Shown here: positions 1-64,000 of the stretch, piece after piece | How the letters are laid out: each line of letters starts with the position of its first letter | How positions within the stretch are numbered: position 1 is the first letter of the stretch | From: an uncultured Elusimicrobiales bacterium | Lineage (GTDB): Bacteria > Elusimicrobiota > Elusimicrobia > Elusimicrobiales > Elusimicrobiaceae | NCBI GenBank assembly: GCA_944327085.1 | Contig: CALVGG010000006.1 | Location: 1-64,000 of the forward strand | Direction of reading: 5' to 3' | DNA: 64,000 nt | Notes under the pieces: generated by a model | What the model was told of the DNA's origin: nothing | Seen by the model: only the letters and a program-made list of their open reading frames with translations | Database searches by the model: none | Made by a program: the position numbers and the translations under genes

Positions 1-39
1 GAGTTTTTTGTCTTGTGTAACGGTAAAACCTTTACCGAA

Positions 40-63
40 CCCCCAGCCTAGCTGGGGGTTTTC
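40..63 (+). terminator. Rho-independent terminator of a gene left of the window
   Basis: Stem CCCCCAGC (40-47), loop CTA, GCTGGGGG (51-58), followed by a short T run. A second perfect stem, CGGTAAA/TTTACCG (21-37), lies just before it. It would end a plus-strand transcript entering from the left edge. Confidence 0.75.
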
Positions 64-73
64 ACAACATACA

Positions 74-104
74 AAAAACCCCGCTAGGGTAAGCGGGGCT
101 TTTT
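74..104. terminator. Bidirectional terminator
   Basis: A run of A, stem CCCCGCT (79-85), loop AGGGTA, AGCGGGG (92-98), then a T run. It is symmetric enough to act both ways. On the minus strand it follows the stop of the secreted protein at 117-1121. Confidence 0.8.
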
Positions 105-116
105 AAGCATTTAAAA

Positions 117-1121
117 TTAATGCAAGAAGAGGGAGGGCGGATAGTCCGGCATATGTGCCCCGTTTTTATAAAATTCTATCAAGTGTTTCCAATCCTGCTG
201 GGCCTGAGACTGCTCCGGGAAGAACTTGGTAAATTTTTCCATTTGCGCCACCATTAATTTGCGCAGTTCCAGCAGACCGTAAATATTGTTGGCGGCGGCT
301 TCTTCCGCCGCGCGGGAGGCGCACTCGGTTAAATTATTTTTTATTTTTCCGTAGGCGGTAATGTCTTTCATAATCGGGCCCAGGTATTGCAGGCCCACTT
401 TTACGTCTTTTTCCAACACGGCCTGGTTCAGTTCCTTAGGCAGCACGGGCGTTTCAAAACGGCTTTGCATTAATATTTTTAAAAAGCGCATTTGATCCAC
501 CGAATTTAACAGCGGCAAAAAATTATCCGTTAACCGCTGGGCAACCGCTTCCGCCAGCAAAGCCTTATAACTGGCGTAAATTTCTATATTTTGGCCGGGG
601 TTATCCACCAGCTGCGGCATTTGGGAGCGGAAGGCCCCTTCCGCCTGTTGCTGGGCCAAGGCCAGTTCACTCTCCAACACATGGGCCATGTTGCGGTTTA
701 AAGACAAATTGTTTTGTAATTTGGAAAACAACACCATCAGCCAGGCATTTAAACCCAGCGTATTTTGTGCGTCCCACTTTTGCATAGTGGCACTGGTCTG
801 TTTCCATAAAGCGTTTAACAAAGGTTTATTGACGCCCTCCGGCCCTATCACCTGTACCAGCGGGCTGTTATTTTGTGCGGCAACGGCCAATGCACGCTGG
901 ATAATCATTTTTTCTTTGCCGCGTTTAACCAGGGCTTCAATACGCGCGTTATTTAACGGGGCCAGCAGTTGGGCCCGCGGGGCAGCGGAAACCTTTTCCA
1001 GGGCGGTTTTTGCCCCTTTGCGCGCCACGGCTTGGGCCCCTTTTATAATCCCCTGGCTGAACCCGCAAACCGGAAAGACACAAGATAAAACCAAAATAAA
1101 ATATTGTTTATAAGTAAGCAT
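117..1121 (-). CDS. Secreted protein of unknown function
   Basis: About 334 residues. The start is placed at the Met of MLTYKQYFIL because AAGGAC lies about 7 nt upstream and the protein then begins with a good signal peptide (hydrophobic core VLSCVFPVCG, likely cleavage after GFSQ). The 37 codons upstream in frame look non-coding. The mature part is predicted to be helical and rich in Ala, Leu, Gln and Asn, and I recognise no enzyme motif. It is monocistronic, with terminators on both sides. Export to the periplasm or beyond is inferred from the signal peptide; function is unknown. Confidence 0.75.
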   Translation of the reverse strand: MLTYKQYFILVLSCVFPVCGFSQGIIKGAQAVARKGAKTALEKVSAAPRAQLLAPLNNARIEALVKRGKEKMIIQRALAVAAQNNSPLVQVIGPEGVNKPLLNALWKQTSATMQKWDAQNTLGLNAWLMVLFSKLQNNLSLNRNMAHVLESELALAQQQAEGAFRSQMPQLVDNPGQNIEIYASYKALLAEAVAQRLTDNFLPLLNSVDQMRFLKILMQSRFETPVLPKELNQAVLEKDVKVGLQYLGPIMKDITAYGKIKNNLTECASRAAEEAAANNIYGLLELRKLMVAQMEKFTKFFPEQSQAQQDWKHLIEFYKNGAHMPDYPPSLFLH

Positions 1122-1210
1122 AAATAGTCCTTGTTGTTTATTATTTTGGCATTTAAAACGCAAAATAAAAAGGGCCATTGGGCCCAGGTGTTTATAAGTC
1201 TTTAGACCTA

Positions 1211-1246
1211 AAAAATAAAGGGCCCTTATCACAACAGGGCCCTTTT
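1211..1246 (-). terminator. Terminator of the nadA-nadC-aminotransferase operon
   Basis: On the minus strand the stem AAAGGGCCC/GGGCCCTTT (1217-1225 with 1237-1245) is followed by TTTATTTTTT. It lies directly after the aminotransferase stop codon. Confidence 0.85.
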
Positions 1247-1251
1247 ACAAA

Positions 1252-2457
1252 TTACAGATTTTCTTTAATGGTTTGCGCCAGGCGTTTAACGCCCTGGATA
1301 ATCTGCTCCCGGGAAGAATAGGAGAAGTTTAAACGCATATCATTATGCACATCTGCCTGCGGGTAGAAATCCACGCCGGACACATAAGCCACATTGTTTT
1401 CCAGCGCGCGGGGTAACAGTTTTGCCGCGTCCAACTGTTTAGGCATGGTAAGCCACAGGAAAAGCCCCCCTTCCGGGTGCGTCCAGCTTACGCCTTCGGG
1501 CATATGTTCTTTTAACATTTGAAGCATCAAATCGCGTTTTTCTTTATAGGCGGCTACAATGTGTTTGATGTGTTCCAGCAATAAACCGCGCTTTAAATAT
1601 TCCTTGGCGGCCAGCTGCAAGATAGGGGAGGTGCACAAGTCCATGGCCTGCTTTAAAATAACTAATTTTTTAATAATTTCTTGCGGCCCTAAAATGTACC
1701 CCAAGCGAAAACCGGGTACAAACACTTTGGAAAACGTAAACAGCGTAACCACATTGCCGTCCCCATTATCCAGTTTATAGAAAGTATCGGGGGCAGTGCC
1801 TTCAAAACGCACCTGGCGGTAAGGGGAATCCTCCACAATCAGCGTGCCGTATTTTTTGGCAATTTCCAAAATTTTTACGCGGCGTTCCTGCGGGATGGTG
1901 GTGCCGGTGGGGTTTTGGAAATCCGGCACTAAATAGATAAATTTGCACACTTCGCCTTTTTTCTGCAAAGCGGCCAAAATGGCTTCAATATCTTCGGCCA
2001 GTACGCCGTAATGGTCGCTCTTGGCGCCGATAATATCCGCACCCGCCACGTGAAAAGCCTGCAAAGCGCCCAAATAAGTGGGGGCGGCGGTAATGATGTG
2101 GTCCCCCGGGTTTAAGAACAAGCGGGCCACCATATCCAGCGCCTGCTGGGCGGCGGATACAACTAACAAATTAGCGCTTTGGCAGGTAATGCCTTCGCTT
2201 TGTTTTAATAAAGAAATCAGTTCCTGTTTCAAAGATTCCTGGCCTTCGGTGGTGCCGTATTGCAAAGCTTCTTTGGGAGAGTTGGTCAACACATCCTGCA
2301 TAATGGAGGACACGTCTTTCGTGGGGAACATATCCGGGTCCGGCAGGCCCCCGGCAAAGGAAATAATTTCCGGCTTGCATAATAATTTTAAAAGTTCACG
2401 AATGGCAGAGGCTTTACTGCGCGTAACCACCGCGGAAAACAGTTTATTATAATCCAT
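1252..2457 (-). CDS. PLP-dependent class I/II aminotransferase
   Basis: About 401 residues, fold type I aminotransferase of the 2-aminoadipate/aromatic (LysN/ARO8-like) branch. NPTG occurs near residue 182 and the PLP lysine is in TLFTFSKVFVPGFR (Lys near 244). It transfers amino groups between an amino acid and a 2-oxo acid in the cytoplasm; the substrate cannot be read from sequence. The start at 2457 is preferred over the ATG three codons upstream because GAAGGAG sits 10 nt before it and only 1 nt before the other. It is the last gene of a minus-strand operon after nadC (22-nt gap), and a terminator follows. Confidence 0.88.
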   Translation of the reverse strand: MDYNKLFSAVVTRSKASAIRELLKLLCKPEIISFAGGLPDPDMFPTKDVSSIMQDVLTNSPKEALQYGTTEGQESLKQELISLLKQSEGITCQSANLLVVSAAQQALDMVARLFLNPGDHIITAAPTYLGALQAFHVAGADIIGAKSDHYGVLAEDIEAILAALQKKGEVCKFIYLVPDFQNPTGTTIPQERRVKILEIAKKYGTLIVEDSPYRQVRFEGTAPDTFYKLDNGDGNVVTLFTFSKVFVPGFRLGYILGPQEIIKKLVILKQAMDLCTSPILQLAAKEYLKRGLLLEHIKHIVAAYKEKRDLMLQMLKEHMPEGVSWTHPEGGLFLWLTMPKQLDAAKLLPRALENNVAYVSGVDFYPQADVHNDMRLNFSYSSREQIIQGVKRLAQTIKENL

Positions 2458-2479
2458 CTTCAGCATGCTCCTTCAATTA

Positions 2480-3316
2480 TTAAATCTTATTATATTCTAC
2501 AATTTTTAAGCTTAAATCTTTAGACGGAACGGAATGCGTCAGCGCGCCCGAGGAAATAACATCCGGCCCCGCCTGGCAGTACGCTTCTAAATTTTCCAGC
2601 GTAACCCCGCCGGAAATTTCAATCAGCGCCTTCCCGTTTACGATTTGCTTGCATTCCTTGGCTTGGTCAGGGGTCATATTATCCAGCATAATAATATCCG
2701 CCCCGGCGGCCAATGCCTCACGCACTTGGGCAGGGGTTTCCGTTTCCACTTCGATTTTGGGGGTATGCCCAATGGCCGCTTTTATTTTTTCCACCGCTTT
2801 GGTAATGGAACCGGCGGCCGCGATGTGGTTGTCTTTAATCATTACGCTGTCGGCCAAGGTCATGCGGTGGTTGCGGGCACCGCCCACGCGCACGGCGTAT
2901 TTATCCAAACGGCGCATGCCGGGCTGGGTTTTGCGGGTATCCACAATCATTACGCCGTACTTTTCGCCCACGCGCGCATAAGCGCGGCTGGCCGAAGCAA
3001 TGCCCGATAAACGCTGCATAAAATTAAGCGCGGTGCGTTCCCCTTTTAAAATAGACAAAGCCGGGCCGGAAAGTTCCAGCACTTCTTCGCCTTTTTTTAT
3101 TTCATCCCCGTCTTTTTTAAGCGGGGTAAAACGAACGGACGGGTCCACAATTTCAAACACCTGGCGGGCCACTTCCATACCGCACAGTACCAAATCTTCT
3201 TTGGCGCGCACAACGGCGCGGGCGCCGTCGGCCGGGGTAAAAATATTGTCAGACGTAATATCCCCAAGCCCCAGGTCTTCTTCCAAGGCAAGTAAAATTA
3301 TTTTATCGGTAATCAT
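2480..3316 (-). CDS. nadC: Nicotinate-nucleotide pyrophosphorylase (carboxylating)
   Basis: 278 residues, the usual family length. It converts quinolinate and PRPP to nicotinate mononucleotide, CO2 and PPi in de novo NAD synthesis. The N-terminal EDLGLGDIT motif, ERTALNFMQRLSGIA, DTRKTQPGMR and the C-terminal EISGGV/SSGALTHS strands are diagnostic. It overlaps nadA by 4 nt (ATGA), so the two are translationally coupled and give consecutive steps. No nadB (aspartate oxidase) is present in this window. Confidence 0.95.
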   Translation of the reverse strand: MITDKIILLALEEDLGLGDITSDNIFTPADGARAVVRAKEDLVLCGMEVARQVFEIVDPSVRFTPLKKDGDEIKKGEEVLELSGPALSILKGERTALNFMQRLSGIASASRAYARVGEKYGVMIVDTRKTQPGMRRLDKYAVRVGGARNHRMTLADSVMIKDNHIAAAGSITKAVEKIKAAIGHTPKIEVETETPAQVREALAAGADIIMLDNMTPDQAKECKQIVNGKALIEISGGVTLENLEAYCQAGPDVISSGALTHSVPSKDLSLKIVEYNKI

Positions 3317-4353
3317 TTGGTTAACTCAAACATTTTCTCAATGGCTTTATAGGCGGCCGCGGCGGTGGCAGGGTCCACATGTACTTCCTGCCCGGGCAGC
3401 GGGGCGGCCAACGCCTGCAGGGTGTTGGTCAGCGTGTTGCGTTTCATATAAGAACACGTGCCAAAGGGCCACACAAAGGTTTTGTCCGGGTGTTCGGCCT
3501 CCATACGGTTGACGAGGCCAAATTCCGTAAGCATACCAAAAGTACGGGCGGGAGATTTTTCCACAAAAGCCGCCATGCCTTTGGTGCTGCCCACATAATC
3601 GCACAGGCGGCAAACTTCTATCGGGCATTCCGGGTGGGCCACAATTTGTATACCCGGGTATTTTGCGCGCAGCTGTTCCACCGTTTCCGGTCGGTATTTG
3701 TCATGCACGCAGCAGGAGCCGCCGGAAGCGATAATCTTTTTAGGCGTGCCGCGCCGTTCCAGCTCGGCCGCCAGGTTTTGCGCCATCAGCATATCCGGCA
3801 CAAAAATCAGTTCATTACCCGGTATTTTTTGGGCAATATCATACACATTGCCGGAAGTGACGCATGCATCGCACTGGGCTTTTACATCGGCCGTGCTGTT
3901 GATATAGCAAAGCACGGGAAGGCCGGGGTGTTTGGCTTTCAAACGGGCCAAATCTTCCCCCGTCATGGAATCGGCCAGCGAACAACCCGCATGCCCCGCC
4001 GGGATAAACACCTGTTTGGTGGGGTTAATGATTTTGGCCGTTTCCGCCATAAACCATACGCCGGCAAAAATAATAATGTCAGCCGAGGTTTCTTTGGCTT
4101 TAAGGCTCAGTTCGTAGGAATCCCCCCTGAAATCAGCCACGCCGTAAACCAGTTCCGGCCCGGTGTAAGAGTGGGCCAAAATAACGGCGTTTTTTTCTTT
4201 TTTCAGGCGGTTGATTTCCAAGGTAAGCGGGGCGGCTGCCTGGCAATCCTGCAAAGTCCACTTGGCGGCTTTGGTTTTGGATACAGAACCAAGAAGCCCA
4301 TATAATCTATGGGCTTCTTGAGAAAGTTGCTCCTGCGTAAACGGCACGGACAT
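3313..4353 (-). CDS. nadA: Quinolinate synthase A
   Basis: 346 residues. It condenses iminoaspartate with dihydroxyacetone phosphate to quinolinate and needs a [4Fe-4S] cluster. Visible motifs are AHSYTGPELV, CYINSTADVKAQCDACVTSGN, the HPECP block, and a C-terminal GTCSYMKRNTL with the third cluster Cys region. The start ATG lies 2 nt after the stop of the small lipoprotein gene upstream, and no better internal start exists. It is in an operon with nadC. Confidence 0.93.
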   Translation of the reverse strand: MSVPFTQEQLSQEAHRLYGLLGSVSKTKAAKWTLQDCQAAAPLTLEINRLKKEKNAVILAHSYTGPELVYGVADFRGDSYELSLKAKETSADIIIFAGVWFMAETAKIINPTKQVFIPAGHAGCSLADSMTGEDLARLKAKHPGLPVLCYINSTADVKAQCDACVTSGNVYDIAQKIPGNELIFVPDMLMAQNLAAELERRGTPKKIIASGGSCCVHDKYRPETVEQLRAKYPGIQIVAHPECPIEVCRLCDYVGSTKGMAAFVEKSPARTFGMLTEFGLVNRMEAEHPDKTFVWPFGTCSYMKRNTLTNTLQALAAPLPGQEVHVDPATAAAAYKAIEKMFELTK

Positions 4354-4355
4354 AA

Positions 4356-4661
4356 CTAGCGTTTATCCGCCGGAACGGGTTCTTCGTCGTTCACGTCCGC
4401 CTTAGCGGTGGTTTTTTTGGAGGGTTTTTTGCCCCCTCTTACACTTTGCAAATAGGAAGAGTTAGAAATTTGTTCTTCATACGGAACCACTTTGTCATAA
4501 TCGCTTTCCGGTGCGAGGACATTGTCAAATTCTTGGTCAATAATTTGGTATTTAGCCGCTTCTTTTTCCAAAGAGGCAGTGGCCGCATCGTTTTTCGTAT
4601 CGGCGGAAGAACAACCCACAGCCACCATGGCGGCAGCCGCAAACAACAAAATGTTTTTCAT
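4356..4661 (-). CDS. Small lipoprotein, function unknown
   Basis: 101 residues with a short signal peptide ending in a lipobox (AVGC, Cys17), so it is predicted to be lipidated and membrane anchored. The rest is hydrophilic, acidic in the middle, with a Lys-rich stretch (GGKKPSKKTTAK) near the C terminus. A strong AAAGGAG lies 8 nt upstream of the ATG. It is the first gene of the nadA-nadC-aminotransferase operon, but nothing in it suggests a role in NAD synthesis. Confidence 0.8.
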   Translation of the reverse strand: MKNILLFAAAAMVAVGCSSADTKNDAATASLEKEAAKYQIIDQEFDNVLAPESDYDKVVPYEEQISNSSYLQSVRGGKKPSKKTTAKADVNDEEPVPADKR

Positions 4662-4851
4662 AACCCTTTCTCCTTTGCTAAATTGGTTAAATCTACATTA
4701 ATAAATTATATATCATATTGCTTGTGTTTTGGGCATTCTTTTTTTCCTTTTTTAAAACTTATTTTTTGCGCATTTATAAAAATACAGTTTCCACCGGCAG
4801 TTTTTTTGATAAAATTTAAAGGTTATGATTATTTTGGAGGATTAAGAAAAA

Positions 4852-6348
4852 ATGGAAAGTCTTACGGGACTGTTTAGCAGTATAGCGGAATTCTTCTCGG
4901 CCCCCTCCGTACAAAACGCGTATGAAATTATGAACGCATTCAACACGCTGGTTTGGGGCCCGCCGATGATTATTGTATTACTGGGTTTAGGCATTTATTT
5001 TACCATTCGGCTTAATTTCTTACAAAAATACACCTGGAGAGCCATTAAACTATCCGTACAAAAAGTAGAATCGGAAGGGATGGTGAGCAGTTTTGGTTCT
5101 TTGGCCGTAATGATTGGCGCCACCGTGGGCACGGGCAGCATTATTGGGGTAACCACCGCCATTGCCGAAGGCGGACCGGGCGCTTTATTTTGGATGATTG
5201 TGGCCGGTTTCTTTAATTTTGCCATTAAATATTGCGAATGCTTGGTGTCTTTTAAATACCGCGTTAAACGCCCGGACGGAGAATACGTGGGCGGCCCGAT
5301 GTATTATTTAAACGATATTCTTAAATTTAAATGGCTGGCCGTTATTTTTGCCCTGGGCACGCTGCTGATGGGTTTTACGGCAGGCAGTGCGCTGCAGTCC
5401 AACTCCATTGCTGACGCCTTGCGCGAAAGCTACAATTTAAACCCTTGGTTTGTGGGCGCCCTGGTGGCCATTGCCACGGCAGTGGTCATCATAGGCGGGG
5501 TAAAGCGCATTGCGGCGTATTCTGAATGGCTGGTACCCATTATGGGCGGTATGTATTTACTGCTGGCCGTAGTGGTTATTTGTATGAATTTGGAAAAAAT
5601 ACCCGAAGCCATTGTAATGGTATTTAAAGGTGCTTTTACCGGCAAAGCCGCTTTGGGCGGCGCCATGGGCGTGGGGATTTTGGCTTTAATTAAAGCGATG
5701 ATACCCGCCATCAGCGCCGGGGTAACCCGCGCCGTGCTGGCTACCGAAGCCGGCATGGGCTCCGCCTCCATTGCGGCGGCCGCGGCCAAAACCCGCAGCG
5801 CCACGCAAATGGCCATTGTGTCGGCCACGTCCGTATTTTGGGCCATTTTTATCTGCTCGCTGACCGGGATTGTAATTATCCTGGCCGGTGATTGGCAAAA
5901 CCCCAACGTATACGCGGCCAACCTGTGCAACAGCGCATTCAAAACGGTGCCCTTAATCGGTACGCCTATATTAATATTCTCTTTGGTGATATTTTCTTTC
6001 ACCACCATTATCGGCTGGGGATATTATATGGAAAAAGCCCTGCAGTTTTTAAAGGGAGAGCGCTTTATTAAAGCCGCCCGCGTGCTGTTTATTATTTTGG
6101 TAGCGGTAGGCGGCGGGATTGGGACCAGCTTCTCCTGGGATTTAACCATTGCCGATACGTTAACCCGCACGGCCGAAGCCAACAACTCCACCCGCTTTAT
6201 GTGGGCCCTGGCCATTTTTACCATGACCATGATGACTGTACCCAATATCTGGGCCCTGTGGTGCCTGCGCAAAGTAATCACCAAAACCACCCACAAACAC
6301 ATTAAAGTAATTGTGGGCAAGGTTCCCCCGCCGGATACCAACAAATAA
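4852..6348 (+). CDS. Sodium:alanine symporter (AGCS family)
   Basis: 498 residues, a polytopic inner-membrane protein with about ten or eleven hydrophobic segments. The AGCS signatures are clear: GATVGTGSIIGVTTAIAEGGPGALFW, GGPMYYL, and ATEAGMGSASIAAAAA. It imports alanine or glycine with Na+. TTGGAGG lies 11 nt before the ATG. It is monocistronic, transcribed away from the lipoprotein-nad operon across a 190-bp gap that must hold both promoters, and is closed by a strong terminator. Confidence 0.92.
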   Translation: MESLTGLFSSIAEFFSAPSVQNAYEIMNAFNTLVWGPPMIIVLLGLGIYFTIRLNFLQKYTWRAIKLSVQKVESEGMVSSFGSLAVMIGATVGTGSIIGVTTAIAEGGPGALFWMIVAGFFNFAIKYCECLVSFKYRVKRPDGEYVGGPMYYLNDILKFKWLAVIFALGTLLMGFTAGSALQSNSIADALRESYNLNPWFVGALVAIATAVVIIGGVKRIAAYSEWLVPIMGGMYLLLAVVVICMNLEKIPEAIVMVFKGAFTGKAALGGAMGVGILALIKAMIPAISAGVTRAVLATEAGMGSASIAAAAAKTRSATQMAIVSATSVFWAIFICSLTGIVIILAGDWQNPNVYAANLCNSAFKTVPLIGTPILIFSLVIFSFTTIIGWGYYMEKALQFLKGERFIKAARVLFIILVAVGGGIGTSFSWDLTIADTLTRTAEANNSTRFMWALAIFTMTMMTVPNIWALWCLRKVITKTTHKHIKVIVGKVPPPDTNK

Positions 6349-6351
6349 CTT

Positions 6352-6385
6352 AAAAACCCCGGGTTTTGCGGCCCGGGGTTTTTAA
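6352..6385 (+). terminator. Terminator of the alanine symporter gene
   Basis: AAAAACCCCGGG, an 8-nt loop and CCCGGGGTTTTT. It lies directly after the symporter stop codon. Confidence 0.9.
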
Positions 6386-6501
6386 TTGGGGGGGCAGTAC
6401 TTTTATAAAAAACCGCCGCACCGGCTTACGATTAAATATTTCAAACTACGCATTGAAAAGCCACATACCCCCATTTTGCTATCACCCTTTTACACTCAAA
6501 C

Positions 6502-6528
6502 AAAAACCCCGCCAAAAGCGGGGTTTTT
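6502..6528 (-). terminator. Terminator of the MscS-family gene
   Basis: Stem CCCCGC (6507-6512)/GCGGGG (6518-6523), with A and T runs on both sides. It serves the minus-strand gene ending at 6550. The 120 bases between this and the previous terminator hold nothing I can recognise. Confidence 0.85.
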
Positions 6529-6549
6529 AAAATAAGGCAGAAAAGGAAA

Positions 6550-7824
6550 CTAAGCTTTCAATCCTCCGCCGGCAAACTCTTTTAACCCTTGCACAATACT
6601 GCGCCCGCTGGGCTGCTGGTAAGCGCTGAGGCCAAATTCCGGCAAGACGGAAAACAAATGATCAAAAATATCGCTTTGCAAGGCTTCGTAATCCGTCCAC
6701 ACGGTGGTATTTAAAAAGCAATATACTTCCAGCGGCAAACCGCCCGCATTTTGGGGCAGCTGGCGCACCATAAGGGTGAAGTTCGGGTCGTTAGACACCA
6801 CATAAGGCCGGCTTTGCAAATAAAGCTGTGCATACTGGCGGAAGGTGCCCACATTGGTTAAGTGGCGGCCGTTTAAAAAGTTTTCTTTTACGTTATGCTC
6901 GGCATTAAAAGCTTTAATTTCTTCTTCCTTATCTTTTAAATACTCACTTAACAGCTGGATTTTTTTAAGGCGCTCCAGCATGGGTTTATCCACAAATTTT
7001 AAGGTATCCACATCCAGCAAAATGCTGCGCTGTATGCGGCGCGCCTTGGCGTCATACATACCGCTCCAGTTTTTAAACGGTTTGGAAATTAAATCATAAG
7101 TAGGCACGCTGACGATGGTCATATCAAAATTCTGCACCCGCACGCTGGTTAAGGAAATATCCATAATATTTCCGTCCGCACCGGCGGAATCCACAGTAAT
7201 CCAATCCCCTATTTTTATTAACTTATTGGTGGTAAGCTGGATACTGGCGGCAAACCCTAAAATGGGGTCTTTAAATATTAACGAGAAAACCGCCGCCAAT
7301 GCCGATAAACCGGTGATAATATACATCGGCCGCCGCCCCAATACCAAAGACAAAATAAACAAAGCCGTCAGCAGAAAAACAATTATTTTTACAGCCTGTA
7401 CCAAGCCCTTTATGGGTATATTGGGGTTGCGTCCGTATAAATAATTTAACGTGTTCAAACCGGCATTAATCAGCCAGGAAAAACTAAGAATAATAAAAAG
7501 CCCCGTCAGTTTACCCATTACGCTGGCCAGCCATGCCACGTTTTTGGTAATAAACACCGGGTAGAGGTGCATGGCCACAATGGCCGCCGCCACCACGCCG
7601 GCAGCCGTAAAAAAGCGGTGCGTTTGCATGGCCTTGGCCCAGCGCTCCACTTTAAAACGTAAAAGCAGGCCTGACACATACCGGTTAAAAAACCACGAAA
7701 AGAACCTGGCCACGCCATACAAAATTAAAATAAAAACCAAAGCGGAAATTACCTGCGCCGCCGGAACGTTCCAATGTTCGGGAATAAACGGAATTTTTTG
7801 CACATATTCTAGTATCAAGTTCAT
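6550..7824 (-). CDS. Mechanosensitive ion channel of the MscS family, YbdG-like
   Basis: 424 residues, close to the length of E. coli YbdG. Four or five N-terminal hydrophobic segments (residues 20-180) precede the MscS pore/beta domain (FKDPILGFAASIQLTTNKLIKIGDWI, SVPTYDLISKPFKNWSG), then a cytoplasmic C-terminal domain with the YbdG-type insertion. It is expected to release osmolytes when membrane tension rises. AAGGAG lies 5 nt before the ATG. It is divergent from the lipoprotein gene at 7866, with only 41 bp between them. Confidence 0.88.
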   Translation of the reverse strand: MNLILEYVQKIPFIPEHWNVPAAQVISALVFILILYGVARFFSWFFNRYVSGLLLRFKVERWAKAMQTHRFFTAAGVVAAAIVAMHLYPVFITKNVAWLASVMGKLTGLFIILSFSWLINAGLNTLNYLYGRNPNIPIKGLVQAVKIIVFLLTALFILSLVLGRRPMYIITGLSALAAVFSLIFKDPILGFAASIQLTTNKLIKIGDWITVDSAGADGNIMDISLTSVRVQNFDMTIVSVPTYDLISKPFKNWSGMYDAKARRIQRSILLDVDTLKFVDKPMLERLKKIQLLSEYLKDKEEEIKAFNAEHNVKENFLNGRHLTNVGTFRQYAQLYLQSRPYVVSNDPNFTLMVRQLPQNAGGLPLEVYCFLNTTVWTDYEALQSDIFDHLFSVLPEFGLSAYQQPSGRSIVQGLKEFAGGGLKA

Positions 7825-7865
7825 ACCGGCTCCTTGCCTGCTAAAAAGTTATTATAATTAAGTGT

Positions 7866-8741
7866 ATGAAAAAAATCTTACTGGGCGCAACCTGTGTTTT
7901 GCTGGCCGCCGGGTGTTATACACCATTAAATAACTCCGGCGTGGCCACCACCAAACCTTGGCTGGAAATTTCCGCCAAGCGAACCGACTTTGACGGCAAA
8001 CAGTATGACTCCTGCTACCGTTTCAATTTGCACTTTTTCCCGCAGGAAGCGGCCGGCCGGCTGAACCTGATTGACAGCTGTGTTTCCGCCTGTTGCTGGC
8101 GTTCGGAAAAAGAAAGCGTTACGTTGGATTTTAACAAAAATTTTAAAAAAGATTTGGCCCGCTACGGCAAAGCCTATTACTATACCCCCGGGCAAATTAC
8201 GTTTAAGGTGTCCCACTCCGGTTTAGTAAACACCACGCGCGTAACCACAGACCCCAAAGGCGTGATTAAAAACAACGGGCGCGTAAAACTAAAATACAAA
8301 CTGGTGGAAGACCCCGCCCGCCTGGCCCAACTGGCGCAGGATGAAGCCCAAGCCCGCGTGCGCAAAGAAACCAAAGACAGGCTGGAAAAAGCAGAAGCCC
8401 AGGCCGCTGCCCTGAAGGCAAACCGCCAAACCCGCCTGGCTGAAGCCAAAGCCATTTTACAGCGGGCCCAAGGCAGCAAAATAGACCACTTTTTTTATTT
8501 TATTAACAAAAACTACACCAAACAGGGCTGGACCTTCTGGCTTGGGGAACGCCAATTAGCCGTTGCCCCCACCAAAGACGAAAACATTTACACCGTAACC
8601 TGCCAGGCGTTTGCCAAACTGGGAGAGTTTCCCCAATATTTGCGCCAAAACACCGTGCCCTGCGGGGTTTGGAAAGTAAATATACAAAAAGAAACAGCCG
8701 CCCCGGCCAATAAATTGGCCAGGCAAATTGTAAACTTGTAA
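7866..8741 (+). CDS. Lipoprotein with a coiled-coil segment, function unknown
   Basis: 291 residues. The signal peptide ends in a lipobox (LLAAGC). The N-terminal half is Cys-rich (SCVSACCW near residue 77). A long Ala/Gln/Glu/Arg-rich helix at about 155-200 looks like a coiled coil, and a C-terminal globular part follows. No Shine-Dalgarno is visible; a perfect TATAAT (7853-7858) lies 7 nt before the ATG, so the transcript is probably leaderless. I do not recognise a family. Confidence 0.78.
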   Translation: MKKILLGATCVLLAAGCYTPLNNSGVATTKPWLEISAKRTDFDGKQYDSCYRFNLHFFPQEAAGRLNLIDSCVSACCWRSEKESVTLDFNKNFKKDLARYGKAYYYTPGQITFKVSHSGLVNTTRVTTDPKGVIKNNGRVKLKYKLVEDPARLAQLAQDEAQARVRKETKDRLEKAEAQAAALKANRQTRLAEAKAILQRAQGSKIDHFFYFINKNYTKQGWTFWLGERQLAVAPTKDENIYTVTCQAFAKLGEFPQYLRQNTVPCGVWKVNIQKETAAPANKLARQIVNL

Positions 8742-8905
8742 TAAAAGTACATGTCTGCAAACTTTCCCCTTTTATGCCGGCGGCGGATCTTATAAAGCAA
8801 ACGCTGCTTTAACTTATACAAGGGTTTAATGGCTAGAGGCTTTACATTGCCTATACCCCCTCCGCCCGCGCGGGGTTATTTTACCGGACGCTTTTTGCAG
8901 TCAAT

Positions 8906-8934
8906 AAAAAAACCCGGCCTCTCAGCCGGGTTTC
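8906..8934 (-). terminator. Terminator of the Pal-like gene
   Basis: Minus-strand stem AACCCGGC/GCCGGGTT (8911-8918 with 8925-8932) followed by a T run. It lies just past the stop codon at 8952. The 160 bases between it and the upstream lipoprotein stop hold nothing else that I can support. Confidence 0.85.
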
Positions 8935-8951
8935 TAAAGCAAATAAAATAA

Positions 8952-9479
8952 TTAATAAACCGTGTTCCAATCCCGCGTGGTGAACGTAAACTCCACCCGG
9001 CGGTTGGTGCGGCGTCCTTCGTCGGAATTATCCAGCGTAAGCGGGCGGTCCTTCCCGTGGGCATGGATGCGGATAGCATCCGCCGGTATACCACGGCTTA
9101 CCAGGTAAGACTTCATAGCCGCCGCGCGGGAACCGCTTAACCAATAGTTATATTCTTTGGAACCGATAATATCAGTGTGGCCTTCAATAATCAAGCGCAG
9201 GTGAGGCTGGTCCTTCATAATATTGGCCACTTTATCCAAAAACGGGTAGGCGTAATCCGGCGGACGGATAGAGTCAAACTCATACGTAATAGTAGGCAGC
9301 TGCAAGCTTTTAAGCATTTGCTTTTCGCTTTGCCTGTATAATTTGGCATTGCGTTTGGCTTCCAGTTCAATAACAGGGTCCGGCTTTACTTCGGGGATTT
9401 CATCCTCTTTTTGGGCAGAGGCACAGCCCATAAAAGTAAAAGCAAATAAAAATAATAAAGCGGCTTTGGTAAAATTCAT
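8952..9479 (-). CDS. OmpA-family peptidoglycan-associated lipoprotein (Pal-like)
   Basis: 175 residues. The start at 9479 is fixed by AGGAGG 5 nt upstream; it is followed by a lipobox (TFMGC). A linker leads to the OmpA-C domain, with GHTDIIGSKEYNYWLSGSRA, the LVSRGI segment and GRRTNRRVEF near the C terminus. Such proteins tie the outer membrane to peptidoglycan. No tol genes are adjacent, so it could be a stand-alone paralogue and not the Tol partner itself. Confidence 0.87.
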   Translation of the reverse strand: MNFTKAALLFLFAFTFMGCASAQKEDEIPEVKPDPVIELEAKRNAKLYRQSEKQMLKSLQLPTITYEFDSIRPPDYAYPFLDKVANIMKDQPHLRLIIEGHTDIIGSKEYNYWLSGSRAAAMKSYLVSRGIPADAIRIHAHGKDRPLTLDNSDEGRRTNRRVEFTFTTRDWNTVY

Positions 9480-9850
9480 AAAAATCCTCCTGCACCCATT
9501 ATAGCAAAACCCCCGCAAAGCTGCACAAAAAATTTTTATTTTAAAACCTTGTCCACACTTATCAACACCCTGTGGATAACCTGTGGATAACTGCCCCTAT
9601 ACTCTACAAATAAAGCCCGCAAAAGGCATTTTTTTAATGCTTGGCCCCGGCTTACCCAAAACCCCTGTGGATAACTTAAAAAAACTGTGGACAACTTGGC
9701 CTTTTGTATAGTAAAAAGCCCATTTTAAAGGGGGTTTCTCCGTCGGAGAAAGCATTTTATCCCTAAAAAATAGGCTTTTTGCTGTTTTTTTAAAAAAACT
9801 GTTGACAAGTCTGCCTTTTTTTGTTCAATTTTGGCCCAAAAATACATTTT
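9480..9850. other. Candidate chromosomal replication origin (oriC)
   Basis: A 370-bp gene-free stretch. It holds three perfect DnaA boxes (TGTGGATAA at 9571-9579, 9582-9590 and 9666-9674) and four near matches: TTGTCCACA 9549-9557, TTATCAACA 9559-9567, TGTGGACAA 9686-9694 and TGTTGACAA 9800-9808. A/T runs that could unwind flank the boxes (9526-9545 and about 9785-9800), and a perfect TTTCTCC-GTC-GGAGAAA hairpin lies at 9735-9751. Gene orientation changes here from mostly minus to mostly plus. No dnaA gene is next to it, so this rests on the box cluster and the strand switch. Confidence 0.68.
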
Positions 9851-10822
9851 TTATTGTTTTTTAAGCGTAATTTTGGCAGAAAAGTCTTTTTTAGGCGTTT
9901 TTGCGGTTAGTTTTACGCGTCCGGGCTCCGCCCCTGAGATAACAGACAGGGTGCCTTTTTCGGCATTCCACTCCAGAAACGGCGGGCTGATTAATAAGTC
10001 GGCCGGATAAAAACCGTAGTTTTCCCCATTTTTTAAACGGGCCGTAATTTGCACCTGTGCCGTATCCTGCAAAGTTAATTTTTTGGGTGAAATATTCCAT
10101 ATTAACTTTTTAATTTGCACTTTTGATTTATCGGCAAACCAATAAGCTAGCGGGCTTTGTTCAAGCGGTTTATCCTGCTTGCCTTCCTGCAATACAAAAT
10201 TTTCCCCGTAGCGAAAGTGCGCTTTTTCCAGCCGGGACTGAAAACCCGCCAAAGTTTCCCGGTCCCCTATAGCAATCAGGCGCAAATCCCGCGGCAGGGC
10301 CGCTGCATTTAATAAAGACGGGTCCGCCTGCAACAGCAGCGCTTTGGAAAATAACAACCACCGGTATAAGAGGGAAAAAGCCGTCAGCCCCCCCTCGGTG
10401 CCTTGGGCAATCAAAGCCCGGTGGGAAGCATCGGCAAAAGTGGAATAATTGGTATCCACATAAGGGATTAATTCCTGCGTAAAAAACCGTGTTACCCGGC
10501 CCGCATCGGCCAAATCTTCCTGCGTTAAATTAATACCCACCACCAGCGGCTTGGGGTTGGCCCTTTGGATAAAATTAAACACGGCGGGTGCATCTTTGGG
10601 AATCGCCCCGAGCACATACACCACCGGATAACGCCCCTGCAAAGGCTGCTTCTCTTCCGGCAAAAAGAAAGTTACCGTTTTACCCGGCAATGTGTTGGAG
10701 GGAAAATTAAGGAAAGTTTCCCGCCAAGGATTTATCAAAATCAAAGGCTCAGTTACTTGCACCTGGGCAAAAACACAATGGGCGGACAAAAGCGCCGCTA
10801 ACAATAAAAAGTATTTTTTCAT
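9851..10822 (-). CDS. Secreted esterase-like alpha/beta-hydrolase, probably inactive
   Basis: 323 residues. Signal peptide (cleavage after VFAQ), then a putative-esterase-type alpha/beta-hydrolase region (FLPEEKQPLQGRYPVVYVLG, VVGINL, ELIPYVDTNY). The nucleophile elbow, normally G-x-S-x-G-G, reads AQGTEGG, with Thr in place of Ser. The usual Asp/His partners are not evident. A C-terminal beta-rich segment from about residue 235 looks like an Ig-like domain. A TAAAAT box 6 nt before the ATG and no Shine-Dalgarno suggest a leaderless mRNA. A binding rather than catalytic role is my inference. Confidence 0.7.
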   Translation of the reverse strand: MKKYFLLLAALLSAHCVFAQVQVTEPLILINPWRETFLNFPSNTLPGKTVTFFLPEEKQPLQGRYPVVYVLGAIPKDAPAVFNFIQRANPKPLVVGINLTQEDLADAGRVTRFFTQELIPYVDTNYSTFADASHRALIAQGTEGGLTAFSLLYRWLLFSKALLLQADPSLLNAAALPRDLRLIAIGDRETLAGFQSRLEKAHFRYGENFVLQEGKQDKPLEQSPLAYWFADKSKVQIKKLIWNISPKKLTLQDTAQVQITARLKNGENYGFYPADLLISPPFLEWNAEKGTLSVISGAEPGRVKLTAKTPKKDFSAKITLKKQ

Positions 10823-10968
10823 AGTGATATTTTAACAAAATCTATCCGGTCATTGTACAGGGCCTAAGCAACCCATGGGCCCAAAGGCCCTTGTTTTTGC
10901 TTGCGCAAAACGCTATCTTAAATATAGAAGATATTTGACGAGATTTTTTATTTTAGGAGCCGTGTGTT

Positions 10969-11130
10969 ATGACTAAAAACAGCAATTTGCGCTTTTTGCT
11001 GGCGCTGGGAAACAAAAAAGTAGTGGTGCTAAAAGATCAAAATTCCCTAAACGTTTATAGCGATAACCGCCCCGCCACCAAAAACCGCCTTTCCATAGAA
11101 CGCCTGGCCGAAGCCGTGGCAAACCGTTAA
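10969..11130 (+). CDS. Small protein, 53 residues, unknown
   Basis: Reads MTKNSNLRFLLALGNKKVVV and on to ERLAEAVANR, basic and without a membrane segment. TTTTAGGAGCC lies about 9 nt before the ATG, codon use matches the neighbours, and a clear terminator follows 15 nt after the stop. No family recognised. The RBS-ORF-terminator layout makes a real gene likely. Confidence 0.65.
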   Translation: MTKNSNLRFLLALGNKKVVVLKDQNSLNVYSDNRPATKNRLSIERLAEAVANR

Positions 11131-11144
11131 ACTTTTTGTTTATA

Positions 11145-11183
11145 AAAATCCTCCGTTATTTGCATTAAACGGGGGATTTTTTT
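11145..11183 (+). terminator. Terminator after the 53-residue gene
   Basis: AAAATCCTCCGTT pairs with AACGGGGGATTTT (one G-T pair) across a 10-nt loop, and a long T run follows. Confidence 0.85.
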
Positions 11184-11212
11184 ATTGCCCCGCCTAATGA
11201 TATAATTATCTT

Positions 11213-12262
11213 ATGATATACAAACTAACCTTTTGCACTTTTATTGCCGCCGCAGCCCTTTTGTGTGCCCAGGCGGCCCCGGCCCAGGAAGGGCTGAGCC
11301 AATCCCTGTCTCTGTTGCAAAAAAGCAACCGCTCCGCACAGGAAAACCAAAACGTTTTGGATTTGTTTTTAAAAGGCAAAAAGCCGGATGAAGTTTTTGC
11401 TGCAGGCGCCAGCCTGGTGCGCTTGCCTCCTCCCGCCAGCCAGGAAAACACCCTTTACGGCATTATCCTTAGAGACGGAGACTTATTAAAAAAAGTATTT
11501 GCGGCCGTTATCATTACCTCTATGGGTAAAACGCGGGAAGAGTTTCTCCCTCTATTGACCGACGCCGCCCAAAGCCAGGACAATGCCCTGCGTTCCTATG
11601 CCGGCACCGCATACTCCATCATCAACCCGCAAGACCCACAATATGCGGATTTGGTGGTAAACTTGTATATTTACGACGAAGCCTTCGCCCAACGGGCCAT
11701 GAATTTGCTGGCCAAGTTCGACAAAGAAACCCTGAAATATTTAAAATCCGCCGCTGACAGCGACATCCCTGAAGTGCGCAGCGCAGCCGCCGCCTGGTTG
11801 GGTGATTTGCAAACCCCCGCCGCCGCTAAAGTGCTGTTGAAAATGGCCAAAAAGGAACGCGCCGCCAACGTTACCACCGCCATTGCACCGGCTTTGGCCC
11901 AAAACCAAACATACACCTTGGCAGAATGTTTAAAATATTTAAACAAAGACCACAACACCCCCCAAGCCAACACCTATGCCCTGGCGCTGGGTTTTATGAC
12001 GGGCAACGCCCTAAACGGCATTAAAAAAGCATTGGACGATAAAGACGTGGAAGTGCGCATCAACGCCGCCCGCGCCGCAGCCTATATGGCGGGCGTATTG
12101 GCAAGCCCGCAGGCCGCCGAATACTCCAGCGATGTCTCTTTTGACAAAGATTTATTAAAAACCCTGGTTCCCCAACTGGGGATAATGGCCAAAAAGGATG
12201 TAGACTCCGTAAAAGTATACGCCAACAATGCCATTTATCAAATAGCAAAATTAAACGAATAA
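11213..12262 (+). CDS. Secreted HEAT-repeat protein
   Basis: 349 residues. Signal peptide (core FIAAAALLCAQAAPA, cleavage near AQA/APA). From about residue 95 it consists of HEAT/PBS-like helical repeats (DIPEVRSAAAAWLGDL; DKDVEVRINAARAAAYMAG; DSVKVYANNAIYQIAKL). It is probably a periplasmic protein-binding scaffold. A TATAAT box at 11201-11206 lies 6 nt before the ATG and there is no Shine-Dalgarno, so it looks leaderless. dut follows 2 nt after the stop. Confidence 0.8.
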   Translation: MIYKLTFCTFIAAAALLCAQAAPAQEGLSQSLSLLQKSNRSAQENQNVLDLFLKGKKPDEVFAAGASLVRLPPPASQENTLYGIILRDGDLLKKVFAAVIITSMGKTREEFLPLLTDAAQSQDNALRSYAGTAYSIINPQDPQYADLVVNLYIYDEAFAQRAMNLLAKFDKETLKYLKSAADSDIPEVRSAAAAWLGDLQTPAAAKVLLKMAKKERAANVTTAIAPALAQNQTYTLAECLKYLNKDHNTPQANTYALALGFMTGNALNGIKKALDDKDVEVRINAARAAAYMAGVLASPQAAEYSSDVSFDKDLLKTLVPQLGIMAKKDVDSVKVYANNAIYQIAKLNE

Positions 12263-12264
12263 TT

Positions 12265-12681
12265 ATGAAAGTAAAAAAACTGCACCCGCAAGCCAAATTG
12301 CCCGTGCGTGCCCACGCCACGGATTCCGGCGCCGATTTGTTTGCGCTGGAAAGGACTGTCCTTCCCCCCCATGCCATCAGCCATGTGCATACCGGCATAG
12401 CGGTGGAACTGCCGGAAAACACGTCCGGCATTATATGGGGCAAAAGCTCCGTGGAAAGCAAAGGCGTAAAAGCCATGGCCGGCCTGATTGACGCCCCATA
12501 CCGCGGGGAATTAATTGTATGTATGTATAATTTAAATTCCACCGAATTTGTTTTTGAGGCCGGGCAAAAAATAGCCCAGCTGGTAGTGCTGCCCACGCTT
12601 TACCCTTCGTTTGAAGAAGCTGCCGAATTGACGGACACCGCCCGCGGAAGCGGCGGCTTCGGCAGCACCGGCACCAAATAA
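12265..12681 (+). CDS. dut: dUTP diphosphatase
   Basis: 138 residues, the trimeric dUTPase type. It hydrolyses dUTP to dUMP and PPi, keeping uracil out of DNA and supplying dTMP synthesis. Four of the family motifs can be read: DSGADL, GKSSVESKG, GLIDAPYRGE with the catalytic Asp, and the C-terminal ARGSGGFGSTG arm that closes over the nucleotide. It starts 2 nt after the HEAT-repeat gene, so the two are probably cotranscribed. Confidence 0.95.
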   Translation: MKVKKLHPQAKLPVRAHATDSGADLFALERTVLPPHAISHVHTGIAVELPENTSGIIWGKSSVESKGVKAMAGLIDAPYRGELIVCMYNLNSTEFVFEAGQKIAQLVVLPTLYPSFEEAAELTDTARGSGGFGSTGTK

Positions 12682-12710
12682 ACCGGGCAAGCAAAAGCGC
12701 ATTTTTTTAA

Positions 12711-12745
12711 ACAGCGGCAAATTCTTTTTTTGCCGCTTGTTTTAT
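12711..12745 (+). terminator. Probable terminator after dut
   Basis: AGCGGCAAA (12713-12721) pairs with TTTGCCGCT (12729-12737), followed by a short TGTTTT tract. It separates dut from kdsA. Confidence 0.7.
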
Positions 12746-12795
12746 ACCCTGTTTGTATAGGGACTTTTAGCCCTAAATTTGTTATCATTAAATAT

Positions 12796-13623
12796 ATGCA
12801 AAAAACAATCAAAATAGGCAATATAAAAATTTCCAACAATTTACCGCTTGTGTTTATGGCCGGTACCTGTGTAATTGAAAGCAAAGAACATTATATTTCT
12901 ACCGTAAAAAAGCTAAAAACCATCATTGCCAAAACCAAGCATCCGTATATTTTAAAAGCGTCCTACGATAAAGCCAACCGCACCTCGGTGGACGCATACC
13001 GCGGCCCGGGCCTGGCCAAAGGGCTTGAAATTTTAGCCCAAGCCAAAAAAGAAACCGGCCTGCCTTTACTGGTAGACGTGCATGAACCCTGGCAAGCCGA
13101 AGAAGCCGCCAAAGTGGCCGATATTTTGCAAATACCCGCTTTTCTGTGCCGCCAGACGGACCTGGTATTAGCCTGTGCAGCCACCGGCAAAGTGGTAAAC
13201 GTTAAAAAAGGGCAATTTTTGGCCCCGGGCGCCATGGAACAAATTATCAAGAAAATAGAATCCCAAGGCAATCATAAAATTATGCTTACCGAACGCGGCG
13301 CCAGCTTTGGCTATGGGGATTTGGTGGTGGATATGCGCTCTTTGGAAGTAATGAAAGGGTTTGGATATCCGGTTATTTTTGATGCAACGCACTCCGTACA
13401 AAAACCGGGTGCGCTGGGCTGCGCAACGGGAGGCAACCGCGCCATGGCACCCGTTTTGGCCAAGGCCGCCACGGCGCTGGGCATAGCGGGCGTATTTTTT
13501 GAAGCCCACCCGGACCCGGACCACGCCCTTTCCGACGGGCCCAACTCGCTCAATTTAGAGCAAGTGCAAACCATGTGCAAACAGCTCTGCGCTATAGACG
13601 CAGTGGTTAAAAAATTTAAATAA
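12796..13623 (+). CDS. kdsA: 3-deoxy-8-phosphooctulonate synthase
   Basis: 275 residues. It makes KDO-8-phosphate from PEP and arabinose-5-phosphate, the first committed KDO step. Family motifs are GTCVIESKEH, KASYDKANRTS, DVHEPWQAEEAA, LCRQTDLV, NVKKGQFLAP, DATHSVQ and the Asp-rich HPDPDHALSDGPNS end. The Met at 12796 is chosen over one 22 codons upstream because the family alignment begins here. No Shine-Dalgarno is visible; TATCAT lies 7 nt upstream, so it may be leaderless. It is the first gene of a KDO/LPS-export operon. Confidence 0.93.
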   Translation: MQKTIKIGNIKISNNLPLVFMAGTCVIESKEHYISTVKKLKTIIAKTKHPYILKASYDKANRTSVDAYRGPGLAKGLEILAQAKKETGLPLLVDVHEPWQAEEAAKVADILQIPAFLCRQTDLVLACAATGKVVNVKKGQFLAPGAMEQIIKKIESQGNHKIMLTERGASFGYGDLVVDMRSLEVMKGFGYPVIFDATHSVQKPGALGCATGGNRAMAPVLAKAATALGIAGVFFEAHPDPDHALSDGPNSLNLEQVQTMCKQLCAIDAVVKKFK

Positions 13624-13805
13624 TGACACAATCCCCCCGCCCCCAGTGGCAACCTTCCCTTAAGTGGCATATAAAAGCGCTGGCGGCGGCAGCGGTTGGT
13701 GTGGTGTTGTTATTTGCGGCTTTACAACTAGCTTTTAAACTGCTGCCGGACACGTTTACACCCAAACGCCCCGCACCGCAAACAACGCCCTGGCTTACGG
13801 AGTAA
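13623..13805 (+). CDS. Small single-pass membrane protein in the KDO operon
   Basis: 60 residues. A cytoplasmic-looking N terminus, one transmembrane helix (ALAAAAVGVVLLFAALQLAF, about 19-38), then a Pro-rich tail. Its ATG overlaps the kdsA stop by one base (TAATG), and kdsD begins 2 nt after its stop, so it is embedded in the operon. No family recognised. A link to LPS export is inferred from position only. Confidence 0.65.
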   Translation: MTQSPRPQWQPSLKWHIKALAAAAVGVVLLFAALQLAFKLLPDTFTPKRPAPQTTPWLTE

Positions 13806-13807
13806 TT

Positions 13808-14800
13808 ATGCCTTATACAAAACAAGAAATTTTAGATACCGCCAAACAAGTTTTAAAACTGGAACACGAAGCCCTGGCTCTCACCCAAAAAAGCCTGGAC
13901 GATAACTTTTTAAAAGCCGTGCACGCCATTGCCAAGTGCAAGGGGCGGGTGGTGATTATCGGCATAGGCAAAAGCGGTTTAATCGGCCGTAAAATAGCCG
14001 CCACCATGGCCTCTACGGGCACGCCGGCCATTTTTGTGCACCCGGTGGAAGCCCTGCACGGGGATTTGGGTATGATTATGCCGGGGGATATTATTTTGGC
14101 CATTTCTTTTTCCGGCCAGACGGAAGAAATTAATAAAATTCTCCCCTCGCTGGAGCGGCGCAAATTAACCGTTATTTCCATGACGGGGCACCCCCAGTCC
14201 AAACTGGCGGAAATGTCGGACATTCACATTCAAATCCACATCAAACGCGAAGCCTGCCCCTATAATTTAGCCCCCACCTGCTCCACCACCGCCACCCTGG
14301 CCGTGGGGGACGCCATGGCCCTGTGCCTGATGAAAATTAAACATTTTGAAAAACGGGATTTTGCCGTATTCCACCCCGGGGGCTCCCTGGGCAAATTGCT
14401 ATTGCAAAAAGTAAAAGACGTTATGCGCACCGGCAAAGCCAACCCCACCGTGCGGGAAAGCGCCACCGTAAAAGATGCCCTTTTGGTAATGACCAAGAGC
14501 GACGCCGCCGGCGCAACCAGCATTGTGGATAAAAACGGCAAATTAAAAGGGTATTTTACCGACGGTGATTTGCGCCGCGCCCTGCAAAAAGGCACCGATA
14601 TTTTAAACCGCAATATTACCGAAGTAATGACCAAAACCCCCCGCTTTTTGACCGAAGACGCCCCCGCCGTGGAAGCCGCCAAAATGATTCACAGCACGGG
14701 GGTGGATAACCTGCCCGTGTTAAACAAACACGGCAAAGTGGTGGGAATTGTGGACGAAAAAGACTTAATAGAATATTTAGCTTTGGTGGATAAAAAATGA
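13808..14800 (+). CDS. kdsD: Arabinose-5-phosphate isomerase
   Basis: 330 residues. An SIS domain (GIGKSGLIGRKIAATMASTGTPA, SFSGQTEEI) is followed by two CBS domains (from about 210 to the end, VKDVMRTG, ITEVMTKTPRFL). It interconverts ribulose-5-phosphate and arabinose-5-phosphate, giving the substrate of KdsA. The HPGGSLG turn is typical of KdsD/KpsF/GutQ. It overlaps lptC by 4 nt. Context favours KdsD over GutQ. Confidence 0.93.
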   Translation: MPYTKQEILDTAKQVLKLEHEALALTQKSLDDNFLKAVHAIAKCKGRVVIIGIGKSGLIGRKIAATMASTGTPAIFVHPVEALHGDLGMIMPGDIILAISFSGQTEEINKILPSLERRKLTVISMTGHPQSKLAEMSDIHIQIHIKREACPYNLAPTCSTTATLAVGDAMALCLMKIKHFEKRDFAVFHPGGSLGKLLLQKVKDVMRTGKANPTVRESATVKDALLVMTKSDAAGATSIVDKNGKLKGYFTDGDLRRALQKGTDILNRNITEVMTKTPRFLTEDAPAVEAAKMIHSTGVDNLPVLNKHGKVVGIVDEKDLIEYLALVDKK

Positions 14801-15333
14801 AGAAAAACTTCCTTTGGCTTTTTTTAATACTGGCATTGGGGGCGTGCGGCTCGGATAAAAAGTTCTCCCCCAATGAGGACCCGGGCATGCAGCAAGCCAA
14901 TACGGTATCTATTTTTGAATCCAAAGGCAGCCAAAAACGCTGGATATTAAACTCCCACGATGTGGACTTTTCCGACATGCAAAACGCTTCTTTGGACGAG
15001 CCTGAACTGCTGTTAAAAGAAGACGGGCAAAACGCGGCCAAAGTAACGGCAGAGCGCGGGTTGTTTAATTATCCCAATAAACTGGTTACCCTGAAAGGAA
15101 AAGTAAAAGCCGTGTCTTTTACCCAGAAACTTACGCTGGAAACGGACTATATGTATTACGACGTGGATAAAGACCGCGTTTGGACAGACGCCAAAACCGT
15201 GGTTACCCGCGGCGGGGTGCGCACCACGGCCAAAAACGGGGTGGAAACCAACGCCAAATTAACCCAAATTGAATTTAAAAACCAAACCACCCGGTTGCCG
15301 CAAACGGTGGAAGAAATTAAAAACCCAAAATGA
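14797..15333 (+). CDS. lptC: LPS-export protein LptC-like, lipoprotein form
   Basis: 178 residues. Its N terminus carries a lipobox (LALGAC) where LptC usually has only a membrane anchor. The body is a beta-jellyroll of the LptC/OstA type (SIFESKGSQKRWILNSHDVDFSD, ERGLFNYPNKLVTLKGKVKA, VWTDAKTVVTRGGVRTTA). It would take LPS from LptBFG and pass it to LptA. It overlaps kdsD and the next gene by 4 nt each. Gene symbol rests on fold and context. Confidence 0.8.
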   Translation: MKKNFLWLFLILALGACGSDKKFSPNEDPGMQQANTVSIFESKGSQKRWILNSHDVDFSDMQNASLDEPELLLKEDGQNAAKVTAERGLFNYPNKLVTLKGKVKAVSFTQKLTLETDYMYYDVDKDRVWTDAKTVVTRGGVRTTAKNGVETNAKLTQIEFKNQTTRLPQTVEEIKNPK

Positions 15334-16220
15334 CAAAACGCTTTTATTTATTTTCTTTTGTATTGGGCGCGTTTATAACAGCGGGCTGTGCCGGCATAAA
15401 AGCACAAGGCCCGGTGCTTAAAAACCCTGCGCCCAAAGTGGCTGCCGCTAAAGAAAAAGCCAAACAAAAAAAGCCCTTTTTTGAAGTACCCCAAACCTTG
15501 GGCGGCATTGTTTCCAGCGACAGCTGGGTAGTTTACCCGGAAAAAGAACAGGAAGAATTTAAAGGCCATGTGGCTTACGATAACGGCGTTTATACTTTCC
15601 GCTCGGACTATGCCCTCTCAGACCGTAAAAAAGGCTCTTTTTCCGCCCGGGGCAATGTATATTTAAAACAGGCCCCCCAACAGGGCCCCGTGTATGAAGC
15701 CTGGGCAGACCGCGGTTTTTATAATTACACCACAGCCAAAGGGGAGTTACGCTCAGACAAAAACCATTTTGTACGCTTGGAATATACCGATACGGACAAC
15801 GTGCTCACCCACGCCCAAGCCCGCCGGGCAGATTTTAACGTAAACACCCAAACATATAATTTATATCAAGACGTAACCATCCGCCGCCCTACCGAATTTG
15901 GGCTGGCCACGGTTACGGCCGATAAATTATCCGTCCGCCAGGCCGATGAATACGCCCTGCTGGAAGGCAATGCCAAGGTAACCACCCCCAACCATTCTTT
16001 TACCGCCCAAACGATGGAATTTGACGGGAAAAACAACCGTTCCTATGCGTATGGCTCGCGCGTACTGGGGCAAGGGAAAATGCAGGAAGGAACTTTTGCC
16101 ATTATTGCGGACCGGGCCGAACTGGAAAACGAAAGCCGCAAAATATCTTTTAAAGGCAAAGTGGCGGGGTGGATAGTGTCCGACCAAATAAACAAAGCGG
16201 AAATTAACGATAAATTTTAA
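15330..16220 (+). CDS. lptA: LptA/OstA-like LPS transport protein
   Basis: 296 residues, longer than E. coli LptA. It has a signal peptide with a lipobox-like end (FITAGC), a Lys-rich linker to about residue 50, then two OstA-type beta-jellyroll stretches (EEFKGHVAYDNGVYTFRSDYA; ATVTADKLSVRQADEYALLEGNAKV). It would form the periplasmic bridge for LPS. A lipidated LptA is unusual. It lies between lptC and lptB. Confidence 0.78.
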   Translation: MTKRFYLFSFVLGAFITAGCAGIKAQGPVLKNPAPKVAAAKEKAKQKKPFFEVPQTLGGIVSSDSWVVYPEKEQEEFKGHVAYDNGVYTFRSDYALSDRKKGSFSARGNVYLKQAPQQGPVYEAWADRGFYNYTTAKGELRSDKNHFVRLEYTDTDNVLTHAQARRADFNVNTQTYNLYQDVTIRRPTEFGLATVTADKLSVRQADEYALLEGNAKVTTPNHSFTAQTMEFDGKNNRSYAYGSRVLGQGKMQEGTFAIIADRAELENESRKISFKGKVAGWIVSDQINKAEINDKF

Positions 16221-16232
16221 AAGGGGTTAACT

Positions 16233-16952
16233 ATGGAACTGCGCAGCAAAGAAATCAAAAAAGTTTATAAAGACCGCATGGTGGTAAAAGGCGTGAATAT
16301 CCACGTAAAATCGGGCGAGATTGTGGGGCTTTTGGGCCCCAACGGCGCCGGAAAAACCACCTCTTTTTATATGATGGTGGGCTTTATCCGCCCTACCAGC
16401 GGCCAGGTGTTTATTGACCAGGACGACGTAACCTCCCTGCCCATGTTCCAGCGGGCACGCCACGGGCTGGGGTATTTGGCACAGGAACCCACCATTTTTA
16501 AAGGTTTAACCGTAGAAGAAAACCTGCTGGCTGTTTTGGAACGTATTTTGGACGATAAAAAGGAACAAAAACGCCGCGTGGACGCCCTGTTGGAAGAATT
16601 TGGCCTTACCCGCCTGGCCAAGCAAAAAGCGTGGACGCTTTCCGGCGGGGAAAAGCGCCGTATGGAAATTGCCCGTTGTATGATAAGCAACCCCAAAATT
16701 ATTCTGTTGGATGAACCTTTTGTGGGGATTGACCCCATCACCGTGGCAGACCTGCGCAAAATGATTTTTAAACTTAAAGACAAAGGCATCGGCGTTTTGA
16801 TTACAGACCACAACGTGCGCGAAACCCTTCCCCTTACGGAACGCGCTTACCTTATTTACGACGGTAAAATTTTGGTGGAAGGGGATCAAAACACCCTGCT
16901 TAACGATAAAAACGCCCGCCGTTTATACCTGGGTGAAGACTTTAAAATGTAA
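16233..16952 (+). CDS. lptB: LPS export ABC transporter ATPase
   Basis: 239 residues, the usual LptB length. Walker A GPNGAGKTT (near 35), Q-loop LAQEP, signature LSGGEKRR, Walker B ILLDEPFVGID, and the H-loop ITDHNVRE typical of LptB. It powers extraction of LPS from the inner membrane. Shine-Dalgarno AAGGGGTTAAC lies before the ATG. lptF and lptG are not in the window and must lie elsewhere. Confidence 0.93.
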   Translation: MELRSKEIKKVYKDRMVVKGVNIHVKSGEIVGLLGPNGAGKTTSFYMMVGFIRPTSGQVFIDQDDVTSLPMFQRARHGLGYLAQEPTIFKGLTVEENLLAVLERILDDKKEQKRRVDALLEEFGLTRLAKQKAWTLSGGEKRRMEIARCMISNPKIILLDEPFVGIDPITVADLRKMIFKLKDKGIGVLITDHNVRETLPLTERAYLIYDGKILVEGDQNTLLNDKNARRLYLGEDFKM

Positions 16953-16954
16953 TT

Positions 16955-17782
16955 ATGCAAAAAACCAATTACAAAGCCGTTTTAACCGCCTTAAAAGACG
17001 CTTTTGGCAAGCAATTTCACGAACGGACCAAATTTACTCCGGACGCAAAAACCGTTATTGCCATTTTTAAGGAACTAAAAGACTATCTGTTTCAATATCC
17101 CCCCACCGTGCGGCGTTTTGCCAGCTCGGCGCGCTTGGAATGGTGCGCCAAAAAGCTGGAAAAACAACTGGTAAACGCCCTGTGCTTTCAGTGCGACGGC
17201 AGCGGCACCTGCTCCTTATGCAAAGCGCAGGCCAAAACGGTAGCCCGCCGTTTTATACAGCAACTTCCTGATATACAGCGCCTGCTGATTGCAGACGTGC
17301 AAGCCGCTTTTGAAGGGGATCCGGCCGCTATGGACGCCCTAGAACCGCTGCTTTGTTACCCCGGCGTTCTGGCGGTGGCTTATTACCGCATGGCCCACGC
17401 TTTGCAGGAACAGGGAGTGCGCTTTATCCCCCGTATTATTACGGAATATGCCCACAGCTTAACCGGTATAGACATCCATCCGGGGGCTAAAATAGGCCCG
17501 GGGTTTTTTATTGACCACGGCACCGGCGTTGTAATTGGGGAAACCTGCGTAATAGGATCCCACGTAAAACTTTACCAAGGGGTTACCTTGGGGGCAAAAA
17601 GCTTCCCGCTGGACGCAAACGGCAACCCGGTAAAAGGCATAAAACGCCACCCCAATATTGAAGATGACGTTATTATTTATGCCGAAACCACCGTGCTGGG
17701 CAACGTAACCATAGGCAAAGGGGCCGTATTGGGTGCAAACAAATGGATTACTAAGGACGTTCCCCCCGGAGCAAAAATTTAA
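16955..17782 (+). CDS. cysE: Serine O-acetyltransferase with an N-terminal Cys motif
   Basis: 275 residues. It acetylates L-serine with acetyl-CoA, the first step of cysteine synthesis. The C-terminal half is the left-handed beta-helix with GIDIHPGAKIG, FIDHGTGVVIGETC and VKLYQGVTLGA. Residues 77-89 read CFQCDGSGTCSLC, a CxxCxGxG...CxxC arrangement like half a DnaJ zinc centre and unlike ordinary CysE. The start is 2 nt after lptB, so it rides on the LPS operon, and a terminator follows. Confidence 0.88.
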   Translation: MQKTNYKAVLTALKDAFGKQFHERTKFTPDAKTVIAIFKELKDYLFQYPPTVRRFASSARLEWCAKKLEKQLVNALCFQCDGSGTCSLCKAQAKTVARRFIQQLPDIQRLLIADVQAAFEGDPAAMDALEPLLCYPGVLAVAYYRMAHALQEQGVRFIPRIITEYAHSLTGIDIHPGAKIGPGFFIDHGTGVVIGETCVIGSHVKLYQGVTLGAKSFPLDANGNPVKGIKRHPNIEDDVIIYAETTVLGNVTIGKGAVLGANKWITKDVPPGAKI

Positions 17783-17792
17783 TTCCTGCAAC

Positions 17793-17823
17793 AAAAAACC
17801 CCGGCTACTTAACCGGGGTTTTT
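17793..17823. terminator. Bidirectional terminator between cysE and the pilin cluster
   Basis: CCCCGG (17799-17804)/CCGGGG (17813-17818) with A and T runs on both sides. It lies between convergent genes. Confidence 0.88.
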
Positions 17824-17845
17824 AATGTAATGCTTCGTCTAAAAA

Positions 17846-18328
17846 TTAATGGCAAGAAGTAGTGCCGGAACTGGCCATACCGTATACGCTGCATTTCTCC
17901 GCTCCGCCGGTGCAATAAAAATCGCCGCCGCTGGCCTTAGTAATGTCATACCAGAAGGCTACGCCTGCCGTATCCCCCGCATTGCGGGAGCAGCAAACCA
18001 AATCCGCGTTGCCCGCCGGGAAGAAACGATAGGTAAAAGCATCCGTTCTTAACGTGGCGTTAGAGCCGCTGCCGGATACCGTACCCGGGGTTTTTACGTC
18101 CAAACTGTTGGCCGTAAACGCGGAGGGAACATGCCCAACAAAAGTTTCCAGCTCCATAGAAGACAATAAACGCAGTTTAGAGTCCGCTATTTTTTTAAGT
18201 AAGGAGCGCGCCTCGGCCGCGCGGGATTTTTCCACCGTTTTTTCATACAGCGGGACGGCCATCGTAACCAAAAGCGTCATAATAATTACAGCTACCAAGA
18301 GTTCAATTAACGTAAAACCTTTTTTCAT
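17846..18328 (-). CDS. Type IV pilin-like (pseudopilin) protein 1
   Basis: 160 residues. Prepilin peptidase motif MKKGFTLIELLV, then a hydrophobic helix with E5 and a conserved AEARSLLKKIADSK helix. The C-terminal part has Cys pairs (VCCSRNAG, YCTGGAEKC). Start at 18328 because AGGAG is 6 nt upstream; the ATG two codons earlier abuts it. It is the third of three tandem pilin genes. No assembly ATPase, platform or peptidase gene is nearby. Confidence 0.87.
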   Translation of the reverse strand: MKKGFTLIELLVAVIIMTLLVTMAVPLYEKTVEKSRAAEARSLLKKIADSKLRLLSSMELETFVGHVPSAFTANSLDVKTPGTVSGSGSNATLRTDAFTYRFFPAGNADLVCCSRNAGDTAGVAFWYDITKASGGDFYCTGGAEKCSVYGMASSGTTSCH

Positions 18329-18337
18329 AATCATCTC

Positions 18338-18820
18338 CTAAAAAGCACAAGTTACACCGGTGGCAACGGGCAAGTCGTACACGTCGCAGGCGGCGGTGGT
18401 GCCCACGCAGGAAAGGGTTTGGTCGTCCCGGTTAAAAATAATGCAGGTGCCGTCATAGTGGCCGCCTCTTCTTTTGGCGGCAATGCGGCTGCCGCTAATA
18501 AACTTATAAGCAAAGTTTTCCGTAGTAAAAATGCCGTTTTTATCCATAGGGGCGCCGCTGTCCTGAAACATATCCAAACGGCCTATGCCAATGTCGCTTG
18601 TGGGCGGGTTATTAAATAAAGCGTTGTAATCATCATAGCCAAAATCCACGGCCAGGCGTTCGCTGGAGTCATACAAGTTCTTTAAGCCGGACATGGCCTC
18701 CGTCGCCCGGGCGCGTTCCACCACGCGGCGGTATTGAGGCAGCGCCAAGGAAGACAAAATGCCTATAATAATTACTACCGTTAAAATTTCAACCAAAGTA
18801 AAACCTTTCTTATTTTTCAT
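18338..18820 (-). CDS. Type IV pilin-like (pseudopilin) protein 2
   Basis: 160 residues. MKNKKGFTLVEILTVVIIIGILSS is a class III-type prepilin start; ALPQYRRVVERARATEA follows. The C-terminal domain carries Cys residues (GTCIIF, LSCVGTTAACDVY, VTCAF) likely to form disulfides. It is the middle gene of the tandem set, 9 nt from both neighbours. Its mature domain differs strongly from the flanking pilins, so the three are paralogues and not recent copies. Confidence 0.88.
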   Translation of the reverse strand: MKNKKGFTLVEILTVVIIIGILSSLALPQYRRVVERARATEAMSGLKNLYDSSERLAVDFGYDDYNALFNNPPTSDIGIGRLDMFQDSGAPMDKNGIFTTENFAYKFISGSRIAAKRRGGHYDGTCIIFNRDDQTLSCVGTTAACDVYDLPVATGVTCAF

Positions 18821-18830
18821 ATATTATCCT

Positions 18831-19274
18831 TTAAAAACATTGTGTACCGTCAAAGTTAAACACATCCTCGCAGGCGGTTCCGCAGCAATACATTTTATTG
18901 CCGTCATAAGCAAACACGGTGCCTTTTACGCCGCTGCCCCTAAGCAGTTTGGCTTTCACTACCACTCCGTCGGAAAGGTCATACTCATAATTGGTAGTGG
19001 TAATTTTAGAGCCGGCAATGCTGTTGGCATTTTTTACCCCGATATCCAACATTGTTGCCGCAAACCCCGCCCCGCCGGACGCGCCAAAAGAGCGGTAGCC
19101 GTTTTCAATGGCCCAGCGTTCGCGCGATTCGTACATAGGCGCCAGCATATTTTCCGCCTCGGCAATGCGGGCGCGGTTTAAGCTGCGGCGATACTGCGGC
19201 ATGGCAATGGCAGACAAAATACCCATAATCAGCACCACGGCCAGCAATTCTATAAGGGTAAAACCTTTTTTCAT
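18831..19274 (-). CDS. Type IV pilin-like (pseudopilin) protein 3
   Basis: 147 residues. MKKGFTLIELLAVVLIMGIL prepilin start, then AMPQYRRSLNRARIAEAENML. The short C-terminal domain has a CCGTACED Cys cluster near the end. It is the first gene of the three-gene minus-strand set, with a GGAGG about 5 nt before the ATG. It may be a minor subunit of a type IV pilus or type II secretion-like fibre. Confidence 0.87.
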   Translation of the reverse strand: MKKGFTLIELLAVVLIMGILSAIAMPQYRRSLNRARIAEAENMLAPMYESRERWAIENGYRSFGASGGAGFAATMLDIGVKNANSIAGSKITTTNYEYDLSDGVVVKAKLLRGSGVKGTVFAYDGNKMYCCGTACEDVFNFDGTQCF

Positions 19275-19423
19275 ACAAACCTCCGCTAATTTATAGTGTA
19301 TGATTTTTTAAAACAATTACAATACCAATTATAGCTAAATCCCCCCGGCAGCGTAAAGATTTACCCCGTTTAATTTGCTATGATATAAAGCGGCCTTGAA
19401 CGCCACACAGGCCGGAGGTTTTT

Positions 19424-20515
19424 ATGAGAATTTATGACGATATCCAATTAGATTATTGCGACGTTTTGCTTCGCCCCAAACGCTCGGCCCTGGCTTCCCG
19501 CAGCGAAGTGGACGTGGAACGCGACTATACTTTTAAATGGTGCCCCATACCGTTAAAAGGCACAGGCGTCATTGCCGCCAATATGGCCACCACCGGCACG
19601 TTTGAAATTGCCAAAGAAATGCAAAAACTGCACCTGTTTACCGCCTTGCACAAGCATTACAGCGCGCAGGAAATTACAGATTTTTTAAAGCAAAATAAAG
19701 AGAATACTTTTTTGTTTGTCAGCTCCGGCGTGTCCGACGCGGACTTTGAAAAATTAACCCAAGTAATGCAAAGCGGGTTAATTAATAATATCTGCGTGGA
19801 CGTGGCCAACGGCTATTCCCCTTACCTTATTAATTACATCAAAAAAGTGCGCAAAACCTGGCCTAAAGCTTTAATTATGGCCGGCAACGTGGTAACCGGG
19901 GATATGTGCGAAGATTTAATTTTAAACGGGGCCGATATTGTAAAAGTGGGCATTGGGCCGGGCTCCGTATGCACCACCCGCAAATTAACCGGGGTGGGGC
20001 GGCCGCAATTTTCCACCGTTATTGAATGCGCGGACGCGGCCCACGGCGTGGGCGGTATGATTTGCGCAGACGGCGGCTGCACCGTACCGGGAGACGTATG
20101 CAAAAGCTTTTGCGCCGGGGCAGATTTTGTAATGCTGGGCGGCATGCTGGCCGGCCATGCCGAAAGCGGCGGCGAAATGTGCGAGAAGCACTTTCAAACC
20201 TCCGAAGTAAATTTTATTGACGATAAAACCTGCGCCATGGCCATAGAAACCAAACAATATAAAAAATTCTACGGCATGAGCTCCGAATACGCACAGGAAA
20301 AACACTACGGCGGAATGAAAAAATACCGCGCAAGCGAAGGCAAAGTGGTGGAGCTGCCCTACCGCGGCCCGGTAGAACACACGCTGCTGCACCTGCTTGG
20401 CGGCATGAGAAGCTGCATGACGTATATCGGCGCAAAACGCCTTAAAGATATGCCCAAATGCGCCACCTTCTACCGCGTAAACCGCCAGCTAAACACCATT
20501 TTCGGCAATGAATAA
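19424..20515 (+). CDS. guaC: GMP reductase
   Basis: 363 residues, IMPDH/GMPR TIM barrel. It reduces GMP to IMP with NADPH and releases ammonia. DVLLRPKRS at the N terminus, KVGIGPGSVCTTR (catalytic Cys), ADGGC, GADFVMLGGMLAGH, and the YRG-x-VEHTLLHLLGGMRS end fit GuaC of the GuaC1 type more than IMPDH, and no CBS domain is present. GGAGG lies 5 nt before the ATG. Confidence 0.92.
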   Translation: MRIYDDIQLDYCDVLLRPKRSALASRSEVDVERDYTFKWCPIPLKGTGVIAANMATTGTFEIAKEMQKLHLFTALHKHYSAQEITDFLKQNKENTFLFVSSGVSDADFEKLTQVMQSGLINNICVDVANGYSPYLINYIKKVRKTWPKALIMAGNVVTGDMCEDLILNGADIVKVGIGPGSVCTTRKLTGVGRPQFSTVIECADAAHGVGGMICADGGCTVPGDVCKSFCAGADFVMLGGMLAGHAESGGEMCEKHFQTSEVNFIDDKTCAMAIETKQYKKFYGMSSEYAQEKHYGGMKKYRASEGKVVELPYRGPVEHTLLHLLGGMRSCMTYIGAKRLKDMPKCATFYRVNRQLNTIFGNE

Positions 20516-20625
20516 GCACCGTATCCGCATTATAAAAACGGGTACCAATATATATGTAAAACTGGTACAATGTACAAGTTAAAAGTTAAACGTCCCAGGG
20601 TATCCTGCGGAAAAGGAGAAAATAA

Positions 20626-21042
20626 ATGATTAAAGAAGGTTCCAAAGCAAAATTTGACTATACGCTTACCGTTGACGGTAAAGTGGCCGACACTTCCGCC
20701 GGGCGCGGGCCGCTGGAATATACCCACGGGGCGGGTATGATCATCCCCGGGTTGGAAAAAGAACTGGCCGGTATGAAAGTGGGCGACAAAAAAACCGTAA
20801 CCGTTAAGCCGGAAGAAGGCTACGGCCCGGTGAGAGAAGACGCCATCAAACGCGTACCCAAAGAAGCCATTTCCAACGCCGGTGATTTAAAAGTGGGCGA
20901 TATGGTGGGCGCCAGCAATGGGGAACACACCTTCCGCGCTATCGTAAAAGAAATTGGCGACAAGGAAATCACGCTGGACTTTAACCACCCCCTGGCCGGA
21001 AAAGAATTGGTCTTTGATGTAGAAATTAAAGAAGTGAAATAA
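20626..21042 (+). CDS. FKBP-type peptidyl-prolyl isomerase, SlyD-like
   Basis: 138 residues. FKBP fold split by the insert-in-flap domain (residues about 65-120). Visible parts are KFDYTLTVDGKVADTS, the GPLEYTHGAGMIIPGLEKELAGMKVGDKK core, and the GYGPVREDAIKRVPKEA flap. It catalyses cis-trans prolyl isomerisation and acts as a chaperone. It lacks the His/Cys-rich metal tail of E. coli SlyD. AAAAGGAG lies 9 nt before the ATG. Confidence 0.92.
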   Translation: MIKEGSKAKFDYTLTVDGKVADTSAGRGPLEYTHGAGMIIPGLEKELAGMKVGDKKTVTVKPEEGYGPVREDAIKRVPKEAISNAGDLKVGDMVGASNGEHTFRAIVKEIGDKEITLDFNHPLAGKELVFDVEIKEVK

Positions 21043-21082
21043 CGGCCTGTTTCCCTACTAAGCAGGGAATATTTTTGAGCAT

Positions 21083-21117
21083 AAAAAACCCTTCCAAAAG
21101 GAAGGGTTTTTATTTTT
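21083..21117. terminator. Bidirectional terminator after the FKBP gene
   Basis: AAAAACCCTTCC, loop AAAA, GGAAGGGTTTTTATTTTT. It lies between convergent genes and overlaps the end of the CBS-domain gene. Confidence 0.9.
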
Positions 21118-21877
21118 GTTTTATAAAACGGCTGCATAGCCGCCTAAGCGGGCCCGGCTTAGCAGGCAGGGCCGGCAGGCGCGCGTCCAACACGCCCAAA
21201 ATTTTGCCGTCTGCGTCCAGCACGGGCAAAAGTGGGCTTTGGGTTTGTTTAAAAAGTAAAGCGGCATGCTGCAAACTGTCCTGCGGGGCCAAAGAGGCCA
21301 AATCCGTACTCATAACGGAACCTAAAGCGCTGGTGTGCGAGTAGAACAACATTTCCGCCGTGCGGATAACCCCTTTTAATTGCCCGTCCTTGGCAGTAAC
21401 AAAACAAACCGCCGGCAATTTTTTGCGGGGAAGTGTTTTTAACCGTTCCACAGCGTCCGCCACTTTGGCATCGGTTTTTAAAGCAACAAAATCGGTACTC
21501 ATCAGCGCGCCCACGCTGCCGGCAGGGTACGCCAGCACCTGGGAAAGCAAAGCCACAAATTCCGGCTTTAAGGCAGAGGAAAGTTTCTCCCGGTACGGCT
21601 GGGAAAATTCCTTCATCATTCGGGCAGCCTGCACCACATCCAACCGGGAAAACACATACGCCCCCTGCCTGGCCGGCAAACGGCGCAGCACGGCGGCCGC
21701 TTTGCACGGGTCCATATGATTAAAACAGGTAATTAAAGTTTGCGCTTTTAAAGGTGATATTAAAATAAGCGTTTCATGCGTAGCCAAAGATTCCAGCGCC
21801 CTGGCCGCCGCTTGAGGGGCGGCGGTGATGAATTTTTCGGTAATTAAATGGGCCAGCGTTTCTGCGGGGGTAAGCAT
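21110..21877 (-). CDS. MgtE-N/CBS-pair protein lacking a membrane domain
   Basis: 255 residues. Residues about 15-120 are MgtE N-domain-like helical repeats (LISPLKAQTLITCFNHMDPCKAAAVLRRLP). Then come two CBS domains (VGALMSTDFVAL; LGSVMSTDLASLAP, LPVLDADGKILGVLD). In MgtE these gate a Mg2+ channel, but here the channel is absent and the protein ends after the second CBS, so it may be a soluble sensor or regulator. The start at 21877 is chosen because AGAGG lies upstream and the domain begins right after. Confidence 0.8.
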   Translation of the reverse strand: MLTPAETLAHLITEKFITAAPQAAARALESLATHETLILISPLKAQTLITCFNHMDPCKAAAVLRRLPARQGAYVFSRLDVVQAARMMKEFSQPYREKLSSALKPEFVALLSQVLAYPAGSVGALMSTDFVALKTDAKVADAVERLKTLPRKKLPAVCFVTAKDGQLKGVIRTAEMLFYSHTSALGSVMSTDLASLAPQDSLQHAALLFKQTQSPLLPVLDADGKILGVLDARLPALPAKPGPLRRLCSRFIKQK

Positions 21878-21950
21878 AAATCGTCTTTTACCTCTGATTA
21901 TTTTTATTATAATAAATAAACAGGCGCCTACGCCAAACGTGAGGTGGCAT

Positions 21951-23132
21951 ATGCTTTTTAATAAACCCATTAACGATTTAACTTTTCAGGACGTGGTGGA
22001 CTTTTGCAAAAAAGAAATACCGGAAGGCAAACAGCTGGATTATAAATATCTGCTGCCCAAAAATAAAGAAAAGTTCGCCAAAACCATTGCATCCTTTGCC
22101 AATGCGCTGGGAGGGACTATCATCATCGGAGTACAAGACGATAAAAACGACAAACCCGCCCCCCCTTTTACCGGCATTGCCTATCACGAAAAAATACGCA
22201 ACACGATAGAAGACATCATACAGGTATACATAGACCCCATTGTGTTTGTGGACATCAACACCTGCGTGGGCCCCAATAACCGTATGTTTGTGGTGATTAA
22301 TATTCCGCAAAGCAATCTAACCCCCCATTTGGTAGGCAAAAGCAAACGCGCCTATATACGCACCGGGCAAAGCAGCCGGCCGGAAGCCATCGTCCACCCC
22401 ACCAAATTGCCCTGGCTGCTGGACCACCGCAAAAAATCCGAACGCCTGCGCCATATTCTGTACGATAAGGCAGAAAGCCATTTTGAAAACTATTTAAAAA
22501 TGAAAAATATCCGCTCCGAGGGATTGCCGGTATGGACTTTGTCCGTCTCTCCCCTCTACCCGGAAGAACCGCTGACCGATTACAAACGCCTGCCGCAATT
22601 AATTAAAGAGTGCACCACACAGGCGTGGTTTGGCTCCCTTCCCGGGGAAGACTACCCCCTCCAACCCGTGCAAGACGGCATAACCGTTATCAGCAATTTA
22701 AAAGACGTGCACAAAACTACCGAATTTAACGCCTATGGGCTCCTGATGGATAAACGTATTGCCGGGGAAACCAAAACATTTAACGGGCATAAAGCCCGCG
22801 TGGTAAGCGTGGAAAAACTGGCGCAGGAACTGGTGCTGTTTTTTGTAACCGCCATTAAATATTTAAATAAAATATCGTTTGGAGGTTCCTTATATTTCCG
22901 GTTAAAAATGAGCAACAGCCACGCGCTGCGCGTTTCTTTGGGTAAACAAAAAGCCACCGTGCTGGAAGATTACCTGCGTATGGACCGCACCCTGAACCTG
23001 CCCGAAGTGGAGGACCGCCTTTCCTACACCATACAAAACATTTTGCAAGAAGCCGCCTGGGGGCTGGGCATTCCGGCGGATGCAAATTATTTAAAAAATT
23101 TAATAAACGGTTACCTGGGGGATATTGAATAA
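21951..23132 (+). CDS. AlbA_2 (Schlafen-type) putative DNA/RNA-binding ATPase-like protein
   Basis: 393 residues. The N-terminal 150 residues match the AlbA_2/Schlafen AAA_4 region: EGKQLDYKY, IASFANALGGTIIIGVQDD, DINTCVG, YIRTGQSSRP. The C-terminal 240 residues have no motif I recognise. GAGGTGG lies before the ATG at 21951; upstream codons overlap the promoter of the divergent gene and are excluded. Its stop overlaps the start of the SUI1-like gene (TAATG). Confidence 0.75.
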   Translation: MLFNKPINDLTFQDVVDFCKKEIPEGKQLDYKYLLPKNKEKFAKTIASFANALGGTIIIGVQDDKNDKPAPPFTGIAYHEKIRNTIEDIIQVYIDPIVFVDINTCVGPNNRMFVVINIPQSNLTPHLVGKSKRAYIRTGQSSRPEAIVHPTKLPWLLDHRKKSERLRHILYDKAESHFENYLKMKNIRSEGLPVWTLSVSPLYPEEPLTDYKRLPQLIKECTTQAWFGSLPGEDYPLQPVQDGITVISNLKDVHKTTEFNAYGLLMDKRIAGETKTFNGHKARVVSVEKLAQELVLFFVTAIKYLNKISFGGSLYFRLKMSNSHALRVSLGKQKATVLEDYLRMDRTLNLPEVEDRLSYTIQNILQEAAWGLGIPADANYLKNLINGYLGDIE

Positions 23133-23458
23133 TGGCGGAAATTTTTTATTCTACGGACCCGAACTTCTGCCCCCATTGCAAGCATATCCCCTGTGTGTGC
23201 AATCAGCTGGGCGCGCCCAAAAAACAAACCGAGCCTGTACGTGTGCGTTTTATGAAAAACGCCAAAGGCAGCGGGGTAACCCTGGTGGAACGCCTGCCCC
23301 TGCACCCGCAAGAGAAAGAAGAACTGCTGAAAAAAATAAAAAAAGCCCTGGGCTGCGGCGGCACTTTAAAAAACGGCATTTTAGAAATACAAGGGGACAA
23401 AAAAACACGCACCGCTCAAATTTTGGAAAAAGAAGGTTACAAAGTACGTATTTTATAA
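23132..23458 (+). CDS. SUI1/YciH-family translation factor with N-terminal zinc motif
   Basis: 108 residues. The core (KGSGVTLVERLPLHPQEKEE through KTRTAQILEKEGYKVR) is the eIF1/SUI1 fold that, as YciH, discriminates against non-canonical initiation. Ahead of it lies FCPHCKHIPCVC, a possible zinc knuckle found in many bacterial members. Translationally coupled to the upstream AlbA_2 gene. Confidence 0.85.
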   Translation: MAEIFYSTDPNFCPHCKHIPCVCNQLGAPKKQTEPVRVRFMKNAKGSGVTLVERLPLHPQEKEELLKKIKKALGCGGTLKNGILEIQGDKKTRTAQILEKEGYKVRIL

Positions 23459-23478
23459 ATTGCAAATAAGAGGAACAT

Positions 23479-23940
23479 ATGAAAGCAGGTTTTACACTGG
23501 TGGAATTACTGGTAGTAATTATTATTATAGGGGTGCTTTCCAGCATAGCTATACCCTATTATTTTAACGCGGTGGAAAGCGCCCGCAACACGGAAGCCGT
23601 ACTTTTATGGGGGCGCACCAAAAATTTCTACCACGGGCGGCGTATGGATGCCGAATCCGCCCAGCGCCTGCAGGACCGCTCCAACAAAGACGGGAAGCTA
23701 AAATATTTTAACGTGGCCATCGTCTGCCGTGAAGAACCCGGAAAAGAAAACTGCTGGGAGGCCGATTTTTTGCAAAAAGATCCCGGCCATGTGGAATATA
23801 AATTAACCACTACCAATAATTTCCTGCATTTGGCCTGCGTGGGGTTTAACGATGCCGGCAAGGATTTTTGCCTATCCCGCACCAGTGAAGACAATAAAAC
23901 GGAAATAGACGGGCAGGAGGCCTATATCATCCGGTTTTAA
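23479..23940 (+). CDS. Type IV pilin-like (pseudopilin) protein 4
   Basis: 153 residues. MKAGFTLVELLVVIIIIGVL prepilin start with E5, then SSIAIPYYFNAVESARNTEA. Cys pairs in the C-terminal domain (VCREEPGKENCW; LACVGFNDAGKDFC). AAGAGGAAC before the ATG. It is separated from the three-gene pilin cluster by about 4 kb and on the opposite strand, and sits last in the AlbA_2-SUI1 unit. Confidence 0.87.
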   Translation: MKAGFTLVELLVVIIIIGVLSSIAIPYYFNAVESARNTEAVLLWGRTKNFYHGRRMDAESAQRLQDRSNKDGKLKYFNVAIVCREEPGKENCWEADFLQKDPGHVEYKLTTTNNFLHLACVGFNDAGKDFCLSRTSEDNKTEIDGQEAYIIRF

Positions 23941-23968
23941 AACAGATTCTTCCGCCAATACCGCAACA

Positions 23969-23998
23969 AAAAACCCCCGGGCATAACCGGGGGTTTTT
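23969..23998. terminator. Bidirectional terminator after pilin 4
   Basis: CCCCCGG (23974-23980), loop, CCGGGGG (23987-23993), with A and T runs on both sides. It lies between convergent genes. Confidence 0.9.
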
Positions 23999-24013
23999 GC
24001 GATAAAACAAGAC

Positions 24014-24562
24014 TTATTTGCTGGCTAAAGCTAAGCGGAGGTTTTTAGCCGCCATTTTGCTTAACTGTTGCTTCATTAAAGCTACTTTTTCCGCCGGAAC
24101 TAACACTTCAAAAGATTTTTCACCCGTGGTTGTTTTGCTATAGCATTTGGTCATTTTAAAAGTTACTTTTAAACCCGTTTCATCTTCCGTTACGGAAAGC
24201 AAAGACCCGTCTAAATCCAAACCGTCCCACGCCAATACTTCCGTATTAATTTTAATGGCAAGGCCTTTGTCCGTCAGCACCGGGTTAAAAGCAAAAGCTA
24301 AAGCGCCGGTATATTCTTCGGCAGGGGCTTCTCTGTCAAACCAGCCTTTTTCATAATAATCGGCCACATAAAAAACGCCTTCCGTCTGATACAGCTGTAA
24401 ATCCGTGTTTTTAATAACGTAAAAATAAGTTTTTCCTTGTTCAAATGCCACTTCTTTTTGATTATCAAGCAGTATACCGCCTTTTAGGGAAGTTAACAAC
24501 TGCTGAGAAAAACCAATGGTTCCTACACACAACATTAATGCTACTACTAGCAATTTTTTCAT
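24014..24562 (-). CDS. Secreted protein of unknown function
   Basis: 182 residues. Start at 24562 because GAGG lies 9 nt upstream; the ATG five codons earlier overlaps that site. Signal peptide MKKLLVVALMLCVGTIGFSQ. The mature part alternates beta-like stretches (GKTYFYVIKNTDLQLYQTEG, LKVTFKMTKCYSKTTTGEKS) and ends in a short helix. I recognise no family. It is the last host gene before the prophage. Confidence 0.75.
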   Translation of the reverse strand: MKKLLVVALMLCVGTIGFSQQLLTSLKGGILLDNQKEVAFEQGKTYFYVIKNTDLQLYQTEGVFYVADYYEKGWFDREAPAEEYTGALAFAFNPVLTDKGLAIKINTEVLAWDGLDLDGSLLSVTEDETGLKVTFKMTKCYSKTTTGEKSFEVLVPAEKVALMKQQLSKMAAKNLRLALASK

Positions 24563-24799
24563 ACAATTTTTCCTCATTTTATGTTGATTTTACGGGGGAA
24601 ACACCCTCCCCGTACCTTTAGGGTAACAATTATTATGCAGTTGCGCTATCCGCCAAAAGGCCCTATTTTGATATAGGACTTTGGGCCTATATCCACACTC
24701 CCTTTTTACTTTGCCGGATTTCCCTATACACAAAGCCTTTGCAGAGAATAAAAAATGCTGGCAGTTAATAAAACTGTCAGCATTTTTGTCAGTATCTGT
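24563..24799. other. Gene-free host flank left of attL
   Basis: With the following 160 bases this makes almost 400 bp without a gene. It holds the promoter region of the secreted protein, two ATAGG/CCTAT inverted motifs at about 24,660-24,695, and the old tRNA-Asn terminator listed separately. I see no ORF with a ribosome-binding site. Confidence 0.6.
24750..24787. terminator. Displaced terminator of tRNA-Asn
   Basis: A run of A, ATGCTGgCAGTT, loop, AACTGtCAGCAT and a T run. It lies just left of attL, where the tRNA gene would end on the minus strand in an unlysogenised chromosome, so prophage insertion has moved it about 30 kb from the tRNA. Confidence 0.75.
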
Positions 24800-24823
24800 T
24801 CTAAAAATGGCTCCCCGAGTAGG
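24800..24823. repeat. attL core (24 bp)
   Basis: Begins TCTAAAAATGG and ends GAGTAGG, identical to 54462-54485. It is the leftover 3' end of the host tRNA-Asn; the sequence diverges immediately to the right (AGATAAAG against GCTCGAAC). Confidence 0.92.
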
Positions 24824-24861
24824 AGATAAAGAAAAAACTATTTCCTGTATAGTAAAGCCTT

Positions 24862-24898
24862 AAAAAGAGGGCTTTTTCGCTATACAAAAGCCCTTTTT
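24862..24898. terminator. Terminator between attL and the integrase gene
   Basis: AGGGCTTTT (24868-24876) pairs with AAAAGCCCT (24886-24894) and a T run follows. It can end leftward int transcription or insulate the prophage from host transcripts. Confidence 0.75.
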
Positions 24899-24943
24899 AA
24901 CCCCCTATCAATACCCTGCCTATTAATTCAAAACATTATTTTT

Positions 24944-24964
24944 TTTACTACATTTTTTACTACA
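24944..24964. repeat. Paired TTTACTACA motifs, left end
   Basis: TTTACTACA at 24944-24952 and 24956-24964, same orientation, 12 bp apart, overlapping the int stop codon. The same pair with the same spacing recurs next to attR. They may be arm-type integrase sites. Confidence 0.6.
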
Positions 24965-26057
24965 ATTCCGGCAGTTTTTCCACCGCGCTGGCCAGAGTAA
25001 CCGGGGATAAATGGGCGTAAATTTCCGTGGTTTTTATACTGCTGTGGCCCAGCAGTTTGGATACGGTATATAGGTCCACCCCAGCCTGTACCAAATGGCT
25101 GGCAAATGTGTGGCGGAGCTTGTGCAAACTGCCCTTTAAACCGGTGCTTTTTATAAATTTTAGGTACTTGGTAACAATGCCATCAAGGGTCAGCGGGTCC
25201 CCATAATAGTCATACAATACGCGGTTACACTTATCAGAATGCGGCAAAACCTGCAAATAAGACAGCAAATCGGCCGATAGCGGGATGTCTCGGCACTCGT
25301 TGGTCTTGGGTGTCCAGCCGGGTTTAGGCTGTACGGTAAGGGTCTTTTTAGTGAAATCTATGTCCCCCCACTCCAAAAATACCATTTCCCCCCTACGCAG
25401 GCCCGCCCGTGCCCCCAGCAATGTGGCGGTTTTATAGGGGCAGTATCCACCGTGTTCTTCGGCCTTTTCGTCCGCGCACTTTAGCACTTGGGTTAATTCC
25501 TGCGGGGTAAAGAAATCCACGCGTCCTTTGGGAGTTTTAAACTTTTTAATGCGCGACAGCTTCATTTCCGGCAGCAGTTCCCACTCCGCCCCTTTGCGAA
25601 GCGCGCACTTTACCGCGCGCACCATACGGTTTATCCCCTCGTTTGACATAAGGCCAATGGGGCGCTTATCCTTTTTGGGGTTATATGTGGCGGCAAGTTT
25701 ATCTGAGGTATTTTTAAGCCAGGTTTGGAAGTTTTCCACAAGGGCGAGGTTTATTTCTTCCAGCGTTTTTGGAGAGGCAAACTCTTCAAAATAATTAAGG
25801 GCGCGGCGGTCGTGCCCCAGGGTAATGGGGCTTTTGTTGGCGCGGGACCAGTCCAAATACCGCTGTTTAAATGCCTCCCAGGTGCTGGTGCCGTATTTGG
25901 AGCGGGATTTGCTTTCCGCCTTGATGTCTGCCAGCATGCGCTGGGCCGCCGCCTTGTTTTCACACAAGGCGCACTGTTTGCGCTTGCCGTTAACCATAAC
26001 GGAACCCCAATATACCGGGGATCCGGCGCGCTTATAGACAGAAGGTAGTTTAGGCAT
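24960..26057 (-). CDS. int: Phage integrase, tyrosine recombinase
   Basis: 365 residues. An N-terminal arm-binding region ([20 protein letters not shown]), a SAM-like core-binding domain (about 55-160), then the catalytic domain. Active-site residues are visible: Arg221 (AGLRRGEM), His312 and Arg315 ([12 protein letters not shown]), His338 (LLGHSS) and Tyr347 (TEIYAHL). It recombines attP with the 3' end of tRNA-Asn. It lies 137 bp from attL, the usual placement, and reads toward it. The stop codon overlaps the paired 9-bp motifs. Confidence 0.95.
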
Positions 26058-26064
26058 AGATTAA

Positions 26065-26090
26065 ATACCCCGCCGGAGCGGGGCTTTGGT
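26065..26090 (-). terminator. Hairpin between the lysogeny operon and int
   Basis: CCCCGC (26068-26073), CGGA, GCGGGG (26078-26083), followed on the minus strand by TATTTAAT. It is a weak terminator that would partly separate the repressor operon from int. Confidence 0.6.
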
Positions 26091-26905
26091 TATTTTAACT
26101 TTATATAACAAGAATTTAAGTGATTAATAAGTTTATTATAATATTTTTCCATCAACTCTTTGGATACATCAAAATCTCCAAATAAGTAATAAAACGCGTC
26201 TGTTTCAAAGACATCAATAAAAATCATTTTATGGGAATTTTTTGCAAGGAGAAGGTCTAAATCAGACACTCTTCGCGTTTCATATGGCGTACCTGTGATT
26301 AAACTCAAAGGGGTTATTTTGGCCTTTTGGGCGATTTCCCAAACTTTGTGGGCCTCTTTATAGGTTTCCCAATCATCTTTATTACAGGGGGCAGAAAGGG
26401 CCTTTTTTAACACATCTTCCTTTGCTTGTTGTTCTTCCTTTTTTTGAGCAATCCTTTCATTACGTGTTTGTTCACTTTCATAAGATACAGGTAAGATATC
26501 ATCTGAATTATCCCGGGTCTTAATTTCTATCGTTTCCCCCTTAGGAGATTTTGCCTTCAAAACAAAAGCGTATTTATTATTTCCACAGTAATTGATACCG
26601 GGCATACAATATTCCTTGTCCGACACTACAACATCTTCTATAACAAAAGATTTTTCATCTTCCGTCTGGTATATTTTTTTGCCCAGCCAAATAGCAGAAA
26701 GTCTTTCTTTTTGCTTTTGTTGCTCTTCTTCGCGCTGTGCTTTTTCTTCCGCCTCGTATTTGATTTTTGCCGCGGCGGTTGCTTCTTTCTCGGTTTTTAC
26801 AGGGGTATCCAAGCGATAAGATTTTCCATTATAGTATCCCACATAATGCGTAGCGCACCCCGTTAATACGGCGGCAGCACAAAATAATAAAAATATTTTT
26901 TTCAT
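26090..26905 (-). CDS. Prophage lipoprotein in the repressor operon
   Basis: 271 residues. Signal peptide with lipobox (AVLTGC), then a charged coiled coil (about 40-70), a beta-rich middle with a Cys pair (EYCMPGINYC), and a second helical part. It is AT-richer than host genes. AGGAGAAAT precedes the ATG. It is last in the repressor-nuclease-lipoprotein operon, so it should be made in the lysogen. A surface role such as superinfection exclusion is inferred from position only; no family recognised. Confidence 0.72.
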   Translation of the reverse strand: MKKIFLLFCAAAVLTGCATHYVGYYNGKSYRLDTPVKTEKEATAAAKIKYEAEEKAQREEEQQKQKERLSAIWLGKKIYQTEDEKSFVIEDVVVSDKEYCMPGINYCGNNKYAFVLKAKSPKGETIEIKTRDNSDDILPVSYESEQTRNERIAQKKEEQQAKEDVLKKALSAPCNKDDWETYKEAHKVWEIAQKAKITPLSLITGTPYETRRVSDLDLLLAKNSHKMIFIDVFETDAFYYLFGDFDVSKELMEKYYNKLINHLNSCYIKLK

Positions 26906-26907
26906 TT

Positions 26908-27753
26908 TTATTTCTCCTCAGGAACTGGGGAGGTAGGTGGAACTCCTTGCTGATCGGTTGCTTGAACAGGAGTAGGTTGTTGAGTTTCGCTTCCTGTGCA
27001 AGAGTGTTCTTTTTCTTTCAACTGTTTTTTGTAAAAGCGGCGAATTTTTGCCTGGGTTTTAGAAGCATCATCCCCTTCTAAAATTTCCCGTTTAAGAACT
27101 TCTTGACGGATAATTTTTTCTATTTCTTCATTATCTACTTTTAATCCTTCTGCAAATTTGCGTAATTCCCGCCGAATAACATTAATTACCGGTTCCGACA
27201 GAATAAATCCGCCAATAACAAAACGGTTTAAACATTGCATCTTTTCGTAGTAATCTTCGCGCGAATCTTTGGAAAGGCCTTCCTTACATAAAAGGAACAG
27301 TTTTTCCTGGTCTTCTTCTTTGCGGGGGTTTAATTCCAAAATATTAAATTCGCACACTAAATCGTGGCTGATAGGTTGTTCAAAGCGAATTTTGTGGACT
27401 TGCCAATCAATGCCGTTGGTAAGGATGATCCATGGAATGCCAGAGTTAGCGCCATAGTCTGCTGCTTGTTTTAAATGGTTTTCTTTTAGTTCCGTCCCTA
27501 CCGATTTACATTCAATCAAATACTGAAATTTACCGTCAATTTTAATTGCTAAATCGCAAAAAGTACCCCTAATTGCAAGTTCACTGGTAATATCCACATA
27601 TTTATCATAACCAAATAAATCAGCCAACATATCCGTGATAATAGAAACGGTATCGCTCTCATTTTTATCAGCATCCTTGGCTTTTTGCAATACATCCTGA
27701 AAAATACGCATCTTTTTATTTAAACGTTCTGTAATTTTAGCAGGCAAAGACAT
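26908..27753 (-). CDS. HsdR_N-type PD-(D/E)xK nuclease-domain protein
   Basis: 281 residues. The core at about 40-110 matches the N-terminal nuclease domain of type I restriction subunits: VSIITDMLADLFGYDKY, FCDLAIKIDGKFQYLIECKSVG (Asp, then Glu-x-Lys), then AADYGANSGIPWIILTNGIDWQVH. No helicase, HsdM or HsdS is present. The C-terminal third is charged and ends in a low-complexity Gln/Pro/Thr tail. It is co-operonic with the repressor (12-nt gap), hence likely expressed in lysogens. A defensive or exclusion role is inference. Confidence 0.75.
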   Translation of the reverse strand: MSLPAKITERLNKKMRIFQDVLQKAKDADKNESDTVSIITDMLADLFGYDKYVDITSELAIRGTFCDLAIKIDGKFQYLIECKSVGTELKENHLKQAADYGANSGIPWIILTNGIDWQVHKIRFEQPISHDLVCEFNILELNPRKEEDQEKLFLLCKEGLSKDSREDYYEKMQCLNRFVIGGFILSEPVINVIRRELRKFAEGLKVDNEEIEKIIRQEVLKREILEGDDASKTQAKIRRFYKKQLKEKEHSCTGSETQQPTPVQATDQQGVPPTSPVPEEK

Positions 27754-27765
27754 TTCACTTCTCCT

Positions 27766-28428
27766 TTATTTTTCCATTAAGCCAAGCCAGTTTTCTTTGT
27801 CTTGGCGGCTCCAAGAGCCTATAATCAGCCCGATAATGGTTAATTCTTTGGGCGTAAACGGCTTGTATTTCGGGTTGGTGGAGCAAAGTTGAATTGTGCC
27901 GTCCTTTAACTTCTTAATCACCTTCATGCACACGCCGTTTTCCGTTCTTACTACCATGGCGCGGCCGTGCATGGGTTCTTCCGTCTTTCTTATTACGCAA
28001 TAGTCGCCCAGGTGGAGTTTGGGCTCCAAGCTGTCACCATTGCATTTAACTACAAAATCGGCGCCCGGGAATACCCAGCGCGGGATGTCCCAAAAGGTTT
28101 CCACATCGGCGTCGGAAAAGTCCGGTAGGCCGGCGGGAACATCGGCAAGGATAGGCAGGGAAATGGTGTTTTTATCCGTCAAAGGGGTTACACGCAGAGA
28201 GCGGGAAAATTCTTTATCTTCAATGCCAAAAGCGGCTTTGACTTCGCGTTCAGAAGTTTTAAATAGTTTTGAAATCTTTTCTATCTTATCAGCTGGAGGA
28301 TTTGCACGGCCTGCAACCCATGCAGACACTGTGCTATCGTCTACTTGCAATTCTCTTGCTAATCTTATTTTTGCGCCTCTTAAAACGCCATTATTCCAGT
28401 TCTGTAATAGTTTTTCTAATTCAGTCAT
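27766..28428 (-). CDS. LexA/CI-like prophage repressor (HTH + S24 peptidase)
   Basis: 220 residues. N-terminal helix-turn-helix (LARELQVDDSTVSAWVAGRANPP, about 20-45), then an S24 self-cleavage domain: Ala-Gly cleavage site in PILADVPAGLP, Ser in CNGDSLEPKL, Lys in GVCMKVIKK. It holds the lysogenic state and would be inactivated through RecA during DNA damage. The start at 28428 follows GAGGAAATT; the 30 codons upstream run through the promoter and are excluded. It heads the leftward operon. Confidence 0.92.
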   Translation of the reverse strand: MTELEKLLQNWNNGVLRGAKIRLARELQVDDSTVSAWVAGRANPPADKIEKISKLFKTSEREVKAAFGIEDKEFSRSLRVTPLTDKNTISLPILADVPAGLPDFSDADVETFWDIPRWVFPGADFVVKCNGDSLEPKLHLGDYCVIRKTEEPMHGRAMVVRTENGVCMKVIKKLKDGTIQLCSTNPKYKPFTPKELTIIGLIIGSWSRQDKENWLGLMEK

Positions 28429-28471
28429 TTTATAATTTCCTCGTCGTAAAATAGGGAAACGCAAAATCCCC

Positions 28472-28501
28472 TTGACATATCTTAAAAATCTTATTAAGAT
28501 A
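28472..28501 (+). promoter_or_regulatory. Rightward early promoter with an embedded operator
   Basis: TTGACA (28472-28477), a 17-bp spacer and TAAGAT (28495-28500). A perfect inverted repeat TATCTTAA-N8-TTAAGATA (28478-28485 with 28494-28501) fills the spacer and -10, ideal for repressor blockage; a further half-site (TTTAAGAC) follows. It lies 44 bp from the repressor start. Confidence 0.85.
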
Positions 28502-28542
28502 TTTAAGACAAGGCGCAAATCCTTGTAAAAAAGAGGTTCAGC

Positions 28543-28656
28543 ATGGCAGATAAAGGCAAGCCAAATTACACAACTTACGTGGACGAGTTAACTGGTTTTT
28601 TAATTGTAAAAGCTAACCGCCCGGTAATTGTTAAGCCTTTATCTTCCCGAGAATAG
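28543..28656 (+). CDS. Small early protein, 37 residues
   Basis: Reads MADKGKPNYTTYVDELTGFL and ends KPLSSRE. AAGAGG lies 6 nt before the ATG, and it is the first ORF after the rightward early promoter, the place cro occupies in lambda. It is too short for a helix-turn-helix and I see none. Its last 26 bp overlap the 3' end of the convergent gene. Confidence 0.6.
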   Translation: MADKGKPNYTTYVDELTGFLIVKANRPVIVKPLSSRE

Positions 28657-28855
28657 GTTCAATTTTCAAAGGTTTGTTGGCGGTAATTGTAAAATTCCCG
28701 TCATTTTGAAAAGCAACAACGATAATAAGCCCGTTCTCATATTCAAGTGTTTGGCTGGTAAGTCTTCTGTCTTCCGCTTCATGGTAGTTCATATAACTGC
28801 GCACTAAACGTGCTGGGGCAGAAAACTTAAAAGTTTTACTTGTTTTTCCAAACAT
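28631..28855 (-). CDS. Small protein on the opposite strand of the early region
   Basis: 74 residues. Basic N terminus (MFGKTSKTFKFSAPARLVRS), then beta-like hydrophobic stretches (GLIIVVAFQNDGNFTITANK). GAGG lies 5 nt before the ATG. Transcribed against the early genes, with a possible TATATT box 14 nt upstream. Function unknown; it might be antagonistic or expressed in the lysogen. Confidence 0.55.
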   Translation of the reverse strand: MFGKTSKTFKFSAPARLVRSYMNYHEAEDRRLTSQTLEYENGLIIVVAFQNDGNFTITANKPLKIEPILGKIKA

Positions 28856-28876
28856 AAAAACCTCTTAAAAATATAC

Positions 28877-29060
28877 CGCGTTGAAAACTGCGAAGAATGC
28901 AACGCGACAAACCGCCACAAAGGGCGGCACAAACAAAGAGAGTACGACACCACGCTAAAACAATTTTTGCGGGCAACCGCAAAACAGACAGTCTTTGTTT
29001 GTGAAGCCGATAGCAGGGCCAGTAGCCCAACCTTTCGCAGAGGTCGCTATCGGTTTTTAT
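28877..29060 (+). ncRNA. Putative structured RNA of the prophage early region
   Basis: Four consecutive stems can be read on the plus strand. (1) CGCGTTG/CAACGCG (28877-28883, 28900-28906). (2) CCGCC/GGCGG (28912-28927). (3) A perfect 12-bp stem (28928-28939, 28992-29003) enclosing TTTTGCGG-GCAA-CCGCAAAA with a GNRA tetraloop (28965-28984). (4) CCGATAGC/GCTATCGG (29007-29014, 29046-29053) enclosing GGGC/GCCC and ACCT/AGGT. TTTTTATTTT follows, as in a terminator. No ORF with a ribosome-binding site crosses it. It could be a stand-alone small RNA or a cis-acting leader. No Rfam family recognised. Confidence 0.6.
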
Positions 29061-29096
29061 TTTAACAAATTTAAGTTAGTTAAGGGGAACCAAAAA

Positions 29097-29384
29097 ATGA
29101 CTAGAGAGAAACGGGCCAGCATGGCCCTTGAAAAACAACTGGGTGAAAAAAGTTATTACACCCTGTATGGCATGTGTGCCCAAATACCCGGCCGCACGGC
29201 CGGAAGCCGCCTTTCCCCCAACCAGCTGCTTAAGTACGTAAAAGAGGGCTGCCCGTGTTTTGAGCACGCGGGGCAGGTTCTTTTTGAAAAAGACTTAACC
29301 GTATTTTACAACTGGCTGCGGCAGCGCAAACCCTTGCGCCAAATAAAAGCGCAGGAGCGCCTGCGCCGTATTTATGGAAGGTAA
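29097..29384 (+). CDS. Phage protein of unknown function
   Basis: 95 residues. Starts MTREKRASMALEKQLG after AAGGGGAAC. Basic, mostly helical, with a possible helix-turn-helix or terminase-like helical bundle (SPNQLLKYVKEGCPCFEHAG) and a C-terminal Arg-rich helix. It is the first gene after the structured RNA. It could be a DNA-binding protein of the excisionase type, but this is only a guess from the pattern of a short ORF with a CPCFEHAGQVLFE turn. Confidence 0.65.
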   Translation: MTREKRASMALEKQLGEKSYYTLYGMCAQIPGRTAGSRLSPNQLLKYVKEGCPCFEHAGQVLFEKDLTVFYNWLRQRKPLRQIKAQERLRRIYGR

Positions 29385-29388
29385 CCCT

Positions 29389-29460
29389 ATGAAATACATT
29401 TTAGGCGCCTTTGGCATAGCTTACTGGCTGGGGCATTTGGCCTTTTACATTTGGGGATAA
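29389..29460 (+). CDS. Very small membrane peptide, 23 residues
   Basis: MKYILGAFGIAYWLGHLAFY and three more residues: one hydrophobic helix with no tail. GGAAGG lies 7 nt before the ATG, and it starts 4 nt after the upstream stop. Small membrane peptides are common in phage early regions. It is real if the ribosome-binding site is used. Confidence 0.45.
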   Translation: MKYILGAFGIAYWLGHLAFYIWG

Positions 29461-29721
29461 TTTACCGCGCGCCGCCGCGTAATACCGGGCCCTAGCCGTT
29501 AGGTTAAACGGAGCCGAAACGGCGGCAAAAAACCGTTTTGTTCTTTACTTCCTTGTATGGCAAAAGCGTTTGACGGCGTGGACGTACTGGCACACCCGGC
29601 AGAGTGAACGCAACTAGCCCGCCCCGGATTGAAACACAAACGGGGCCTACAATAAAACTGCTTAATCTGTTGATAGTGTGGGGCGGCCTAATAACCGCCC
29701 CCTAATTAGAGAGGTGTAAAA
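29461..29721 (+). other. Gene-free structured stretch before bet
   Basis: It holds several hairpins: CCGTT/AACGG (about 29493-29508), GCCCCG/CGGGGC (29621-29626, 29641-29646) and GGGGCGG/CCGCCCC (29680-29686, 29695-29701). No T run follows any of them. I find no ORF with a ribosome-binding site. It is probably the 5' leader of the bet operon or a second small RNA. Confidence 0.5.
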
Positions 29722-30480
29722 ATGACAAATGAAATAGTAAAGGCGCAAAATACTCCAAGCGAAGTATTAAGCGATCAAAAACTAAATGATTTTTTGGACA
29801 TATCGGGCGTGGGCAGAAACCTGCCGGCCGATAAGCGCATGCAATTTGTGGAAATTGCCAAAGCCTATGGTTTAAACCCGTTTAAAAGGGAAATTTACTG
29901 CGTTGGCTATGGCGGGCAGACTTCCATTATTACCGGCTATGAGGTGTACATTAAACGGGCCGAACGCACCGGCAAGCTGGATGGCTGGAACGTGCAAATA
30001 GAAGGTACCGGCAACGATATGAAGGCTACCATTACCATTTACCGCAATGACTGGAAACAAACCTTTAAGCACGAAGTGTACTTTGAGGAAGCCGCCAACC
30101 GCACCAAAGACGGGGAGCTTAATTCCGTTTGGAAAAAAATGCCCCGCTTTATGCTTAAAAAAGTGGCTATAGCGCAGGGCTTCCGCCTGTGCTTTTCGGA
30201 CGAGCTGGGCGGTATGCCTTATACCAATGACGAACTGGGCGCCGAAGACAAGAAAGAAGAAATAAAAGCTACCCCCGCCAAACCCACCGATACCGCGGTG
30301 CAGGCCGAAGCGGTGGAAATACTGGAACTGCCGCAAAATGTTTTAAGGGTGTTACAGTCTGCCCAAACCCGGGCCCAGTTAAAGGATATTTGCCGCGACG
30401 TGCTGAAATCTTTAGGAGATCCGTACCGCGAAACCTTAAACGATTATTACCGCAAACACGCCGCCGCGCTGGGGGCCTGA
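29722..30480 (+). CDS. bet: Phage recombination protein Bet (RecT/Red-beta family)
   Basis: 252 residues. Single-strand annealing protein used in phage recombination and replication. Core signatures are AYGLNPFKREIYCVGYGG, TGYEVYIKRAERTGKLDGW, KKMPRFMLKKVAIAQGFRLCF and DELGGMPYTNDEL. The C-terminal 70 residues are a variable helical tail. GAGAGGTG before the ATG. A nuclease and a DUF1351 protein follow, the usual company of Bet. Confidence 0.9.
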   Translation: MTNEIVKAQNTPSEVLSDQKLNDFLDISGVGRNLPADKRMQFVEIAKAYGLNPFKREIYCVGYGGQTSIITGYEVYIKRAERTGKLDGWNVQIEGTGNDMKATITIYRNDWKQTFKHEVYFEEAANRTKDGELNSVWKKMPRFMLKKVAIAQGFRLCFSDELGGMPYTNDELGAEDKKEEIKATPAKPTDTAVQAEAVEILELPQNVLRVLQSAQTRAQLKDICRDVLKSLGDPYRETLNDYYRKHAAALGA

Positions 30481-30481
30481 T

Positions 30482-31312
30482 ATGGAACTGCAAATACAAC
30501 ACCAGGAACTGGCCCCTATCCAAGCCAATTTGGAGCAAATAAAAGGATATGTGCAGGGCGTGGTGGCCAAATACCAAAACGCCACCTATACGGACGAACA
30601 AATGAAGCTGGCCAAGGCGGACCGGGCAGACCTTAAACGCCTAAAAGAAGATATAGACACCAAGCGCAAGCAGGTAAAATCCGCCTGGAATGCCCCCTAT
30701 TTGGAGTTTGAAAGCCAAATAAAAGCCATTACCGCACTTATTGACCAGCCCGTGGCGCTGATTGACGGCCAAATAAAAGACTGGGAAGAGCGCCGCAAAA
30801 AAGCCCGTTACAACGCATTGGAAACGGTATTTAATAAATGCAACCCGTTCGGCCCGTTGCTGGAGTTTGAAAAAGTGGTGGACGCGGAAATGCTTAAAAT
30901 GTCCACCACGGACAATAGAGCAACCTCTCTGATTATCCGAAAGATGGAAAAAATAACCGGGGAAATGGCCCATCTGGAAAGCGTGGTGGACCCGGCCTTC
31001 CGCACGGAATGCGTGGCCCACTACACCCAAACCCTAAACCTGGCCGAGGCCATCCTGCATGAAAAGAACTTAAAAGCGCAAAAAGCCAAACAAGACGCCG
31101 TTTTGGGCACGGTGGAACCCCTGCCGCTCCCCACGCAACCTATGCAGGAAGCGCAAGCGGAAATAGAAGACATCTTTGCCGATATGCCCATGGCGGACCT
31201 GGCCCAACGCCCGGAAACGCGCCGCTTTATTATTACCGGAACCGCCGCAAAGGTGAACGAACTGCAACGCCATGCCGCGCAGCTGGGCCTTAAAATGCGC
31301 GAAGTATTTTAA
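30482..31312 (+). CDS. DUF1351-type phage protein
   Basis: 276 residues. A long N-terminal coiled coil (AKADRADLKRLKEDIDTKRKQVKSAW, about 45-100) as in DUF1351 proteins beside annealing proteins, then a helical middle and a C-terminal alpha-beta domain (RRFIITGTAAKVNELQRHAA) with the pattern of a regulatory binding unit. It starts 1 nt after bet. The molecular role of the family is not known to me. Confidence 0.75.
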   Translation: MELQIQHQELAPIQANLEQIKGYVQGVVAKYQNATYTDEQMKLAKADRADLKRLKEDIDTKRKQVKSAWNAPYLEFESQIKAITALIDQPVALIDGQIKDWEERRKKARYNALETVFNKCNPFGPLLEFEKVVDAEMLKMSTTDNRATSLIIRKMEKITGEMAHLESVVDPAFRTECVAHYTQTLNLAEAILHEKNLKAQKAKQDAVLGTVEPLPLPTQPMQEAQAEIEDIFADMPMADLAQRPETRRFIITGTAAKVNELQRHAAQLGLKMREVF

Positions 31313-31336
31313 GCCTGCCCCAACCGGGCGGGCTGG

Positions 31337-31373
31337 CCGGGGGGTGTTACACCTCCGCACCCCCCACTTTTTA
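31337..31373 (+). terminator. Possible terminator or attenuator
   Basis: GGGGGGTG, an 11-nt loop and CACCCCCC, then ACTTTTT. It lies between the DUF1351 gene and the next ORF, so it would reduce rather than stop early transcription. Confidence 0.5.
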
Positions 31374-31384
31374 GGAGGTAGAAA

Positions 31385-31846
31385 ATGAATTTAACCAAAT
31401 TAAAAATTAAGTCTAATGAAACCGAAATACATTATGGAGTTCAAGCCCTAAATGCCAATAAAGATACGGTATTTAAAAGCTGGGATCTGCAAAGCCCAGA
31501 ATTTTTATCTTGTCTTCAATCCCTAAAGCCATATTTACTTAAAGTCCTTGATTTTGGGAATGAATATGGGGAAGGGCTTACCATTACCGGAATTACTTTA
31601 CGGCAGGAAAACCCGGACGGAGCGGATATAGAAAATTACGGCTTGGTAATAAGTGCAGTTAAAAACTTGGGAAATTCGGCCACTCCTTTCTGCTTGAATA
31701 CCCCATATATTCCTCCTTGTCGTAACGAAAACACCAATACCATTATGGACGAAGATTTAGCCATGGAAATAAACAAAATAATCGGTTTTTGCGAACGGTT
31801 TGTTGCTGGCAAGGAACGTGCTCAAGGTGAATTATTTGGAGAATAG
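31385..31846 (+). CDS. Phage protein of unknown function
   Basis: 153 residues, soluble and acidic, starting MNLTKLKIKSNETEIHYG, with a mixed alpha/beta pattern. Codon use is more AT-rich than bet and DUF1351, which suggests a separate origin. TTTTTAGGAGG lies 9 nt before the ATG. I recognise no domain. Confidence 0.7.
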   Translation: MNLTKLKIKSNETEIHYGVQALNANKDTVFKSWDLQSPEFLSCLQSLKPYLLKVLDFGNEYGEGLTITGITLRQENPDGADIENYGLVISAVKNLGNSATPFCLNTPYIPPCRNENTNTIMDEDLAMEINKIIGFCERFVAGKERAQGELFGE

Positions 31847-31848
31847 AC

Positions 31849-32067
31849 ATGAAATATAAACATTGCCCAAAGTGTAGGCAAATAAAACCAGCCGAAGAAT
31901 TTAACCGCCGTTATGACGGCCTGCAGCCTTATTGCCGGGAATGCAACCGCAAATACCCCAAAGAACGCCTGGAAACGGCAAACAGCCATTTTGATTTGCT
32001 GGTTATGCCCAACGGGGTGAGGGCGTTTATCCTTAAAAAAGAATACAGAGGAAAAGACAATGCTTAA
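31849..32067 (+). CDS. Small zinc-ribbon protein, HNH-like N terminus
   Basis: 72 residues. Two CxxC pairs (HCPKCRQIKPAEEF and YCRECNRKYP) in the spacing seen at the start of HNH endonucleases, but the His-Asn-His part is missing. It is probably a zinc-binding accessory protein. It starts 2 nt after its neighbour and overlaps the next gene by 8 nt. Confidence 0.65.
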   Translation: MKYKHCPKCRQIKPAEEFNRRYDGLQPYCRECNRKYPKERLETANSHFDLLVMPNGVRAFILKKEYRGKDNA

Positions 32068-32413
32068 ATTTTTCCGCCGTAATACCAACACCCGCGAAAA
32101 ATTCCTGCTGGGCGTCTTGCTTAGCCAGCGGTACGGAAAAGAACTGAGGGCGGAGTTTCGCTTTTGCCCGGGCCGCAGGTTCCGGGCGGACTGGTACATC
32201 CCCAGCCTAAACGTGCTTATTGAGTATGAGGGCATTTTTGCGGCCAAAAGCCGCCACACCAGCCTGGCCGGATATTCGGCCGATTGTGAAAAATACAACC
32301 TGGCCCAAATAATGGGGTTTAAAGTGCTGCGCTACACCGCGCAAAACTATGCCCAGGCACAGGCCGATCTGCTGGAGCTGGAGCAGGATTTAAAATTAGG
32401 CGGCAGTGTATGA
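32060..32413 (+). CDS. VSR/PD-(D/E)xK-fold endonuclease-like phage protein
   Basis: 117 residues. FRADWYIPSLNVLIEYEGI gives the Asp and Glu-x-Glu of a restriction-fold active site, followed by SRHTSLAGYSADCEKYNLAQ and GFKVLRYTAQN, the arrangement of small phage resolvase/VSR-like nucleases. It may resolve recombination intermediates made with Bet. It overlaps both neighbours. Confidence 0.65.
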   Translation: MLKFFRRNTNTREKFLLGVLLSQRYGKELRAEFRFCPGRRFRADWYIPSLNVLIEYEGIFAAKSRHTSLAGYSADCEKYNLAQIMGFKVLRYTAQNYAQAQADLLELEQDLKLGGSV

Positions 32414-33225
32414 AAATACCCTACTTAAAAATATACACGGCCGACTTGCTGGCCAAATCCCGCAAATTAAGCCCGGAACAAATAGGCCGCGCGGTGGTGG
32501 GCGTGTGCGAACAAGCCTTTGAAAATGAAACCGCGTACAAACCAAGAAACGAAGAGGAACGCTCTTTTTACGAAATGCTTTTAAATTGGAAAAACGCAAG
32601 CGTTTCTGTCATTAAGTCACGTAAAAAAGCAGGCCGAAAAGGCGGATTGGCAACGCAAAGCAAACTCAAACTTTCAGACGGAAGCAACGCTTCCCCGCTT
32701 GCTTCAAGCAAAAATTTTTCTTTGCTTCAAGCAGACAAACAAGCGTTGCTTGAAAAAAGGCAGTTTTCAGACGGTAGCACCGCCATTTTGCCTGTCGAAC
32801 CGCAAAAAAGAGAGAAAGAAGAAAAAGAAAAAGTAACACAAAAAGAAAAAGAAGAAAGAGAGAAAAAAATACTTACCGCGGACTGCGCCGCGGGGTTGGC
32901 ACACCTGACCGCCGAACCGACACCGATCCCGAACCTGAAACCGAAACTGAATAAACTTCAAGAATTTTCAAACGCCGTACTGGCCGAGTTTGAAGACCCC
33001 ATGAACGATACCCAAAAGGGCATTTGGTTTAAACGCAACTGCCGCTGTTTGGCGGATATTTTAAACTTTTGCGGTAAAAACATACCGCTGGCAGTGCATA
33101 CGGTACGCATATGTGTGGACAGGCTGGACAAAGCCGGCCTAAAAGGCGGCTACGAAGCCGTTTGCCGCAACCTGCCCGAATACTATGCCCAAGCCCAAAA
33201 AGCCCTGCAAGGAGCCCAAAAATGA
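32410..33225 (+). CDS. Phage replication protein with an internal origin-like repeat
   Basis: 271 residues. An N-terminal alpha-helical domain (IYTADLLAKSRKLSPEQIGRAVVGVCEQAF) like phage initiator or DnaD-type proteins. Residues about 75-170 are low complexity (Ser-rich, then Lys/Glu-rich), and a C-terminal helical domain follows. The DNA under the linker carries palindromic iterons, as in the lambda O gene, which supports a role as initiator. It overlaps the next gene by 4 nt. Confidence 0.6.
   Translation: MKIPYLKIYTADLLAKSRKLSPEQIGRAVVGVCEQAFENETAYKPRNEEERSFYEMLLNWKNASVSVIKSRKKAGRKGGLATQSKLKLSDGSNASPLASSKNFSLLQADKQALLEKRQFSDGSTAILPVEPQKREKEEKEKVTQKEKEEREKKILTADCAAGLAHLTAEPTPIPNLKPKLNKLQEFSNAVLAEFEDPMNDTQKGIWFKRNCRCLADILNFCGKNIPLAVHTVRICVDRLDKAGLKGGYEAVCRNLPEYYAQAQKALQGAQK
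32672..32783. repeat. Iteron cluster, candidate phage replication origin
   Basis: Two copies of TTGCTTCAAGCA (32699-32710, 32722-32733) are flanked by AAGCAACGCTT (32682-32692) and its reverse complement AAGCGTTGCTT (32741-32751). Two near-identical 19-mers starting TTTCAGACGG (32672-32690, 32765-32783) enclose everything. An AAAATTTTT run lies at the centre. Confidence 0.62.
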
Positions 33226-33635
33226 GAAAAAAACAAGATATCATGCTGGCCGCACTGCTGCCTACCCCGCAAGACGCGTGCCAGTTCTGCTGGAACGATA
33301 AACAGGGCGTTTATAGCAGTATACCCGTGTATTTAGTGGAGCCTTCCGGCAACTGGGTGGAGCTGGGATTTCGCTCCCAATGCCCCTGTTGCGGACACGT
33401 AAAACGCTACGATAACGGGGTGCTTTACCGCCTAAACGGTAAAGTGGCGGATTTTAAGGCCCAACACTGGCCGGAAGTGCGCCAATGGAACCTGGACGCA
33501 AACGCCTTAAATAACCTGGTTTCCACATCTAAAACCCGCTATTTTGAAGTAAACAATTTGCCCAAGTACCAAAGCCCCCGCCACCGCGCCGATTTTTTTG
33601 AACCCAAAGCAGAACGGTGCGAAATGTATGCTTAA
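33222..33635 (+). CDS. Zinc-binding phage protein, unknown
   Basis: 137 residues. CQFCWND and CPCCGH form a likely four-Cys zinc site. The C-terminal half is hydrophilic. The ATG overlaps the stop of the replication gene (ATGA), with GGAGCCC upstream. It is in the early replication operon; no family recognised. Confidence 0.65.
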   Translation: MRKKQDIMLAALLPTPQDACQFCWNDKQGVYSSIPVYLVEPSGNWVELGFRSQCPCCGHVKRYDNGVLYRLNGKVADFKAQHWPEVRQWNLDANALNNLVSTSKTRYFEVNNLPKYQSPRHRADFFEPKAERCEMYA

Positions 33636-33681
33636 GCATAGGCGGGGCAGAGGCAACTTTTAGGCAACCTTGGAGGGATAT

Positions 33682-33795
33682 ATGCAATTTGTAAACGGTA
33701 TTTTATTTGGCTGTGGCCTGGGCCTGGGCTTTTACCTGGGCGTAAGCGCCTGGGATATGGCCATTGAATGGTTTTATAACAGACGAGAAAAATAA
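33682..33795 (+). CDS. Small membrane protein, 37 residues
   Basis: MQFVNGILFGCGLGLGFYLG plus a charged tail (IEWFYNRREK). One transmembrane helix with GxxxG-like spacing. TTGGAGGG lies 6 nt before the ATG. It looks like a typical small phage membrane protein. Confidence 0.6.
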   Translation: MQFVNGILFGCGLGLGFYLGVSAWDMAIEWFYNRREK

Positions 33796-33878
33796 TTTTT
33801 TGAGGTTACGACTATTTTCCGCCGCTTTGGGCGGCTGGCTATGTATCGGGCATAGCACGAAAAAAAGGAAGGTAGTCA

Positions 33879-34550
33879 ATGAGAAAAGAAGTAATAGGCA
33901 AACAAACGTTGTATTGCGGCAATTCGTTGGAAATAATGGACTTATTACCTAACAAATCTTACGGGCTGGTGCTAACCGATCCGCCCTATATGATAAACAC
34001 CAAGAGCGACGGCACAGGCAAAATTGACCCATGGGGCGATTATATGAACGCTGCGGTGTTCTATTCCAAGTGGATCGGCCAGGCCCGGGAAAAACTGACG
34101 GAAGACGGGGCTTTATTCTCTTTCCTAAACTGGCGCAGCGTGGCCACCTTTATGCGGGCGTCCTGCTCTTTGGATTGGCCCATGGAAAACCTGCTTGTTT
34201 GGAACAAAAAACATTTAGGCACCAATACCTACGGCTTTCGCCCGGTGTATGAAATGATTGCCCTGTTTAGAAACAAGGGCTTTAAAGTGGAAAACCGAGC
34301 CCTGGGGGATGTGATAACCTACCCCCGTTTGACCCGCAAGCCCAACCACCCGGCCGAAAAACCGCTGGATTTGTTGCTTTTTTTGCTGGAAACCGCCGGC
34401 AAAGATAATGTGCTGGATGTGTTTATGGGTTCTGGCACCACGTTGCTTGCGTGCCAGCGCCTGGGGATATCCGGCACCGGCATTGAGATAAACGAGAAAT
34501 ACTTTGATATTGCCTGCCAAAGGCTGCAGGAGGCCATTAGCAAGCAGTAA
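33879..34550 (+). CDS. Phage DNA methyltransferase (beta-class, DPPY type)
   Basis: 223 residues. Motif IV DPPYM (near 34) comes before motif I FMGSGTTLLACQRLGISGTGIEI, the order of beta-class N6-adenine or N4-cytosine methylases; KPLDLLLFLLE lies between. It would methylate phage DNA against host restriction or regulate packaging. Shine-Dalgarno GGAAGG. No partner restriction enzyme lies beside it. A terminator follows. Confidence 0.88.
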   Translation: MRKEVIGKQTLYCGNSLEIMDLLPNKSYGLVLTDPPYMINTKSDGTGKIDPWGDYMNAAVFYSKWIGQAREKLTEDGALFSFLNWRSVATFMRASCSLDWPMENLLVWNKKHLGTNTYGFRPVYEMIALFRNKGFKVENRALGDVITYPRLTRKPNHPAEKPLDLLLFLLETAGKDNVLDVFMGSGTTLLACQRLGISGTGIEINEKYFDIACQRLQEAISKQ

Positions 34551-34556
34551 ACAAAA

Positions 34557-34589
34557 AAAGCGTGTATATGAGGGGTATACACGCTTTTA
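34557..34589. terminator. Terminator of the early operon
   Basis: AAAAGCGTGTATA, loop, TATACACGCTTTT. It closes the early operon just before the AT-rich cargo. Confidence 0.88.
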
Positions 34590-34722
34590 CTTTGTTATCT
34601 TTATTGACAAAACTAACAATAAAATGTTATAATAAAAAATATTAATAACTATATCCTCTCTAAAAATACAATCCATTATCATAAAAGCTCATAAAAACTC
34701 TAAAAACTGCTATACTATTTCT

Positions 34723-35601
34723 ATGAGCAAAACTTCAGAAAAAGACCTCAGACAAAATAATATTGCTTCTCCGTCTATTCCTAATATTCCAGCCGATACA
34801 GATGTATATATCTATAGCGGCCCAATTCAATTTTCCAATGTAGATAAATTGAGAGATCTCATTTTAGATAAGGAAAAAAAGAACAAAAAATGTGCGCTTT
34901 TTTTAACAACTTTTGGGGGATCAGCGGATGACTCTTTTAGATTGGCTTCTTGCATAAAAAACAATTATTCGGAATTTATGTTGATTATTCCCGGGTTATG
35001 TAAAAGCGCTGGGACTCTTATTTCTATGGCTGCCAATGTCCTGTTTTTTGGACCTAAAGGAGAATTAGGGCCTTTGGATGTTCAAATGTCTCGTAGAAAA
35101 GGTGGAGATGAGAATGAGACTATTTCTGGATTAGATATCTTTTTGGCAATGGAAGTGATGTCAGATAAGATTGTGGATTCTTTTTTTAAGTTTCATTCGC
35201 AATTATCGAATAAAAGTCGTATTGCATTAAAAACTTCTATGGAAATTGCTTCTGAAATGGTTGCTAAAATGTATTCTCCAATTATGGACCAAATAAATCC
35301 CTTGGATATTGGAGAAATGCACCGAGCTATGAATATTGCTCAGGGATATGCCAAAGTTATGTCTTCTTCTAATTTTAAAAAAGACAAAATTGGCCAACTA
35401 ATAGGTGGATATCCTTGTCATAGTTTTGTTTTAGATAAAGTACAAGCCCAGGAATTTTTTAATAAGGTTCAGGATATGGAACCTTGGATGAAGCAAGTAC
35501 AGAAAGCTATTCCTATTGTAAACTTTCCTGACAGAAACGGCCTTATTTTAGATTTATCGGATATGTTAAAAAAACAGGGAGATAAAGATGACTCTAAATG
35601 A
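34723..35601 (+). CDS. ClpP-fold SDH-type serine protease (prophage cargo)
   Basis: 292 residues. Serine dehydrogenase proteinase-like ClpP/crotonase fold: LTTFGGSADD (oxyanion side), catalytic Ser95 in CKSAGTLIS, then FFGPKGELGPLDVQ. No signal peptide or membrane helix, so it is cytoplasmic. The gene is much AT-richer than its phage neighbours. A TATACT box lies 6 nt before the ATG with no Shine-Dalgarno, so it is probably leaderless with its own promoter. A 40-residue ORF overlaps its end. Its own promoter and terminator mark it as a moron; a defence role is inference. Confidence 0.82.
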   Translation: MSKTSEKDLRQNNIASPSIPNIPADTDVYIYSGPIQFSNVDKLRDLILDKEKKNKKCALFLTTFGGSADDSFRLASCIKNNYSEFMLIIPGLCKSAGTLISMAANVLFFGPKGELGPLDVQMSRRKGGDENETISGLDIFLAMEVMSDKIVDSFFKFHSQLSNKSRIALKTSMEIASEMVAKMYSPIMDQINPLDIGEMHRAMNIAQGYAKVMSSSNFKKDKIGQLIGGYPCHSFVLDKVQAQEFFNKVQDMEPWMKQVQKAIPIVNFPDRNGLILDLSDMLKKQGDKDDSK

Positions 35602-35710
35602 ACAAGTAAAAAATGCGTTGGACAAACAATCGTTTGAAGTGTTACGTTTAAGTAAAATTGTTCGGAAGAATAATTTTAATGCAAAGAATTCTTCTAATTT
35701 GTCCTTTTAA
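35588..35710 (+). CDS. 40-residue ORF coupled to the SDH-type protease
   Basis: Reads MTLNEQVKNALDKQSFEVLR and ends NAKNSSNLSF. Its ATG lies 14 nt inside the end of the protease gene, with AGGGAG 7 nt upstream, so the two are translationally coupled. It is soluble and helical at the N terminus. It could be an adaptor, inhibitor or substrate of the protease. Confidence 0.55.
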   Translation: MTLNEQVKNALDKQSFEVLRLSKIVRKNNFNAKNSSNLSF

Positions 35711-35753
35711 TTGTTTGATAAAAGACATCTTGTATCGATAAGTAGTTTTTATG

Positions 35754-35781
35754 AAAATCCCCGCTTCGGCGGGGATTTTTT
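35754..35781. terminator. UUCG-loop terminator between convergent cargo cassettes
   Basis: AATCCCCGC, loop TTCG, GCGGGGATT and a T run. A very stable hairpin after the protease pair. The next 130 bases, up to the caspase stop, hold only a short open frame without a ribosome-binding site. Confidence 0.9.
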
Positions 35782-35914
35782 GTTTGTTGTGCCCCCTACC
35801 AGCCAGGCTGGAGGAATTTTATTAGCTTTTCTTACCATACATCCAGGTGTAATTCCCAGAGGTCCTAGACAGAAATATAATAATTTTAACTATATGCCCG
35901 TTGAATAGACTTTT

Positions 35915-36649
35915 TTATTTTACAGCTACTGCAAAAGGCAAATATGGAGTTAGTATTCTTGGCTTAGATATTTGGGGGCATTGTTTTCCATTACTCTGGA
36001 TTAATACTTGTTGTTCAGCTTTGTTATGACAATGCACAATGCTCCAACAATCTATAGGGGATATAGAGTCCGCAACATTTAATAGATTATAAGAGTATAG
36101 GCCTCCACGTTGAGAGTCATCTTGGGCCGTTTGATCTATTCCACAGGCGTATACCCGAATAGTTTGAGGCTGGCACATATTAATTTGTTCATCATAATAT
36201 TTGCGACATTTTTCTCTATCCAAGAAAAACAAGCTGTTATCTTTCGCATTAACTATACGTGAAAAACGGAACGAAGGAACATATTTTTCCCGGCAGCAAT
36301 CTGCAATAAGAATTGCCTTCGATGGAAAATAATCTAACAAACTGTTTTCTGCTACACCAGCTGTGCTATTTAACATAAAAACATTTGTATCTAGCTTAGG
36401 GTTGTAGTAGCCGTGTCCACAAAAAACCATAATAAAAAAATCCAAATTGCCTTTTATGGAATCTAAATATTTTTTCAGGTCTTTAGGTGTAGGGGTTTGT
36501 AACACTGTTACATCGTCTGGAAAATAAGCCCCCCCTTTAGGAGAGCAAAAAAACTTATAATACCTTTGTTGATCTATTAAGACGCCACGGCAGTAATTTT
36601 CATCGTTGAGAGTGCCAGGATTAGTAATAATTAAGGCTTTTCTTTTCAT
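35915..36649 (-). CDS. Caspase-like (C14 family) protease, prophage cargo
   Basis: 244 residues, one compact p20-like domain. The His of the dyad is His79 in MVFCGHGYY; the Cys is in ILIADCCRE (Cys119, as in metacaspase DCCHSG). No CHAT-type fusion, repeats or signal peptide. The gene is AT-rich. AGGAGAC precedes the ATG, which overlaps the stop of the upstream membrane protein by 4 nt, so the two form one unit. Bacterial caspase-like proteases are often abortive-infection effectors, and that role here is inferred from family and position. Confidence 0.82.
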   Translation of the reverse strand: MKRKALIITNPGTLNDENYCRGVLIDQQRYYKFFCSPKGGAYFPDDVTVLQTPTPKDLKKYLDSIKGNLDFFIMVFCGHGYYNPKLDTNVFMLNSTAGVAENSLLDYFPSKAILIADCCREKYVPSFRFSRIVNAKDNSLFFLDREKCRKYYDEQINMCQPQTIRVYACGIDQTAQDDSQRGGLYSYNLLNVADSISPIDCWSIVHCHNKAEQQVLIQSNGKQCPQISKPRILTPYLPFAVAVK

Positions 36650-37431
36650 AAATTGTCTCCTAAAGTTTTATAATTAAATGGCAACTTTGTTAATAGCGAT
36701 GGAGCCAAGCGTTCACTAGCCCCAGCAATAAAACCACAAAGTAATAATATATGGTAGTCTGTGTTGTCGTGGTTTATTAGAAATAATAGCACTTTGCTTT
36801 TAATACATAAGATGATAAATAGTGAAGATAAAATCCCAGCAATAATGCGACAACCTCCTTCTAAATAATGTAACTTTTTACTGGCATTATAGTTGGGGAA
36901 ACTATAACCCATCCGTAAAATAACCGAAAATAAAGCGCCTAAACCTCCCAGCAATAGTGCTAATATAGAGTAAAAACTGTCTGTTGATAGGGAGGAATGT
37001 TTCGCAAAAATTAACAATATAATACAAACGACAACGAAACCAGCTATAAGACTGCCTTTAAGAAATAAATATCGAGAAGTTTCAATTTGTCTGTCATGTA
37101 TATATTCTTCTGCTAAATTTAACATTTTTTCTGCTTGCTCATAATTTTTATTTAGGGCCAAAGCTAAAGCTTCTCCTAATTGTTTTTTAAATTCAATAAT
37201 TATTTCTTTTGACAAATTGGGCCTAAAGAAATGCTCCAAACCAGATAAACGGGTTGTAATTTTATCTAAGGATTTTCGTTCCTCATTAGACATCTTTTTA
37301 TCATAACTATCACTAGTTTTCCAATCTAAGTCATTTTCAGGATCTAAAAAAACAACAAACTGCTTAGGACAGGATAAAATTAAAAAACCAATATTTACAT
37401 CGGGCCAATCTTTTTGATAGTCTTGTTTCAT
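36646..37431 (-). CDS. Four-helix membrane protein partner of the caspase-like protease
   Basis: 261 residues. A cytoplasmic helical N-terminal domain (about 1-120, with a TPR-like NKNYEQAEKMLNLAEEYI), then four hydrophobic segments (about 120-145, 150-172, 193-222, 228-248). Between helices 2 and 3 comes GALFSVILRM, and the last segment contains GFIAGASERLAPSLL, a motif I have seen in uncharacterised membrane proteins beside effectors. It starts the two-gene caspase operon. It could be the sensor or a pore-forming substrate; sequence alone does not decide. Confidence 0.7.
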   Translation of the reverse strand: MKQDYQKDWPDVNIGFLILSCPKQFVVFLDPENDLDWKTSDSYDKKMSNEERKSLDKITTRLSGLEHFFRPNLSKEIIIEFKKQLGEALALALNKNYEQAEKMLNLAEEYIHDRQIETSRYLFLKGSLIAGFVVVCIILLIFAKHSSLSTDSFYSILALLLGGLGALFSVILRMGYSFPNYNASKKLHYLEGGCRIIAGILSSLFIILCIKSKVLLFLINHDNTDYHILLLCGFIAGASERLAPSLLTKLPFNYKTLGDNL

Positions 37432-37525
37432 TTTATTTGCACTCTATTTAATTAAAGATAGAAATATATGTAATTATAATAGATTATATCTTAATTCACA
37501 AACAGAAAGGTTAACATCCCCCGAC

Positions 37526-37554
37526 TTGAAAAACTCAGCATAATTGTCTATACT
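37526..37554 (+). promoter_or_regulatory. Late promoter
   Basis: TTGAAA (37526-37531), exactly 17 bp, TATACT (37549-37554). It reads into the packaging genes; a strong terminator begins about 10 nt after the expected start site. Confidence 0.78.
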
Positions 37555-37570
37555 ACCTGTATCTGCGAAG

Positions 37571-37612
37571 ACTGTCTAAGGCGCTTTTTGCGCCGGGGCA
37601 GTCTTTTTTTTG
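37571..37612 (+). terminator. Leader terminator of the late operon
   Basis: AAGACTG pairs with CAGTCTT around an inner GGCGC/GCGCC hairpin, followed by eight T. It stands between the late promoter and terminase, so late genes need read-through or antitermination. Confidence 0.88.
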
Positions 37613-37644
37613 TCCCACCGAGTTGCCCGCCACGATAGAACAAT

Positions 37645-39213
37645 GTGGCAACAAAACTTAACAAACAACAAGAAGATTTTGCAAAAGCCGTCTTGACCGA
37701 AAAGACGGCCGTTGCCGCATGGAAAAAAAGCCACCCGGGCAGTAAGGCCAGTGCCAAAACGGCCAAAGAAAAGGCCAGCCGCCTTTTAAAAAACCCGGCA
37801 GTGGCCAGCCGGATAGCAGCGCTTAGGCAACAGGCTGCCGGCCCGGCTATTATGACGCTGGCAGACATTTTGAATTTTTGGTCTTTGACAACGCAAAACG
37901 GCAGTGAGGATATATTTGCCCGCTTATCGGCCAGTAAAGCACTGGCCCAGCATTACTACAAGCTGGAAGCCAAACAAAACGCGCCCCAGCCGGTGCAGGA
38001 GCCCCCGCAAAACGCGGCAGATTTTGCCCAATTTTGCGAGCGCCACGCTTATCCCCGGCCCTACCCAAAACAGGTAGAAATGGCCGAATTTGTGCAAGGA
38101 AGCGGCCCTCGGCTGGTATTAGGCTCGCGCGGTTACGGCAAGACGGATTACGCGGTTATCTGTGCCCCCGCCTGGCAAATACTGCACAATCCGCAGGACA
38201 CGTATCTTATCCTTACCAAAGAAAAAGCGCGCGGCACGGAAATCATAAGCGAAATTGCCCGCATTTTGACCGAGGAAGGCGTTAGCCTTGCCAAAAGCAG
38301 TTCCCTGCGCCTGGTGCTGGCGGGGCACACCGGCAAAGACCCCAACGTGGCGGTACTTCCGCTACGCAGTAAGTCTTTCCGCGGCCGCCACCCCAAGCAT
38401 ATTATTTGCGACGACCTTATCACCCCCGACGACGTGAGCAAGGCCGAGCGCGACAAGGTGGAAGCCGTGCGGGCCGAACTTATGAAGCTGACCGAAAACG
38501 TTTGCTTTATCGGCCAGCCGGCCCACGCCAAAGACGTATACGCCAAACTGCGCAAACTGCCCGGCGTAAAAAAGCTGGAAGTACCTTACGGCTCTATCCC
38601 GCAGCTGGACGTTAATTTAGACGCCCAACGCGCCGCCGGCATTAGCGAGGAAAGCATACAGGCAAGCTACTTCCTGCAAATTGGCGAGGCCGAGCGCATG
38701 CCCTTTTCGGGTGTGGAATATGTGGACTTCTTCCCCAGTGGCACCAGTACAGGGTTTATAGACCCCAGCCACGAAGGGGTAGACTACACCGCCATGGCGA
38801 TAGGCGCCATGAATTTTGACCGCTTTATCGTGGCGGGTTTTGCCTGGCCCAAAGCGTGGGACGATTGTCTGGAAGACATCCTAAGCGTAATAAAAGCGTA
38901 CCGTGTAGCCTGTTTTGCGTTTGAAACCAACGGCCTGGGTAAACATCCCGTTATTTTGCTTCGCCGCATGGGGGCCCGGGTGGACGAGTGGAAAAGCACC
39001 GAAAACAAACACGGCCGCATTTTAAACGCGGCTACCGGCAAGCAGTTTATAAAGCTGGCCCAATATTTGCCGCCCGAGCTTCAAACCCCGGCGTTTAGGC
39101 AGGCGCAGCAGACGTTTAACAATATGGTTTTGGACTATGAATACAAGGCCGAGCACGACGACGCGCCCGACGCGCTGGCCAACTTAATGAAATATGTAGG
39201 ACTGGTAAAATAA
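37645..39213 (+). CDS. Terminase, fused small- and large-subunit-like regions
   Basis: 522 residues. Residues 1-90 resemble a terminase small subunit (KQQEDFAKAVLTEKTAVAAW, SRLLKNPAVASRIAAL). The rest is a TerL ATPase-nuclease: Walker A LGSRGYGKTD (159-168), Walker B HIICDDL (about 252), and acidic nuclease residues in FIDPS and DDAPDAL. It packages DNA into proheads. The start is GTG without a clear Shine-Dalgarno. No separate small-subunit gene is seen in the prophage. It is the first late gene; its stop overlaps the portal start. Confidence 0.85.
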   Translation: MATKLNKQQEDFAKAVLTEKTAVAAWKKSHPGSKASAKTAKEKASRLLKNPAVASRIAALRQQAAGPAIMTLADILNFWSLTTQNGSEDIFARLSASKALAQHYYKLEAKQNAPQPVQEPPQNAADFAQFCERHAYPRPYPKQVEMAEFVQGSGPRLVLGSRGYGKTDYAVICAPAWQILHNPQDTYLILTKEKARGTEIISEIARILTEEGVSLAKSSSLRLVLAGHTGKDPNVAVLPLRSKSFRGRHPKHIICDDLITPDDVSKAERDKVEAVRAELMKLTENVCFIGQPAHAKDVYAKLRKLPGVKKLEVPYGSIPQLDVNLDAQRAAGISEESIQASYFLQIGEAERMPFSGVEYVDFFPSGTSTGFIDPSHEGVDYTAMAIGAMNFDRFIVAGFAWPKAWDDCLEDILSVIKAYRVACFAFETNGLGKHPVILLRRMGARVDEWKSTENKHGRILNAATGKQFIKLAQYLPPELQTPAFRQAQQTFNNMVLDYEYKAEHDDAPDALANLMKYVGLVK

Positions 39214-40178
39214 TGGAACTTAACTTTTCAAAATTCTTTGGCACAAACACCCAACAGCAAACCGATTTCCAGCTGGACATTCGCTTCCCCTGGGACTTGG
39301 CCCAAAAAGACTTTACCGAATGGTTCTGCAAAAACCTGTACCGTAAAGTGCTGTTGGACTGTTATGCCCGCGCAGCCGATTTTCCCCAAAAGAAAGAATC
39401 CGTCCTGTGGGACAGTGTGGTAAACACCCAGTCGGCCCGGGGGCTTGTTTCCATTTTGGCGGAAGGCATGACGGATACCGAGCATGAAGTCTATTTGCTG
39501 TACGTAAACAATACCGTACGCCCCGCCCTAAACGAAGAAGAACGCCAAGCCATTTTAAATGACCTTACCGGCGATCACGGCATTATCCTTAGTTTTAAAG
39601 ATTTTTATCAAACCAAAATTTTAAAACAGCTGGCCGCCCTGTTATTTTGCGCCCTCAAAAACGCCAATACGGGGCTGCACCTTTCCCAGTCTGTCCTATT
39701 AAAAATATCCGGCCTGCGGGAAAACATTTCCGTCCTTAACTCCCAAGGGCCCACTGCCCAGGCCAAAGCGCTGGTGCAAGCCCTCACCCAAGACGGCAAA
39801 GGCGCCATGTTAGACAGCGGGGACCTGATAGAAACCCCGCCCTTTGACCCGGAACCCATGGAAAAAACACTGGACGTTATTTTTGGGCTTATTTCTCTTT
39901 CCACGGGGTTGCCGCGCAGTTATGTGGACGGGTTGGTAAATTCCGGCCTGTCCGACACGGGCGAGGCGGACAGCCTGGCCGTGGAGCGCGCCCTGTCTTT
40001 TTATTTTAATTCCATTTTTAAACCGGTGTGTGACAAATTGCTTAAATGCAACCTGGTTTACAAACGTTCCAGCTGGCGTAAATTTGCCGAAGTTGCAAAC
40101 CTGCTCCCGGTGCTGGAAGCCACCGATATGGTACCCACGGAGTACAAAGAAAAACTGATTAAAGAATTGTTTGGCTAA
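39213..40178 (+). CDS. Portal protein (short, Mu gp29/DUF935-like)
   Basis: 321 residues. Late region position right after terminase, and a C-terminal GLPRSYVDGLVNSGLSDTGE followed by FNSIFKPVCDKLL as in portal proteins. Shorter than usual (about 450-500), so the N-terminal wing seems reduced. ATG overlaps the terminase stop (TAATG), and its own stop overlaps the next start in the same way. Confidence 0.7.
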   Translation: MELNFSKFFGTNTQQQTDFQLDIRFPWDLAQKDFTEWFCKNLYRKVLLDCYARAADFPQKKESVLWDSVVNTQSARGLVSILAEGMTDTEHEVYLLYVNNTVRPALNEEERQAILNDLTGDHGIILSFKDFYQTKILKQLAALLFCALKNANTGLHLSQSVLLKISGLRENISVLNSQGPTAQAKALVQALTQDGKGAMLDSGDLIETPPFDPEPMEKTLDVIFGLISLSTGLPRSYVDGLVNSGLSDTGEADSLAVERALSFYFNSIFKPVCDKLLKCNLVYKRSSWRKFAEVANLLPVLEATDMVPTEYKEKLIKELFG

Positions 40179-41122
40179 TGGGCCAACGCTTTGACCCGCA
40201 AACGTGGCTAAAGCGGGTTTTCCCGAAGGGAATTGAAAAATCCGGCTTATTGAACGACAAGCTGGAAATTAAAAAAACGTATTTAAAAGCCCTGGTGCGG
40301 GCCACGGCCGTAAGCCAAAGGCAGCTGACGCAGGAAATCTACAAAACGGTAGAGTTCTATTTGGAAAAAGAAGAACGTCTTAAAGCGCAGGGCGTGAAAG
40401 CATTTAAACAAGAGGCCTTAAACGGCCAGGCCCTGCTGACGGAGCGTATAAAAAACTTCCTCGTTTACAGCGAGGTGCAGGAGCAGAAAAAGGCCCATAA
40501 AGGCCGCAAATACCGCTGGCTCCCTTCCAGCGCCAAAGAGCCCGACCCGCAACACCAGCTTTTATACGGCAAAGTGTTTGACGAAGGGGAAGGCGACAAA
40601 GAAGGCTATATGCCCGGCGAGCGCTGGGGCTGCCAATGCGGCATAGAGTGGCTGGACGAAGCAGAAGATTTGATTTTGCTTCACACGCCAACAAACACCA
40701 TTGACCGTATTCGCCGAATGTTTAATATGGCGGTGGCAGGGCAAGGTTTGGAAGACCGTTCAACCGATTTTGTTTTTGGAAAAATAAAAGGAAAACGGTG
40801 GTATAGAATTAAACGCCAAACGGGATTGGATTTGAAAGGGTTTTCCGAACAGTTACGGGTGGAAGGGATGAGGCACTCCTATTTGCACCATGGTTTTGCA
40901 ACGATTGAAGCGGCGCGAAATCAAAAATCGGTTACTGCGAAGGAATTTGCTTTGATACCGACCATTACGAAGTATTTTGATCGTGTGATTTTAGAAAAGA
41001 AAAAAGCGGGCGAAAGACTGTTGTTCACGAAGAAAATAAACAAGAAAACATACAGCTATGTAACCAATATATCCCGCAAAAAGAAAATGCTTATAAATAA
41101 AACATTTTTTATTAAGCAATAA
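40178..41122 (+). CDS. Mu gpF-like minor head protein with a toxin-like C-terminal domain
   Basis: 314 residues. The N-terminal 190 carry the head-morphogenesis signature (KYRWLPSSAKEPDPQHQLLY, GYMPGERWGCQCGIEWL). Residues about 205-314 match the general pattern of the PBECR nuclease domains (Barnase/EndoU/colicin/RelE-like) found fused to phage head proteins: MRHSYLHHGFA, KEFALIPTITKYFDRVI, KINKKTYSYVT. The DNA of this part is clearly AT-richer than the N-terminal part. It may be injected with phage DNA. Family call is from recollection. Confidence 0.72.
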   Translation: MGQRFDPQTWLKRVFPKGIEKSGLLNDKLEIKKTYLKALVRATAVSQRQLTQEIYKTVEFYLEKEERLKAQGVKAFKQEALNGQALLTERIKNFLVYSEVQEQKKAHKGRKYRWLPSSAKEPDPQHQLLYGKVFDEGEGDKEGYMPGERWGCQCGIEWLDEAEDLILLHTPTNTIDRIRRMFNMAVAGQGLEDRSTDFVFGKIKGKRWYRIKRQTGLDLKGFSEQLRVEGMRHSYLHHGFATIEAARNQKSVTAKEFALIPTITKYFDRVILEKKKAGERLLFTKKINKKTYSYVTNISRKKKMLINKTFFIKQ

Positions 41123-41126
41123 AAAA

Positions 41127-41208
41127 ATCAGACCCACAGGAGCGTTCGGCACTTTGGCCCTCCCGGTGTCGTTACGGACGGAGGCCTCCGCCGCAACTTA
41201 GGTCTGAT
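41127..41208 (+). ncRNA. Putative structured element after the head-toxin gene
   Basis: Closed by perfect ATCAGACC (41127-41134)/GGTCTGAT (41201-41208). Inside, CGGCAC/GTGTCG and a GG-A-CGGA/TCCG-CC hairpin form a three-way junction, and both inner loops contain GGCC, which could kiss. GC-rich in an AT-rich gap, with no ORF. No known family recognised. It could be an RNA or a DNA site. Confidence 0.5.
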
Positions 41209-41252
41209 ATAAACAGTATAGCGAAAAAAGACATATTTTTCAAGGAAACGAT

Positions 41253-41945
41253 ATGAAAAAATTACTTAAACTAATGCTTCAAAATTACCCCTTGCGCGAC
41301 AAAGTAGACGCCGCAGGGGCAGACGGCGGCGGCGCGGATAAAACCGCGGATTTAGCCGCCCAGGTGGCCGCGCTTCAGGCCCAGGTGCAAGCCCTGCAAA
41401 AAGCCAGCCAGCCGGGCCAACCGCCCAAACAAAAGCCAGCCCCCTCCAAAGACATTGTGGACGACGTGGCCAAAAAAATAGAAGCGGAAAAACTGGCCGA
41501 GCAAAAAAGCAAAGAGTTGGAAGCCGCCATACGCTTCAACCTTTCCGCCCAGCAGTTTGTGGAAGCCAAAAAGGCCTTCCTGTCCGAACGGGCCCCGCGC
41601 ATTGTGGAAGAAATTGCCGCCAAACAATTTTCCACCGAGCTGGCCCGCGCCAGAAGCCTGCAAAAAAACCTGCTGTGCGATTATCTTTCCGAACAGGCCA
41701 ACCTGGACGCTTTGCCCGAAAGCCTAAAAACCCGGGCCATGGAATTTAAAAAATTGGCGGACGACGAAAAAGAAACCCGCGCCGCCGATTATTGGGACGT
41801 GCTCACCTTGGGCGTGGACCGCAAAGAAGTTATTAAACAAGCAGAAGAAGCCCAGCGGGCCAACAACGGCTACGCACCGCGCGGAACCTTCGTTGCGGAT
41901 TATGAAAGCCGCGTGTTTGCGCTGGGGCAAAAAAAGGAGAAATAA
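41253..41945 (+). CDS. Capsid scaffolding protein
   Basis: 230 residues, no catalytic motif. Long helical, charged stretches with a coiled coil at about 30-55 (LAAQVAALQAQVQALQKA), a Pro/Gln/Lys linker, and another helical region. Position just before the decoration and major capsid genes fits an internal scaffold. AAGGAAACG before the ATG. No protease residues visible, so maturation would need another enzyme. Confidence 0.65.
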   Translation: MKKLLKLMLQNYPLRDKVDAAGADGGGADKTADLAAQVAALQAQVQALQKASQPGQPPKQKPAPSKDIVDDVAKKIEAEKLAEQKSKELEAAIRFNLSAQQFVEAKKAFLSERAPRIVEEIAAKQFSTELARARSLQKNLLCDYLSEQANLDALPESLKTRAMEFKKLADDEKETRAADYWDVLTLGVDRKEVIKQAEEAQRANNGYAPRGTFVADYESRVFALGQKKEK

Positions 41946-41948
41946 ACC

Positions 41949-42365
41949 ATGCAATACGTATTGGGAAGCCCGCTTGAACGCGGCAAATCTGACGTAATCA
42001 CCAACTTGGAAGACACCGCCGGCACCATTAAGGCCGGGCATATTGTAAGCCTGAAAGAAGACGGCACCGCCAAAGAGTTCGCCTCTTCCGACGGCAACAT
42101 TTACGGCGTGGCCGGCTATCACGAACAAAAAAACCGCCTGGCGGTTATCCGCTGCGGGTTAATGACCCCTGTGGTTATTGACGCTTCCGCCCAGCCTGCC
42201 GCCGGCAAAAAAGTGTATTTAACCGCCGCCGGCTTAGCCACGGACGCGGCCGACAGCAACACCGCCACCGGCGCCATTTTTAAAAGCGGCGAGGTGCAAG
42301 GTATTGACGCCGTTAGCAAAGAAACGGCCAAAGCGGCTCTGATTGATTTCCCCGGGGGCCTGTAA
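41949..42365 (+). CDS. Head decoration protein (DUF2190-like)
   Basis: 138 residues. Gly/Ala-rich beta protein with the pattern of capsid cement proteins (GTIKAGHIVSLKEDGTAKEF, GVAGYHEQKNRLAVIRCG, AGKKVYLTAAG). It directly follows scaffold and precedes the capsid gene. Confidence 0.7.
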   Translation: MQYVLGSPLERGKSDVITNLEDTAGTIKAGHIVSLKEDGTAKEFASSDGNIYGVAGYHEQKNRLAVIRCGLMTPVVIDASAQPAAGKKVYLTAAGLATDAADSNTATGAIFKSGEVQGIDAVSKETAKAALIDFPGGL

Positions 42366-42366
42366 T

Positions 42367-42528
42367 ATGGGTAAAACCAAAACCCCCAAAGAAACCCAAC
42401 AAACCGCCGCTAAAGACGGCCCAAGCGCCCCGCAGGCGCAAGCCCGGCCAAACGGCGAGCAACCGGCCCCCGCGGCCCAGGCGAAAACCACCGTTTCCGC
42501 CAGAGAAACCATTAAAAACAGGAGATAA
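42367..42528 (+). CDS. Small low-complexity phage protein
   Basis: 53 residues, rich in Ala, Gln, Pro, Lys and Thr; predicted disordered. The ATG is 1 nt after the decoration-protein stop, with a weak GGGGGCC upstream. It lies between the decoration and capsid genes. It may be a linker or a minor scaffold component. Coding potential is less certain than for its neighbours. Confidence 0.5.
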   Translation: MGKTKTPKETQQTAAKDGPSAPQAQARPNGEQPAPAAQAKTTVSARETIKNRR

Positions 42529-42534
42529 CTTTTT

Positions 42535-43410
42535 ATGCCTACTGATTTACATTCTTTACCCACCACGGTGCAACAGGTTGTGGGTAATTATACCCCTTCT
42601 TATGTGCCTTTGTTTTCCCGCATTTTTGACGCGGGCAAAACGGTGGCGCATGAGCCTAAAATCGGCCAAATCAAAATTGAAACGACCGACGTCATCGGCG
42701 ACGCCACCACCCGCCGCATTACCTCCCAGGATACGGAGTTTAAATCCGGCAAATTAGCCACCAGCAACAAAGTATTTAATAAATACATCCGCGCCGTTAA
42801 ATTTATTAAATCGGGCTGGCAGCCGGAAGTAAACATTAACAAAATTTCCGCTCAGGTGTTGGATCAAAACATGCAGGCCTTTGATATAAACGTCCTCACC
42901 GGGGACCCGCTGAAAGACGGCACCCTTTCCAACAACGGGCTTATGCAGTCCAAAGACCCTAACCACGTTACCAATACCTCTAAAGAGTTGGCTTCCGCCC
43001 TGGCTTTAAGTGACGCCAAAACTTTTTTGGACGGGATTATCAAACAGGCGGAAGAAATGGTGGGCAATGCTCCCAAGCGCATTGTTTTTACCGGCTCTTT
43101 GGGTGATAAACTGGGCGGTTTTGTGCCCAATACGGCCGTGTCCGTACTCAGCGCCATTAAAGACGCCTACACCCAACAGGGCAAGCAGCTGGAATGGCTG
43201 TTTGCGCCCAGCGGCGCCGGCACGAAAGACGGCGTAATGGTGGTAACGCCTTCGGTTGTTACGTTTAACTATACGGCCCTGCCCCGCCTGTACAAAATGG
43301 GCTACAACGATGAAAACGAATATTCCTGGTTTGTTTTCATTGACGGTTCTTCCATGGTGGATGTGGAAAAACTGGGCGGCGTAATTGTGCAGCCGGTAAC
43401 TTTTAGCTAA
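42535..43410 (+). CDS. Major capsid protein
   Basis: 291 residues. No transmembrane or signal sequence; HK97-fold-like alternation with the E-loop region (KIGQIKIETTDVIGDATTRRI) and A-domain motif (SAGAGTKDGVMVV...YNDENEYSWFVFIDGSSMVDV). It follows scaffold and decoration, the place of the major head subunit. AGGAGATAAC precedes the ATG. Assignment rests on context and size. Confidence 0.72.
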   Translation: MPTDLHSLPTTVQQVVGNYTPSYVPLFSRIFDAGKTVAHEPKIGQIKIETTDVIGDATTRRITSQDTEFKSGKLATSNKVFNKYIRAVKFIKSGWQPEVNINKISAQVLDQNMQAFDINVLTGDPLKDGTLSNNGLMQSKDPNHVTNTSKELASALALSDAKTFLDGIIKQAEEMVGNAPKRIVFTGSLGDKLGGFVPNTAVSVLSAIKDAYTQQGKQLEWLFAPSGAGTKDGVMVVTPSVVTFNYTALPRLYKMGYNDENEYSWFVFIDGSSMVDVEKLGGVIVQPVTFS

Positions 43411-43421
43411 GGGGTGTTACT

Positions 43422-43691
43422 ATGCGCGAAGCCTTGGATAATGTCTTGCAGGTTATTGGAGCCACGTTTTTGACCACCGCGGAGTGGAACACCGCCAGCG
43501 GCGTGTTAAACGGGGCCGCGGATAACGTAAGCCAATACCGGGCTTTGCGCACGGTTTTAATAGCCCGCGGGGGCGAGGACGACGCCTTGGAACGGCTTAA
43601 ACACTATTTTTTGGCGTTGGGCCTTTCTCCCGCCCAGTTAGATTTGCCCGCGGCTAATTTTAGCAACATCTTTATAGGTGCCCCGTTATGA
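43422..43691 (+). CDS. Small head-tail region protein
   Basis: 89 residues, helical, starting MREALDNVLQVIGATFLTTA. Position between capsid and connector genes suggests a head-completion or connector protein. It overlaps the next gene by 4 nt. No family recognised. Confidence 0.6.
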   Translation: MREALDNVLQVIGATFLTTAEWNTASGVLNGAADNVSQYRALRTVLIARGGEDDALERLKHYFLALGLSPAQLDLPAANFSNIFIGAPL

Positions 43692-44179
43692 GCGGGCAGG
43701 ACGTAAAATTCCAGGCGGTGGAGCGGCTTAACTCGTTTCTGTCCAAACGTTTGGGCAAGTATGAAGTGGAAGTAGGTTTGCTGGAAGACGCACCCGCCGC
43801 CAAGTGGAAAAAAGAGCGCAAACGCCTTGCCGGCGGCCCGGCCAATAAAGAAGCCGGTTCGGATAAAAACACAACCCTGCGCGAGGTGTTTGCCCATTGG
43901 GCCCAGGTATATAACTTACTGCTGGCCCCCCTGCGGGCGGAAGGCAACAAAGACGTGGTGGAAGTGATTGGCCGCATGGTGGCCGATTTGGGCACATTAG
44001 GGCGCCAAAAACAGCAGTTTCTAAATGCGGTGCAGGCCCTTATCCGCAACCCGATTTCACGCGGGGATTATGGCAAAAACAGCAAAGAGTGGGCCAAGGC
44101 CAAAGGTTTTAACCGCCTGTTAATTAATACGGGCAAGATGTTTAAAAACATTAAAGCGAGGTTTAAAAACCGTGTTTGA
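43688..44179 (+). CDS. Virion morphogenesis/neck protein (gpG/HK97 gp10-like)
   Basis: 163 residues, helical and basic. The C-terminal AKAKGFNRLLINTGKMFKNIKARF resembles the TG-ending of phage neck or tail-completion proteins. A long basic helix precedes it. It overlaps both neighbouring genes, in the head-to-tail section. Confidence 0.62.
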   Translation: MSGQDVKFQAVERLNSFLSKRLGKYEVEVGLLEDAPAAKWKKERKRLAGGPANKEAGSDKNTTLREVFAHWAQVYNLLLAPLRAEGNKDVVEVIGRMVADLGTLGRQKQQFLNAVQALIRNPISRGDYGKNSKEWAKAKGFNRLLINTGKMFKNIKARFKNRV

Positions 44180-44588
44180 AAAAGCGCTGGAAGAAGATTT
44201 AAAGAAGATTTTTAAAACCAAGGCGGTGCGCTTCTGCCGGGCCGAAGGGCTTTTAGAGCAGGACGTGCTTTGTGTGGACATTACCGCCCAGCGCATTGGC
44301 GCGCAAGAAGGCAAAGCCTGGGCGCGGGTAAGAGGTACGGTGGCCGTGCGCGGGGCCAGCAAAAAGAATCCCGCCGGTTTCTTAACCAAAAAAGTGGCCG
44401 AGTCCGCGCCGCAACTACTTTCCCGCTTTTGGTTTGGCGCAAGCGAAAGCCCCGTTTTACTCCCCATAGAATGGGAAATAAAGGCTTATAAGCTGGATTT
44501 TACGTACTTCTACCAAGAAGAATACGCCCCCGTAAAGGGCATTATTGAATACGCCAAACTGTTTTGGCAATACATTATAGGAGCATAA
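44172..44588 (+). CDS. Tail-completion/terminator-like protein
   Basis: 138 residues with a GTG start that overlaps the previous gene by 8 nt. A mixed alpha/beta protein (TVAVRGASKKNPAGFLTKKVA) lying directly before the sheath gene, the usual place for a tail terminator. Family not recognised; the call is positional. Confidence 0.55.
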   Translation: MFEKALEEDLKKIFKTKAVRFCRAEGLLEQDVLCVDITAQRIGAQEGKAWARVRGTVAVRGASKKNPAGFLTKKVAESAPQLLSRFWFGASESPVLLPIEWEIKAYKLDFTYFYQEEYAPVKGIIEYAKLFWQYIIGA

Positions 44589-44592
44589 CAAC

Positions 44593-45525
44593 ATGGCACA
44601 AAATGGCGACGTACTGCTTAACTATATTTTGCAGTTAGATGTAAGAACCCCCACGCCGGACGCAAATACCGATTATTTGCGCGCCGTGGTGGCCGTGGTT
44701 AAACCCAAGGAAGAAACCCCCACGGGCCAAATCACCAAAGTAATCAGCGCAGAAGCGGCTTCCGCGCTTACCGATAATGCAGACGTGGCCGAACTTTTTA
44801 AGGGCGGCTTAAACAGCGCACTTATCCTGCCGGTGGACGATTTATCCGCCGTTGGCACGGCTTTGGAAAGCGCCGCGGACAAATTTTACACCGTGCTTAT
44901 TTCCAGTGATTTTAACAAGACGGAAATTGACAGCCTGGACGTAGGCACCTTTGACGGCGTAGTAGGCGCCGCGTTTGAACAGCAGGCAGACGCCAAAGCC
45001 TTTGCCGCGCAAAGCAAACGCTGCGGGGCCAAGAGCGCCAAAAGTCTTTTTTACGCCTTTGGGCAACTGCTCAGCGCTTCCGGCTGGAGCAACCTGCAAT
45101 ACATTGATATGCCCTACTCGGACGGCGTAACCACCGTGGCCGAAGCGGACAGCCTGTTTGCAGACAAAGTAACCTTTGTGTTGGACAGCCCCCAATACGG
45201 CCGCCGTTTGGGTTTGTTTGCGGCAGGCGGGCAGGCCATTATTGCCCCCTACATTACGCAGGAACTCATTGCCAATTTGCAGGGCGCGGCTTTGCAGTAT
45301 TTAAACTTAAACCGCCCGCAATACACGCTTACGCAGGCCAAACTGCTGGAAGATTATTTAACGTCCGACGCAGACGCCCGCTACGTGCAAACCAAACTGT
45401 TGGATTACGCCCGGGTAAACGTAAGCCTTGCCGGCAAAAATTACGAAGGCACGGTTTCCGTGTCTATCCCCGAGCCTACCGCCCTGTGGCGGCTGAAAGG
45501 CATTTTAACGCAGGAGGCCCTGTAA
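44593..45525 (+). CDS. Contractile tail sheath protein
   Basis: 310 residues, short for a sheath subunit. Order (before the tube, chaperone and tape measure) and features typical of sheath C termini fit: the LDSPQYGRRLGLFAAGGQAI stretch and the ALWRLKGILTQEAL end. Shine-Dalgarno ATAGGAGC. Contraction of this sheath would drive the tube through the envelope. Confidence 0.68.
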   Translation: MAQNGDVLLNYILQLDVRTPTPDANTDYLRAVVAVVKPKEETPTGQITKVISAEAASALTDNADVAELFKGGLNSALILPVDDLSAVGTALESAADKFYTVLISSDFNKTEIDSLDVGTFDGVVGAAFEQQADAKAFAAQSKRCGAKSAKSLFYAFGQLLSASGWSNLQYIDMPYSDGVTTVAEADSLFADKVTFVLDSPQYGRRLGLFAAGGQAIIAPYITQELIANLQGAALQYLNLNRPQYTLTQAKLLEDYLTSDADARYVQTKLLDYARVNVSLAGKNYEGTVSVSIPEPTALWRLKGILTQEAL

Positions 45526-45526
45526 C

Positions 45527-45943
45527 ATGTACGCCTTAAGAACTTCTTTATGTGATTTTTACTTTTCCCGCAACGGCGCCGATTATGACGTCACCGCCGC
45601 GGTGGACAGCGCCACCTTTGAAGACCCGGAACGCAAACATTTAACGCGCGGTTCTTCCGGCCAAAACAAAACGGGGCTTATTTATACCGAGGGTATCAAA
45701 GACCCCAAAACGCTTACGGTGGCGTTTATCGGCCTGTCGCAGGAAATGGCTGCCATGCTGGCCGAGATGTACAAAGAAGAAGAACGCACCGATTTTAAAA
45801 TCGTGGACCGCAAAACCGGCCAGCGGCGTTCTTTTAAGCAGGCCATTATCAGCCAGCGCCCCCTGCAAAGCACCCTTACGGACGGGGCCGAAGAACAAAC
45901 CGTGCAGGTTGTGTTTGAAAGCTACCAGGTAGAAGACAAATGA
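45527..45943 (+). CDS. Tail tube protein
   Basis: 138 residues, beta-rich, starting MYALRTSLCDFYFSRNGAD and ending in a QVVFESYQVEDK strand. It follows the sheath and overlaps the chaperone gene by 4 nt, the standard order in contractile phages. Confidence 0.68.
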   Translation: MYALRTSLCDFYFSRNGADYDVTAAVDSATFEDPERKHLTRGSSGQNKTGLIYTEGIKDPKTLTVAFIGLSQEMAAMLAEMYKEEERTDFKIVDRKTGQRRSFKQAIISQRPLQSTLTDGAEEQTVQVVFESYQVEDK

Positions 45944-46329
45944 TAAAAACCAAAGAGTTACGCGGCCTGCAAAGCGTTTGGGCGCTAAATGCTTATTCCA
46001 CCCTAGTCTACGGGCTTGCCACAGAGCAAGCCTGCCTGGGGCAGGATTACGAAACCAGCACGGCCAAGTTTGAAGCCTTGCCGCTGGCGGACAAAGAAAA
46101 GCAACTGCGCCACGCGCTTAAAATCGTCAATTTATCCAAAGAAGACATGAATAATTTGCTGGCCTTTGCCCTGGACGTAAACGGCATACCCTACAGCCAA
46201 AAGAACGTGGATAAACTGCCGCCTGTGGAACTGGTGGAAGCCATGCTGGCCGTATGCCTTGAGCTGGCGCAACTGCGCCCGCAAATCTGCCCGGAAGACG
46301 CAAAAAAAAACTTAAACCCGGCAGCGTAG
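45940..46329 (+). CDS. Tail assembly chaperone (G-like product)
   Basis: 129 residues, helical, cytoplasmic. It sits between tube and tape measure, as lambda G does. Its last codons run through AAAAAAAAAC, a -1 slippery site; the longer G-T fusion is annotated separately. Chaperones of this kind coat the tape measure before tube assembly and are not in the virion. Confidence 0.82.
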   Translation: MIKTKELRGLQSVWALNAYSTLVYGLATEQACLGQDYETSTAKFEALPLADKEKQLRHALKIVNLSKEDMNNLLAFALDVNGIPYSQKNVDKLPPVELVEAMLAVCLELAQLRPQICPEDAKKNLNPAA

Positions 46330-46454
46330 ATTTGTTTGCAGAAGCCTTCCGCCGTACGGACGGCAACTACAGCCTGCAGGAAATTTTGGAAGCGGCCTTT
46401 TACCGGGCCTTAAACAGAGCGGAGTTTGAACTATGGCAGAAAGCTACATCATAA
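45940..46454 (+). CDS. Tail assembly chaperone G-T fusion by -1 frameshift
   Basis: The heptamer A AAA AAC (46305-46311) lies in frame with the G product. A -1 shift opens 47 further codons (LKPGSVDLFAEAFRRTDGNY and on), stopping at 46454, 22 nt inside the tape-measure gene. The fusion would be 171 residues. The extension is coding-like and otherwise unexplained. No obvious stem-loop is visible immediately downstream. Confidence 0.8.
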
Positions 46455-47446
46455 CCATTAAGTTTACGCCAACCAGCCAAAGCCTAAAAGAAACGGAAAA
46501 GAAGCTAACCAGCACTTTTGACCGAGTGGTCAACCGTTTTAAAAACGGCTTTGGCAAGGCGTGGAAAGGGCTTAAAATCGGCGCAGGTATTTCCGCCATG
46601 GGCACGGCGCTGGCGGCGCTGCTCAACCCTCTTGCCCAGCTTAATGAGCGCATAAACGCCACGCTGGATAAGGCCGGCAATATTAAAGACCGCGCCCAAG
46701 GCGCCGGAACGGACATTAAAAGCTATTTGGCCTTGCAGGGCTATGCCGCCAGCAAGGGCATAAACGAAGAAACCCTTTTACAAGCCCTTAGCCGCATGCA
46801 GGTGCTGGTGGGCGAGGCCAAAGCCGGTAACGAGAACGCCCTTTCCAACTACGCGGGTGAAACAGACATGGCCAGGGTGTTCTATAACGTCATGAACAAC
46901 ATCGCCAAAGTGCAGGACCCTGCCCAGCGCGCCAAACTGGCCAGTGACGTGTTTGGCCAGCGCGCCGTGGCGCAACTGGGGCCTTTGGTGACGGAAGGCT
47001 TTGTGGCGGAAGATTTTAAAAAGTTATTGCAAGGCGTGGATTTAAATAAAGCCCAGGCCGCCGTTTTGGGCCTGGGCGCCAAAGGCGACCAGCAGGCCGT
47101 ATTGCAATTTAAGCGGGACGTGGACGACCTGATCCAAAAAAATAAAGTTATCACGCCCGAAACCATAAAAATGCAGGACGTTAATGCCCGGGCCACAAAC
47201 AAACTGGAAAACAACCAAATAAAATCCTATGCCGATATTGCCAGCATTGACGCGCGTTTAAAAGACCTGCAAAGCAAGCTCTACGATTTCCTGTTAAAAA
47301 TGGAACCGATATTGAGTTTGCTTCAAACCGGCCTTGAAACCAGTTTAAAAGGATTGGGAATGATACCGCAATTTATTGAAGATACCAAATATCTGTTTAA
47401 TAGGCTGATTTCACGCTTGCCTAAATGGTTGGGAGGCGGACGATGA
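46433..47446 (+). CDS. Tape measure protein (short)
   Basis: 337 residues, helical, with a hydrophobic Ala/Gly-rich segment (about 50-70, GISAMGTALAALLNPL) and long coiled stretches. In contractile phages the length of this protein sets tail length; at about 0.15 nm per residue this gives roughly 50 nm, a short tail. Begins inside the frameshift extension. Confidence 0.75.
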   Translation: MAESYIITIKFTPTSQSLKETEKKLTSTFDRVVNRFKNGFGKAWKGLKIGAGISAMGTALAALLNPLAQLNERINATLDKAGNIKDRAQGAGTDIKSYLALQGYAASKGINEETLLQALSRMQVLVGEAKAGNENALSNYAGETDMARVFYNVMNNIAKVQDPAQRAKLASDVFGQRAVAQLGPLVTEGFVAEDFKKLLQGVDLNKAQAAVLGLGAKGDQQAVLQFKRDVDDLIQKNKVITPETIKMQDVNARATNKLENNQIKSYADIASIDARLKDLQSKLYDFLLKMEPILSLLQTGLETSLKGLGMIPQFIEDTKYLFNRLISRLPKWLGGGR

Positions 47447-47976
47447 TTACGCAACAAGCAGACCCGGTATTGCTTTTCTACCCGCTTAACAAGCAGGAAA
47501 ATGGCGACTTAAAACCAGGCATTCCCGTTCCGCTTTATCTGTCGGAAGAAGCAACCGGCCTATGCGTGGAAAGCGAAACCGACAGTCTAAACATCAGCAC
47601 GGATTTTATACCCGTACTTAACGAACAGGGAACCGAAGCCGGCACTGTAAAAGTGCAACAGCGGGGCGAAACGCAAAACGTAAGCATTACGCTTATCGGC
47701 AATAAAAACTCCATAGGTTTAAACATTATTTTGCCTATGCTTAAAAGCATTTTTTCCAAGGTGTTTGCCGGGCTGGATTATAAGATAGCCTACTTTCATC
47801 AAAACGTGCTTATTTTTAACGCGCGCCTGGCCTCTTACCAAATGACGCCCGGCTCCAACGATACCAAAGTAAGCCTTACGCTTAATTTGGAAATCGTACC
47901 CGAAAACAGCGATAAAAAAGAGCCTCAAAGTGTGGTAGGTAAAAGTTGGGACGATGTGCCCAAGGAGGCGGCATGA
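47443..47976 (+). CDS. Tail/baseplate protein of unknown fold
   Basis: 177 residues. The start at 47443 is preferred (GGGAGGCGG upstream, ATG overlapping the tape-measure stop). Beta-rich, with no recognised motif. Position after the tape measure points to a tail tip or baseplate hub component. Confidence 0.65.
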   Translation: MITQQADPVLLFYPLNKQENGDLKPGIPVPLYLSEEATGLCVESETDSLNISTDFIPVLNEQGTEAGTVKVQQRGETQNVSITLIGNKNSIGLNIILPMLKSIFSKVFAGLDYKIAYFHQNVLIFNARLASYQMTPGSNDTKVSLTLNLEIVPENSDKKEPQSVVGKSWDDVPKEAA

Positions 47977-48221
47977 AGTGGTATCAGCTTTTTAACCGGG
48001 CAGAGGTGGCCAACCTGCCCTACGTGCAAGGCACGTTTACTTTGCAGGGTTACGGCACGGCCGAGGTGCGCCTGTGCCGCGGCAACGCCTTGGCCCTGGT
48101 GTTTAACGGGGTATACATCCCAACAAGTCTAAACGGCCGCGTGCCCTTTGTAACCAAAGACGGCAAATACGGCGCGTATTTGGACGCCAATGGCAATGTT
48201 TGGCTGGGGGTAGCACTATGA
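47973..48221 (+). CDS. Small baseplate-region protein
   Basis: 82 residues starting MKWYQLFNRAEVANLPYVQG; beta-rich with a Gly-x-Gly ending. ATGA overlaps on both sides show tight coupling in the baseplate operon. No family recognised. Confidence 0.62.
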   Translation: MKWYQLFNRAEVANLPYVQGTFTLQGYGTAEVRLCRGNALALVFNGVYIPTSLNGRVPFVTKDGKYGAYLDANGNVWLGVAL

Positions 48222-48673
48222 AGATTTTTTGCGACCACGGATTTTACACCTTTGAGGCGGAAAGCCTGGACGACAAAACCCTTTTTGAACTCAACACCGG
48301 CCTTACCCTGGTGGGGTATGGCGAACGCCTGACATTTGCGCCGCTGGCAGAATTGCCGGAAGTATCCGTGCAGGGCCAGCCATACGGCAACTTAACGGCC
48401 AAAGTAAACTTTTGCGGCACGCCGGCTGAGGTAATGCGTGCCAACGGTTTTGTATTTGATATAAGCGCCCAAGCCCTGGCCGATAAAACCCAAATGCGCC
48501 AAGCCCAGGCACTCTACCCGCAACTTAGCGGCGGCTATATTGCCACGGACGCACTGCCCCAGGCGGGCGGCCGCTACGGGCAACAGGTGCTTTTAAGTTT
48601 CAACGGCGTAAGCCGCTTTGTAAACAAACAATTTATTTTAAGGGGGGCCGAGTTTGAAAACGCAAGTATTTAA
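48218..48673 (+). CDS. Baseplate-region protein
   Basis: 151 residues starting MKIFCDHGFYTFEAESLDDK. It may be a hub or LysM-like tail component by position, but no such motif is visible. It overlaps both neighbours. Confidence 0.6.
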   Translation: MKIFCDHGFYTFEAESLDDKTLFELNTGLTLVGYGERLTFAPLAELPEVSVQGQPYGNLTAKVNFCGTPAEVMRANGFVFDISAQALADKTQMRQAQALYPQLSGGYIATDALPQAGGRYGQQVLLSFNGVSRFVNKQFILRGAEFENASI

Positions 48674-48977
48674 TGCCGTTTGTGAAAACGGCCAAGTAAC
48701 CGTAAACGGCGCGCCCGTGCCGGGGGCGGTGGTTTTGTCTGCCGGCGCGGCCAAAAGCCAAGGGGCGGCCGTTTTCAGCGGGCCGAGCGTGTTTTATATT
48801 GCCGTGCCTATGGACACGCTGGACAGCCTGATTGATTTGGTAGGCCAACTGGCTGACGCCGTAAAAAACGGCGTGCTGGCCAGCAACGGCGGGGGCGCCA
48901 TTACTTCCCCCACCTTTACCACCGGGTTAGAGCAGGTAAAACAAAACCTGCAAACCCTTAAGGGGGCCAAACAATGA
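48654..48977 (+). CDS. Small tail protein with TTG start
   Basis: 107 residues. AAGGGGGG precedes a TTG start that lies 20 nt inside the upstream gene. Gly/Ala/Val-rich N-terminal half and a helical C-terminal half. Perhaps a spike or puncturing-device part by position; nothing specific in the sequence. Confidence 0.58.
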   Translation: MKTQVFNAVCENGQVTVNGAPVPGAVVLSAGAAKSQGAAVFSGPSVFYIAVPMDTLDSLIDLVGQLADAVKNGVLASNGGGAITSPTFTTGLEQVKQNLQTLKGAKQ

Positions 48978-49291
48978 TTAAGGACATCCAATACAACGAA
49001 ACCCAAAAAGATTTGGTCATAGTGTCCAGCGAACTGCCCCGCGCCGCCAACTTGACAGACGTGCAACTGGGCCAGCTGTACTACCGGCCGGACTGGGGTG
49101 TGGATTTGGAATATTTCTTAAACCCGGATTATGAAATCCAGGCAGAAAGTTTTGAAGCCTACCTGCTGCAGCGCATTGGCTTTTGGGGCATGAACGTAAT
49201 AAACTTTGCGGCCAAGCAGGGGCGCTTTGTGCGGGAAATGATTTTTAACTTTGGCAACGCCAAAGAGAACAACTCTTTAATGCGAGGTTAA
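48974..49291 (+). CDS. GPW/gp25-like baseplate wedge protein
   Basis: 105 residues. It contains the LGQLYYRPDWGVDLEYFL stretch typical of the gp25-like fold. It precedes the J-like protein, as W precedes J in P2. It overlaps the previous gene by 4 nt. Confidence 0.65.
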   Translation: MIKDIQYNETQKDLVIVSSELPRAANLTDVQLGQLYYRPDWGVDLEYFLNPDYEIQAESFEAYLLQRIGFWGMNVINFAAKQGRFVREMIFNFGNAKENNSLMRG

Positions 49292-49293
49292 CT

Positions 49294-50100
49294 ATGCCTT
49301 ACTCTACCGATCAAAACTATGTACCCGAAACCTTGGCCGACATTATGGCCCGCTTTATGCAGGGCGTTAACGACCGTTTTGGCACGTCCTACACGGCGGA
49401 AACGTTTGTGGGCACCGGCTTTTATAAATACTTTTACGAGGTGGCCCAAAACATTTTGGCGGCCGAAAACACCTTTGCCGAGGCCTACACCAAACTGCAG
49501 GACTACTTCCGCCATACCAACGAAACCATAGCCATACCCAAAACCCCGCGCGAAGGGCTTATCAAAACCTTTAAAGACGCGGGCTATGTAATTTCTATTG
49601 AGCCGCAAGCGCAGCAGAACGCCGGCACGCTGGGCGTGTGCGTACTGGTGGATACGGCAGGCGAAACTTACTCCGCCCAAAAGGCCCAAATTTTAACCAT
49701 GCTTAAAGACTATACCGTAGCCGGCCTGTATTACGCCGGCACGGAACGCGGCGAGGTAACCCTTTCCAACGGCCAGGTGTTTGAATTTGGCTTTTATCCG
49801 CCCGCCAAAAAAGAAGCGTCTTTAAAGCTGGATATTACGCTTTCCAAAAACAGCACCATTTTGGCAGACAAAGAAGACGAGGTAAAAGACAAGCTGCTTG
49901 CCAATTTGGCGCAGTTGTACACGCTGGGCAATAACTTTGAGCCGGAAAAATATTTCACCATTTCGCGCGACGCGCCTTACGCCTCGGCCGTCAAACTGCA
50001 GTGGAAAACGGACGGGGCCTACTCCGGCGACATTTACCAGGCCAATTTTAAAGATTTGTGGCTTTTTAGCAAAGAGCGCATAGAGGTGGTGATCGCCTAA
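49294..50100 (+). CDS. Baseplate J-like protein
   Basis: 268 residues. Position between the gp25-like and tail-tip proteins, and a C-terminal beta segment, suggest a J-like wedge component. The N-terminal region is helical (TLADIMARFMQGVNDRFG), and GYVISIEPQAQQNAGTLGVC opens a beta part. Shorter than P2 J. Confidence 0.65.
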   Translation: MPYSTDQNYVPETLADIMARFMQGVNDRFGTSYTAETFVGTGFYKYFYEVAQNILAAENTFAEAYTKLQDYFRHTNETIAIPKTPREGLIKTFKDAGYVISIEPQAQQNAGTLGVCVLVDTAGETYSAQKAQILTMLKDYTVAGLYYAGTERGEVTLSNGQVFEFGFYPPAKKEASLKLDITLSKNSTILADKEDEVKDKLLANLAQLYTLGNNFEPEKYFTISRDAPYASAVKLQWKTDGAYSGDIYQANFKDLWLFSKERIEVVIA

Positions 50101-50621
50101 TGCAGTATTTTAAAGGGGACGATGTAGAAATTAAACTCAGCGGTTCTGCGCAAGCGGTTTTCCAAAACCTGCAAACGGAACTGACCGCCTGGTTTAACGA
50201 CGCCTACAACAGCGCAGGCCTGGGCGCCATTTTGTATGACAATAACCTGGTGCCCTTAAGCCAAACCATCGCGCGGGACGTGTTTATCAAAAACTATGGC
50301 GAGATTTTACGCCGCTGGGAATACGTGGGCAGTTTTGAAAGCTACCTGTATGTGTTTATGCAGATATTTGGCCCCAAGACGCAAATAACTTTTGAAAAAC
50401 TGGCTCCCGGCGCTTTAAAAATATACATCGTAACGGACCAAACCGGCTTTATTAACTGGCTTAGCCAAAAAGCGCAGGAAATACGCACCCGAAGCGGCCG
50501 GCCCCTTATGTTCAAGCAGGTGCTGGGTATTGAAAACTTTTACGAGGTGCAAGGCGTGCTGGACAGCCTAAACCCTGCCGGCATTTATTTGGAAGTAGAT
50601 TTTAGATTAATCGTAACTTAG
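50100..50621 (+). CDS. Tail protein, gpI-like position
   Basis: 173 residues. Position after the J-like protein and before the fibre gene equals P2 I. It includes WEYVGSFESYLYVFMQIFGP. It probably connects baseplate and fibre. The ATG overlaps the J-like stop. Confidence 0.6.
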   Translation: MQYFKGDDVEIKLSGSAQAVFQNLQTELTAWFNDAYNSAGLGAILYDNNLVPLSQTIARDVFIKNYGEILRRWEYVGSFESYLYVFMQIFGPKTQITFEKLAPGALKIYIVTDQTGFINWLSQKAQEIRTRSGRPLMFKQVLGIENFYEVQGVLDSLNPAGIYLEVDFRLIVT

Positions 50622-50630
50622 GAGCGAACT

Positions 50631-51344
50631 ATGGCAGACGGAATTTCTATCACGGATTTGGAACAAAAAACCGAAGTTACCGACAACGATAACTTTGCCG
50701 TTGATAACGGCGCTATTACCAACAAAGTAACCGCCAAGCAGGTTAAAGAATATATGGGGCCCACGTACGTCAAAAAAGCGGGCGACACCATGACCGGCCC
50801 CCTACAACTGCCCGCCCCGGCGGCCGATTTGAACGACAACACCGCCATTACCGCCCAATGGGTAAACGATAAAATTGGCAATACCGGCGGCGGGTTTATT
50901 ATTCCCGTGGGGGCGCTTCTTATGGGCCCTGTGGCTACAATGCCAGGCTACATTTTGTGCGACGGCCGCGCCGTAAGCCGCACGCAATACGCGGCTTTGT
51001 TTGCCGCTATCGGCACCAACTTTGGCGCGGGGGACGGAAGCGGCACTTTTAACGTGCCCGATTACAGGGGTTGTTTCCTGCGTATGGCGGGCGGAAGTGC
51101 GGGCACTATGTACCAAAAGCAACCGCAGGGGTTGCCGGATATTACCGGTGAATTTGATTTAGAAGGGGGAAGTTTGGCGAACGGGGCATTTAAAAACAAT
51201 GGGGCGCACAGCCAGCTTCACGATGGCTGGAAATACAACAACAATAAAATTGCTCTTTCCGCCGCTACTTCTAACTCTATATATGGGGCCGCTAACGAAG
51301 TCCGCCCTGTGAACTTTGCAGTGAACTATTTTATCAAATACTAG
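50631..51344 (+). CDS. Tail fibre with phage collar domain
   Basis: 237 residues. An N-terminal attachment region (MADGISITDLEQKTEVTDND; AGDTMTGPLQLP) is followed by the tail-collar domain: VGALLMGPVATMPGYILCDG, YAALFAAIGTNFGAGDGSGTF, VPDYRGCFLRM. It is a receptor-binding candidate. TAGGAGCG lies before the ATG. Confidence 0.85.
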   Translation: MADGISITDLEQKTEVTDNDNFAVDNGAITNKVTAKQVKEYMGPTYVKKAGDTMTGPLQLPAPAADLNDNTAITAQWVNDKIGNTGGGFIIPVGALLMGPVATMPGYILCDGRAVSRTQYAALFAAIGTNFGAGDGSGTFNVPDYRGCFLRMAGGSAGTMYQKQPQGLPDITGEFDLEGGSLANGAFKNNGAHSQLHDGWKYNNNKIALSAATSNSIYGAANEVRPVNFAVNYFIKY

Positions 51345-51354
51345 GAGGATTTTT

Positions 51355-51690
51355 ATGGCTAAAAAATATTGTTTTATTATTAATGAGGAAACCAAAGAAG
51401 TACGTCTTGGCGCCGGCGTGGACGACGAGTACTACGCCTCTATCGGCATGAAATTGCGGGAAGTGGAGCAAGCTTACAACGGCAACTGGTATTTAAAGGG
51501 GTACGCCCCTGTTAAACCGGCCCCCACCGTGCAGGAAAAGGTGCAGGCGTTAGAATCTCAAACCGGCCTTACGCGCGTCGTGCGGGAACTGGTACTAGCG
51601 CAAAATTCCGGCGCGAGCGACTACGTAAAACAGCAGGCGCAGGAAATAGAAACCCTGGCCGCGCCCCTGCGGGAGGCCCACAATGAATGA
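51355..51690 (+). CDS. Fibre-associated small protein
   Basis: 111 residues. It follows the fibre gene as chaperone or assembly genes usually do, and has a short helical C-terminal half. AGGAGG lies before the ATG. It carries a YNGNWYLKGYAPVKP segment seen in fibre-related proteins. Function by position only. Confidence 0.55.
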   Translation: MAKKYCFIINEETKEVRLGAGVDDEYYASIGMKLREVEQAYNGNWYLKGYAPVKPAPTVQEKVQALESQTGLTRVVRELVLAQNSGASDYVKQQAQEIETLAAPLREAHNE

Positions 51691-52003
51691 CGAACTGCTT
51701 AAAATGCTGGGCACGCTTACGGTGTCCATCGGCGGGGTATGGGTAGCCCTTCATAAAAAGCTGGAAAACCTTTCCACCCGCCTTTCCATAGCGGAAAAGA
51801 ACTTGGAAAAGGTGGAACACTCCCACCGGGCCGATATTGTAGAGGTAAAAAGTAAAATCCGCTCGGCCGAAACCACCCTGGCCGAAATCCGGGCGCAGTA
51901 CGCCACCACCTCTGCCGACATTAAGAATTTAACTTCATTAATGTCCGAATTACGCACCGATGTCAAAACGCTACTTTCGCAACGGGGGCAAAATGGATTA
52001 TAA
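51683..52003 (+). CDS. Small protein with an N-terminal helix and coiled coil
   Basis: 106 residues. A weak hydrophobic segment near the start (LTVSIGGVWVAL), then a coiled coil (SIAEKNLEKVEHSHRADIVE). It may belong to the lysis set because it directly precedes lysozyme and overlaps it by 11 nt. Confidence 0.58.
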   Translation: MNDELLKMLGTLTVSIGGVWVALHKKLENLSTRLSIAEKNLEKVEHSHRADIVEVKSKIRSAETTLAEIRAQYATTSADIKNLTSLMSELRTDVKTLLSQRGQNGL

Positions 52004-52412
52004 AAACATAGCAGAAAGAATTAAAAAACACGAGGGCTTTTCCCCTCGCCCATACCAGTGCCCCACCGGGCATTTAACCATTGGCTATGGCCATAATTTA
52101 GACGCAAACGGCATAGACCAGGAAACGGCCGAACTGCTGCTGAAAAAGGACATTGAACGGGCAGAAAAAAACGTTAAAAACTCTTTCATTTGGTACTTAA
52201 AACTAACCGAGCCCCGCCAATATGTGCTGGTGGATATGTGTTTCAATTTGGGGCTTATTGGCCTTTTAAAATTTAAAAAGTTTTTGGCCGCCGCCGAAGC
52301 GGGCGACTATCAAACCGCCGCCGAAGAAATGCTGGACAGTAAATGGGCGGTGCAGGTGGGCCGCCGCGCGGTGGAGCTGGCCGAAATTATGGAAACAGGA
52401 GAATGGAAATGA
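51993..52412 (+). CDS. Phage lysozyme, GH24 family
   Basis: 139 residues. The T4-type triad is E-8-x-5-T: Glu14 (KHEGF), Cys23 (YQCPTG) and Thr29 (LTIGYGHN). Cys replaces the usual Asp, a known variant in lambdoid endolysins. It cleaves peptidoglycan for release. No signal sequence, so it depends on a holin. Start at 51993 because the upstream codons overlap the previous gene. Confidence 0.9.
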   Translation: MDYKNIAERIKKHEGFSPRPYQCPTGHLTIGYGHNLDANGIDQETAELLLKKDIERAEKNVKNSFIWYLKLTEPRQYVLVDMCFNLGLIGLLKFKKFLAAAEAGDYQTAAEEMLDSKWAVQVGRRAVELAEIMETGEWK

Positions 52413-52720
52413 ACCTATATATATTGCTGTGCCTGGCCGCCGTGGCGGTGGTGGGGCTTATTGAATGGTTTAAGAACTTGCTTGAAAAGTTTTTAACCGT
52501 TCCCGGGTGGGTATGGTCTGTGGTCGTGCTGGTGGCGTCCATTGGTTGCGGCTTTTTGGCCGTGTACGGTGCCGATGTTACCGCGCATAACCCGCTTATG
52601 GCGGTGCTCATCGGCCTGGCTATTTTGGCCTTATCCCAAATTGGGTATGAAGCTATCAAAAAGGCTGTACTAAACCGCGCCGAAAAAGCCCTGGGGCTTG
52701 ATTGTGAAAAAGTTAATTAG
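52409..52720 (+). CDS. Holin-like membrane protein
   Basis: 103 residues with three hydrophobic segments (ILLCLAAVAVVGLIEW, VWSVVVLVASIGCGFLAVYG, PLMAVLIGLAILALS), the usual class I holin layout. The start at 52409 is 7 nt after AGGAGA. ATGA overlap with the lysozyme stop. It would time lysis. Confidence 0.8.
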   Translation: MNLYILLCLAAVAVVGLIEWFKNLLEKFLTVPGWVWSVVVLVASIGCGFLAVYGADVTAHNPLMAVLIGLAILALSQIGYEAIKKAVLNRAEKALGLDCEKVN

Positions 52721-53222
52721 CTTAATAGCCCTGCTAGTAATAGCGGGGCTTTTGTTTTCAAATTGGTGGCGTGGCCGCCAGATAGATAAGCTGGCTGAAC
52801 AGTCCGGCACGCTGCCGTATAGCCAGGCTGCGCGCGTGGTGGTCAAAGATAATAAACTAACGGCCACGGTGCGCCAGGCAGACGGCACCGTAAAAACGCA
52901 GGTAAAGTATGTTCCACCGGAAGGCCGCGCTGAGGTAGTGCAACCCACGGAAGGGCCGGCGGAAATCACCGTAAAACGGGCGGGGTTTACCTTTCGGCCC
53001 GCGGTGCAGGGGCTTATCGGGCAAGAGTTAAAGGGCGGCCTTGGCGCGCGCTTGGTGTATTTTGATAGGTACGGTGCCGGCCTAAGCCTGGATACGGATT
53101 TGGAAGGATATGTATTTGTTGACCGCAGGCTGGACGATTTGACTGGACTTCTTAAAAACACCACGGTTGGCCTATATGGCGGCCGCGGACGGCTTGGTGT
53201 GTTAGTGGGGGTGTACTTTTGA
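52704..53222 (+). CDS. Anchored periplasmic protein, spanin-like
   Basis: 172 residues. GTG start (MKKLISLIALLVIAGLLFSN) with an N-terminal signal anchor; the rest is periplasmic and beta-like (PAEITVKRAGFTFRPAVQGL). Located after lysozyme and holin, it probably plays a spanin-type role, though it lacks the coiled coil of typical Rz. It overlaps the next small gene by 1 nt. Confidence 0.6.
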   Translation: MKKLISLIALLVIAGLLFSNWWRGRQIDKLAEQSGTLPYSQAARVVVKDNKLTATVRQADGTVKTQVKYVPPEGRAEVVQPTEGPAEITVKRAGFTFRPAVQGLIGQELKGGLGARLVYFDRYGAGLSLDTDLEGYVFVDRRLDDLTGLLKNTTVGLYGGRGRLGVLVGVYF

Positions 53223-53335
53223 TGACTTGCCCGCAGGCAGAATTTGACCGCTATTTGAGCGAGGCTATCTGTAAAAAATATGGTCTTCCGTGCCGCGTGG
53301 CGTGCAGAAGCTGCCGAGAGAATATCGGTAACTGA
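53222..53335 (+). CDS. Small Cys-rich protein, 37 residues
   Basis: MTCPQAEFDRYLSEAICKKY and on, with five Cys (CKKYGLPC, CRSC) that could bind zinc. The ATG overlaps the preceding stop (TGATG). It is the last ORF of the late operon. Confidence 0.55.
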   Translation: MTCPQAEFDRYLSEAICKKYGLPCRVACRSCRENIGN

Positions 53336-53395
53336 CATGTAGGATATTTTTATTTTGCACCTTAAAATAGAAATTAAGTGGCGATTATTTCTACA

Positions 53396-53471
53396 ATTAT
53401 CAATTTTCTAAAAATTGATAATTAGCTTCCAAAAATCGGCCCAAAAATGGAAGCTAACGAATTAGCTTCCA
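53396..53471. repeat. Palindrome and repeated TTAGCTTCCA motifs at the late-operon end
   Basis: Perfect 12-bp stem ATTATCAATTTT/AAAATTGATAAT (53396-53407, 53411-53422), then TTAGCTTCCA (53422-53431), its reverse complement TGGAAGCTAA (53448-53457) and a second direct copy (53462-53471). No strong T run follows. It could be a protein-binding site or a weak terminator. The whole 53336-53524 gap has no gene. Confidence 0.6.
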
Positions 53472-53524
53472 AAATTAGGTAATGTATGAGAAAACAAGAA
53501 AGGTCACCATAGAGGCGGGATCCA

Positions 53525-54361
53525 TTACTCTTTTTTGTTTTCTAATTTTTTTGCTTTATTTTCGAGTTGTTTAATACTTTCAGAGGGAGTGGGCAAATCT
53601 TCTGGCATAGTACCACCCAATTCTTGAATCGTTTGCCGGATTTTCTGACCTACTTCAAAATGCGTTTTATTTGCCTGCATTTTCCCTTTAATATTTTCTC
53701 GCTGTAGTTTTTCTTGTGTTTGTGTAGCCCTGAATAAATTCGCGGCCAGTTCGGTGCTACCCATATGGTCTAAAATATCTTGGCTTTTTTTGAGGCCTTT
53801 TTTCTTATGAATAGCATTTTTATCCATGCCGCCATACAGCCCTTTATAGCCGTGGTTTTGAAAAATGGCATAATCACGGGGTTCAATAACCCCAGCCTGA
53901 TTAGCCGCCGCCGCGAGCTGTTTATTATGAGCTTTCATTTCTTTACGTAATTTTAAGCGTAATTCATCTTCTGACAGAGAAGGTGTTTCTTCCGCTAGTT
54001 CCTGTTTGCGCGTTTGTATTGCAAAATAGGTTTGCCCATGTGCAATAATTGCTTTAGAGGGATCCGCATTTTGGATGATGAGATAACAGGCGTAACGGGA
54101 GAGATTATAGTCCTCAATCGGTCGTTGCGTATCGGAACCAATGGTAACCATTTTAACCGTTTGGTTAAAATGGTCTTCTGGGTTCACTTGGCTGTTTTTA
54201 CAAGAGATAATTGCTTTTTCAATCACACTAGTAAATTTTTGCCAAGTGCTGTATTCTAGGACAGCTTGCAAATCACGCGCGCTCCAAAAGTCAGCGCCAT
54301 ATTCGTTAGTTTGCTTTATTTGTTCAAAAGGGTTCATCTGGCTAGAAAGGTCTTTATTCAT
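53525..54361 (-). CDS. DinD-family DNA-damage-inducible protein
   Basis: 278 residues. BRO-N/DinD-like N-terminal half (NEYGADFWSARDLQAVLEYS, WQKFTSVIEKAI, DYNLSRYACYLIIQNADPSK), then the C-terminal DinD part (GYKGLYGGMDKNAIHKKKGL, LDHMGSTELAANLFRATQTQ). E. coli DinD inhibits RecA-driven strand exchange. Start at 54361 because a consensus promoter places transcription start there; the upstream TTG lies in the promoter. It lies between the late operon and attR on the minus strand. AT-rich. Confidence 0.87.
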   Translation of the reverse strand: MNKDLSSQMNPFEQIKQTNEYGADFWSARDLQAVLEYSTWQKFTSVIEKAIISCKNSQVNPEDHFNQTVKMVTIGSDTQRPIEDYNLSRYACYLIIQNADPSKAIIAHGQTYFAIQTRKQELAEETPSLSEDELRLKLRKEMKAHNKQLAAAANQAGVIEPRDYAIFQNHGYKGLYGGMDKNAIHKKKGLKKSQDILDHMGSTELAANLFRATQTQEKLQRENIKGKMQANKTHFEVGQKIRQTIQELGGTMPEDLPTPSESIKQLENKAKKLENKKE

Positions 54362-54368
54362 AGCTCTT

Positions 54369-54397
54369 AGTATATGAATTCGAAAATTGAGTGTCAA
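54369..54397 (-). promoter_or_regulatory. Consensus promoter of the dinD-like gene
   Basis: Minus strand TTGACA (54397-54392), 17 bp, TATACT (54374-54369). The expected start of transcription coincides with the ATG at 54361, so the mRNA is leaderless or almost so. Confidence 0.82.
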
Positions 54398-54400
54398 ATA

Positions 54401-54432
54401 AAAAATCCCCGGTTTTAAACCGAGGATTTTTA
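54401..54432. terminator. Terminator between the dinD-like gene and attR
   Basis: AAAAATCCCCGGTTT, T, AAACCGAGGATTTTT (one mismatch). It separates the prophage gene from the tRNA. Confidence 0.85.
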
Positions 54433-54434
54433 AA

Positions 54435-54455
54435 TTTACTACAGTTTTTACTACA
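54435..54455. repeat. Paired TTTACTACA motifs, right end
   Basis: TTTACTACA at 54435-54443 and 54447-54455, same spacing and orientation as the left-end pair, 6 bp from the attR core. Confidence 0.6.
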
Positions 54456-54461
54456 CTGTCG

Positions 54462-54485
54462 TCTAAAAATGGCTCCCCGAGTAGG
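54462..54485. repeat. attR core (24 bp), 3' end of tRNA-Asn
   Basis: Identical to 24800-24823. It supplies the CCA end, acceptor strand and part of the T stem of tRNA-Asn, so the gene stays intact after integration. Confidence 0.92.
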
Positions 54486-54544
54486 GCTCGAACCTACAAC
54501 CTACCGGTTAACAGCCGGTCGCTCCACCATTGAGCTATCGGGGA
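54470..54544 (-). tRNA. tRNA-Asn (anticodon GTT)
   Basis: Minus strand. Acceptor TCCCCGA pairs with TCGGGGA and CCA is encoded. Anticodon loop CTGTTAA, T loop GGTTCGAGCC. It is the integration target of the prophage. A host promoter should lie to its right; the MFS gene ends at 54618. Confidence 0.96.
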
Positions 54545-54617
54545 ATAAATTGTTTGTTGGAAATACTCCCAATCACTACATACATATTTTATTAAAAAAA
54601 TTTCAGTTTGTAAACAA

Positions 54618-55844
54618 CTATTTATTTTTTGCCGTAACCACCGTCCAAAAATCGTTGCGTTTACGGCCCAACAAACTCACAAGTATTAGTATAGCAAATA
54701 TCACAGCCACCGCGCACAAAGTAATATACAGCCCCGCCCAGTGTATACAAGCCGCCATGGCCAGCACGCATAAACTTTCCACCGTGTAAGAAGCCGTGGC
54801 AAACAATCCCAGCGTTTTGCTGCGCATAGCTTCTGGCGTACGCAGCAAAATAATGCTGATTACCATAGCCCCAAACGCGCCAAACGGAATTCCGCAAAGA
54901 ACCGTAGCCCCCAAAACAACCTCTTTAGGCAAATTAAATAAAAGCACCACTACCGACAGCAAATACCCCGCATAGTTTACGCTTAATAAAGTAAAAAAAG
55001 TAAACCGTTTTGCCGCAGAGGCAAAAAATAACGCCCCGCCAAAAGCCCCCAGCCCAAACGCCCCGCCCAGCATACCAAAATAAACCGAATCAAACCCCTT
55101 TTCATAAATATAAGAAGGCAGCAACACCAATTCCCACGCCTGTCCCAGTAAATAAGTGGGAAGCGTAAACAAAATGGTTTCTTTTAAGATTTCATCTTTC
55201 CATACATTACCTAACGCCTCTTTAAACCCCACGCTGGGGCGCAGCACACGCGGTTTGCGGTTGGTAAAAACCAACAAACACAGGGTAACAATTACCATAC
55301 AAAACGCCGTACATAAAACCCACGCGCTCAATAGCCCCATATAAGCAATAACCGCCCCGCACAACAGCGGCCCCGCCACGGACATTACCCCGTCAAATGC
55401 TTCTATAATGCCGGAAGTTTTCGACAGCGGCACATCGGCATAACGGGAAAACGTGGGCGACAGCGCCGTGCGGGCCAATTGCCCCGGTGCGTCAAAAACC
55501 GAACTGGCAAAAATCAGTCCCCCCACCAGCCAAGGCTCCGCTTTGCCGGCACTGATTAATGCCGTAATGGCGCCAATAAGTATCAGCTGGGTTACTTCAC
55601 ACCCGAACATTACTTTAGAACGGCCGAACCGGTCAATCACCTGCGCGCCAAATAAAGCGGAAAACACATTTGGCAACAAAGAACAAAACCCCACAATACC
55701 GGTCCACAATATGCTGCCGGTGGTGCTTAAAATATACCACGGAAGCAAAATTTGCATAAACTGGTTTGCCAGGGACGAAAACGCCTCTGTTGTTAAAATT
55801 AATTTCCACGGGGTTTTATTGGCAGATTTAGTTAATAATAACAT
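54618..55844 (-). CDS. MFS transporter (DHA3/EntS-like)
   Basis: 408 residues, about 12 hydrophobic segments. MFS motif A is FGAQVIDRFGRSKV; the EntS/DHA3-type feature is DAPGQLARTALSPTFSRYAD. Exports small molecules, substrate unknown. AGGGG lies 8 nt before the ATG. It is next to the tRNA, with 70 bp between. Confidence 0.85.
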   Translation of the reverse strand: MLLLTKSANKTPWKLILTTEAFSSLANQFMQILLPWYILSTTGSILWTGIVGFCSLLPNVFSALFGAQVIDRFGRSKVMFGCEVTQLILIGAITALISAGKAEPWLVGGLIFASSVFDAPGQLARTALSPTFSRYADVPLSKTSGIIEAFDGVMSVAGPLLCGAVIAYMGLLSAWVLCTAFCMVIVTLCLLVFTNRKPRVLRPSVGFKEALGNVWKDEILKETILFTLPTYLLGQAWELVLLPSYIYEKGFDSVYFGMLGGAFGLGAFGGALFFASAAKRFTFFTLLSVNYAGYLLSVVVLLFNLPKEVVLGATVLCGIPFGAFGAMVISIILLRTPEAMRSKTLGLFATASYTVESLCVLAMAACIHWAGLYITLCAVAVIFAILILVSLLGRKRNDFWTVVTAKNK

Positions 55845-55895
55845 AGTATTTTCCCCTAAAAATTATATAAAATGATTGTGATATAAGGGGGAAGT

Positions 55896-56882
55896 ATGGC
55901 TGAATATAAAGATTACTATAATATATTGGGCGTTGGCAAAAACGCCACAGACGCTGAAATTAAAAAAGCGTTTAAAACCCAGGCGCGCAAATGCCACCCG
56001 GATATGCACCCGGAAAGCGAAAAAGCAAAATGGACGGAAAAATTTAAAGACTTAAACGAAGCCTACACCGTCCTTTCCGACAAGCAAAAACGCACCATTT
56101 ACGACCAAGTGGGCAAAGAAGGTTATGAAAGCTACGCCAAAGGCGGCGGGGCCGGCAGCGCCAGAAGCAGCCGCAGCTCTGCCTATAGTGGCAACCCCTA
56201 CCAACAATACCAGCAATACGGCGGCTTTGGCAATGGCGGCACCACTTATAATTTTTCCAGCTCCGGCGGCGGTTTTAACGGGGCAGATTTTAGTGATTTC
56301 TTCCAAAGCATTTTTGGAGGAATGGGCGGCATGGGTGGTATGGGCGGTTTTTCCGGCTTTGGGCAAAATTTTGGCCGCTCTGCCGCAGCCGGTGCCCAAT
56401 CGGGCGATGTGGAAGCCGAACTAGCCCTTAATTTGGAAGACGCCCACCGCGGCGGCAATATGCAGCTTACCCTGCCCAACGGCCGCAACGTTACGGTAAA
56501 ACTGCCGGCCGGCGTGGGAGAAGGCAAAAAAATCAAATTAAAAGGCATGGGCAACCCCACCCCCCGCGGAAATGGAGATTTGTATTTAATCATCAAAATC
56601 CGCCCGCATGCCCAGTTTAGGCTGGAAGGGGACGACTTGCATGTGCCCGTCATCATCATGCCGTGGACGGCGGCCCTGGGCGGCACCATTTACGTGCCCA
56701 CGCTGGACGGCCCCCTGCAGGTTAAAATTCCCGCCGGCACCCACAACGGCAAAAAATTAAAAGTAAGCGGCAAAGGCTTAAGCGCCAAAGGCAGCCTGTT
56801 TATTACTTTGACGATTGACGTTCCCCGCACATTAACCCGGGAACAGAAAGACCTGTTTGCCAAACTGGCGGCCATTTCTTAA
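55896..56882 (+). CDS. DnaJ-like co-chaperone without zinc domain (CbpA/DnaJB type)
   Basis: 328 residues. J domain with the HPD motif (KCHPDMHPESEKAKW), a Gly/Phe/Ser-rich linker (about 80-165), then the C-terminal substrate-binding domains (NGRNVTVKLPAGVGEGKKI, GGTIYVPTLDGPLQVKIP). It stimulates DnaK. AGGGGGAAGT before the ATG. The two OsmC genes follow closely, so it looks like a stress operon. Confidence 0.9.
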   Translation: MAEYKDYYNILGVGKNATDAEIKKAFKTQARKCHPDMHPESEKAKWTEKFKDLNEAYTVLSDKQKRTIYDQVGKEGYESYAKGGGAGSARSSRSSAYSGNPYQQYQQYGGFGNGGTTYNFSSSGGGFNGADFSDFFQSIFGGMGGMGGMGGFSGFGQNFGRSAAAGAQSGDVEAELALNLEDAHRGGNMQLTLPNGRNVTVKLPAGVGEGKKIKLKGMGNPTPRGNGDLYLIIKIRPHAQFRLEGDDLHVPVIIMPWTAALGGTIYVPTLDGPLQVKIPAGTHNGKKLKVSGKGLSAKGSLFITLTIDVPRTLTREQKDLFAKLAAIS

Positions 56883-56891
56883 GGAGTATAT

Positions 56892-57290
56892 ATGACCGAA
56901 ATTACCTGCACTTACACCGGGGACGGGCAGACCGAACTTGTACACGGCCCGTCCGGCGCGGTGATTAAAACGGATTTGCCGCCCGATAACGGCGGCAAAG
57001 GGCGGTTGTTTTCCCCCACGGATTTGCTGGCTTCGGCCTTTGCCTCCTGCGTGTTAACCATTATGGGTAAAATGGCCGCCGCCCGCGGGGAAAACCTGCA
57101 AGGAGCCCGCCTGGTGATTACCAAAGAAATGGCCCAGGCTCCCCGCCGCATAGGTGCGTTTAATATAACCATCACCTTTCCGGCGCATTTTACGCAAGCG
57201 CAAAAAAATTTTTATAAAACAGCGGTAAACGCCTGCCCCGTGCACCAAAGCTTACGCGCGGACATTGGCCTTACCGTACATATTCTGTAA
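56892..57290 (+). CDS. OsmC-family protein 1
   Basis: 132 residues. FASCVLTIMGKMA and NACPVHQSL hold the two reactive Cys of the OsmC/Ohr family (peroxide reduction). AAGGAG lies before the ATG. It follows the DnaJ-like gene and precedes a paralogue. Confidence 0.85.
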   Translation: MTEITCTYTGDGQTELVHGPSGAVIKTDLPPDNGGKGRLFSPTDLLASAFASCVLTIMGKMAAARGENLQGARLVITKEMAQAPRRIGAFNITITFPAHFTQAQKNFYKTAVNACPVHQSLRADIGLTVHIL

Positions 57291-57306
57291 AAAGGAGATA
57301 TTTACT

Positions 57307-57693
57307 ATGGCAAAAACCATTACCACACTGGCCGACAACCTGCACACCAGCAGCGTTACCGAAGGCATTTCCACCCCCATTGCAACCCAATACAATACCC
57401 CGCGTGATCATATGAACCCCGGCGAAGTATTGGCCGCCGCTTTGGGTGCATGCACGTTAACCATGGTGGGGTATGCCGCCTCTAAACGGGGCGACAATGC
57501 CACCGGCACCAAACTGACGCTGGACCCGACCTTTGACGAAAAGCACACCCGCATTGTAAAAATCGGGCTGGAGTTTGACTTTCCGTCCACCTTCACGCCG
57601 GAACAGAAAAAATTCTATGTAAACGTGGCCAAAACCTGCCCCGTACACAACAGCCTGCGCGAAGATATTGAATATACCGTTACGGTAAAATAA
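57307..57693 (+). CDS. OsmC-family protein 2
   Basis: 128 residues. GACTLTMVGYAASKRG and TCPVHNSLRED carry the two Cys. The start at 57307 follows AAAGGAGAT; the in-frame codons before it are the end of its paralogue's region. Substantially different from protein 1, so not a recent duplication. Confidence 0.87.
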   Translation: MAKTITTLADNLHTSSVTEGISTPIATQYNTPRDHMNPGEVLAAALGACTLTMVGYAASKRGDNATGTKLTLDPTFDEKHTRIVKIGLEFDFPSTFTPEQKKFYVNVAKTCPVHNSLREDIEYTVTVK

Positions 57694-57698
57694 ACCTT

Positions 57699-57730
57699 TC
57701 CCCCCGCCGGGCCTATGCCCCGGCGGGGGT
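57699..57730 (+). terminator. Terminator after the OsmC pair
   Basis: CCCCCGCCGGG, loop, CCCGGCGGGGG, then TATTTAT. A long GC stem with a weak T run. Confidence 0.65.
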
Positions 57731-57756
57731 ATTTATAAAAAGCTCATCACAGGTCT

Positions 57757-59133
57757 ATGCCTAAAATAAACTGGAAAGAAATTCTTGTTACCTTAAAAGA
57801 TTTAACCAAAGCCTCCATAAAAAAATACACCTTATGGATTTTGCACTTGTCCCCCCACCAAAACCTTTTGCACGGTGTGTTGTTGTACACATTTTTGGGG
57901 TGGGTGGCGCTTTCTCTTCCGTTTATGAACACGCAGGACGTGGCCTGGATAGACAACCTGTTTACAGCCGCTTCCGCCGCTACTACCACGGGCTTAACAA
58001 GCATAAGCACGCCGGATAGTTACTCTTGGCTGGGGCAGCTGGTAATACTGATTTTAATACAGGCGGGCGGGCTTGGGTATATGACCATGTCCTCCTTTGT
58101 GTTTCTTTCGTTTTCCCGCCGTTTGCGCCCGCACCAAAAAGAAGTGCTCAGCGCGGAGTTCTCCCTCCCCAGTGAGCTAAACCTGCACGATTTTCTGCGC
58201 GCGGCCATCATTTTTACCGTTGTGGTGGAAAGCTTGGGCGCCGTGTTTTTGTTTAACTATTTTATGCACCACGATTACGGCATTTTCCAGGCGGCGTGGT
58301 ACAGCATTTTTCACAGTATATCGGCCTTTTGTACGGCCGGGTTTAGTTTATGGCCCGACAACCTTATCCAGTTTTATGACAGTAAAACCATGAATATTAT
58401 TATTTCTTTACTTTCTTTACTGGGCGCCATTGGGTTTATTGTGGTAACGGATGTTTTTAATTGGATTACCCGCCGCGCAAAAGGCCTGTCTTACACGTCT
58501 AAAATTATTTTGCTTACCATTAGCAGTGTGGTATTATTTGGCACGGTAATGCTTTATATTACAAACCCGGTTATGAGCCTGTGGGAAGCGTTTTTTCAGG
58601 CTACGGCCGCTATGAGCACCGCCGGTTTTAACACGGTGGAAATTGGAGCCATGTCCACCTGCTCCTTACTGGTTATGATTATTTTAATGAGCATCGGCGG
58701 CGCCCCCAGCGGCACCGGCGGCGGTATTAAAAGTACGGCATTTGTCAGCATTATGGCCATTTGGTATAACCGCCTTTTGGGCCGCAAGCACATTTCTTTC
58801 TTAGATCGCCGCATCCCCATACAAAAGTTGTATTTGGCCACTTCCACCTTTATTTTTTACACCATTTTGCTTTTGTCCAGCGTGTTTTGGCTGACGTATT
58901 GCGAGCAAGACAAACCCTTCTTAAGTTTATTTTTTGAAGCCGCCTCCGCTTTGGCCACGGCTGGGCTGTCTATGGAGTTTACCTCCCAATTAAGTACCTG
59001 GGGCAAGATTATCATTATCATCACCATGATTATCGGCCGCGTGGGCGTAATTACTTTTGGCATGGCCCTGTTAAGAGATGATGACGACGAGCCGGAGCCG
59101 GAACCCACCGAAAAGGCGGACCTGGCCATCTAG
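57757..59133 (+). CDS. Potassium uptake protein, KtrB/TrkH type
   Basis: 458 residues. Four selectivity-loop repeats: AATTTGLTSI, FCTAGFSL, MSTAGFNTV and LATAGLSM, each with the central Gly. About eight to ten hydrophobic helices. Length and loop type fit KtrB more than TrkH. The regulatory partner gene (ktrA/trkA) is not in the window. Confidence 0.9.
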   Translation: MPKINWKEILVTLKDLTKASIKKYTLWILHLSPHQNLLHGVLLYTFLGWVALSLPFMNTQDVAWIDNLFTAASAATTTGLTSISTPDSYSWLGQLVILILIQAGGLGYMTMSSFVFLSFSRRLRPHQKEVLSAEFSLPSELNLHDFLRAAIIFTVVVESLGAVFLFNYFMHHDYGIFQAAWYSIFHSISAFCTAGFSLWPDNLIQFYDSKTMNIIISLLSLLGAIGFIVVTDVFNWITRRAKGLSYTSKIILLTISSVVLFGTVMLYITNPVMSLWEAFFQATAAMSTAGFNTVEIGAMSTCSLLVMIILMSIGGAPSGTGGGIKSTAFVSIMAIWYNRLLGRKHISFLDRRIPIQKLYLATSTFIFYTILLLSSVFWLTYCEQDKPFLSLFFEAASALATAGLSMEFTSQLSTWGKIIIIITMIIGRVGVITFGMALLRDDDDEPEPEPTEKADLAI

Positions 59134-59174
59134 CCCCGCCCCGGAGCAAAAACTATTTTTTGTAAAATATATCT

Positions 59175-60464
59175 ATGAAATTCTTTTTAATTAGCTTAGG
59201 CTGCCCCAAAAACTTAACCAACAGCGAAGAGTTCACCGCCCGCTTGCTGGCCCATGGGCACAAACTTGTTTTTTCGCCCGAAGAGGCCGACACGGTTATC
59301 ATCAACACCTGCGGATTTATTTCTTCGGCCGTTAAAGAAGGAAACGAAGAAATCCGCCACGCGCTGGACTTAAAACGCCAAGGCGTCATCAAACGCGTAG
59401 CCGTAACCGGCTGCATGGTGGAACGCTACCGCCAGAAACTGGCGAAGGACTTCCCCGAAGCGGATACCGTTTTTTCCATCGCCGCGCAGGAACATATAGA
59501 AGATTTACTGGATAAAGACGGCCTGTTTTTGGAGCCTCTGCCCGCTAAGCTGCAATTGCCTGAGTTTAAAATGAGCCTCACGGCCCCCCACACCGCTTAT
59601 TTAAAAGTGGCCGACGGGTGCAACAACCGCTGTGCGTATTGCACCATTCCGTCCATCCGCGGGCCGTACCGCTCCAAACCCATGACGCAAATTATTAAAG
59701 AGGCGCGGCTTATGGTGCAAAACGGGGTAAAGGAAATATCCCTTATTGCGCAGGACACCACCTCTTACGGGCTGGATTTATACGGGGAGTTAAAACTAAC
59801 CGAACTTTTACAAAAACTGCTTAAAATACGCGGCCTGGGGCGCCTACGCATTATGTACGCTTACCCCCACCGCGTTACGCTGGAACTGGCCCGTTTAATG
59901 GCCGGGGAAGAAAAGATTTTTCATTACCTGGACATCCCTCTCCAGCACATAGCGGACCCGGTACTTAAAAACATGAACCGCCATTGCGACGCGGCCAAAA
60001 TCCGCCAGACTTTGGACATGCTTAAAAAAGAAGTGCCGGACATTTCCCTGCGCACCAATTTTATAGTGGGTTTCCCGCAGGAGACGGAAAAAGACTTTCA
60101 GGAACTTAAAAAATTCGTGCGTGAATACGAGTTTGACAACATGGGCGTGTTTGAGTTCTTCCGCGAAAAGGGCACTGCCGCCTATGATATGAAGCAAATC
60201 CCGGCCGTGGTTAAACATCAACGCGCGCGCGAGCTGGAAGAAACCCAAAGCCGCGTAATAGACAAACTAAACAAACGCCTGCTGGGCACCACGCTGGAAG
60301 CCATTGCCGACGGGCCGGACTTTGGCCGCACCTATAAAGACGCCCCAGATATTGACGGCCGCGTTACCTTCACCCGCCCCGTTAGAACCGGCAGTATTTT
60401 TAAGGCCCGCGTAGTGGCCGCCCAAGGTTACGAGCGGGAAGTGGAACCCCTCACCGCCAAATAA
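59175..60464 (+). CDS. rimO: Ribosomal protein S12 methylthiotransferase
   Basis: 429 residues. N-terminal MTTase domain (SLGCPKNLTNSEE, INTCGFISSAVKEG, TGCMVERY), radical-SAM CxxxCxxC (GCNNRCAYCTIP), and a C-terminal TRAM domain. It modifies Asp89 of S12. A TAAAAT box 6 nt before the ATG and no Shine-Dalgarno point to a leaderless start. A double terminator follows. Confidence 0.94.
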   Translation: MKFFLISLGCPKNLTNSEEFTARLLAHGHKLVFSPEEADTVIINTCGFISSAVKEGNEEIRHALDLKRQGVIKRVAVTGCMVERYRQKLAKDFPEADTVFSIAAQEHIEDLLDKDGLFLEPLPAKLQLPEFKMSLTAPHTAYLKVADGCNNRCAYCTIPSIRGPYRSKPMTQIIKEARLMVQNGVKEISLIAQDTTSYGLDLYGELKLTELLQKLLKIRGLGRLRIMYAYPHRVTLELARLMAGEEKIFHYLDIPLQHIADPVLKNMNRHCDAAKIRQTLDMLKKEVPDISLRTNFIVGFPQETEKDFQELKKFVREYEFDNMGVFEFFREKGTAAYDMKQIPAVVKHQRARELEETQSRVIDKLNKRLLGTTLEAIADGPDFGRTYKDAPDIDGRVTFTRPVRTGSIFKARVVAAQGYEREVEPLTAK

Positions 60465-60478
60465 AAACAAACAATATT

Positions 60479-60504
60479 CCCCGGTTTAAAGCCGGGGTTT
60501 TTTT
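60479..60504 (+). terminator. Terminator of rimO
   Basis: CCCCGG...CCGGGG followed by seven T. Confidence 0.88.
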
Positions 60505-60510
60505 ACCGCA

Positions 60511-60542
60511 AAAAACCCGGGGCATTTATCCCCGGGTTTTTA
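60511..60542. terminator. Terminator of the convergent PLD gene
   Basis: AAAAACCCGGGG, loop, CCCCGGGTTTTT. It works from the minus strand for the gene ending at 60566. Confidence 0.88.
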
Positions 60543-60565
60543 ACGGTTTATACAAAACAAACGGT

Positions 60566-62593
60566 TTATAACTGGTTGGTCAGTGCGTCTACAATAAAAG
60601 AGGCCCAGCCCGTGTCCAGCTCCTGCGTCATACGTTTGGAGCGGGCAAAGTCCTTCTCAAACAAGCGGCTTTCCAGCTCGGCCACAAAGGCTGGGTCATC
60701 AATGCCCAGGCTCATTTCCCCGTTTATAAACAGGCTCATCTTATCAAAATTGGCCGAGCCTACCACCGCCCACCCGTCATATAAAGCCGCTTTTACGTGG
60801 CTCATGCCGTTATAAAAATATACGTCTATCCCGTTGCGGAAAAGCTGATTGGCTTTAATGCGGTTATTGGCGTCCATAATGCCAATGTCGTTTTCCCCGG
60901 GTAAAATTACGCGTACGTCCACCCCGCGGCCACGGGCCTGTATTAGCTCGCGCACGATGCGGTCATCGGAAAAATACGCATTCTGTATATAAATGCGTTT
61001 TTTGGCGCGGCGGATAGCCTCCAGCTGGGCGTGAAAAATTTCCGCGTCCGTGGGTTTGGTGTACATCAGGCGCACGTTAATCATGCCGGGTTCTTCGCGG
61101 TTAACATCGCGGGAAGACTTACTAAACAGCTTGCGGTAGGCGGCGGCGTAATCTCCTCCCCAACCGGTAAAGGACCAGGTTTCATAAAAATTTTTAACCA
61201 GTTTCCCCACCACCGGGCCTTGCAGGGCCAGCATCATATCGTGCCAGGTGTAGCGGTATTCTTCGCCCACATTCATACCGCCGGTATAGGCTATTTTACG
61301 GTCCACAATATACACTTTGCTGTGGTCAAAATTGCTCCAGGTGTTTAAATGCGTGCGGGCGGAGGCTTTGGAATTTTTTTCAATATAGTCGTCTATACTT
61401 TTGGGCATTTTAAAATGGTCGCCGGGGGTGAATTCGGGCTCTTTAACGGAGTTTAAAACGGTGTTTAACTCATCCACAATCACGCGCACGTCTATCCCGT
61501 CGTTAGAGCGGGCGCGCAGCATATCGGCAATTTTCAGGCCGTAAGGATCCGCCGCAAAAATATAGGTGCGCACAAAAATGGATTCCTGCGCCCGCTGCAT
61601 AGCCAAAATAAAATGTGGGAAAAACTCCTCCCCGTCAATTAACAGCGTAACGGAGGCTTTGTAGTTTTGGCGGCTGATGTGCTTGTCTAACCATTTGTTA
61701 AAGTCGGCCAAGTCCATTTCCTCTTCGCCCGTGTACAGGGGCGGGACCGTTTCCAAATCTTTTACCTGCGGGGGCAGCATGGTATACACCGTGGACGTAC
61801 CCAAAGACACCAACCTGTGCGTTGACGTAAACGGCGCCTTTATCACCCCAAACAAATGGCTTTTTACAAAGAAAGAATAAATAAACGAGAGCGAAAACCC
61901 CAGCCCCGTCATCTCTTTTTCCACTTGGTAATAATCCGGCAGTTTTAACTGGATGATTTGGTCCTTCTCCACATCCACATACAAAAAGGGAGAAAGCGGC
62001 ACCCCCCTCAAACTTAACAAGTATTTGGTATACGGGGCATTGGTGGCAATAACGGCCTGCTTTAAACGCTCGTAAAGCATGGCCCTAAACTGGACGGAAG
62101 ACACCCGCCCCACTATTTTTACTTCCGCCGGGGCCTGGTTCAGTTCCACCAAATCGGCAGTGCCGTCTGGGCGGCGGTAAAGCATGGTTTCATAATTTTG
62201 AATAAAAACTACGCGCCCTTCCAGGGGGTGCTCGGGCAGTAAAGAAAGGAGCGTTTCACGCAGTAAAATTTGCCAGTCCCCCCCGGCCAGGGCCACCATA
62301 TCTTTTCGGCGCGGCGCGTGTTTATCATCTGCCGGTTGTACGCTTAACGTAAGCATAGGCAGGTGGCTGGTCAAATCGGCCTCTTTTAAATTAGCTTGCA
62401 AATAAAAACTTTTATCCCGGTATTCATAGCGGATATATAACTTTTGCCCCGCAGTAAAAGCTGCTGCCGGGTTCAGCGTTCCTCCGTCCACCGCGCGCAG
62501 GGCACGGGCGCCTTTGGGCTGCTGCCCGGCACAGGCGCACAGCAAACAAGCCGTTAAAATACACTCAATAAAACGTAAAAAATAGGGCCGCAT
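60566..62593 (-). CDS. Lipoprotein with phospholipase D domains (cardiolipin-synthase-like)
   Basis: 675 residues. A signal peptide with a lipobox (LLCAC) and a long N-terminal extension (about 1-300) without known domain. Then two HKD motifs: HSKVYIVDRKIAYTGGMN and HVKAALYDGWAVVGSANFD, as in cardiolipin synthases. It probably acts on phospholipids from the periplasmic side. A TAAAAT box 6 nt before the ATG suggests a leaderless mRNA. The N-terminal extension is unusual for ClsA/ClsB. Confidence 0.84.
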   Translation of the reverse strand: MRPYFLRFIECILTACLLCACAGQQPKGARALRAVDGGTLNPAAAFTAGQKLYIRYEYRDKSFYLQANLKEADLTSHLPMLTLSVQPADDKHAPRRKDMVALAGGDWQILLRETLLSLLPEHPLEGRVVFIQNYETMLYRRPDGTADLVELNQAPAEVKIVGRVSSVQFRAMLYERLKQAVIATNAPYTKYLLSLRGVPLSPFLYVDVEKDQIIQLKLPDYYQVEKEMTGLGFSLSFIYSFFVKSHLFGVIKAPFTSTHRLVSLGTSTVYTMLPPQVKDLETVPPLYTGEEEMDLADFNKWLDKHISRQNYKASVTLLIDGEEFFPHFILAMQRAQESIFVRTYIFAADPYGLKIADMLRARSNDGIDVRVIVDELNTVLNSVKEPEFTPGDHFKMPKSIDDYIEKNSKASARTHLNTWSNFDHSKVYIVDRKIAYTGGMNVGEEYRYTWHDMMLALQGPVVGKLVKNFYETWSFTGWGGDYAAAYRKLFSKSSRDVNREEPGMINVRLMYTKPTDAEIFHAQLEAIRRAKKRIYIQNAYFSDDRIVRELIQARGRGVDVRVILPGENDIGIMDANNRIKANQLFRNGIDVYFYNGMSHVKAALYDGWAVVGSANFDKMSLFINGEMSLGIDDPAFVAELESRLFEKDFARSKRMTQELDTGWASFIVDALTNQL

Positions 62594-62643
62594 GTTTTTA
62601 TTTTATCAAATACGCACGCCGCCCAATATGCTACCATAAACCC

Positions 62644-63378
62644 ATGAACTCTTTTAAACATCCTTATTTTAACGCCATAGAAAATTTGCTGGCCCAGCTG
62701 GACGGGCCCGAAGCCCCCGCCATACAAACCGCCGCCCAGTGGACGGCACAAGCCCTCAGCCAAGGGCATCTCATACATACTTTTGGCTGCGGGCACAGCT
62801 TAAGCCCCGCGCTGGAGCCGTTCCACCGTTCGGGCTGTTTTGCGGCGGTAAACGTTATTTTGGCGCCGGAACTGCGATTTATGCACGGTGCCGCACAAGG
62901 AACCCGCCTGGAAAGGCAGGAAGGATACTCCCCCCAAATTTTGGCTAAACACCATTTGCAAAAAGGAGACATTTTATTTGTATTCTCCAACTCCGGCCGA
63001 AACCCGGCCGGGATTGACGCCGTTTTATACGCCAAGGAAAAGGGCGTAAAAACGGTTAGCGTATCGGCCAAAAGCGCGCACAAAAACAGCCGCTCGCGCC
63101 ACTCAAGCGGCCTTATGCTTTTTGACGCGGCGGACCTGGCACTGGACAACCACGCCAGCGCCAACGAAACCTGCCTGGAAATAAACCATGTTTCTTTGGC
63201 CCCTCTTTCCACCATAGCGGCCTGCGCCGTGTTTCACGCCGTGTTGTTTAGTGCCGCGCAAATACTGGCCAGGCAAGGCCTGCGCCTGCCCGTTTACCAA
63301 AGCAGCAACCTGCCCGGAAACGACGAAGAAAACAACCGTCTTTCCCTTTTATACAAAGACCGTATAAAACATTTGTAA
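62644..63378 (+). CDS. SIS-domain sugar-phosphate-binding protein (UPF0309-like)
   Basis: 244 residues. One SIS domain: HTFGCGHSLSPALEPFHRSG, ILFVFSNSGRNPAGIDAVLYA, and a C-terminal NHVSLAPLSTIAACAVFHAV. It may be an isomerase or a regulator binding a phosphosugar; no catalytic residue is diagnostic. TACCAT lies 6 nt before the ATG and no Shine-Dalgarno is visible, so it may be leaderless. Confidence 0.8.
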   Translation: MNSFKHPYFNAIENLLAQLDGPEAPAIQTAAQWTAQALSQGHLIHTFGCGHSLSPALEPFHRSGCFAAVNVILAPELRFMHGAAQGTRLERQEGYSPQILAKHHLQKGDILFVFSNSGRNPAGIDAVLYAKEKGVKTVSVSAKSAHKNSRSRHSSGLMLFDAADLALDNHASANETCLEINHVSLAPLSTIAACAVFHAVLFSAAQILARQGLRLPVYQSSNLPGNDEENNRLSLLYKDRIKHL

Positions 63379-63383
63379 CCAAC

Positions 63384-63422
63384 AAAAAACAGCCCGCCGG
63401 TTTATTACGGCGGGCTGTTTTA
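63384..63422. terminator. Bidirectional terminator
   Basis: ACAGCCCGCCG (63389-63399) pairs with CGGCGGGCTGT (63408-63418), with A and T runs. It lies between convergent genes. Confidence 0.9.
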
Positions 63423-63433
63423 ATTAAATTGTT

Positions 63434-64000
63434 TTATAAATACGGCTTTATGGCTTTATGCACTTTTTGGGCCACTATTTCATAACCGGCAGCGTTGGGA
63501 TGGATGGGGTCCGCCTTGTATTTGCTTTTGCCAAAAATACCGTCCAAAATACCGGGCACAAAAAGGGCCTGTTTTTCTTTGGCTATTTGTTTGTACAGTT
63601 TGGTATAGCGGCTCATGCCCGGGTAACCGCCCGTATCTACCAGTACGGCAACGGCACCGGCGGATTGCACCTCGTCCACAATTTGGCGGATGGCCTGTTC
63701 CGTTTGGTCAAAGGGCACGCTTCGCATAAAATCGTTTCCGCCAAATTCTATCAGCACCATATAGGGGTTGGCCTGCAGTACCTGCGGCAGGCGGGCGGGC
63801 GCGTTGGCGGCCGTATCGCCGGATAAACCCAAATTTACCACCGGGCGGTTAATCATACGCCCAAGCACGGCGGGGTAAGCTTTATCTTTTCCTGCGCCGT
63901 AACCGGCGGTCAGGCTGTCTCCAAAAGCTACCACCGTTTGGCCGGAATTACCCAAATTTTTAATTTCCGTTTTTCCCCCCAGCAAAAACCAGGCTGCCAC
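63434..64000 (-). CDS. SGNH/GDSL esterase, N terminus cut by the window edge
   Basis: At least 188 residues. Blocks GDSLTAGYG (nucleophile Ser), LGLSGDT, GGNDFMRS and DPIHPNAAGY (Asp and His) complete an SGNH active site of the arylesterase/TesA type. The visible start (AAWFLLGG) is hydrophobic, so a signal peptide or anchor probably begins beyond the window. Confidence 0.88.
   Translation of the reverse strand: MAAWFLLGGKTEIKNLGNSGQTVVAFGDSLTAGYGAGKDKAYPAVLGRMINRPVVNLGLSGDTAANAPARLPQVLQANPYMVLIEFGGNDFMRSVPFDQTEQAIRQIVDEVQSAGAVAVLVDTGGYPGMSRYTKLYKQIAKEKQALFVPGILDGIFGKSKYKADPIHPNAAGYEIVAQKVHKAIKPYL

Follow-up and report, generated by a model that had tools for sequence, protein, structure and literature searches.

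A conserved, structured RNA in the early leader of prophages of one bacterial genus, and its possible role as a conditional terminator

What lies between the early promoter and the first early gene of the prophage in this DNA, and does it act as an RNA? The window, by which we mean the whole stretch of 64,000 nucleotides that was analysed, belongs to a contig of a 1.67-Mb genome and carries a prophage bounded by 24-bp direct repeats at 24800-24823 and 54462-54485 (the att sites). The right repeat overlaps the end of a tRNA gene on the minus strand (54473-54544), so that the prophage is tRNA-integrated. Its genes include an integrase (24963-26057, minus strand), a repressor of the S24/HTH (LexA) type (27769-28428, minus strand) and RecT (29722-30477), together with a DUF1351 gene, a DNA methylase and a terminase. 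The protein encoded at 26911-27753 on the minus strand, between the integrase and the repressor, has a weak match to HSDR_N_2 (the N-terminal part of a type I restriction R subunit) and is possibly cargo. Divergent to the repressor is an early, pR-like promoter on the plus strand (28472-28500; -35 TTGACA, 17-bp spacer, -10 TAAGAT) with +1 near 28507, which is the sole sigma70-like site upstream of the element discussed here within the scanned range of 28400-29800; TTGACA was present at the equivalent place in those relatives whose promoter region was covered. The early transcript would begin with a 5′ hairpin (28509-28525, plus strand; CAAGG-CGCAAAT-CCTTG; CAAGGCGCAAATCCTTG). Inserted between the promoter and the RNA is a 37-aa open-reading frame (28543-28656, plus strand), overlapped by an antisense 74-aa frame (28634-28855, minus strand), while the first gene beyond the terminator of the RNA encodes 95 amino acids with no assigned function (29097-29384, plus strand).

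The structured element spans 28877-29063 of the plus strand (~187 nt) and consists of three hairpin domains followed by a three-way terminator. Hairpin P1 (28877-28883/28900-28906, 7 bp) presents the loop CUGCGAA (28888-28894), and hairpin P2 (28912-28916/28923-28927, 5 bp, CCGCC/GGCGG) is missing from short variants. The 12-bp stem P3 (28928-28939/28992-29003) encloses a long, asymmetric internal loop (28941-28964) with a conserved AGUA...CA and an inner hairpin, P3a (28965-28972/28977-28984, 8 bp, GCAA loop). In the intrinsic terminator, the 8-bp stem P4 (29007-29014/29046-29053) closes a three-way junction with hairpins P4a (29016-29028) and P4b (29030-29044), the latter with the loop UUCGCAG (29034-29040), and is followed by a U-tract (29054-29063, TTTTTATTTT) that is kept in all copies and ends 33 nt before the ATG of the 95-aa gene.

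All five helices that had been claimed for this stretch in the sequence-only reading are present, at the coordinates listed above, and the fold is unusually strong, with a minimum free energy for 28870-29070 of -72.9 kcal/mol compared to -43.3 ± 4.3 kcal/mol in 200 dinucleotide shuffles (z = -6.84). The trimmed element gave z = -7.09, the minus strand was weaker (z = -4.2), and seven other distinct copies gave values between -5.4 and -7.9. Among 135 sampled 190-nt segments across the 64 kb, only one reached a comparable z, at 24701 beside attL. That segment (24701-24890, z = -7.1) holds stacked strong hairpins and T-runs at the left attachment site, which are probably terminators. No open-reading frame explains 28877-29063, again in agreement with the earlier reading, and an open frame 5′ of the 95-aa gene was rejected as a gene since the T-run of the G051 copy is one T shorter than that of the window, which shifts the frame. 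A search of the window against Rfam 15 returned a tRNA as its sole match and nothing for the element at gathering score; a lax search of the element gave a best E of 0.12, on the opposite strand and under the gathering score, and the copies in relatives produced no Rfam match at E up to 0.5.

Within the genus and phylum, relatives were sought with DNA, protein and pattern queries and, over 341 phylum genomes, with a covariance search, producing nine copies in 8 of 66 species genomes, all of one genus. These are the copy in the window, two in G058 (the second denoted G058b), and those in G074, G051, G064, G075, G071 and G018; the elements of the window and G058 differ by one letter. The copies had covariance-search E-values of 3e-17 or better, with the next phylum match at 0.003, and the covariance model found no convincing copy elsewhere in the 341 genomes. 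Weak covariance matches in G329, G318, G093 and G023 (E 0.003-0.3) were set aside, as the latter three resemble chance and that of G329 looks like a terminator lacking the three-way junction, though with the same tail. The leader of G040, with a strong fold and a terminator, was excluded as a member on account of the same missing junction. GenBank records of phages contained no relatives, and IMG/VR, queried with the 95-aa protein and three DNA patterns, returned nothing or chance matches in unrelated sequence. In RecT prophages of other types from the same genus (G034, G039, G053 and G042), the RNA was absent from the parts examined.

By sequence type, the copies group as window, G074 and G051; as G075, G071, G058b and G018, in which P2 is absent; and as G064. 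In every copy the RNA sits between the early promoter and the first gene. The downstream gene is the 95-aa gene in most copies, another gene in G064 and a helix-turn-helix-like one in G018, and the interval upstream of the element is empty in G064, G075 and G018, but in the window and G058 it holds the 37/74-aa cargo. Since what stands before and after the element varies, its constant feature is a location between early promoter and early genes, whichever gene follows. The terminated product would measure ~195-230 nt in copies without cargo. The sequence of the 5′ hairpin, AAGGCGCAAATCCTTG, is letter-identical in the prophages of G058 (both), G071, G074, G075 and G018, one base short in G064 and missing in G051. 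An insert of ~370 nt, 94-96% conserved and without a convincing open-reading frame, separates the 5′ hairpin from the element in G071, G074 and G058b (L042:1530-1850), and in G071 the contig breaks within it. The element is also represented in a CRISPR array of 63 repeats on a contig of G019 (L028, from ~11918 to the locus end), with 36-nt repeats and mostly 29-30-nt spacers: two different spacers are directed against it, one matching the window type at 28949-28979 and the other the G018/G075 type. Eight letters (CGAAGAAT) are shared by the P1 loop and the G019 repeat, but they are lost in G075-type copies, and mimicry of the CRISPR repeat was discarded in favor of chance.

The check that had been proposed in the sequence-only reading, whether base changes in the stems compensate one another, was made on eight distinct copies aligned by hand on structure with N for gaps, an alignment that was left unchanged by an alignment tool. 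Standard pairs fill 96.3% of the cells over 66 pairs, and two-sided changes occur in 22 of the 66 pairs versus 12.1 ± 1.9 in shuffles, a count to be read with the caveats that hand alignment favors the structure used and that the copies are related and represent few lineages. Double-change cells numbered 51, versus 17.3 ± 3.0 in shuffles; none of 500 shuffles reached the observed values, and in slid controls only 36-46% of cells were paired. Covariation is found mostly in P3 (10 of 13 aligned pairs), then in the P4 extension (6 covarying pairs), P4b (3 covarying pairs), P3a and P4a, with the P4 core and U-tract nearly invariant. Given the bias of a hand alignment and the relatedness of the copies, these counts matter less than the finding that P3 is built from three unrelated sequences (CACAAACAAAGA, CGTGTGAAATGGA and GTGGTTGGA), each with its own complement. 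The two-sided changes in one-third of the pairs, with 96% of cells paired, indicate that selection acts on an RNA, as the earlier reading had supposed. On the evidence of sequence comparison, the element represents a real and new RNA family, conserved among prophages of a single genus.

The loops of P1 and P4b are complementary over seven letters (CUGCGAA and UUCGCAG) and form the two halves of a proposed kissing contact, a feature which, like the homologues and the end of the element 33 nt before the first early gene, goes beyond the earlier reading. In G075-like copies the loops read CUGCAAA/UUUGCAG, a compensatory change from G-C to A-U, and G064 keeps five of the loop-loop pairs (CUGCA/UGCAG). 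Across the alignment, 98.2% of cells hold these pairs, and five of the seven pairs are invariant among copies. The leader of G027, which is unalignable and was missed by the covariance model, again contains a three-way terminator, in which the P4b loop reads AGCCAG and can pair with an upstream CUGGCU; this case is weaker because the minimum-energy fold puts CUGGCU in no clean hairpin loop. Shuffles of the P1 loop gave p values of 1e-4 to 9e-3 per sequence type, the G027 leader included, and a search for complementarity anywhere upstream in shuffled sequence gave p values of 0.005-0.05. The calculated strength of the loop-loop pairing is -5.1 to -8.8 kcal/mol, and exposing the P4b loop costs ~1.8 kcal/mol. 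A long-range contact between the P1 and P4b loops is probable from these data; judged by sequence, the loops could meet within one molecule, as we infer, or between two. Besides the kissing loops, the most conserved unpaired stretch is the AGUA...CA of the P3 internal loop, which would be the likeliest binding site.

An intrinsic terminator stands between the promoter and the first gene with no other promoter by a search with the sigma70 consensus, and none was found between the terminator and the ATG of the 95-aa gene by that consensus, from which promoters of this phylum may differ. With the terminator directly before the first gene and no later sigma70-like promoter, the early genes can be expressed from the early promoter only by read-through. 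The reading that we prefer, at a probability of about one-half, is that of a conditional terminator (attenuator) that acts in cis, through a tertiary fold, in the leader of the early (pR-type) operon; both regulation of the terminator and the direction in which it works are inferred. In this mechanism, once repression of the early promoter lapses, RNA polymerase would make P1, P2 and P3 and then P4a and P4b, whereupon the P4b loop would pair with the P1 loop to form an RNA ring just behind the polymerase. P4 would meanwhile complete the terminator hairpin over the U-tract, and most transcripts would end there. Termination would keep leaky transcription from reaching the genes for replication and recombination, and read-through would occur only when a phage or host factor, or another conformation of the RNA, acts on the RNA or the polymerase. 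The terminated product may also act in trans.

In four copies, the complete leader gave a pair probability of ~1 for P4, and in the leaders tested no conserved helix was found that would compete with it in the manner of the mutually exclusive antiterminator of a classical attenuator. Any switch must then be tertiary or external, which favors a state that depends on the tertiary fold, a protein or a modified polymerase. The same two results speak against a simple two-state fold of the riboswitch type. Translation attenuation was likewise rejected, as a 37-aa frame precedes the element in the window and G058 alone, with no such frame in the other copies. More tentatively than the conditional terminator itself, we consider that the element may stand for a new class of phage RNA, whose ring-like fold, closed by the kissing contact, would decide between termination and early expression and may sense a factor via the P3 internal loop.

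A stand-alone small RNA, one of the models of the sequence-only reading, is a serious rival, although a doubtful one as the whole explanation: the terminated product would be functional in trans, as IsrK of the Salmonella prophage Gifsy-1 or P4 CI RNA is, and read-through would be secondary. This is consistent with a discrete, highly structured RNA that has its own terminator and with a transcript from ~+1 to the terminator of just 195-228 nt in G064, G075 and G018. Transcripts of IsrK either stop at its terminator or continue into the operon, such that one prophage leader can serve as both a small RNA and an mRNA leader (PMC4825925), and by this analogy a small RNA could coexist with a conditional terminator. 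The IsrK-type arrangement, in which a prophage RNA with its own terminator lies directly before genes transcribed by read-through from the same promoter, fits the element, whose isoforms are predicted from the sequence alone. IsrK, compared here by description, differs in activating translation of its own read-through isoform by trans pairing, of which none was found, the pairing of the element with 29061-29120 reaching only -20.7 kcal/mol with no long helix. The best duplexes of the element with 120-nt pieces of the early transcript were also at background level, and the two conserved loops complement each other, which fits an internal contact. Because no promoter of its own was found for the element in the window (sigma70 consensus), a conditional terminator in the early leader is preferred to a separate small RNA gene. 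P4 CI RNA, a short product of processing, imposes immunity by pairing with the leader; as predicted for the element, it belongs to a phage early-operon leader with an early end of transcription. The prophage here differs in having a repressor protein of the S24/LexA type. In a test for c4-type pairing, the best duplexes with the early transcript were at background, the P1 and P4b loops being complementary but inside one RNA. The pRNA of Phi29 shares the three-way junction and two complementary loops with the element, but its loops pair between molecules in the packaging motor, whereas the element, compared by description, is located in the early region, and the phage has a terminase gene.

The conditional terminator must also be weighed against three further readings. 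The put RNAs of HK022 act through the beta' zinc-binding domain to suppress pausing and termination further downstream, and a put-like antiterminator, also a model of the sequence-only reading, in which the nascent RNA binds RNA polymerase and gives resistance to terminators including its own P4, we regard as unlikely. Both put and the element are structured RNAs of a nascent leader transcript, encoded behind an early promoter in a temperate phage, and put RNAs need no phage protein, with putR located ~270 nt from the start site (PMC9378689). They are, however, RNAs of ~70 nt with two stem-loops (PMC9378689), to which the element, compared by description, does not correspond, being ~2.7 times that size, with P3, a three-way terminator that is a conserved part of the fold and long-range loop-loop pairing. 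This greater length and the terminator are the reasons for not filing it under put, and by analogy it may still act on polymerase in a similar manner. Control of termination by RNA at the start of a mobile-element operon is also known from canT of Tn916 and conAn of pLS20; conAn differs in requiring a protein partner, and canT, a longer RNA of the put kind, was defined as a 452-bp fragment separate from the terminator that it overcomes (PMC11658703). A plain insulating terminator, with upstream hairpins that merely protect the RNA and neither regulation nor function in trans, seems quite unlikely: the terminator is strong and conserved, insulators are frequent in phage operons and constant partial insulation is possible, but such a device has no need for covariation in P3, loop-loop pairing or a conserved AGUA...CA internal loop. 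Hardly credible is the suggestion of the sequence-only reading that the divergent 74-residue gene has its operator in the first stem. That gene has a good Shine-Dalgarno sequence and does start ~22 nt away, on the minus strand, but no copy except those of the window and G058 is accompanied by it, and the others all retain P1.

The conditional terminator, if it does gate early transcription, would place an RNA checkpoint on top of a lysogeny switch of the LexA type and provide a case in which the tuning of intrinsic termination by tertiary structure can be tested, in a compact, conserved leader that bears its own terminator and a long-range contact backed by covariation. No phage control RNA from hosts like this was found in the literature, which was partially covered, and the covariance model of the element can be used to find prophages of this genus. 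A second conserved, structured, non-coding stretch was observed on the plus strand at 29538-29646, between the early short open-reading frames and RecT. Its single-sequence fold is ordinary (29455-29722, z = -0.6), and no 16S gene was found in this assembly for a comparison with the boxA of host rRNA. This stretch may serve as a site of antitermination. Across six further prophage copies, TTGTTCTTTAC, which resembles boxA, lies at a constant distance from the ATTGAAACACAAAC loop, and over 19 proposed pairs 98.7% of cells hold, with two-sided changes in seven of the pairs.

Follow-up and report, generated by a model that had tools for sequence, protein, structure and literature searches.

A protease gene and a small overlapping reading frame in a prophage cargo slot

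The window, which is the whole stretch of 64,000 nt analysed here from a contig of an uncultured Elusimicrobiales bacterium, carries a prophage with an integrase gene (24963-26057), a CI-like repressor gene (27769-28518), RecT, a methylase, a terminase gene at 37645 and a tail-collar protein. The prophage contains a cargo region with a GC content of 34% compared to ~50% in the adjacent phage genes, in agreement with the strong AT-richness reported in the initial annotation of this DNA. A protease ORF and a 40-codon ORF that overlaps its end by 14 nt were both present as described there. The features of the locus are as follows.

34556-34588, + strand: intrinsic terminator closing the methylase gene (14-pair stem, -18.3 kcal/mol, z -6.5)
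34604-34633, + strand: sigma-70 promoter TTGACA-N18-TATAAT with TG before the -10 box (12/12 matches)
34634-37515, no strand: variable cargo slot, where homology to the sister prophage L195 breaks off except at a common terminator
34711-34716, + strand: TATACT, 6 nt before the protease ATG, no -35 box found, absent from the sister prophage
34723-35601, + strand: protease ORF, Clp-fold serine protease of Ser-Asp-His order, 292 aa
35005-35007, + strand: Ser95 codon (CKSAG), invariant
35077-35079, + strand: Asp119 codon (ELGPLDVQ), invariant
35419-35421, + strand: His233 codon (YPCHSFV), invariant
35577-35581, + strand: Shine-Dalgarno site GGGAG of the small ORF, 6 nt upstream of its ATG
35588-35710, + strand: small partner ORF, 40 aa, in the +1 frame relative to the protease
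35753-35780, + strand: UUCG-loop intrinsic terminator (12-pair stem, -19.5 kcal/mol, z -4.7)

The unit is insulated on both sides, since the terminator of the upstream methylase gene and the UUCG-loop terminator downstream flank the promoter and the genes. The UUCG-loop terminator had been recognised in the initial annotation, and its 28 nt occur only once in the genome of the window. The TATACT hexamer had been read as the -10 box of the protease gene; the hexamer is there, but as a promoter it gives way to the perfect sigma-70 element further upstream. The protease ATG is not preceded by a clear Shine-Dalgarno site.

We compared the locus with the sister prophage, L195, which lies in another genome of the genus. 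Identity between the two is 97.5% up to position 34634, where the -10 box ends, and from position 37516 onwards. L195 keeps the promoter, where the long homology ends, and has no protease gene. Its slot is filled by two other ORFs, one of 227 aa and one of 42 aa, the shorter with a strong Shine-Dalgarno site; the same 28-nt terminator follows. Because L195 keeps both elements around different genes, the cargo has been swapped while promoter and terminator stayed in place. With a promoter and a terminator of their own, and absent from a close relative, the protease gene and the small ORF form an autonomous cargo cassette of the kind known as a phage moron. The exact swap in L195 thus bears out the earlier view of a self-contained cargo unit, as does the occurrence of the protease family in only 1 of 340 genomes of Elusimicrobiota, that of the window. 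The alternative cargo of L195 (6129-6950) occupies the same slot with the same layout as in the window. The N-terminus of its 227-aa protein, MTICIAALADQGKSAILACDK, resembles by eye that of a proteasome-type Ntn-hydrolase, which we note as a lead only; this protein had no match in Pfam, PDB, PHROGs or the phage, plasmid and viral collections.

On the opposite strand, a convergent unit (35915-37431) encodes the sole caspase-family peptidase of the genome (PF00656, 1e-13) and a second protein of 261 aa with membrane-like stretches. Two types of protease in adjacent convergent units are therefore present, as initially noted, and in L195 the caspase unit is exchanged together with the protease unit. 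The further proposal that the two units are paired or compete found no support beyond their adjacency.

The protease and its relatives

The AlphaFold model of the protease had a pLDDT of 90.7, and a PDB fold search with this model returned SppA and ClpP chains on top, with Z scores of up to 14.8 for ClpP chains. On this modelling, the protein can confidently be placed in the Clp fold as a predicted Clp/SppA-fold enzyme. At the profile level, it scored over the family cut-off of CLP_protease (PF00574), although the match is still weak, and below the cut-offs of SDH_protease (PF01972; 7e-6, 25.7 bits against a curated cut-off of 31.3 bits) and of the NCBIfam SDH family NF047768 (33 bits against 250 bits). 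The strongest match was to PHROG 21683 (1.6e-55), covering residues 24-251. The order of the residues Ser, Asp and His separates SDH-type enzymes from ClpP. The protease has the Ser, Asp, His order of PF01972, and Ser95, Asp119 and His233 showed no variation across an alignment of 110 relatives; their catalytic role is predicted. Together, these results uphold the earlier assignment to an SDH-type ClpP fold. The protein shares with the SDH-type ClpP-like serine proteinases the Clp fold, the residue order and weak profile matches, whereas it scores under both of their cut-offs. Its direct homologues are PHROG 21683 and the RefSeq 'SDH family Clp fold serine proteinase' of E. coli prophages. The family therefore already has a RefSeq name and a PHROG number, without an assigned function.

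Single-protein pattern scans with the window protease returned no close relatives. With tblastn, relatives turned up in a Klebsiella phage, two Proteus records and a Methylovorus plasmid; a search at the DNA level matched 48 of 5,426 E. coli genomes. The family was recovered only by a profile search built on nine sequences, which yielded 160 loci, divided equally between genomes and viral contigs (80 each). According to the record titles, the genome loci span many phyla, including Pseudomonadota, Cyanobacteria, Chloroflexota, Acidobacteriota, Gemmatimonadota, Bacteroidota, Planctomycetota and Omnitrophota.

The overlapping partner gene

We asked how often a small ORF accompanies the protease gene. 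Among 111 non-redundant relatives, a +1 ORF that begins with ATG and has 35 aa or more overlaps the protease end in 97, with a median length of 60 aa, and in 78 of these it is preceded by a Shine-Dalgarno site of at least 4 bases. In ~5 more the ORF starts at an ATGA junction or just past the protease stop, and ~9 have no clear partner ORF. The conservation that the initial annotation had proposed for checking was thus found in ~102 of 111 homologues, and the refuting condition set there, a lack of small ORFs among homologues, failed. Two relatives, L059 and L073, have in common a partner bearing the motif SPSLRELLN-QQD-FQRALGG at an ATGA junction just after the protease, unlike the deep +1 overlap elsewhere.

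With 40 aa, the small ORF of the window falls below the family norm of ~60 aa, and phmmer detected no homologue of it, including among the other partners. Under a first-order Markov null of the same composition, 0.4% of sequences gave an ATG, a Shine-Dalgarno site and at least 40 open codons at the protease end. Since there is no detectable homologue, its identity as the partner seen in relatives rests on position, frame, Shine-Dalgarno site and coupling, which together suggest that it is the same gene.

In nearly every relative, the +1 frame is open across the hydrophilic tail of the protease and past the protease stop. We rejected this openness as evidence for a gene, as synonymously shuffled sequences were equally open (Fisher p 0.58). 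An open +1 frame is expected here without selection because hydrophilic tails lack the codons that create +1 stops. This result, together with the lack of detectable homologues of the window's own ORF, would fit the overlapping ORF being a by-product of composition rather than a gene. Codon-position divergence contradicts this for the family. In 23 pairs of relatives (not all independent, as several have a common member), divergence at codon positions 1, 2 and 3 of the protease core was.10,.04 and.44. In the overlap, protease position 3, which is position 2 of the +1 frame, dropped to.21 (p 7e-56), and protease position 1, which is the wobble position of the +1 frame, climbed to.27. The wobble drop was seen in 22 of the 23 pairs, with one tie. 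Past the protease stop, the +1 ORF retained a third-position bias (.21/.18/.36). The inversion of codon-position divergence in the overlap indicates that both frames are under selection, and relaxed selection on the protease tail does not account for the wobble drop, since relaxation cannot lower wobble divergence. On these sequence comparisons, the overlapping partner gene of the family is selected as a protein. With ATGs and Shine-Dalgarno sites also recurring across relatives, we consider an origin of the ORF in composition very improbable.

The overlapping frame is nearly always +1 relative to the protease, as would be expected if a programmed ribosomal frameshift gave the protease an alternative C-terminus. 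However, most relatives have an ATG and a Shine-Dalgarno site for the small ORF, some ORFs lie at an ATGA junction or after a gap, and the product stays near 60 aa although the extent of the overlap varies. This variation between overlap, junction and gap arrangements argues for a separate protein, and we give hardly any credence to a frameshift product.

The arrangement has a precedent in Rz/Rz1 of lambda, an overlapping phage gene pair in which the small gene is out of frame. The protease and its partner share with such pairs the placement of a small gene out of frame inside a larger phage gene or over its end. In contrast, the function of Rz/Rz1 is unrelated to that of the protease and partner pair, and the small product has no lipoprotein or membrane features. 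The partner gene was unannotated in each of the six annotated records of relatives that we examined. It appears undescribed in the open literature, where we also found no description of the module (most subscription journals and bioRxiv preprints lie outside this scope). As the partner appears to have been missed by annotation across the family, cloning the annotated protease alone would take half a system, and deleting it would disturb two genes.

Position in the rex slot and a proposed role

In lambda, rexAB are coupled genes between cI and N that are expressed in the lysogen and provide superinfection exclusion. In E. coli strain 13C1065T, the protease module lies between a LexA-type cI and N. 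Among the matches listed, the homology of this cI to other genomes ends at the end of cI. E. coli PG20180059 has rexA and rexB after a 97.9%-identical cI. Downstream of a second cI type in E. coli lies the protease in one strain and a HigB-type unit in a different strain. The module also follows cI in Proteus, and in other E. coli genomes the protease adjoins DinI and tail-fibre or tail genes, positions typical of moron sites. The E. coli module thus shares with lambda RexAB the two coupled genes and the cI-N slot after a 98%-identical cI. Beyond this likeness of position, RexAB has no sequence relation to the protease or the small helical protein: searches of Pfam, PHROGs, NCBIfam and PADLOC gave no rexA or rexB match for either. 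The products also differ in kind, RexB being a membrane protein. The cI-N location applies to the E. coli relatives and not to the window, whose cargo unit sits before the terminase gene.

CI/S24-type repressors were among the commonest neighbours of the relatives, accounting for 13-15 of the 104 neighbour proteins scanned. This frequency, and the position of the module after cI in E. coli and Proteus, could point to a role in lysogeny control, in which the protease, tuned by the small protein, would cleave or stabilise a neighbouring CI-type repressor or another phage regulator. However, many relatives have no adjacent repressor and lie, for example, next to phage-tail genes or in an inovirus-like plasmid, and the CI-like repressor of the window is 6 kb from the protease unit on the opposite strand. 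S24 repressors, moreover, cleave themselves with RecA. We regard a role in lysogeny control as distinctly unlikely.

We examined the locus and its relatives for links to known defence systems. The protease, the small ORF and the two proteins of the caspase unit matched no PADLOC defence model. PADLOC matches among the neighbours of relatives were mostly helix-turn-helix regulators, and a defence-island setting was rejected, as the single BstA, bSEFIR and restriction-enzyme matches and two CapP matches were too few. The earlier suggestion of defence cargo finds support only in position, through the rexAB slot of E. coli and the adjacent CI-type repressors, and has no counterpart among PADLOC models. 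BstA and gipd474, accessory genes of prophage immunity regions, protect lysogens (PMC8585504, PMC12724215). The module resembles them as an accessory of such regions, and differs in that its protease matches no PADLOC model. We place the module in an established category, the accessory modules that prophages carry in the rex slot, and do not see it as a category of its own.

The reading we favour, if tentatively and with somewhat less than an even chance of being right, is that of a lysogen-expressed exclusion module like those of the rex slot, in which the small helical protein would be coupled to the protease as its partner or regulator. The location of E. coli relatives in the rexAB slot and likely expression in the lysogen suggest superinfection exclusion, although the same slot can serve non-defence functions. 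The translational coupling and near-constant linkage of the two genes make it plausible that the partner regulates or directs the protease. In its anatomy, the module joins a cytosolic protease (Clp fold, Ser-Asp-His order) and a small partner whose gene lies in the +1 frame and is translationally coupled. In most relatives the partner has ~60 aa and is encoded largely within the DNA of the protease's disordered tail; in the window the putative partner is shorter and the overlap short. In the lysogen, the window module is expected to be expressed from its own strong sigma-70 promoter. The small, mostly helical partner would bind the protease and either keep it inactive or direct it. Infection by another phage may then upset the state of partner and protease, and the protease could cleave phage or host proteins, such that the incoming phage fails.

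The main alternative is that the small protein is itself the effector or toxin, which the protease would either degrade in the quiet lysogen, acting as an antitoxin, or cut to activate it on infection. Hydrophobic C-termini are more frequent among the partners than among neighbouring proteins (0.61 vs 0.35) and could serve as a protease-recognised tail, and the HigB toxin unit found in the same E. coli slot is also consistent with a toxin. Coupled, overlapping translation, as seen here, is common in toxin-antitoxin pairs. However, the small protein matched no toxin family in Pfam or NCBIfam and, in the one enteric subfamily modelled, is predicted to be helical, with one long helix (residues 3-45) and a less certain second helix. 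The C-terminal composition may, moreover, stem in part from the shared DNA. The partners are also basic (median charge +5) compared to the acidic protease tail (median -7), a contrast that we did not use as evidence because the shared coding sequence in part imposes it. Overall, we consider a toxin partner rather unlikely.

Beyond the window, the favoured exclusion reading may extend to the whole family, a generalisation that we hold a little more cautiously still: a widespread system of two genes by which prophages and other mobile elements would exclude phages, distributed over many phyla and standing in for rexAB in E. coli prophages, with its regulator or trigger hidden out of frame in the 3' end of the protease gene. 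Should phage exclusion be borne out, the module would represent a defence based on a Clp-fold protease that brings its own partner, and its place in the rex slot of E. coli would allow its direct comparison with rexAB in the same phage.

Two further observations concern the window prophage. Between the integrase and the CI-like repressor genes, an AT-rich stretch on the minus strand (26093-27753) encodes a lipoprotein and an HSDR_N-type protein and is a probable further cargo site. The small and large terminase subunits are fused in a single 522-aa ORF (37645-39213), and in the related genome G138 the terminase match is split over two frames.
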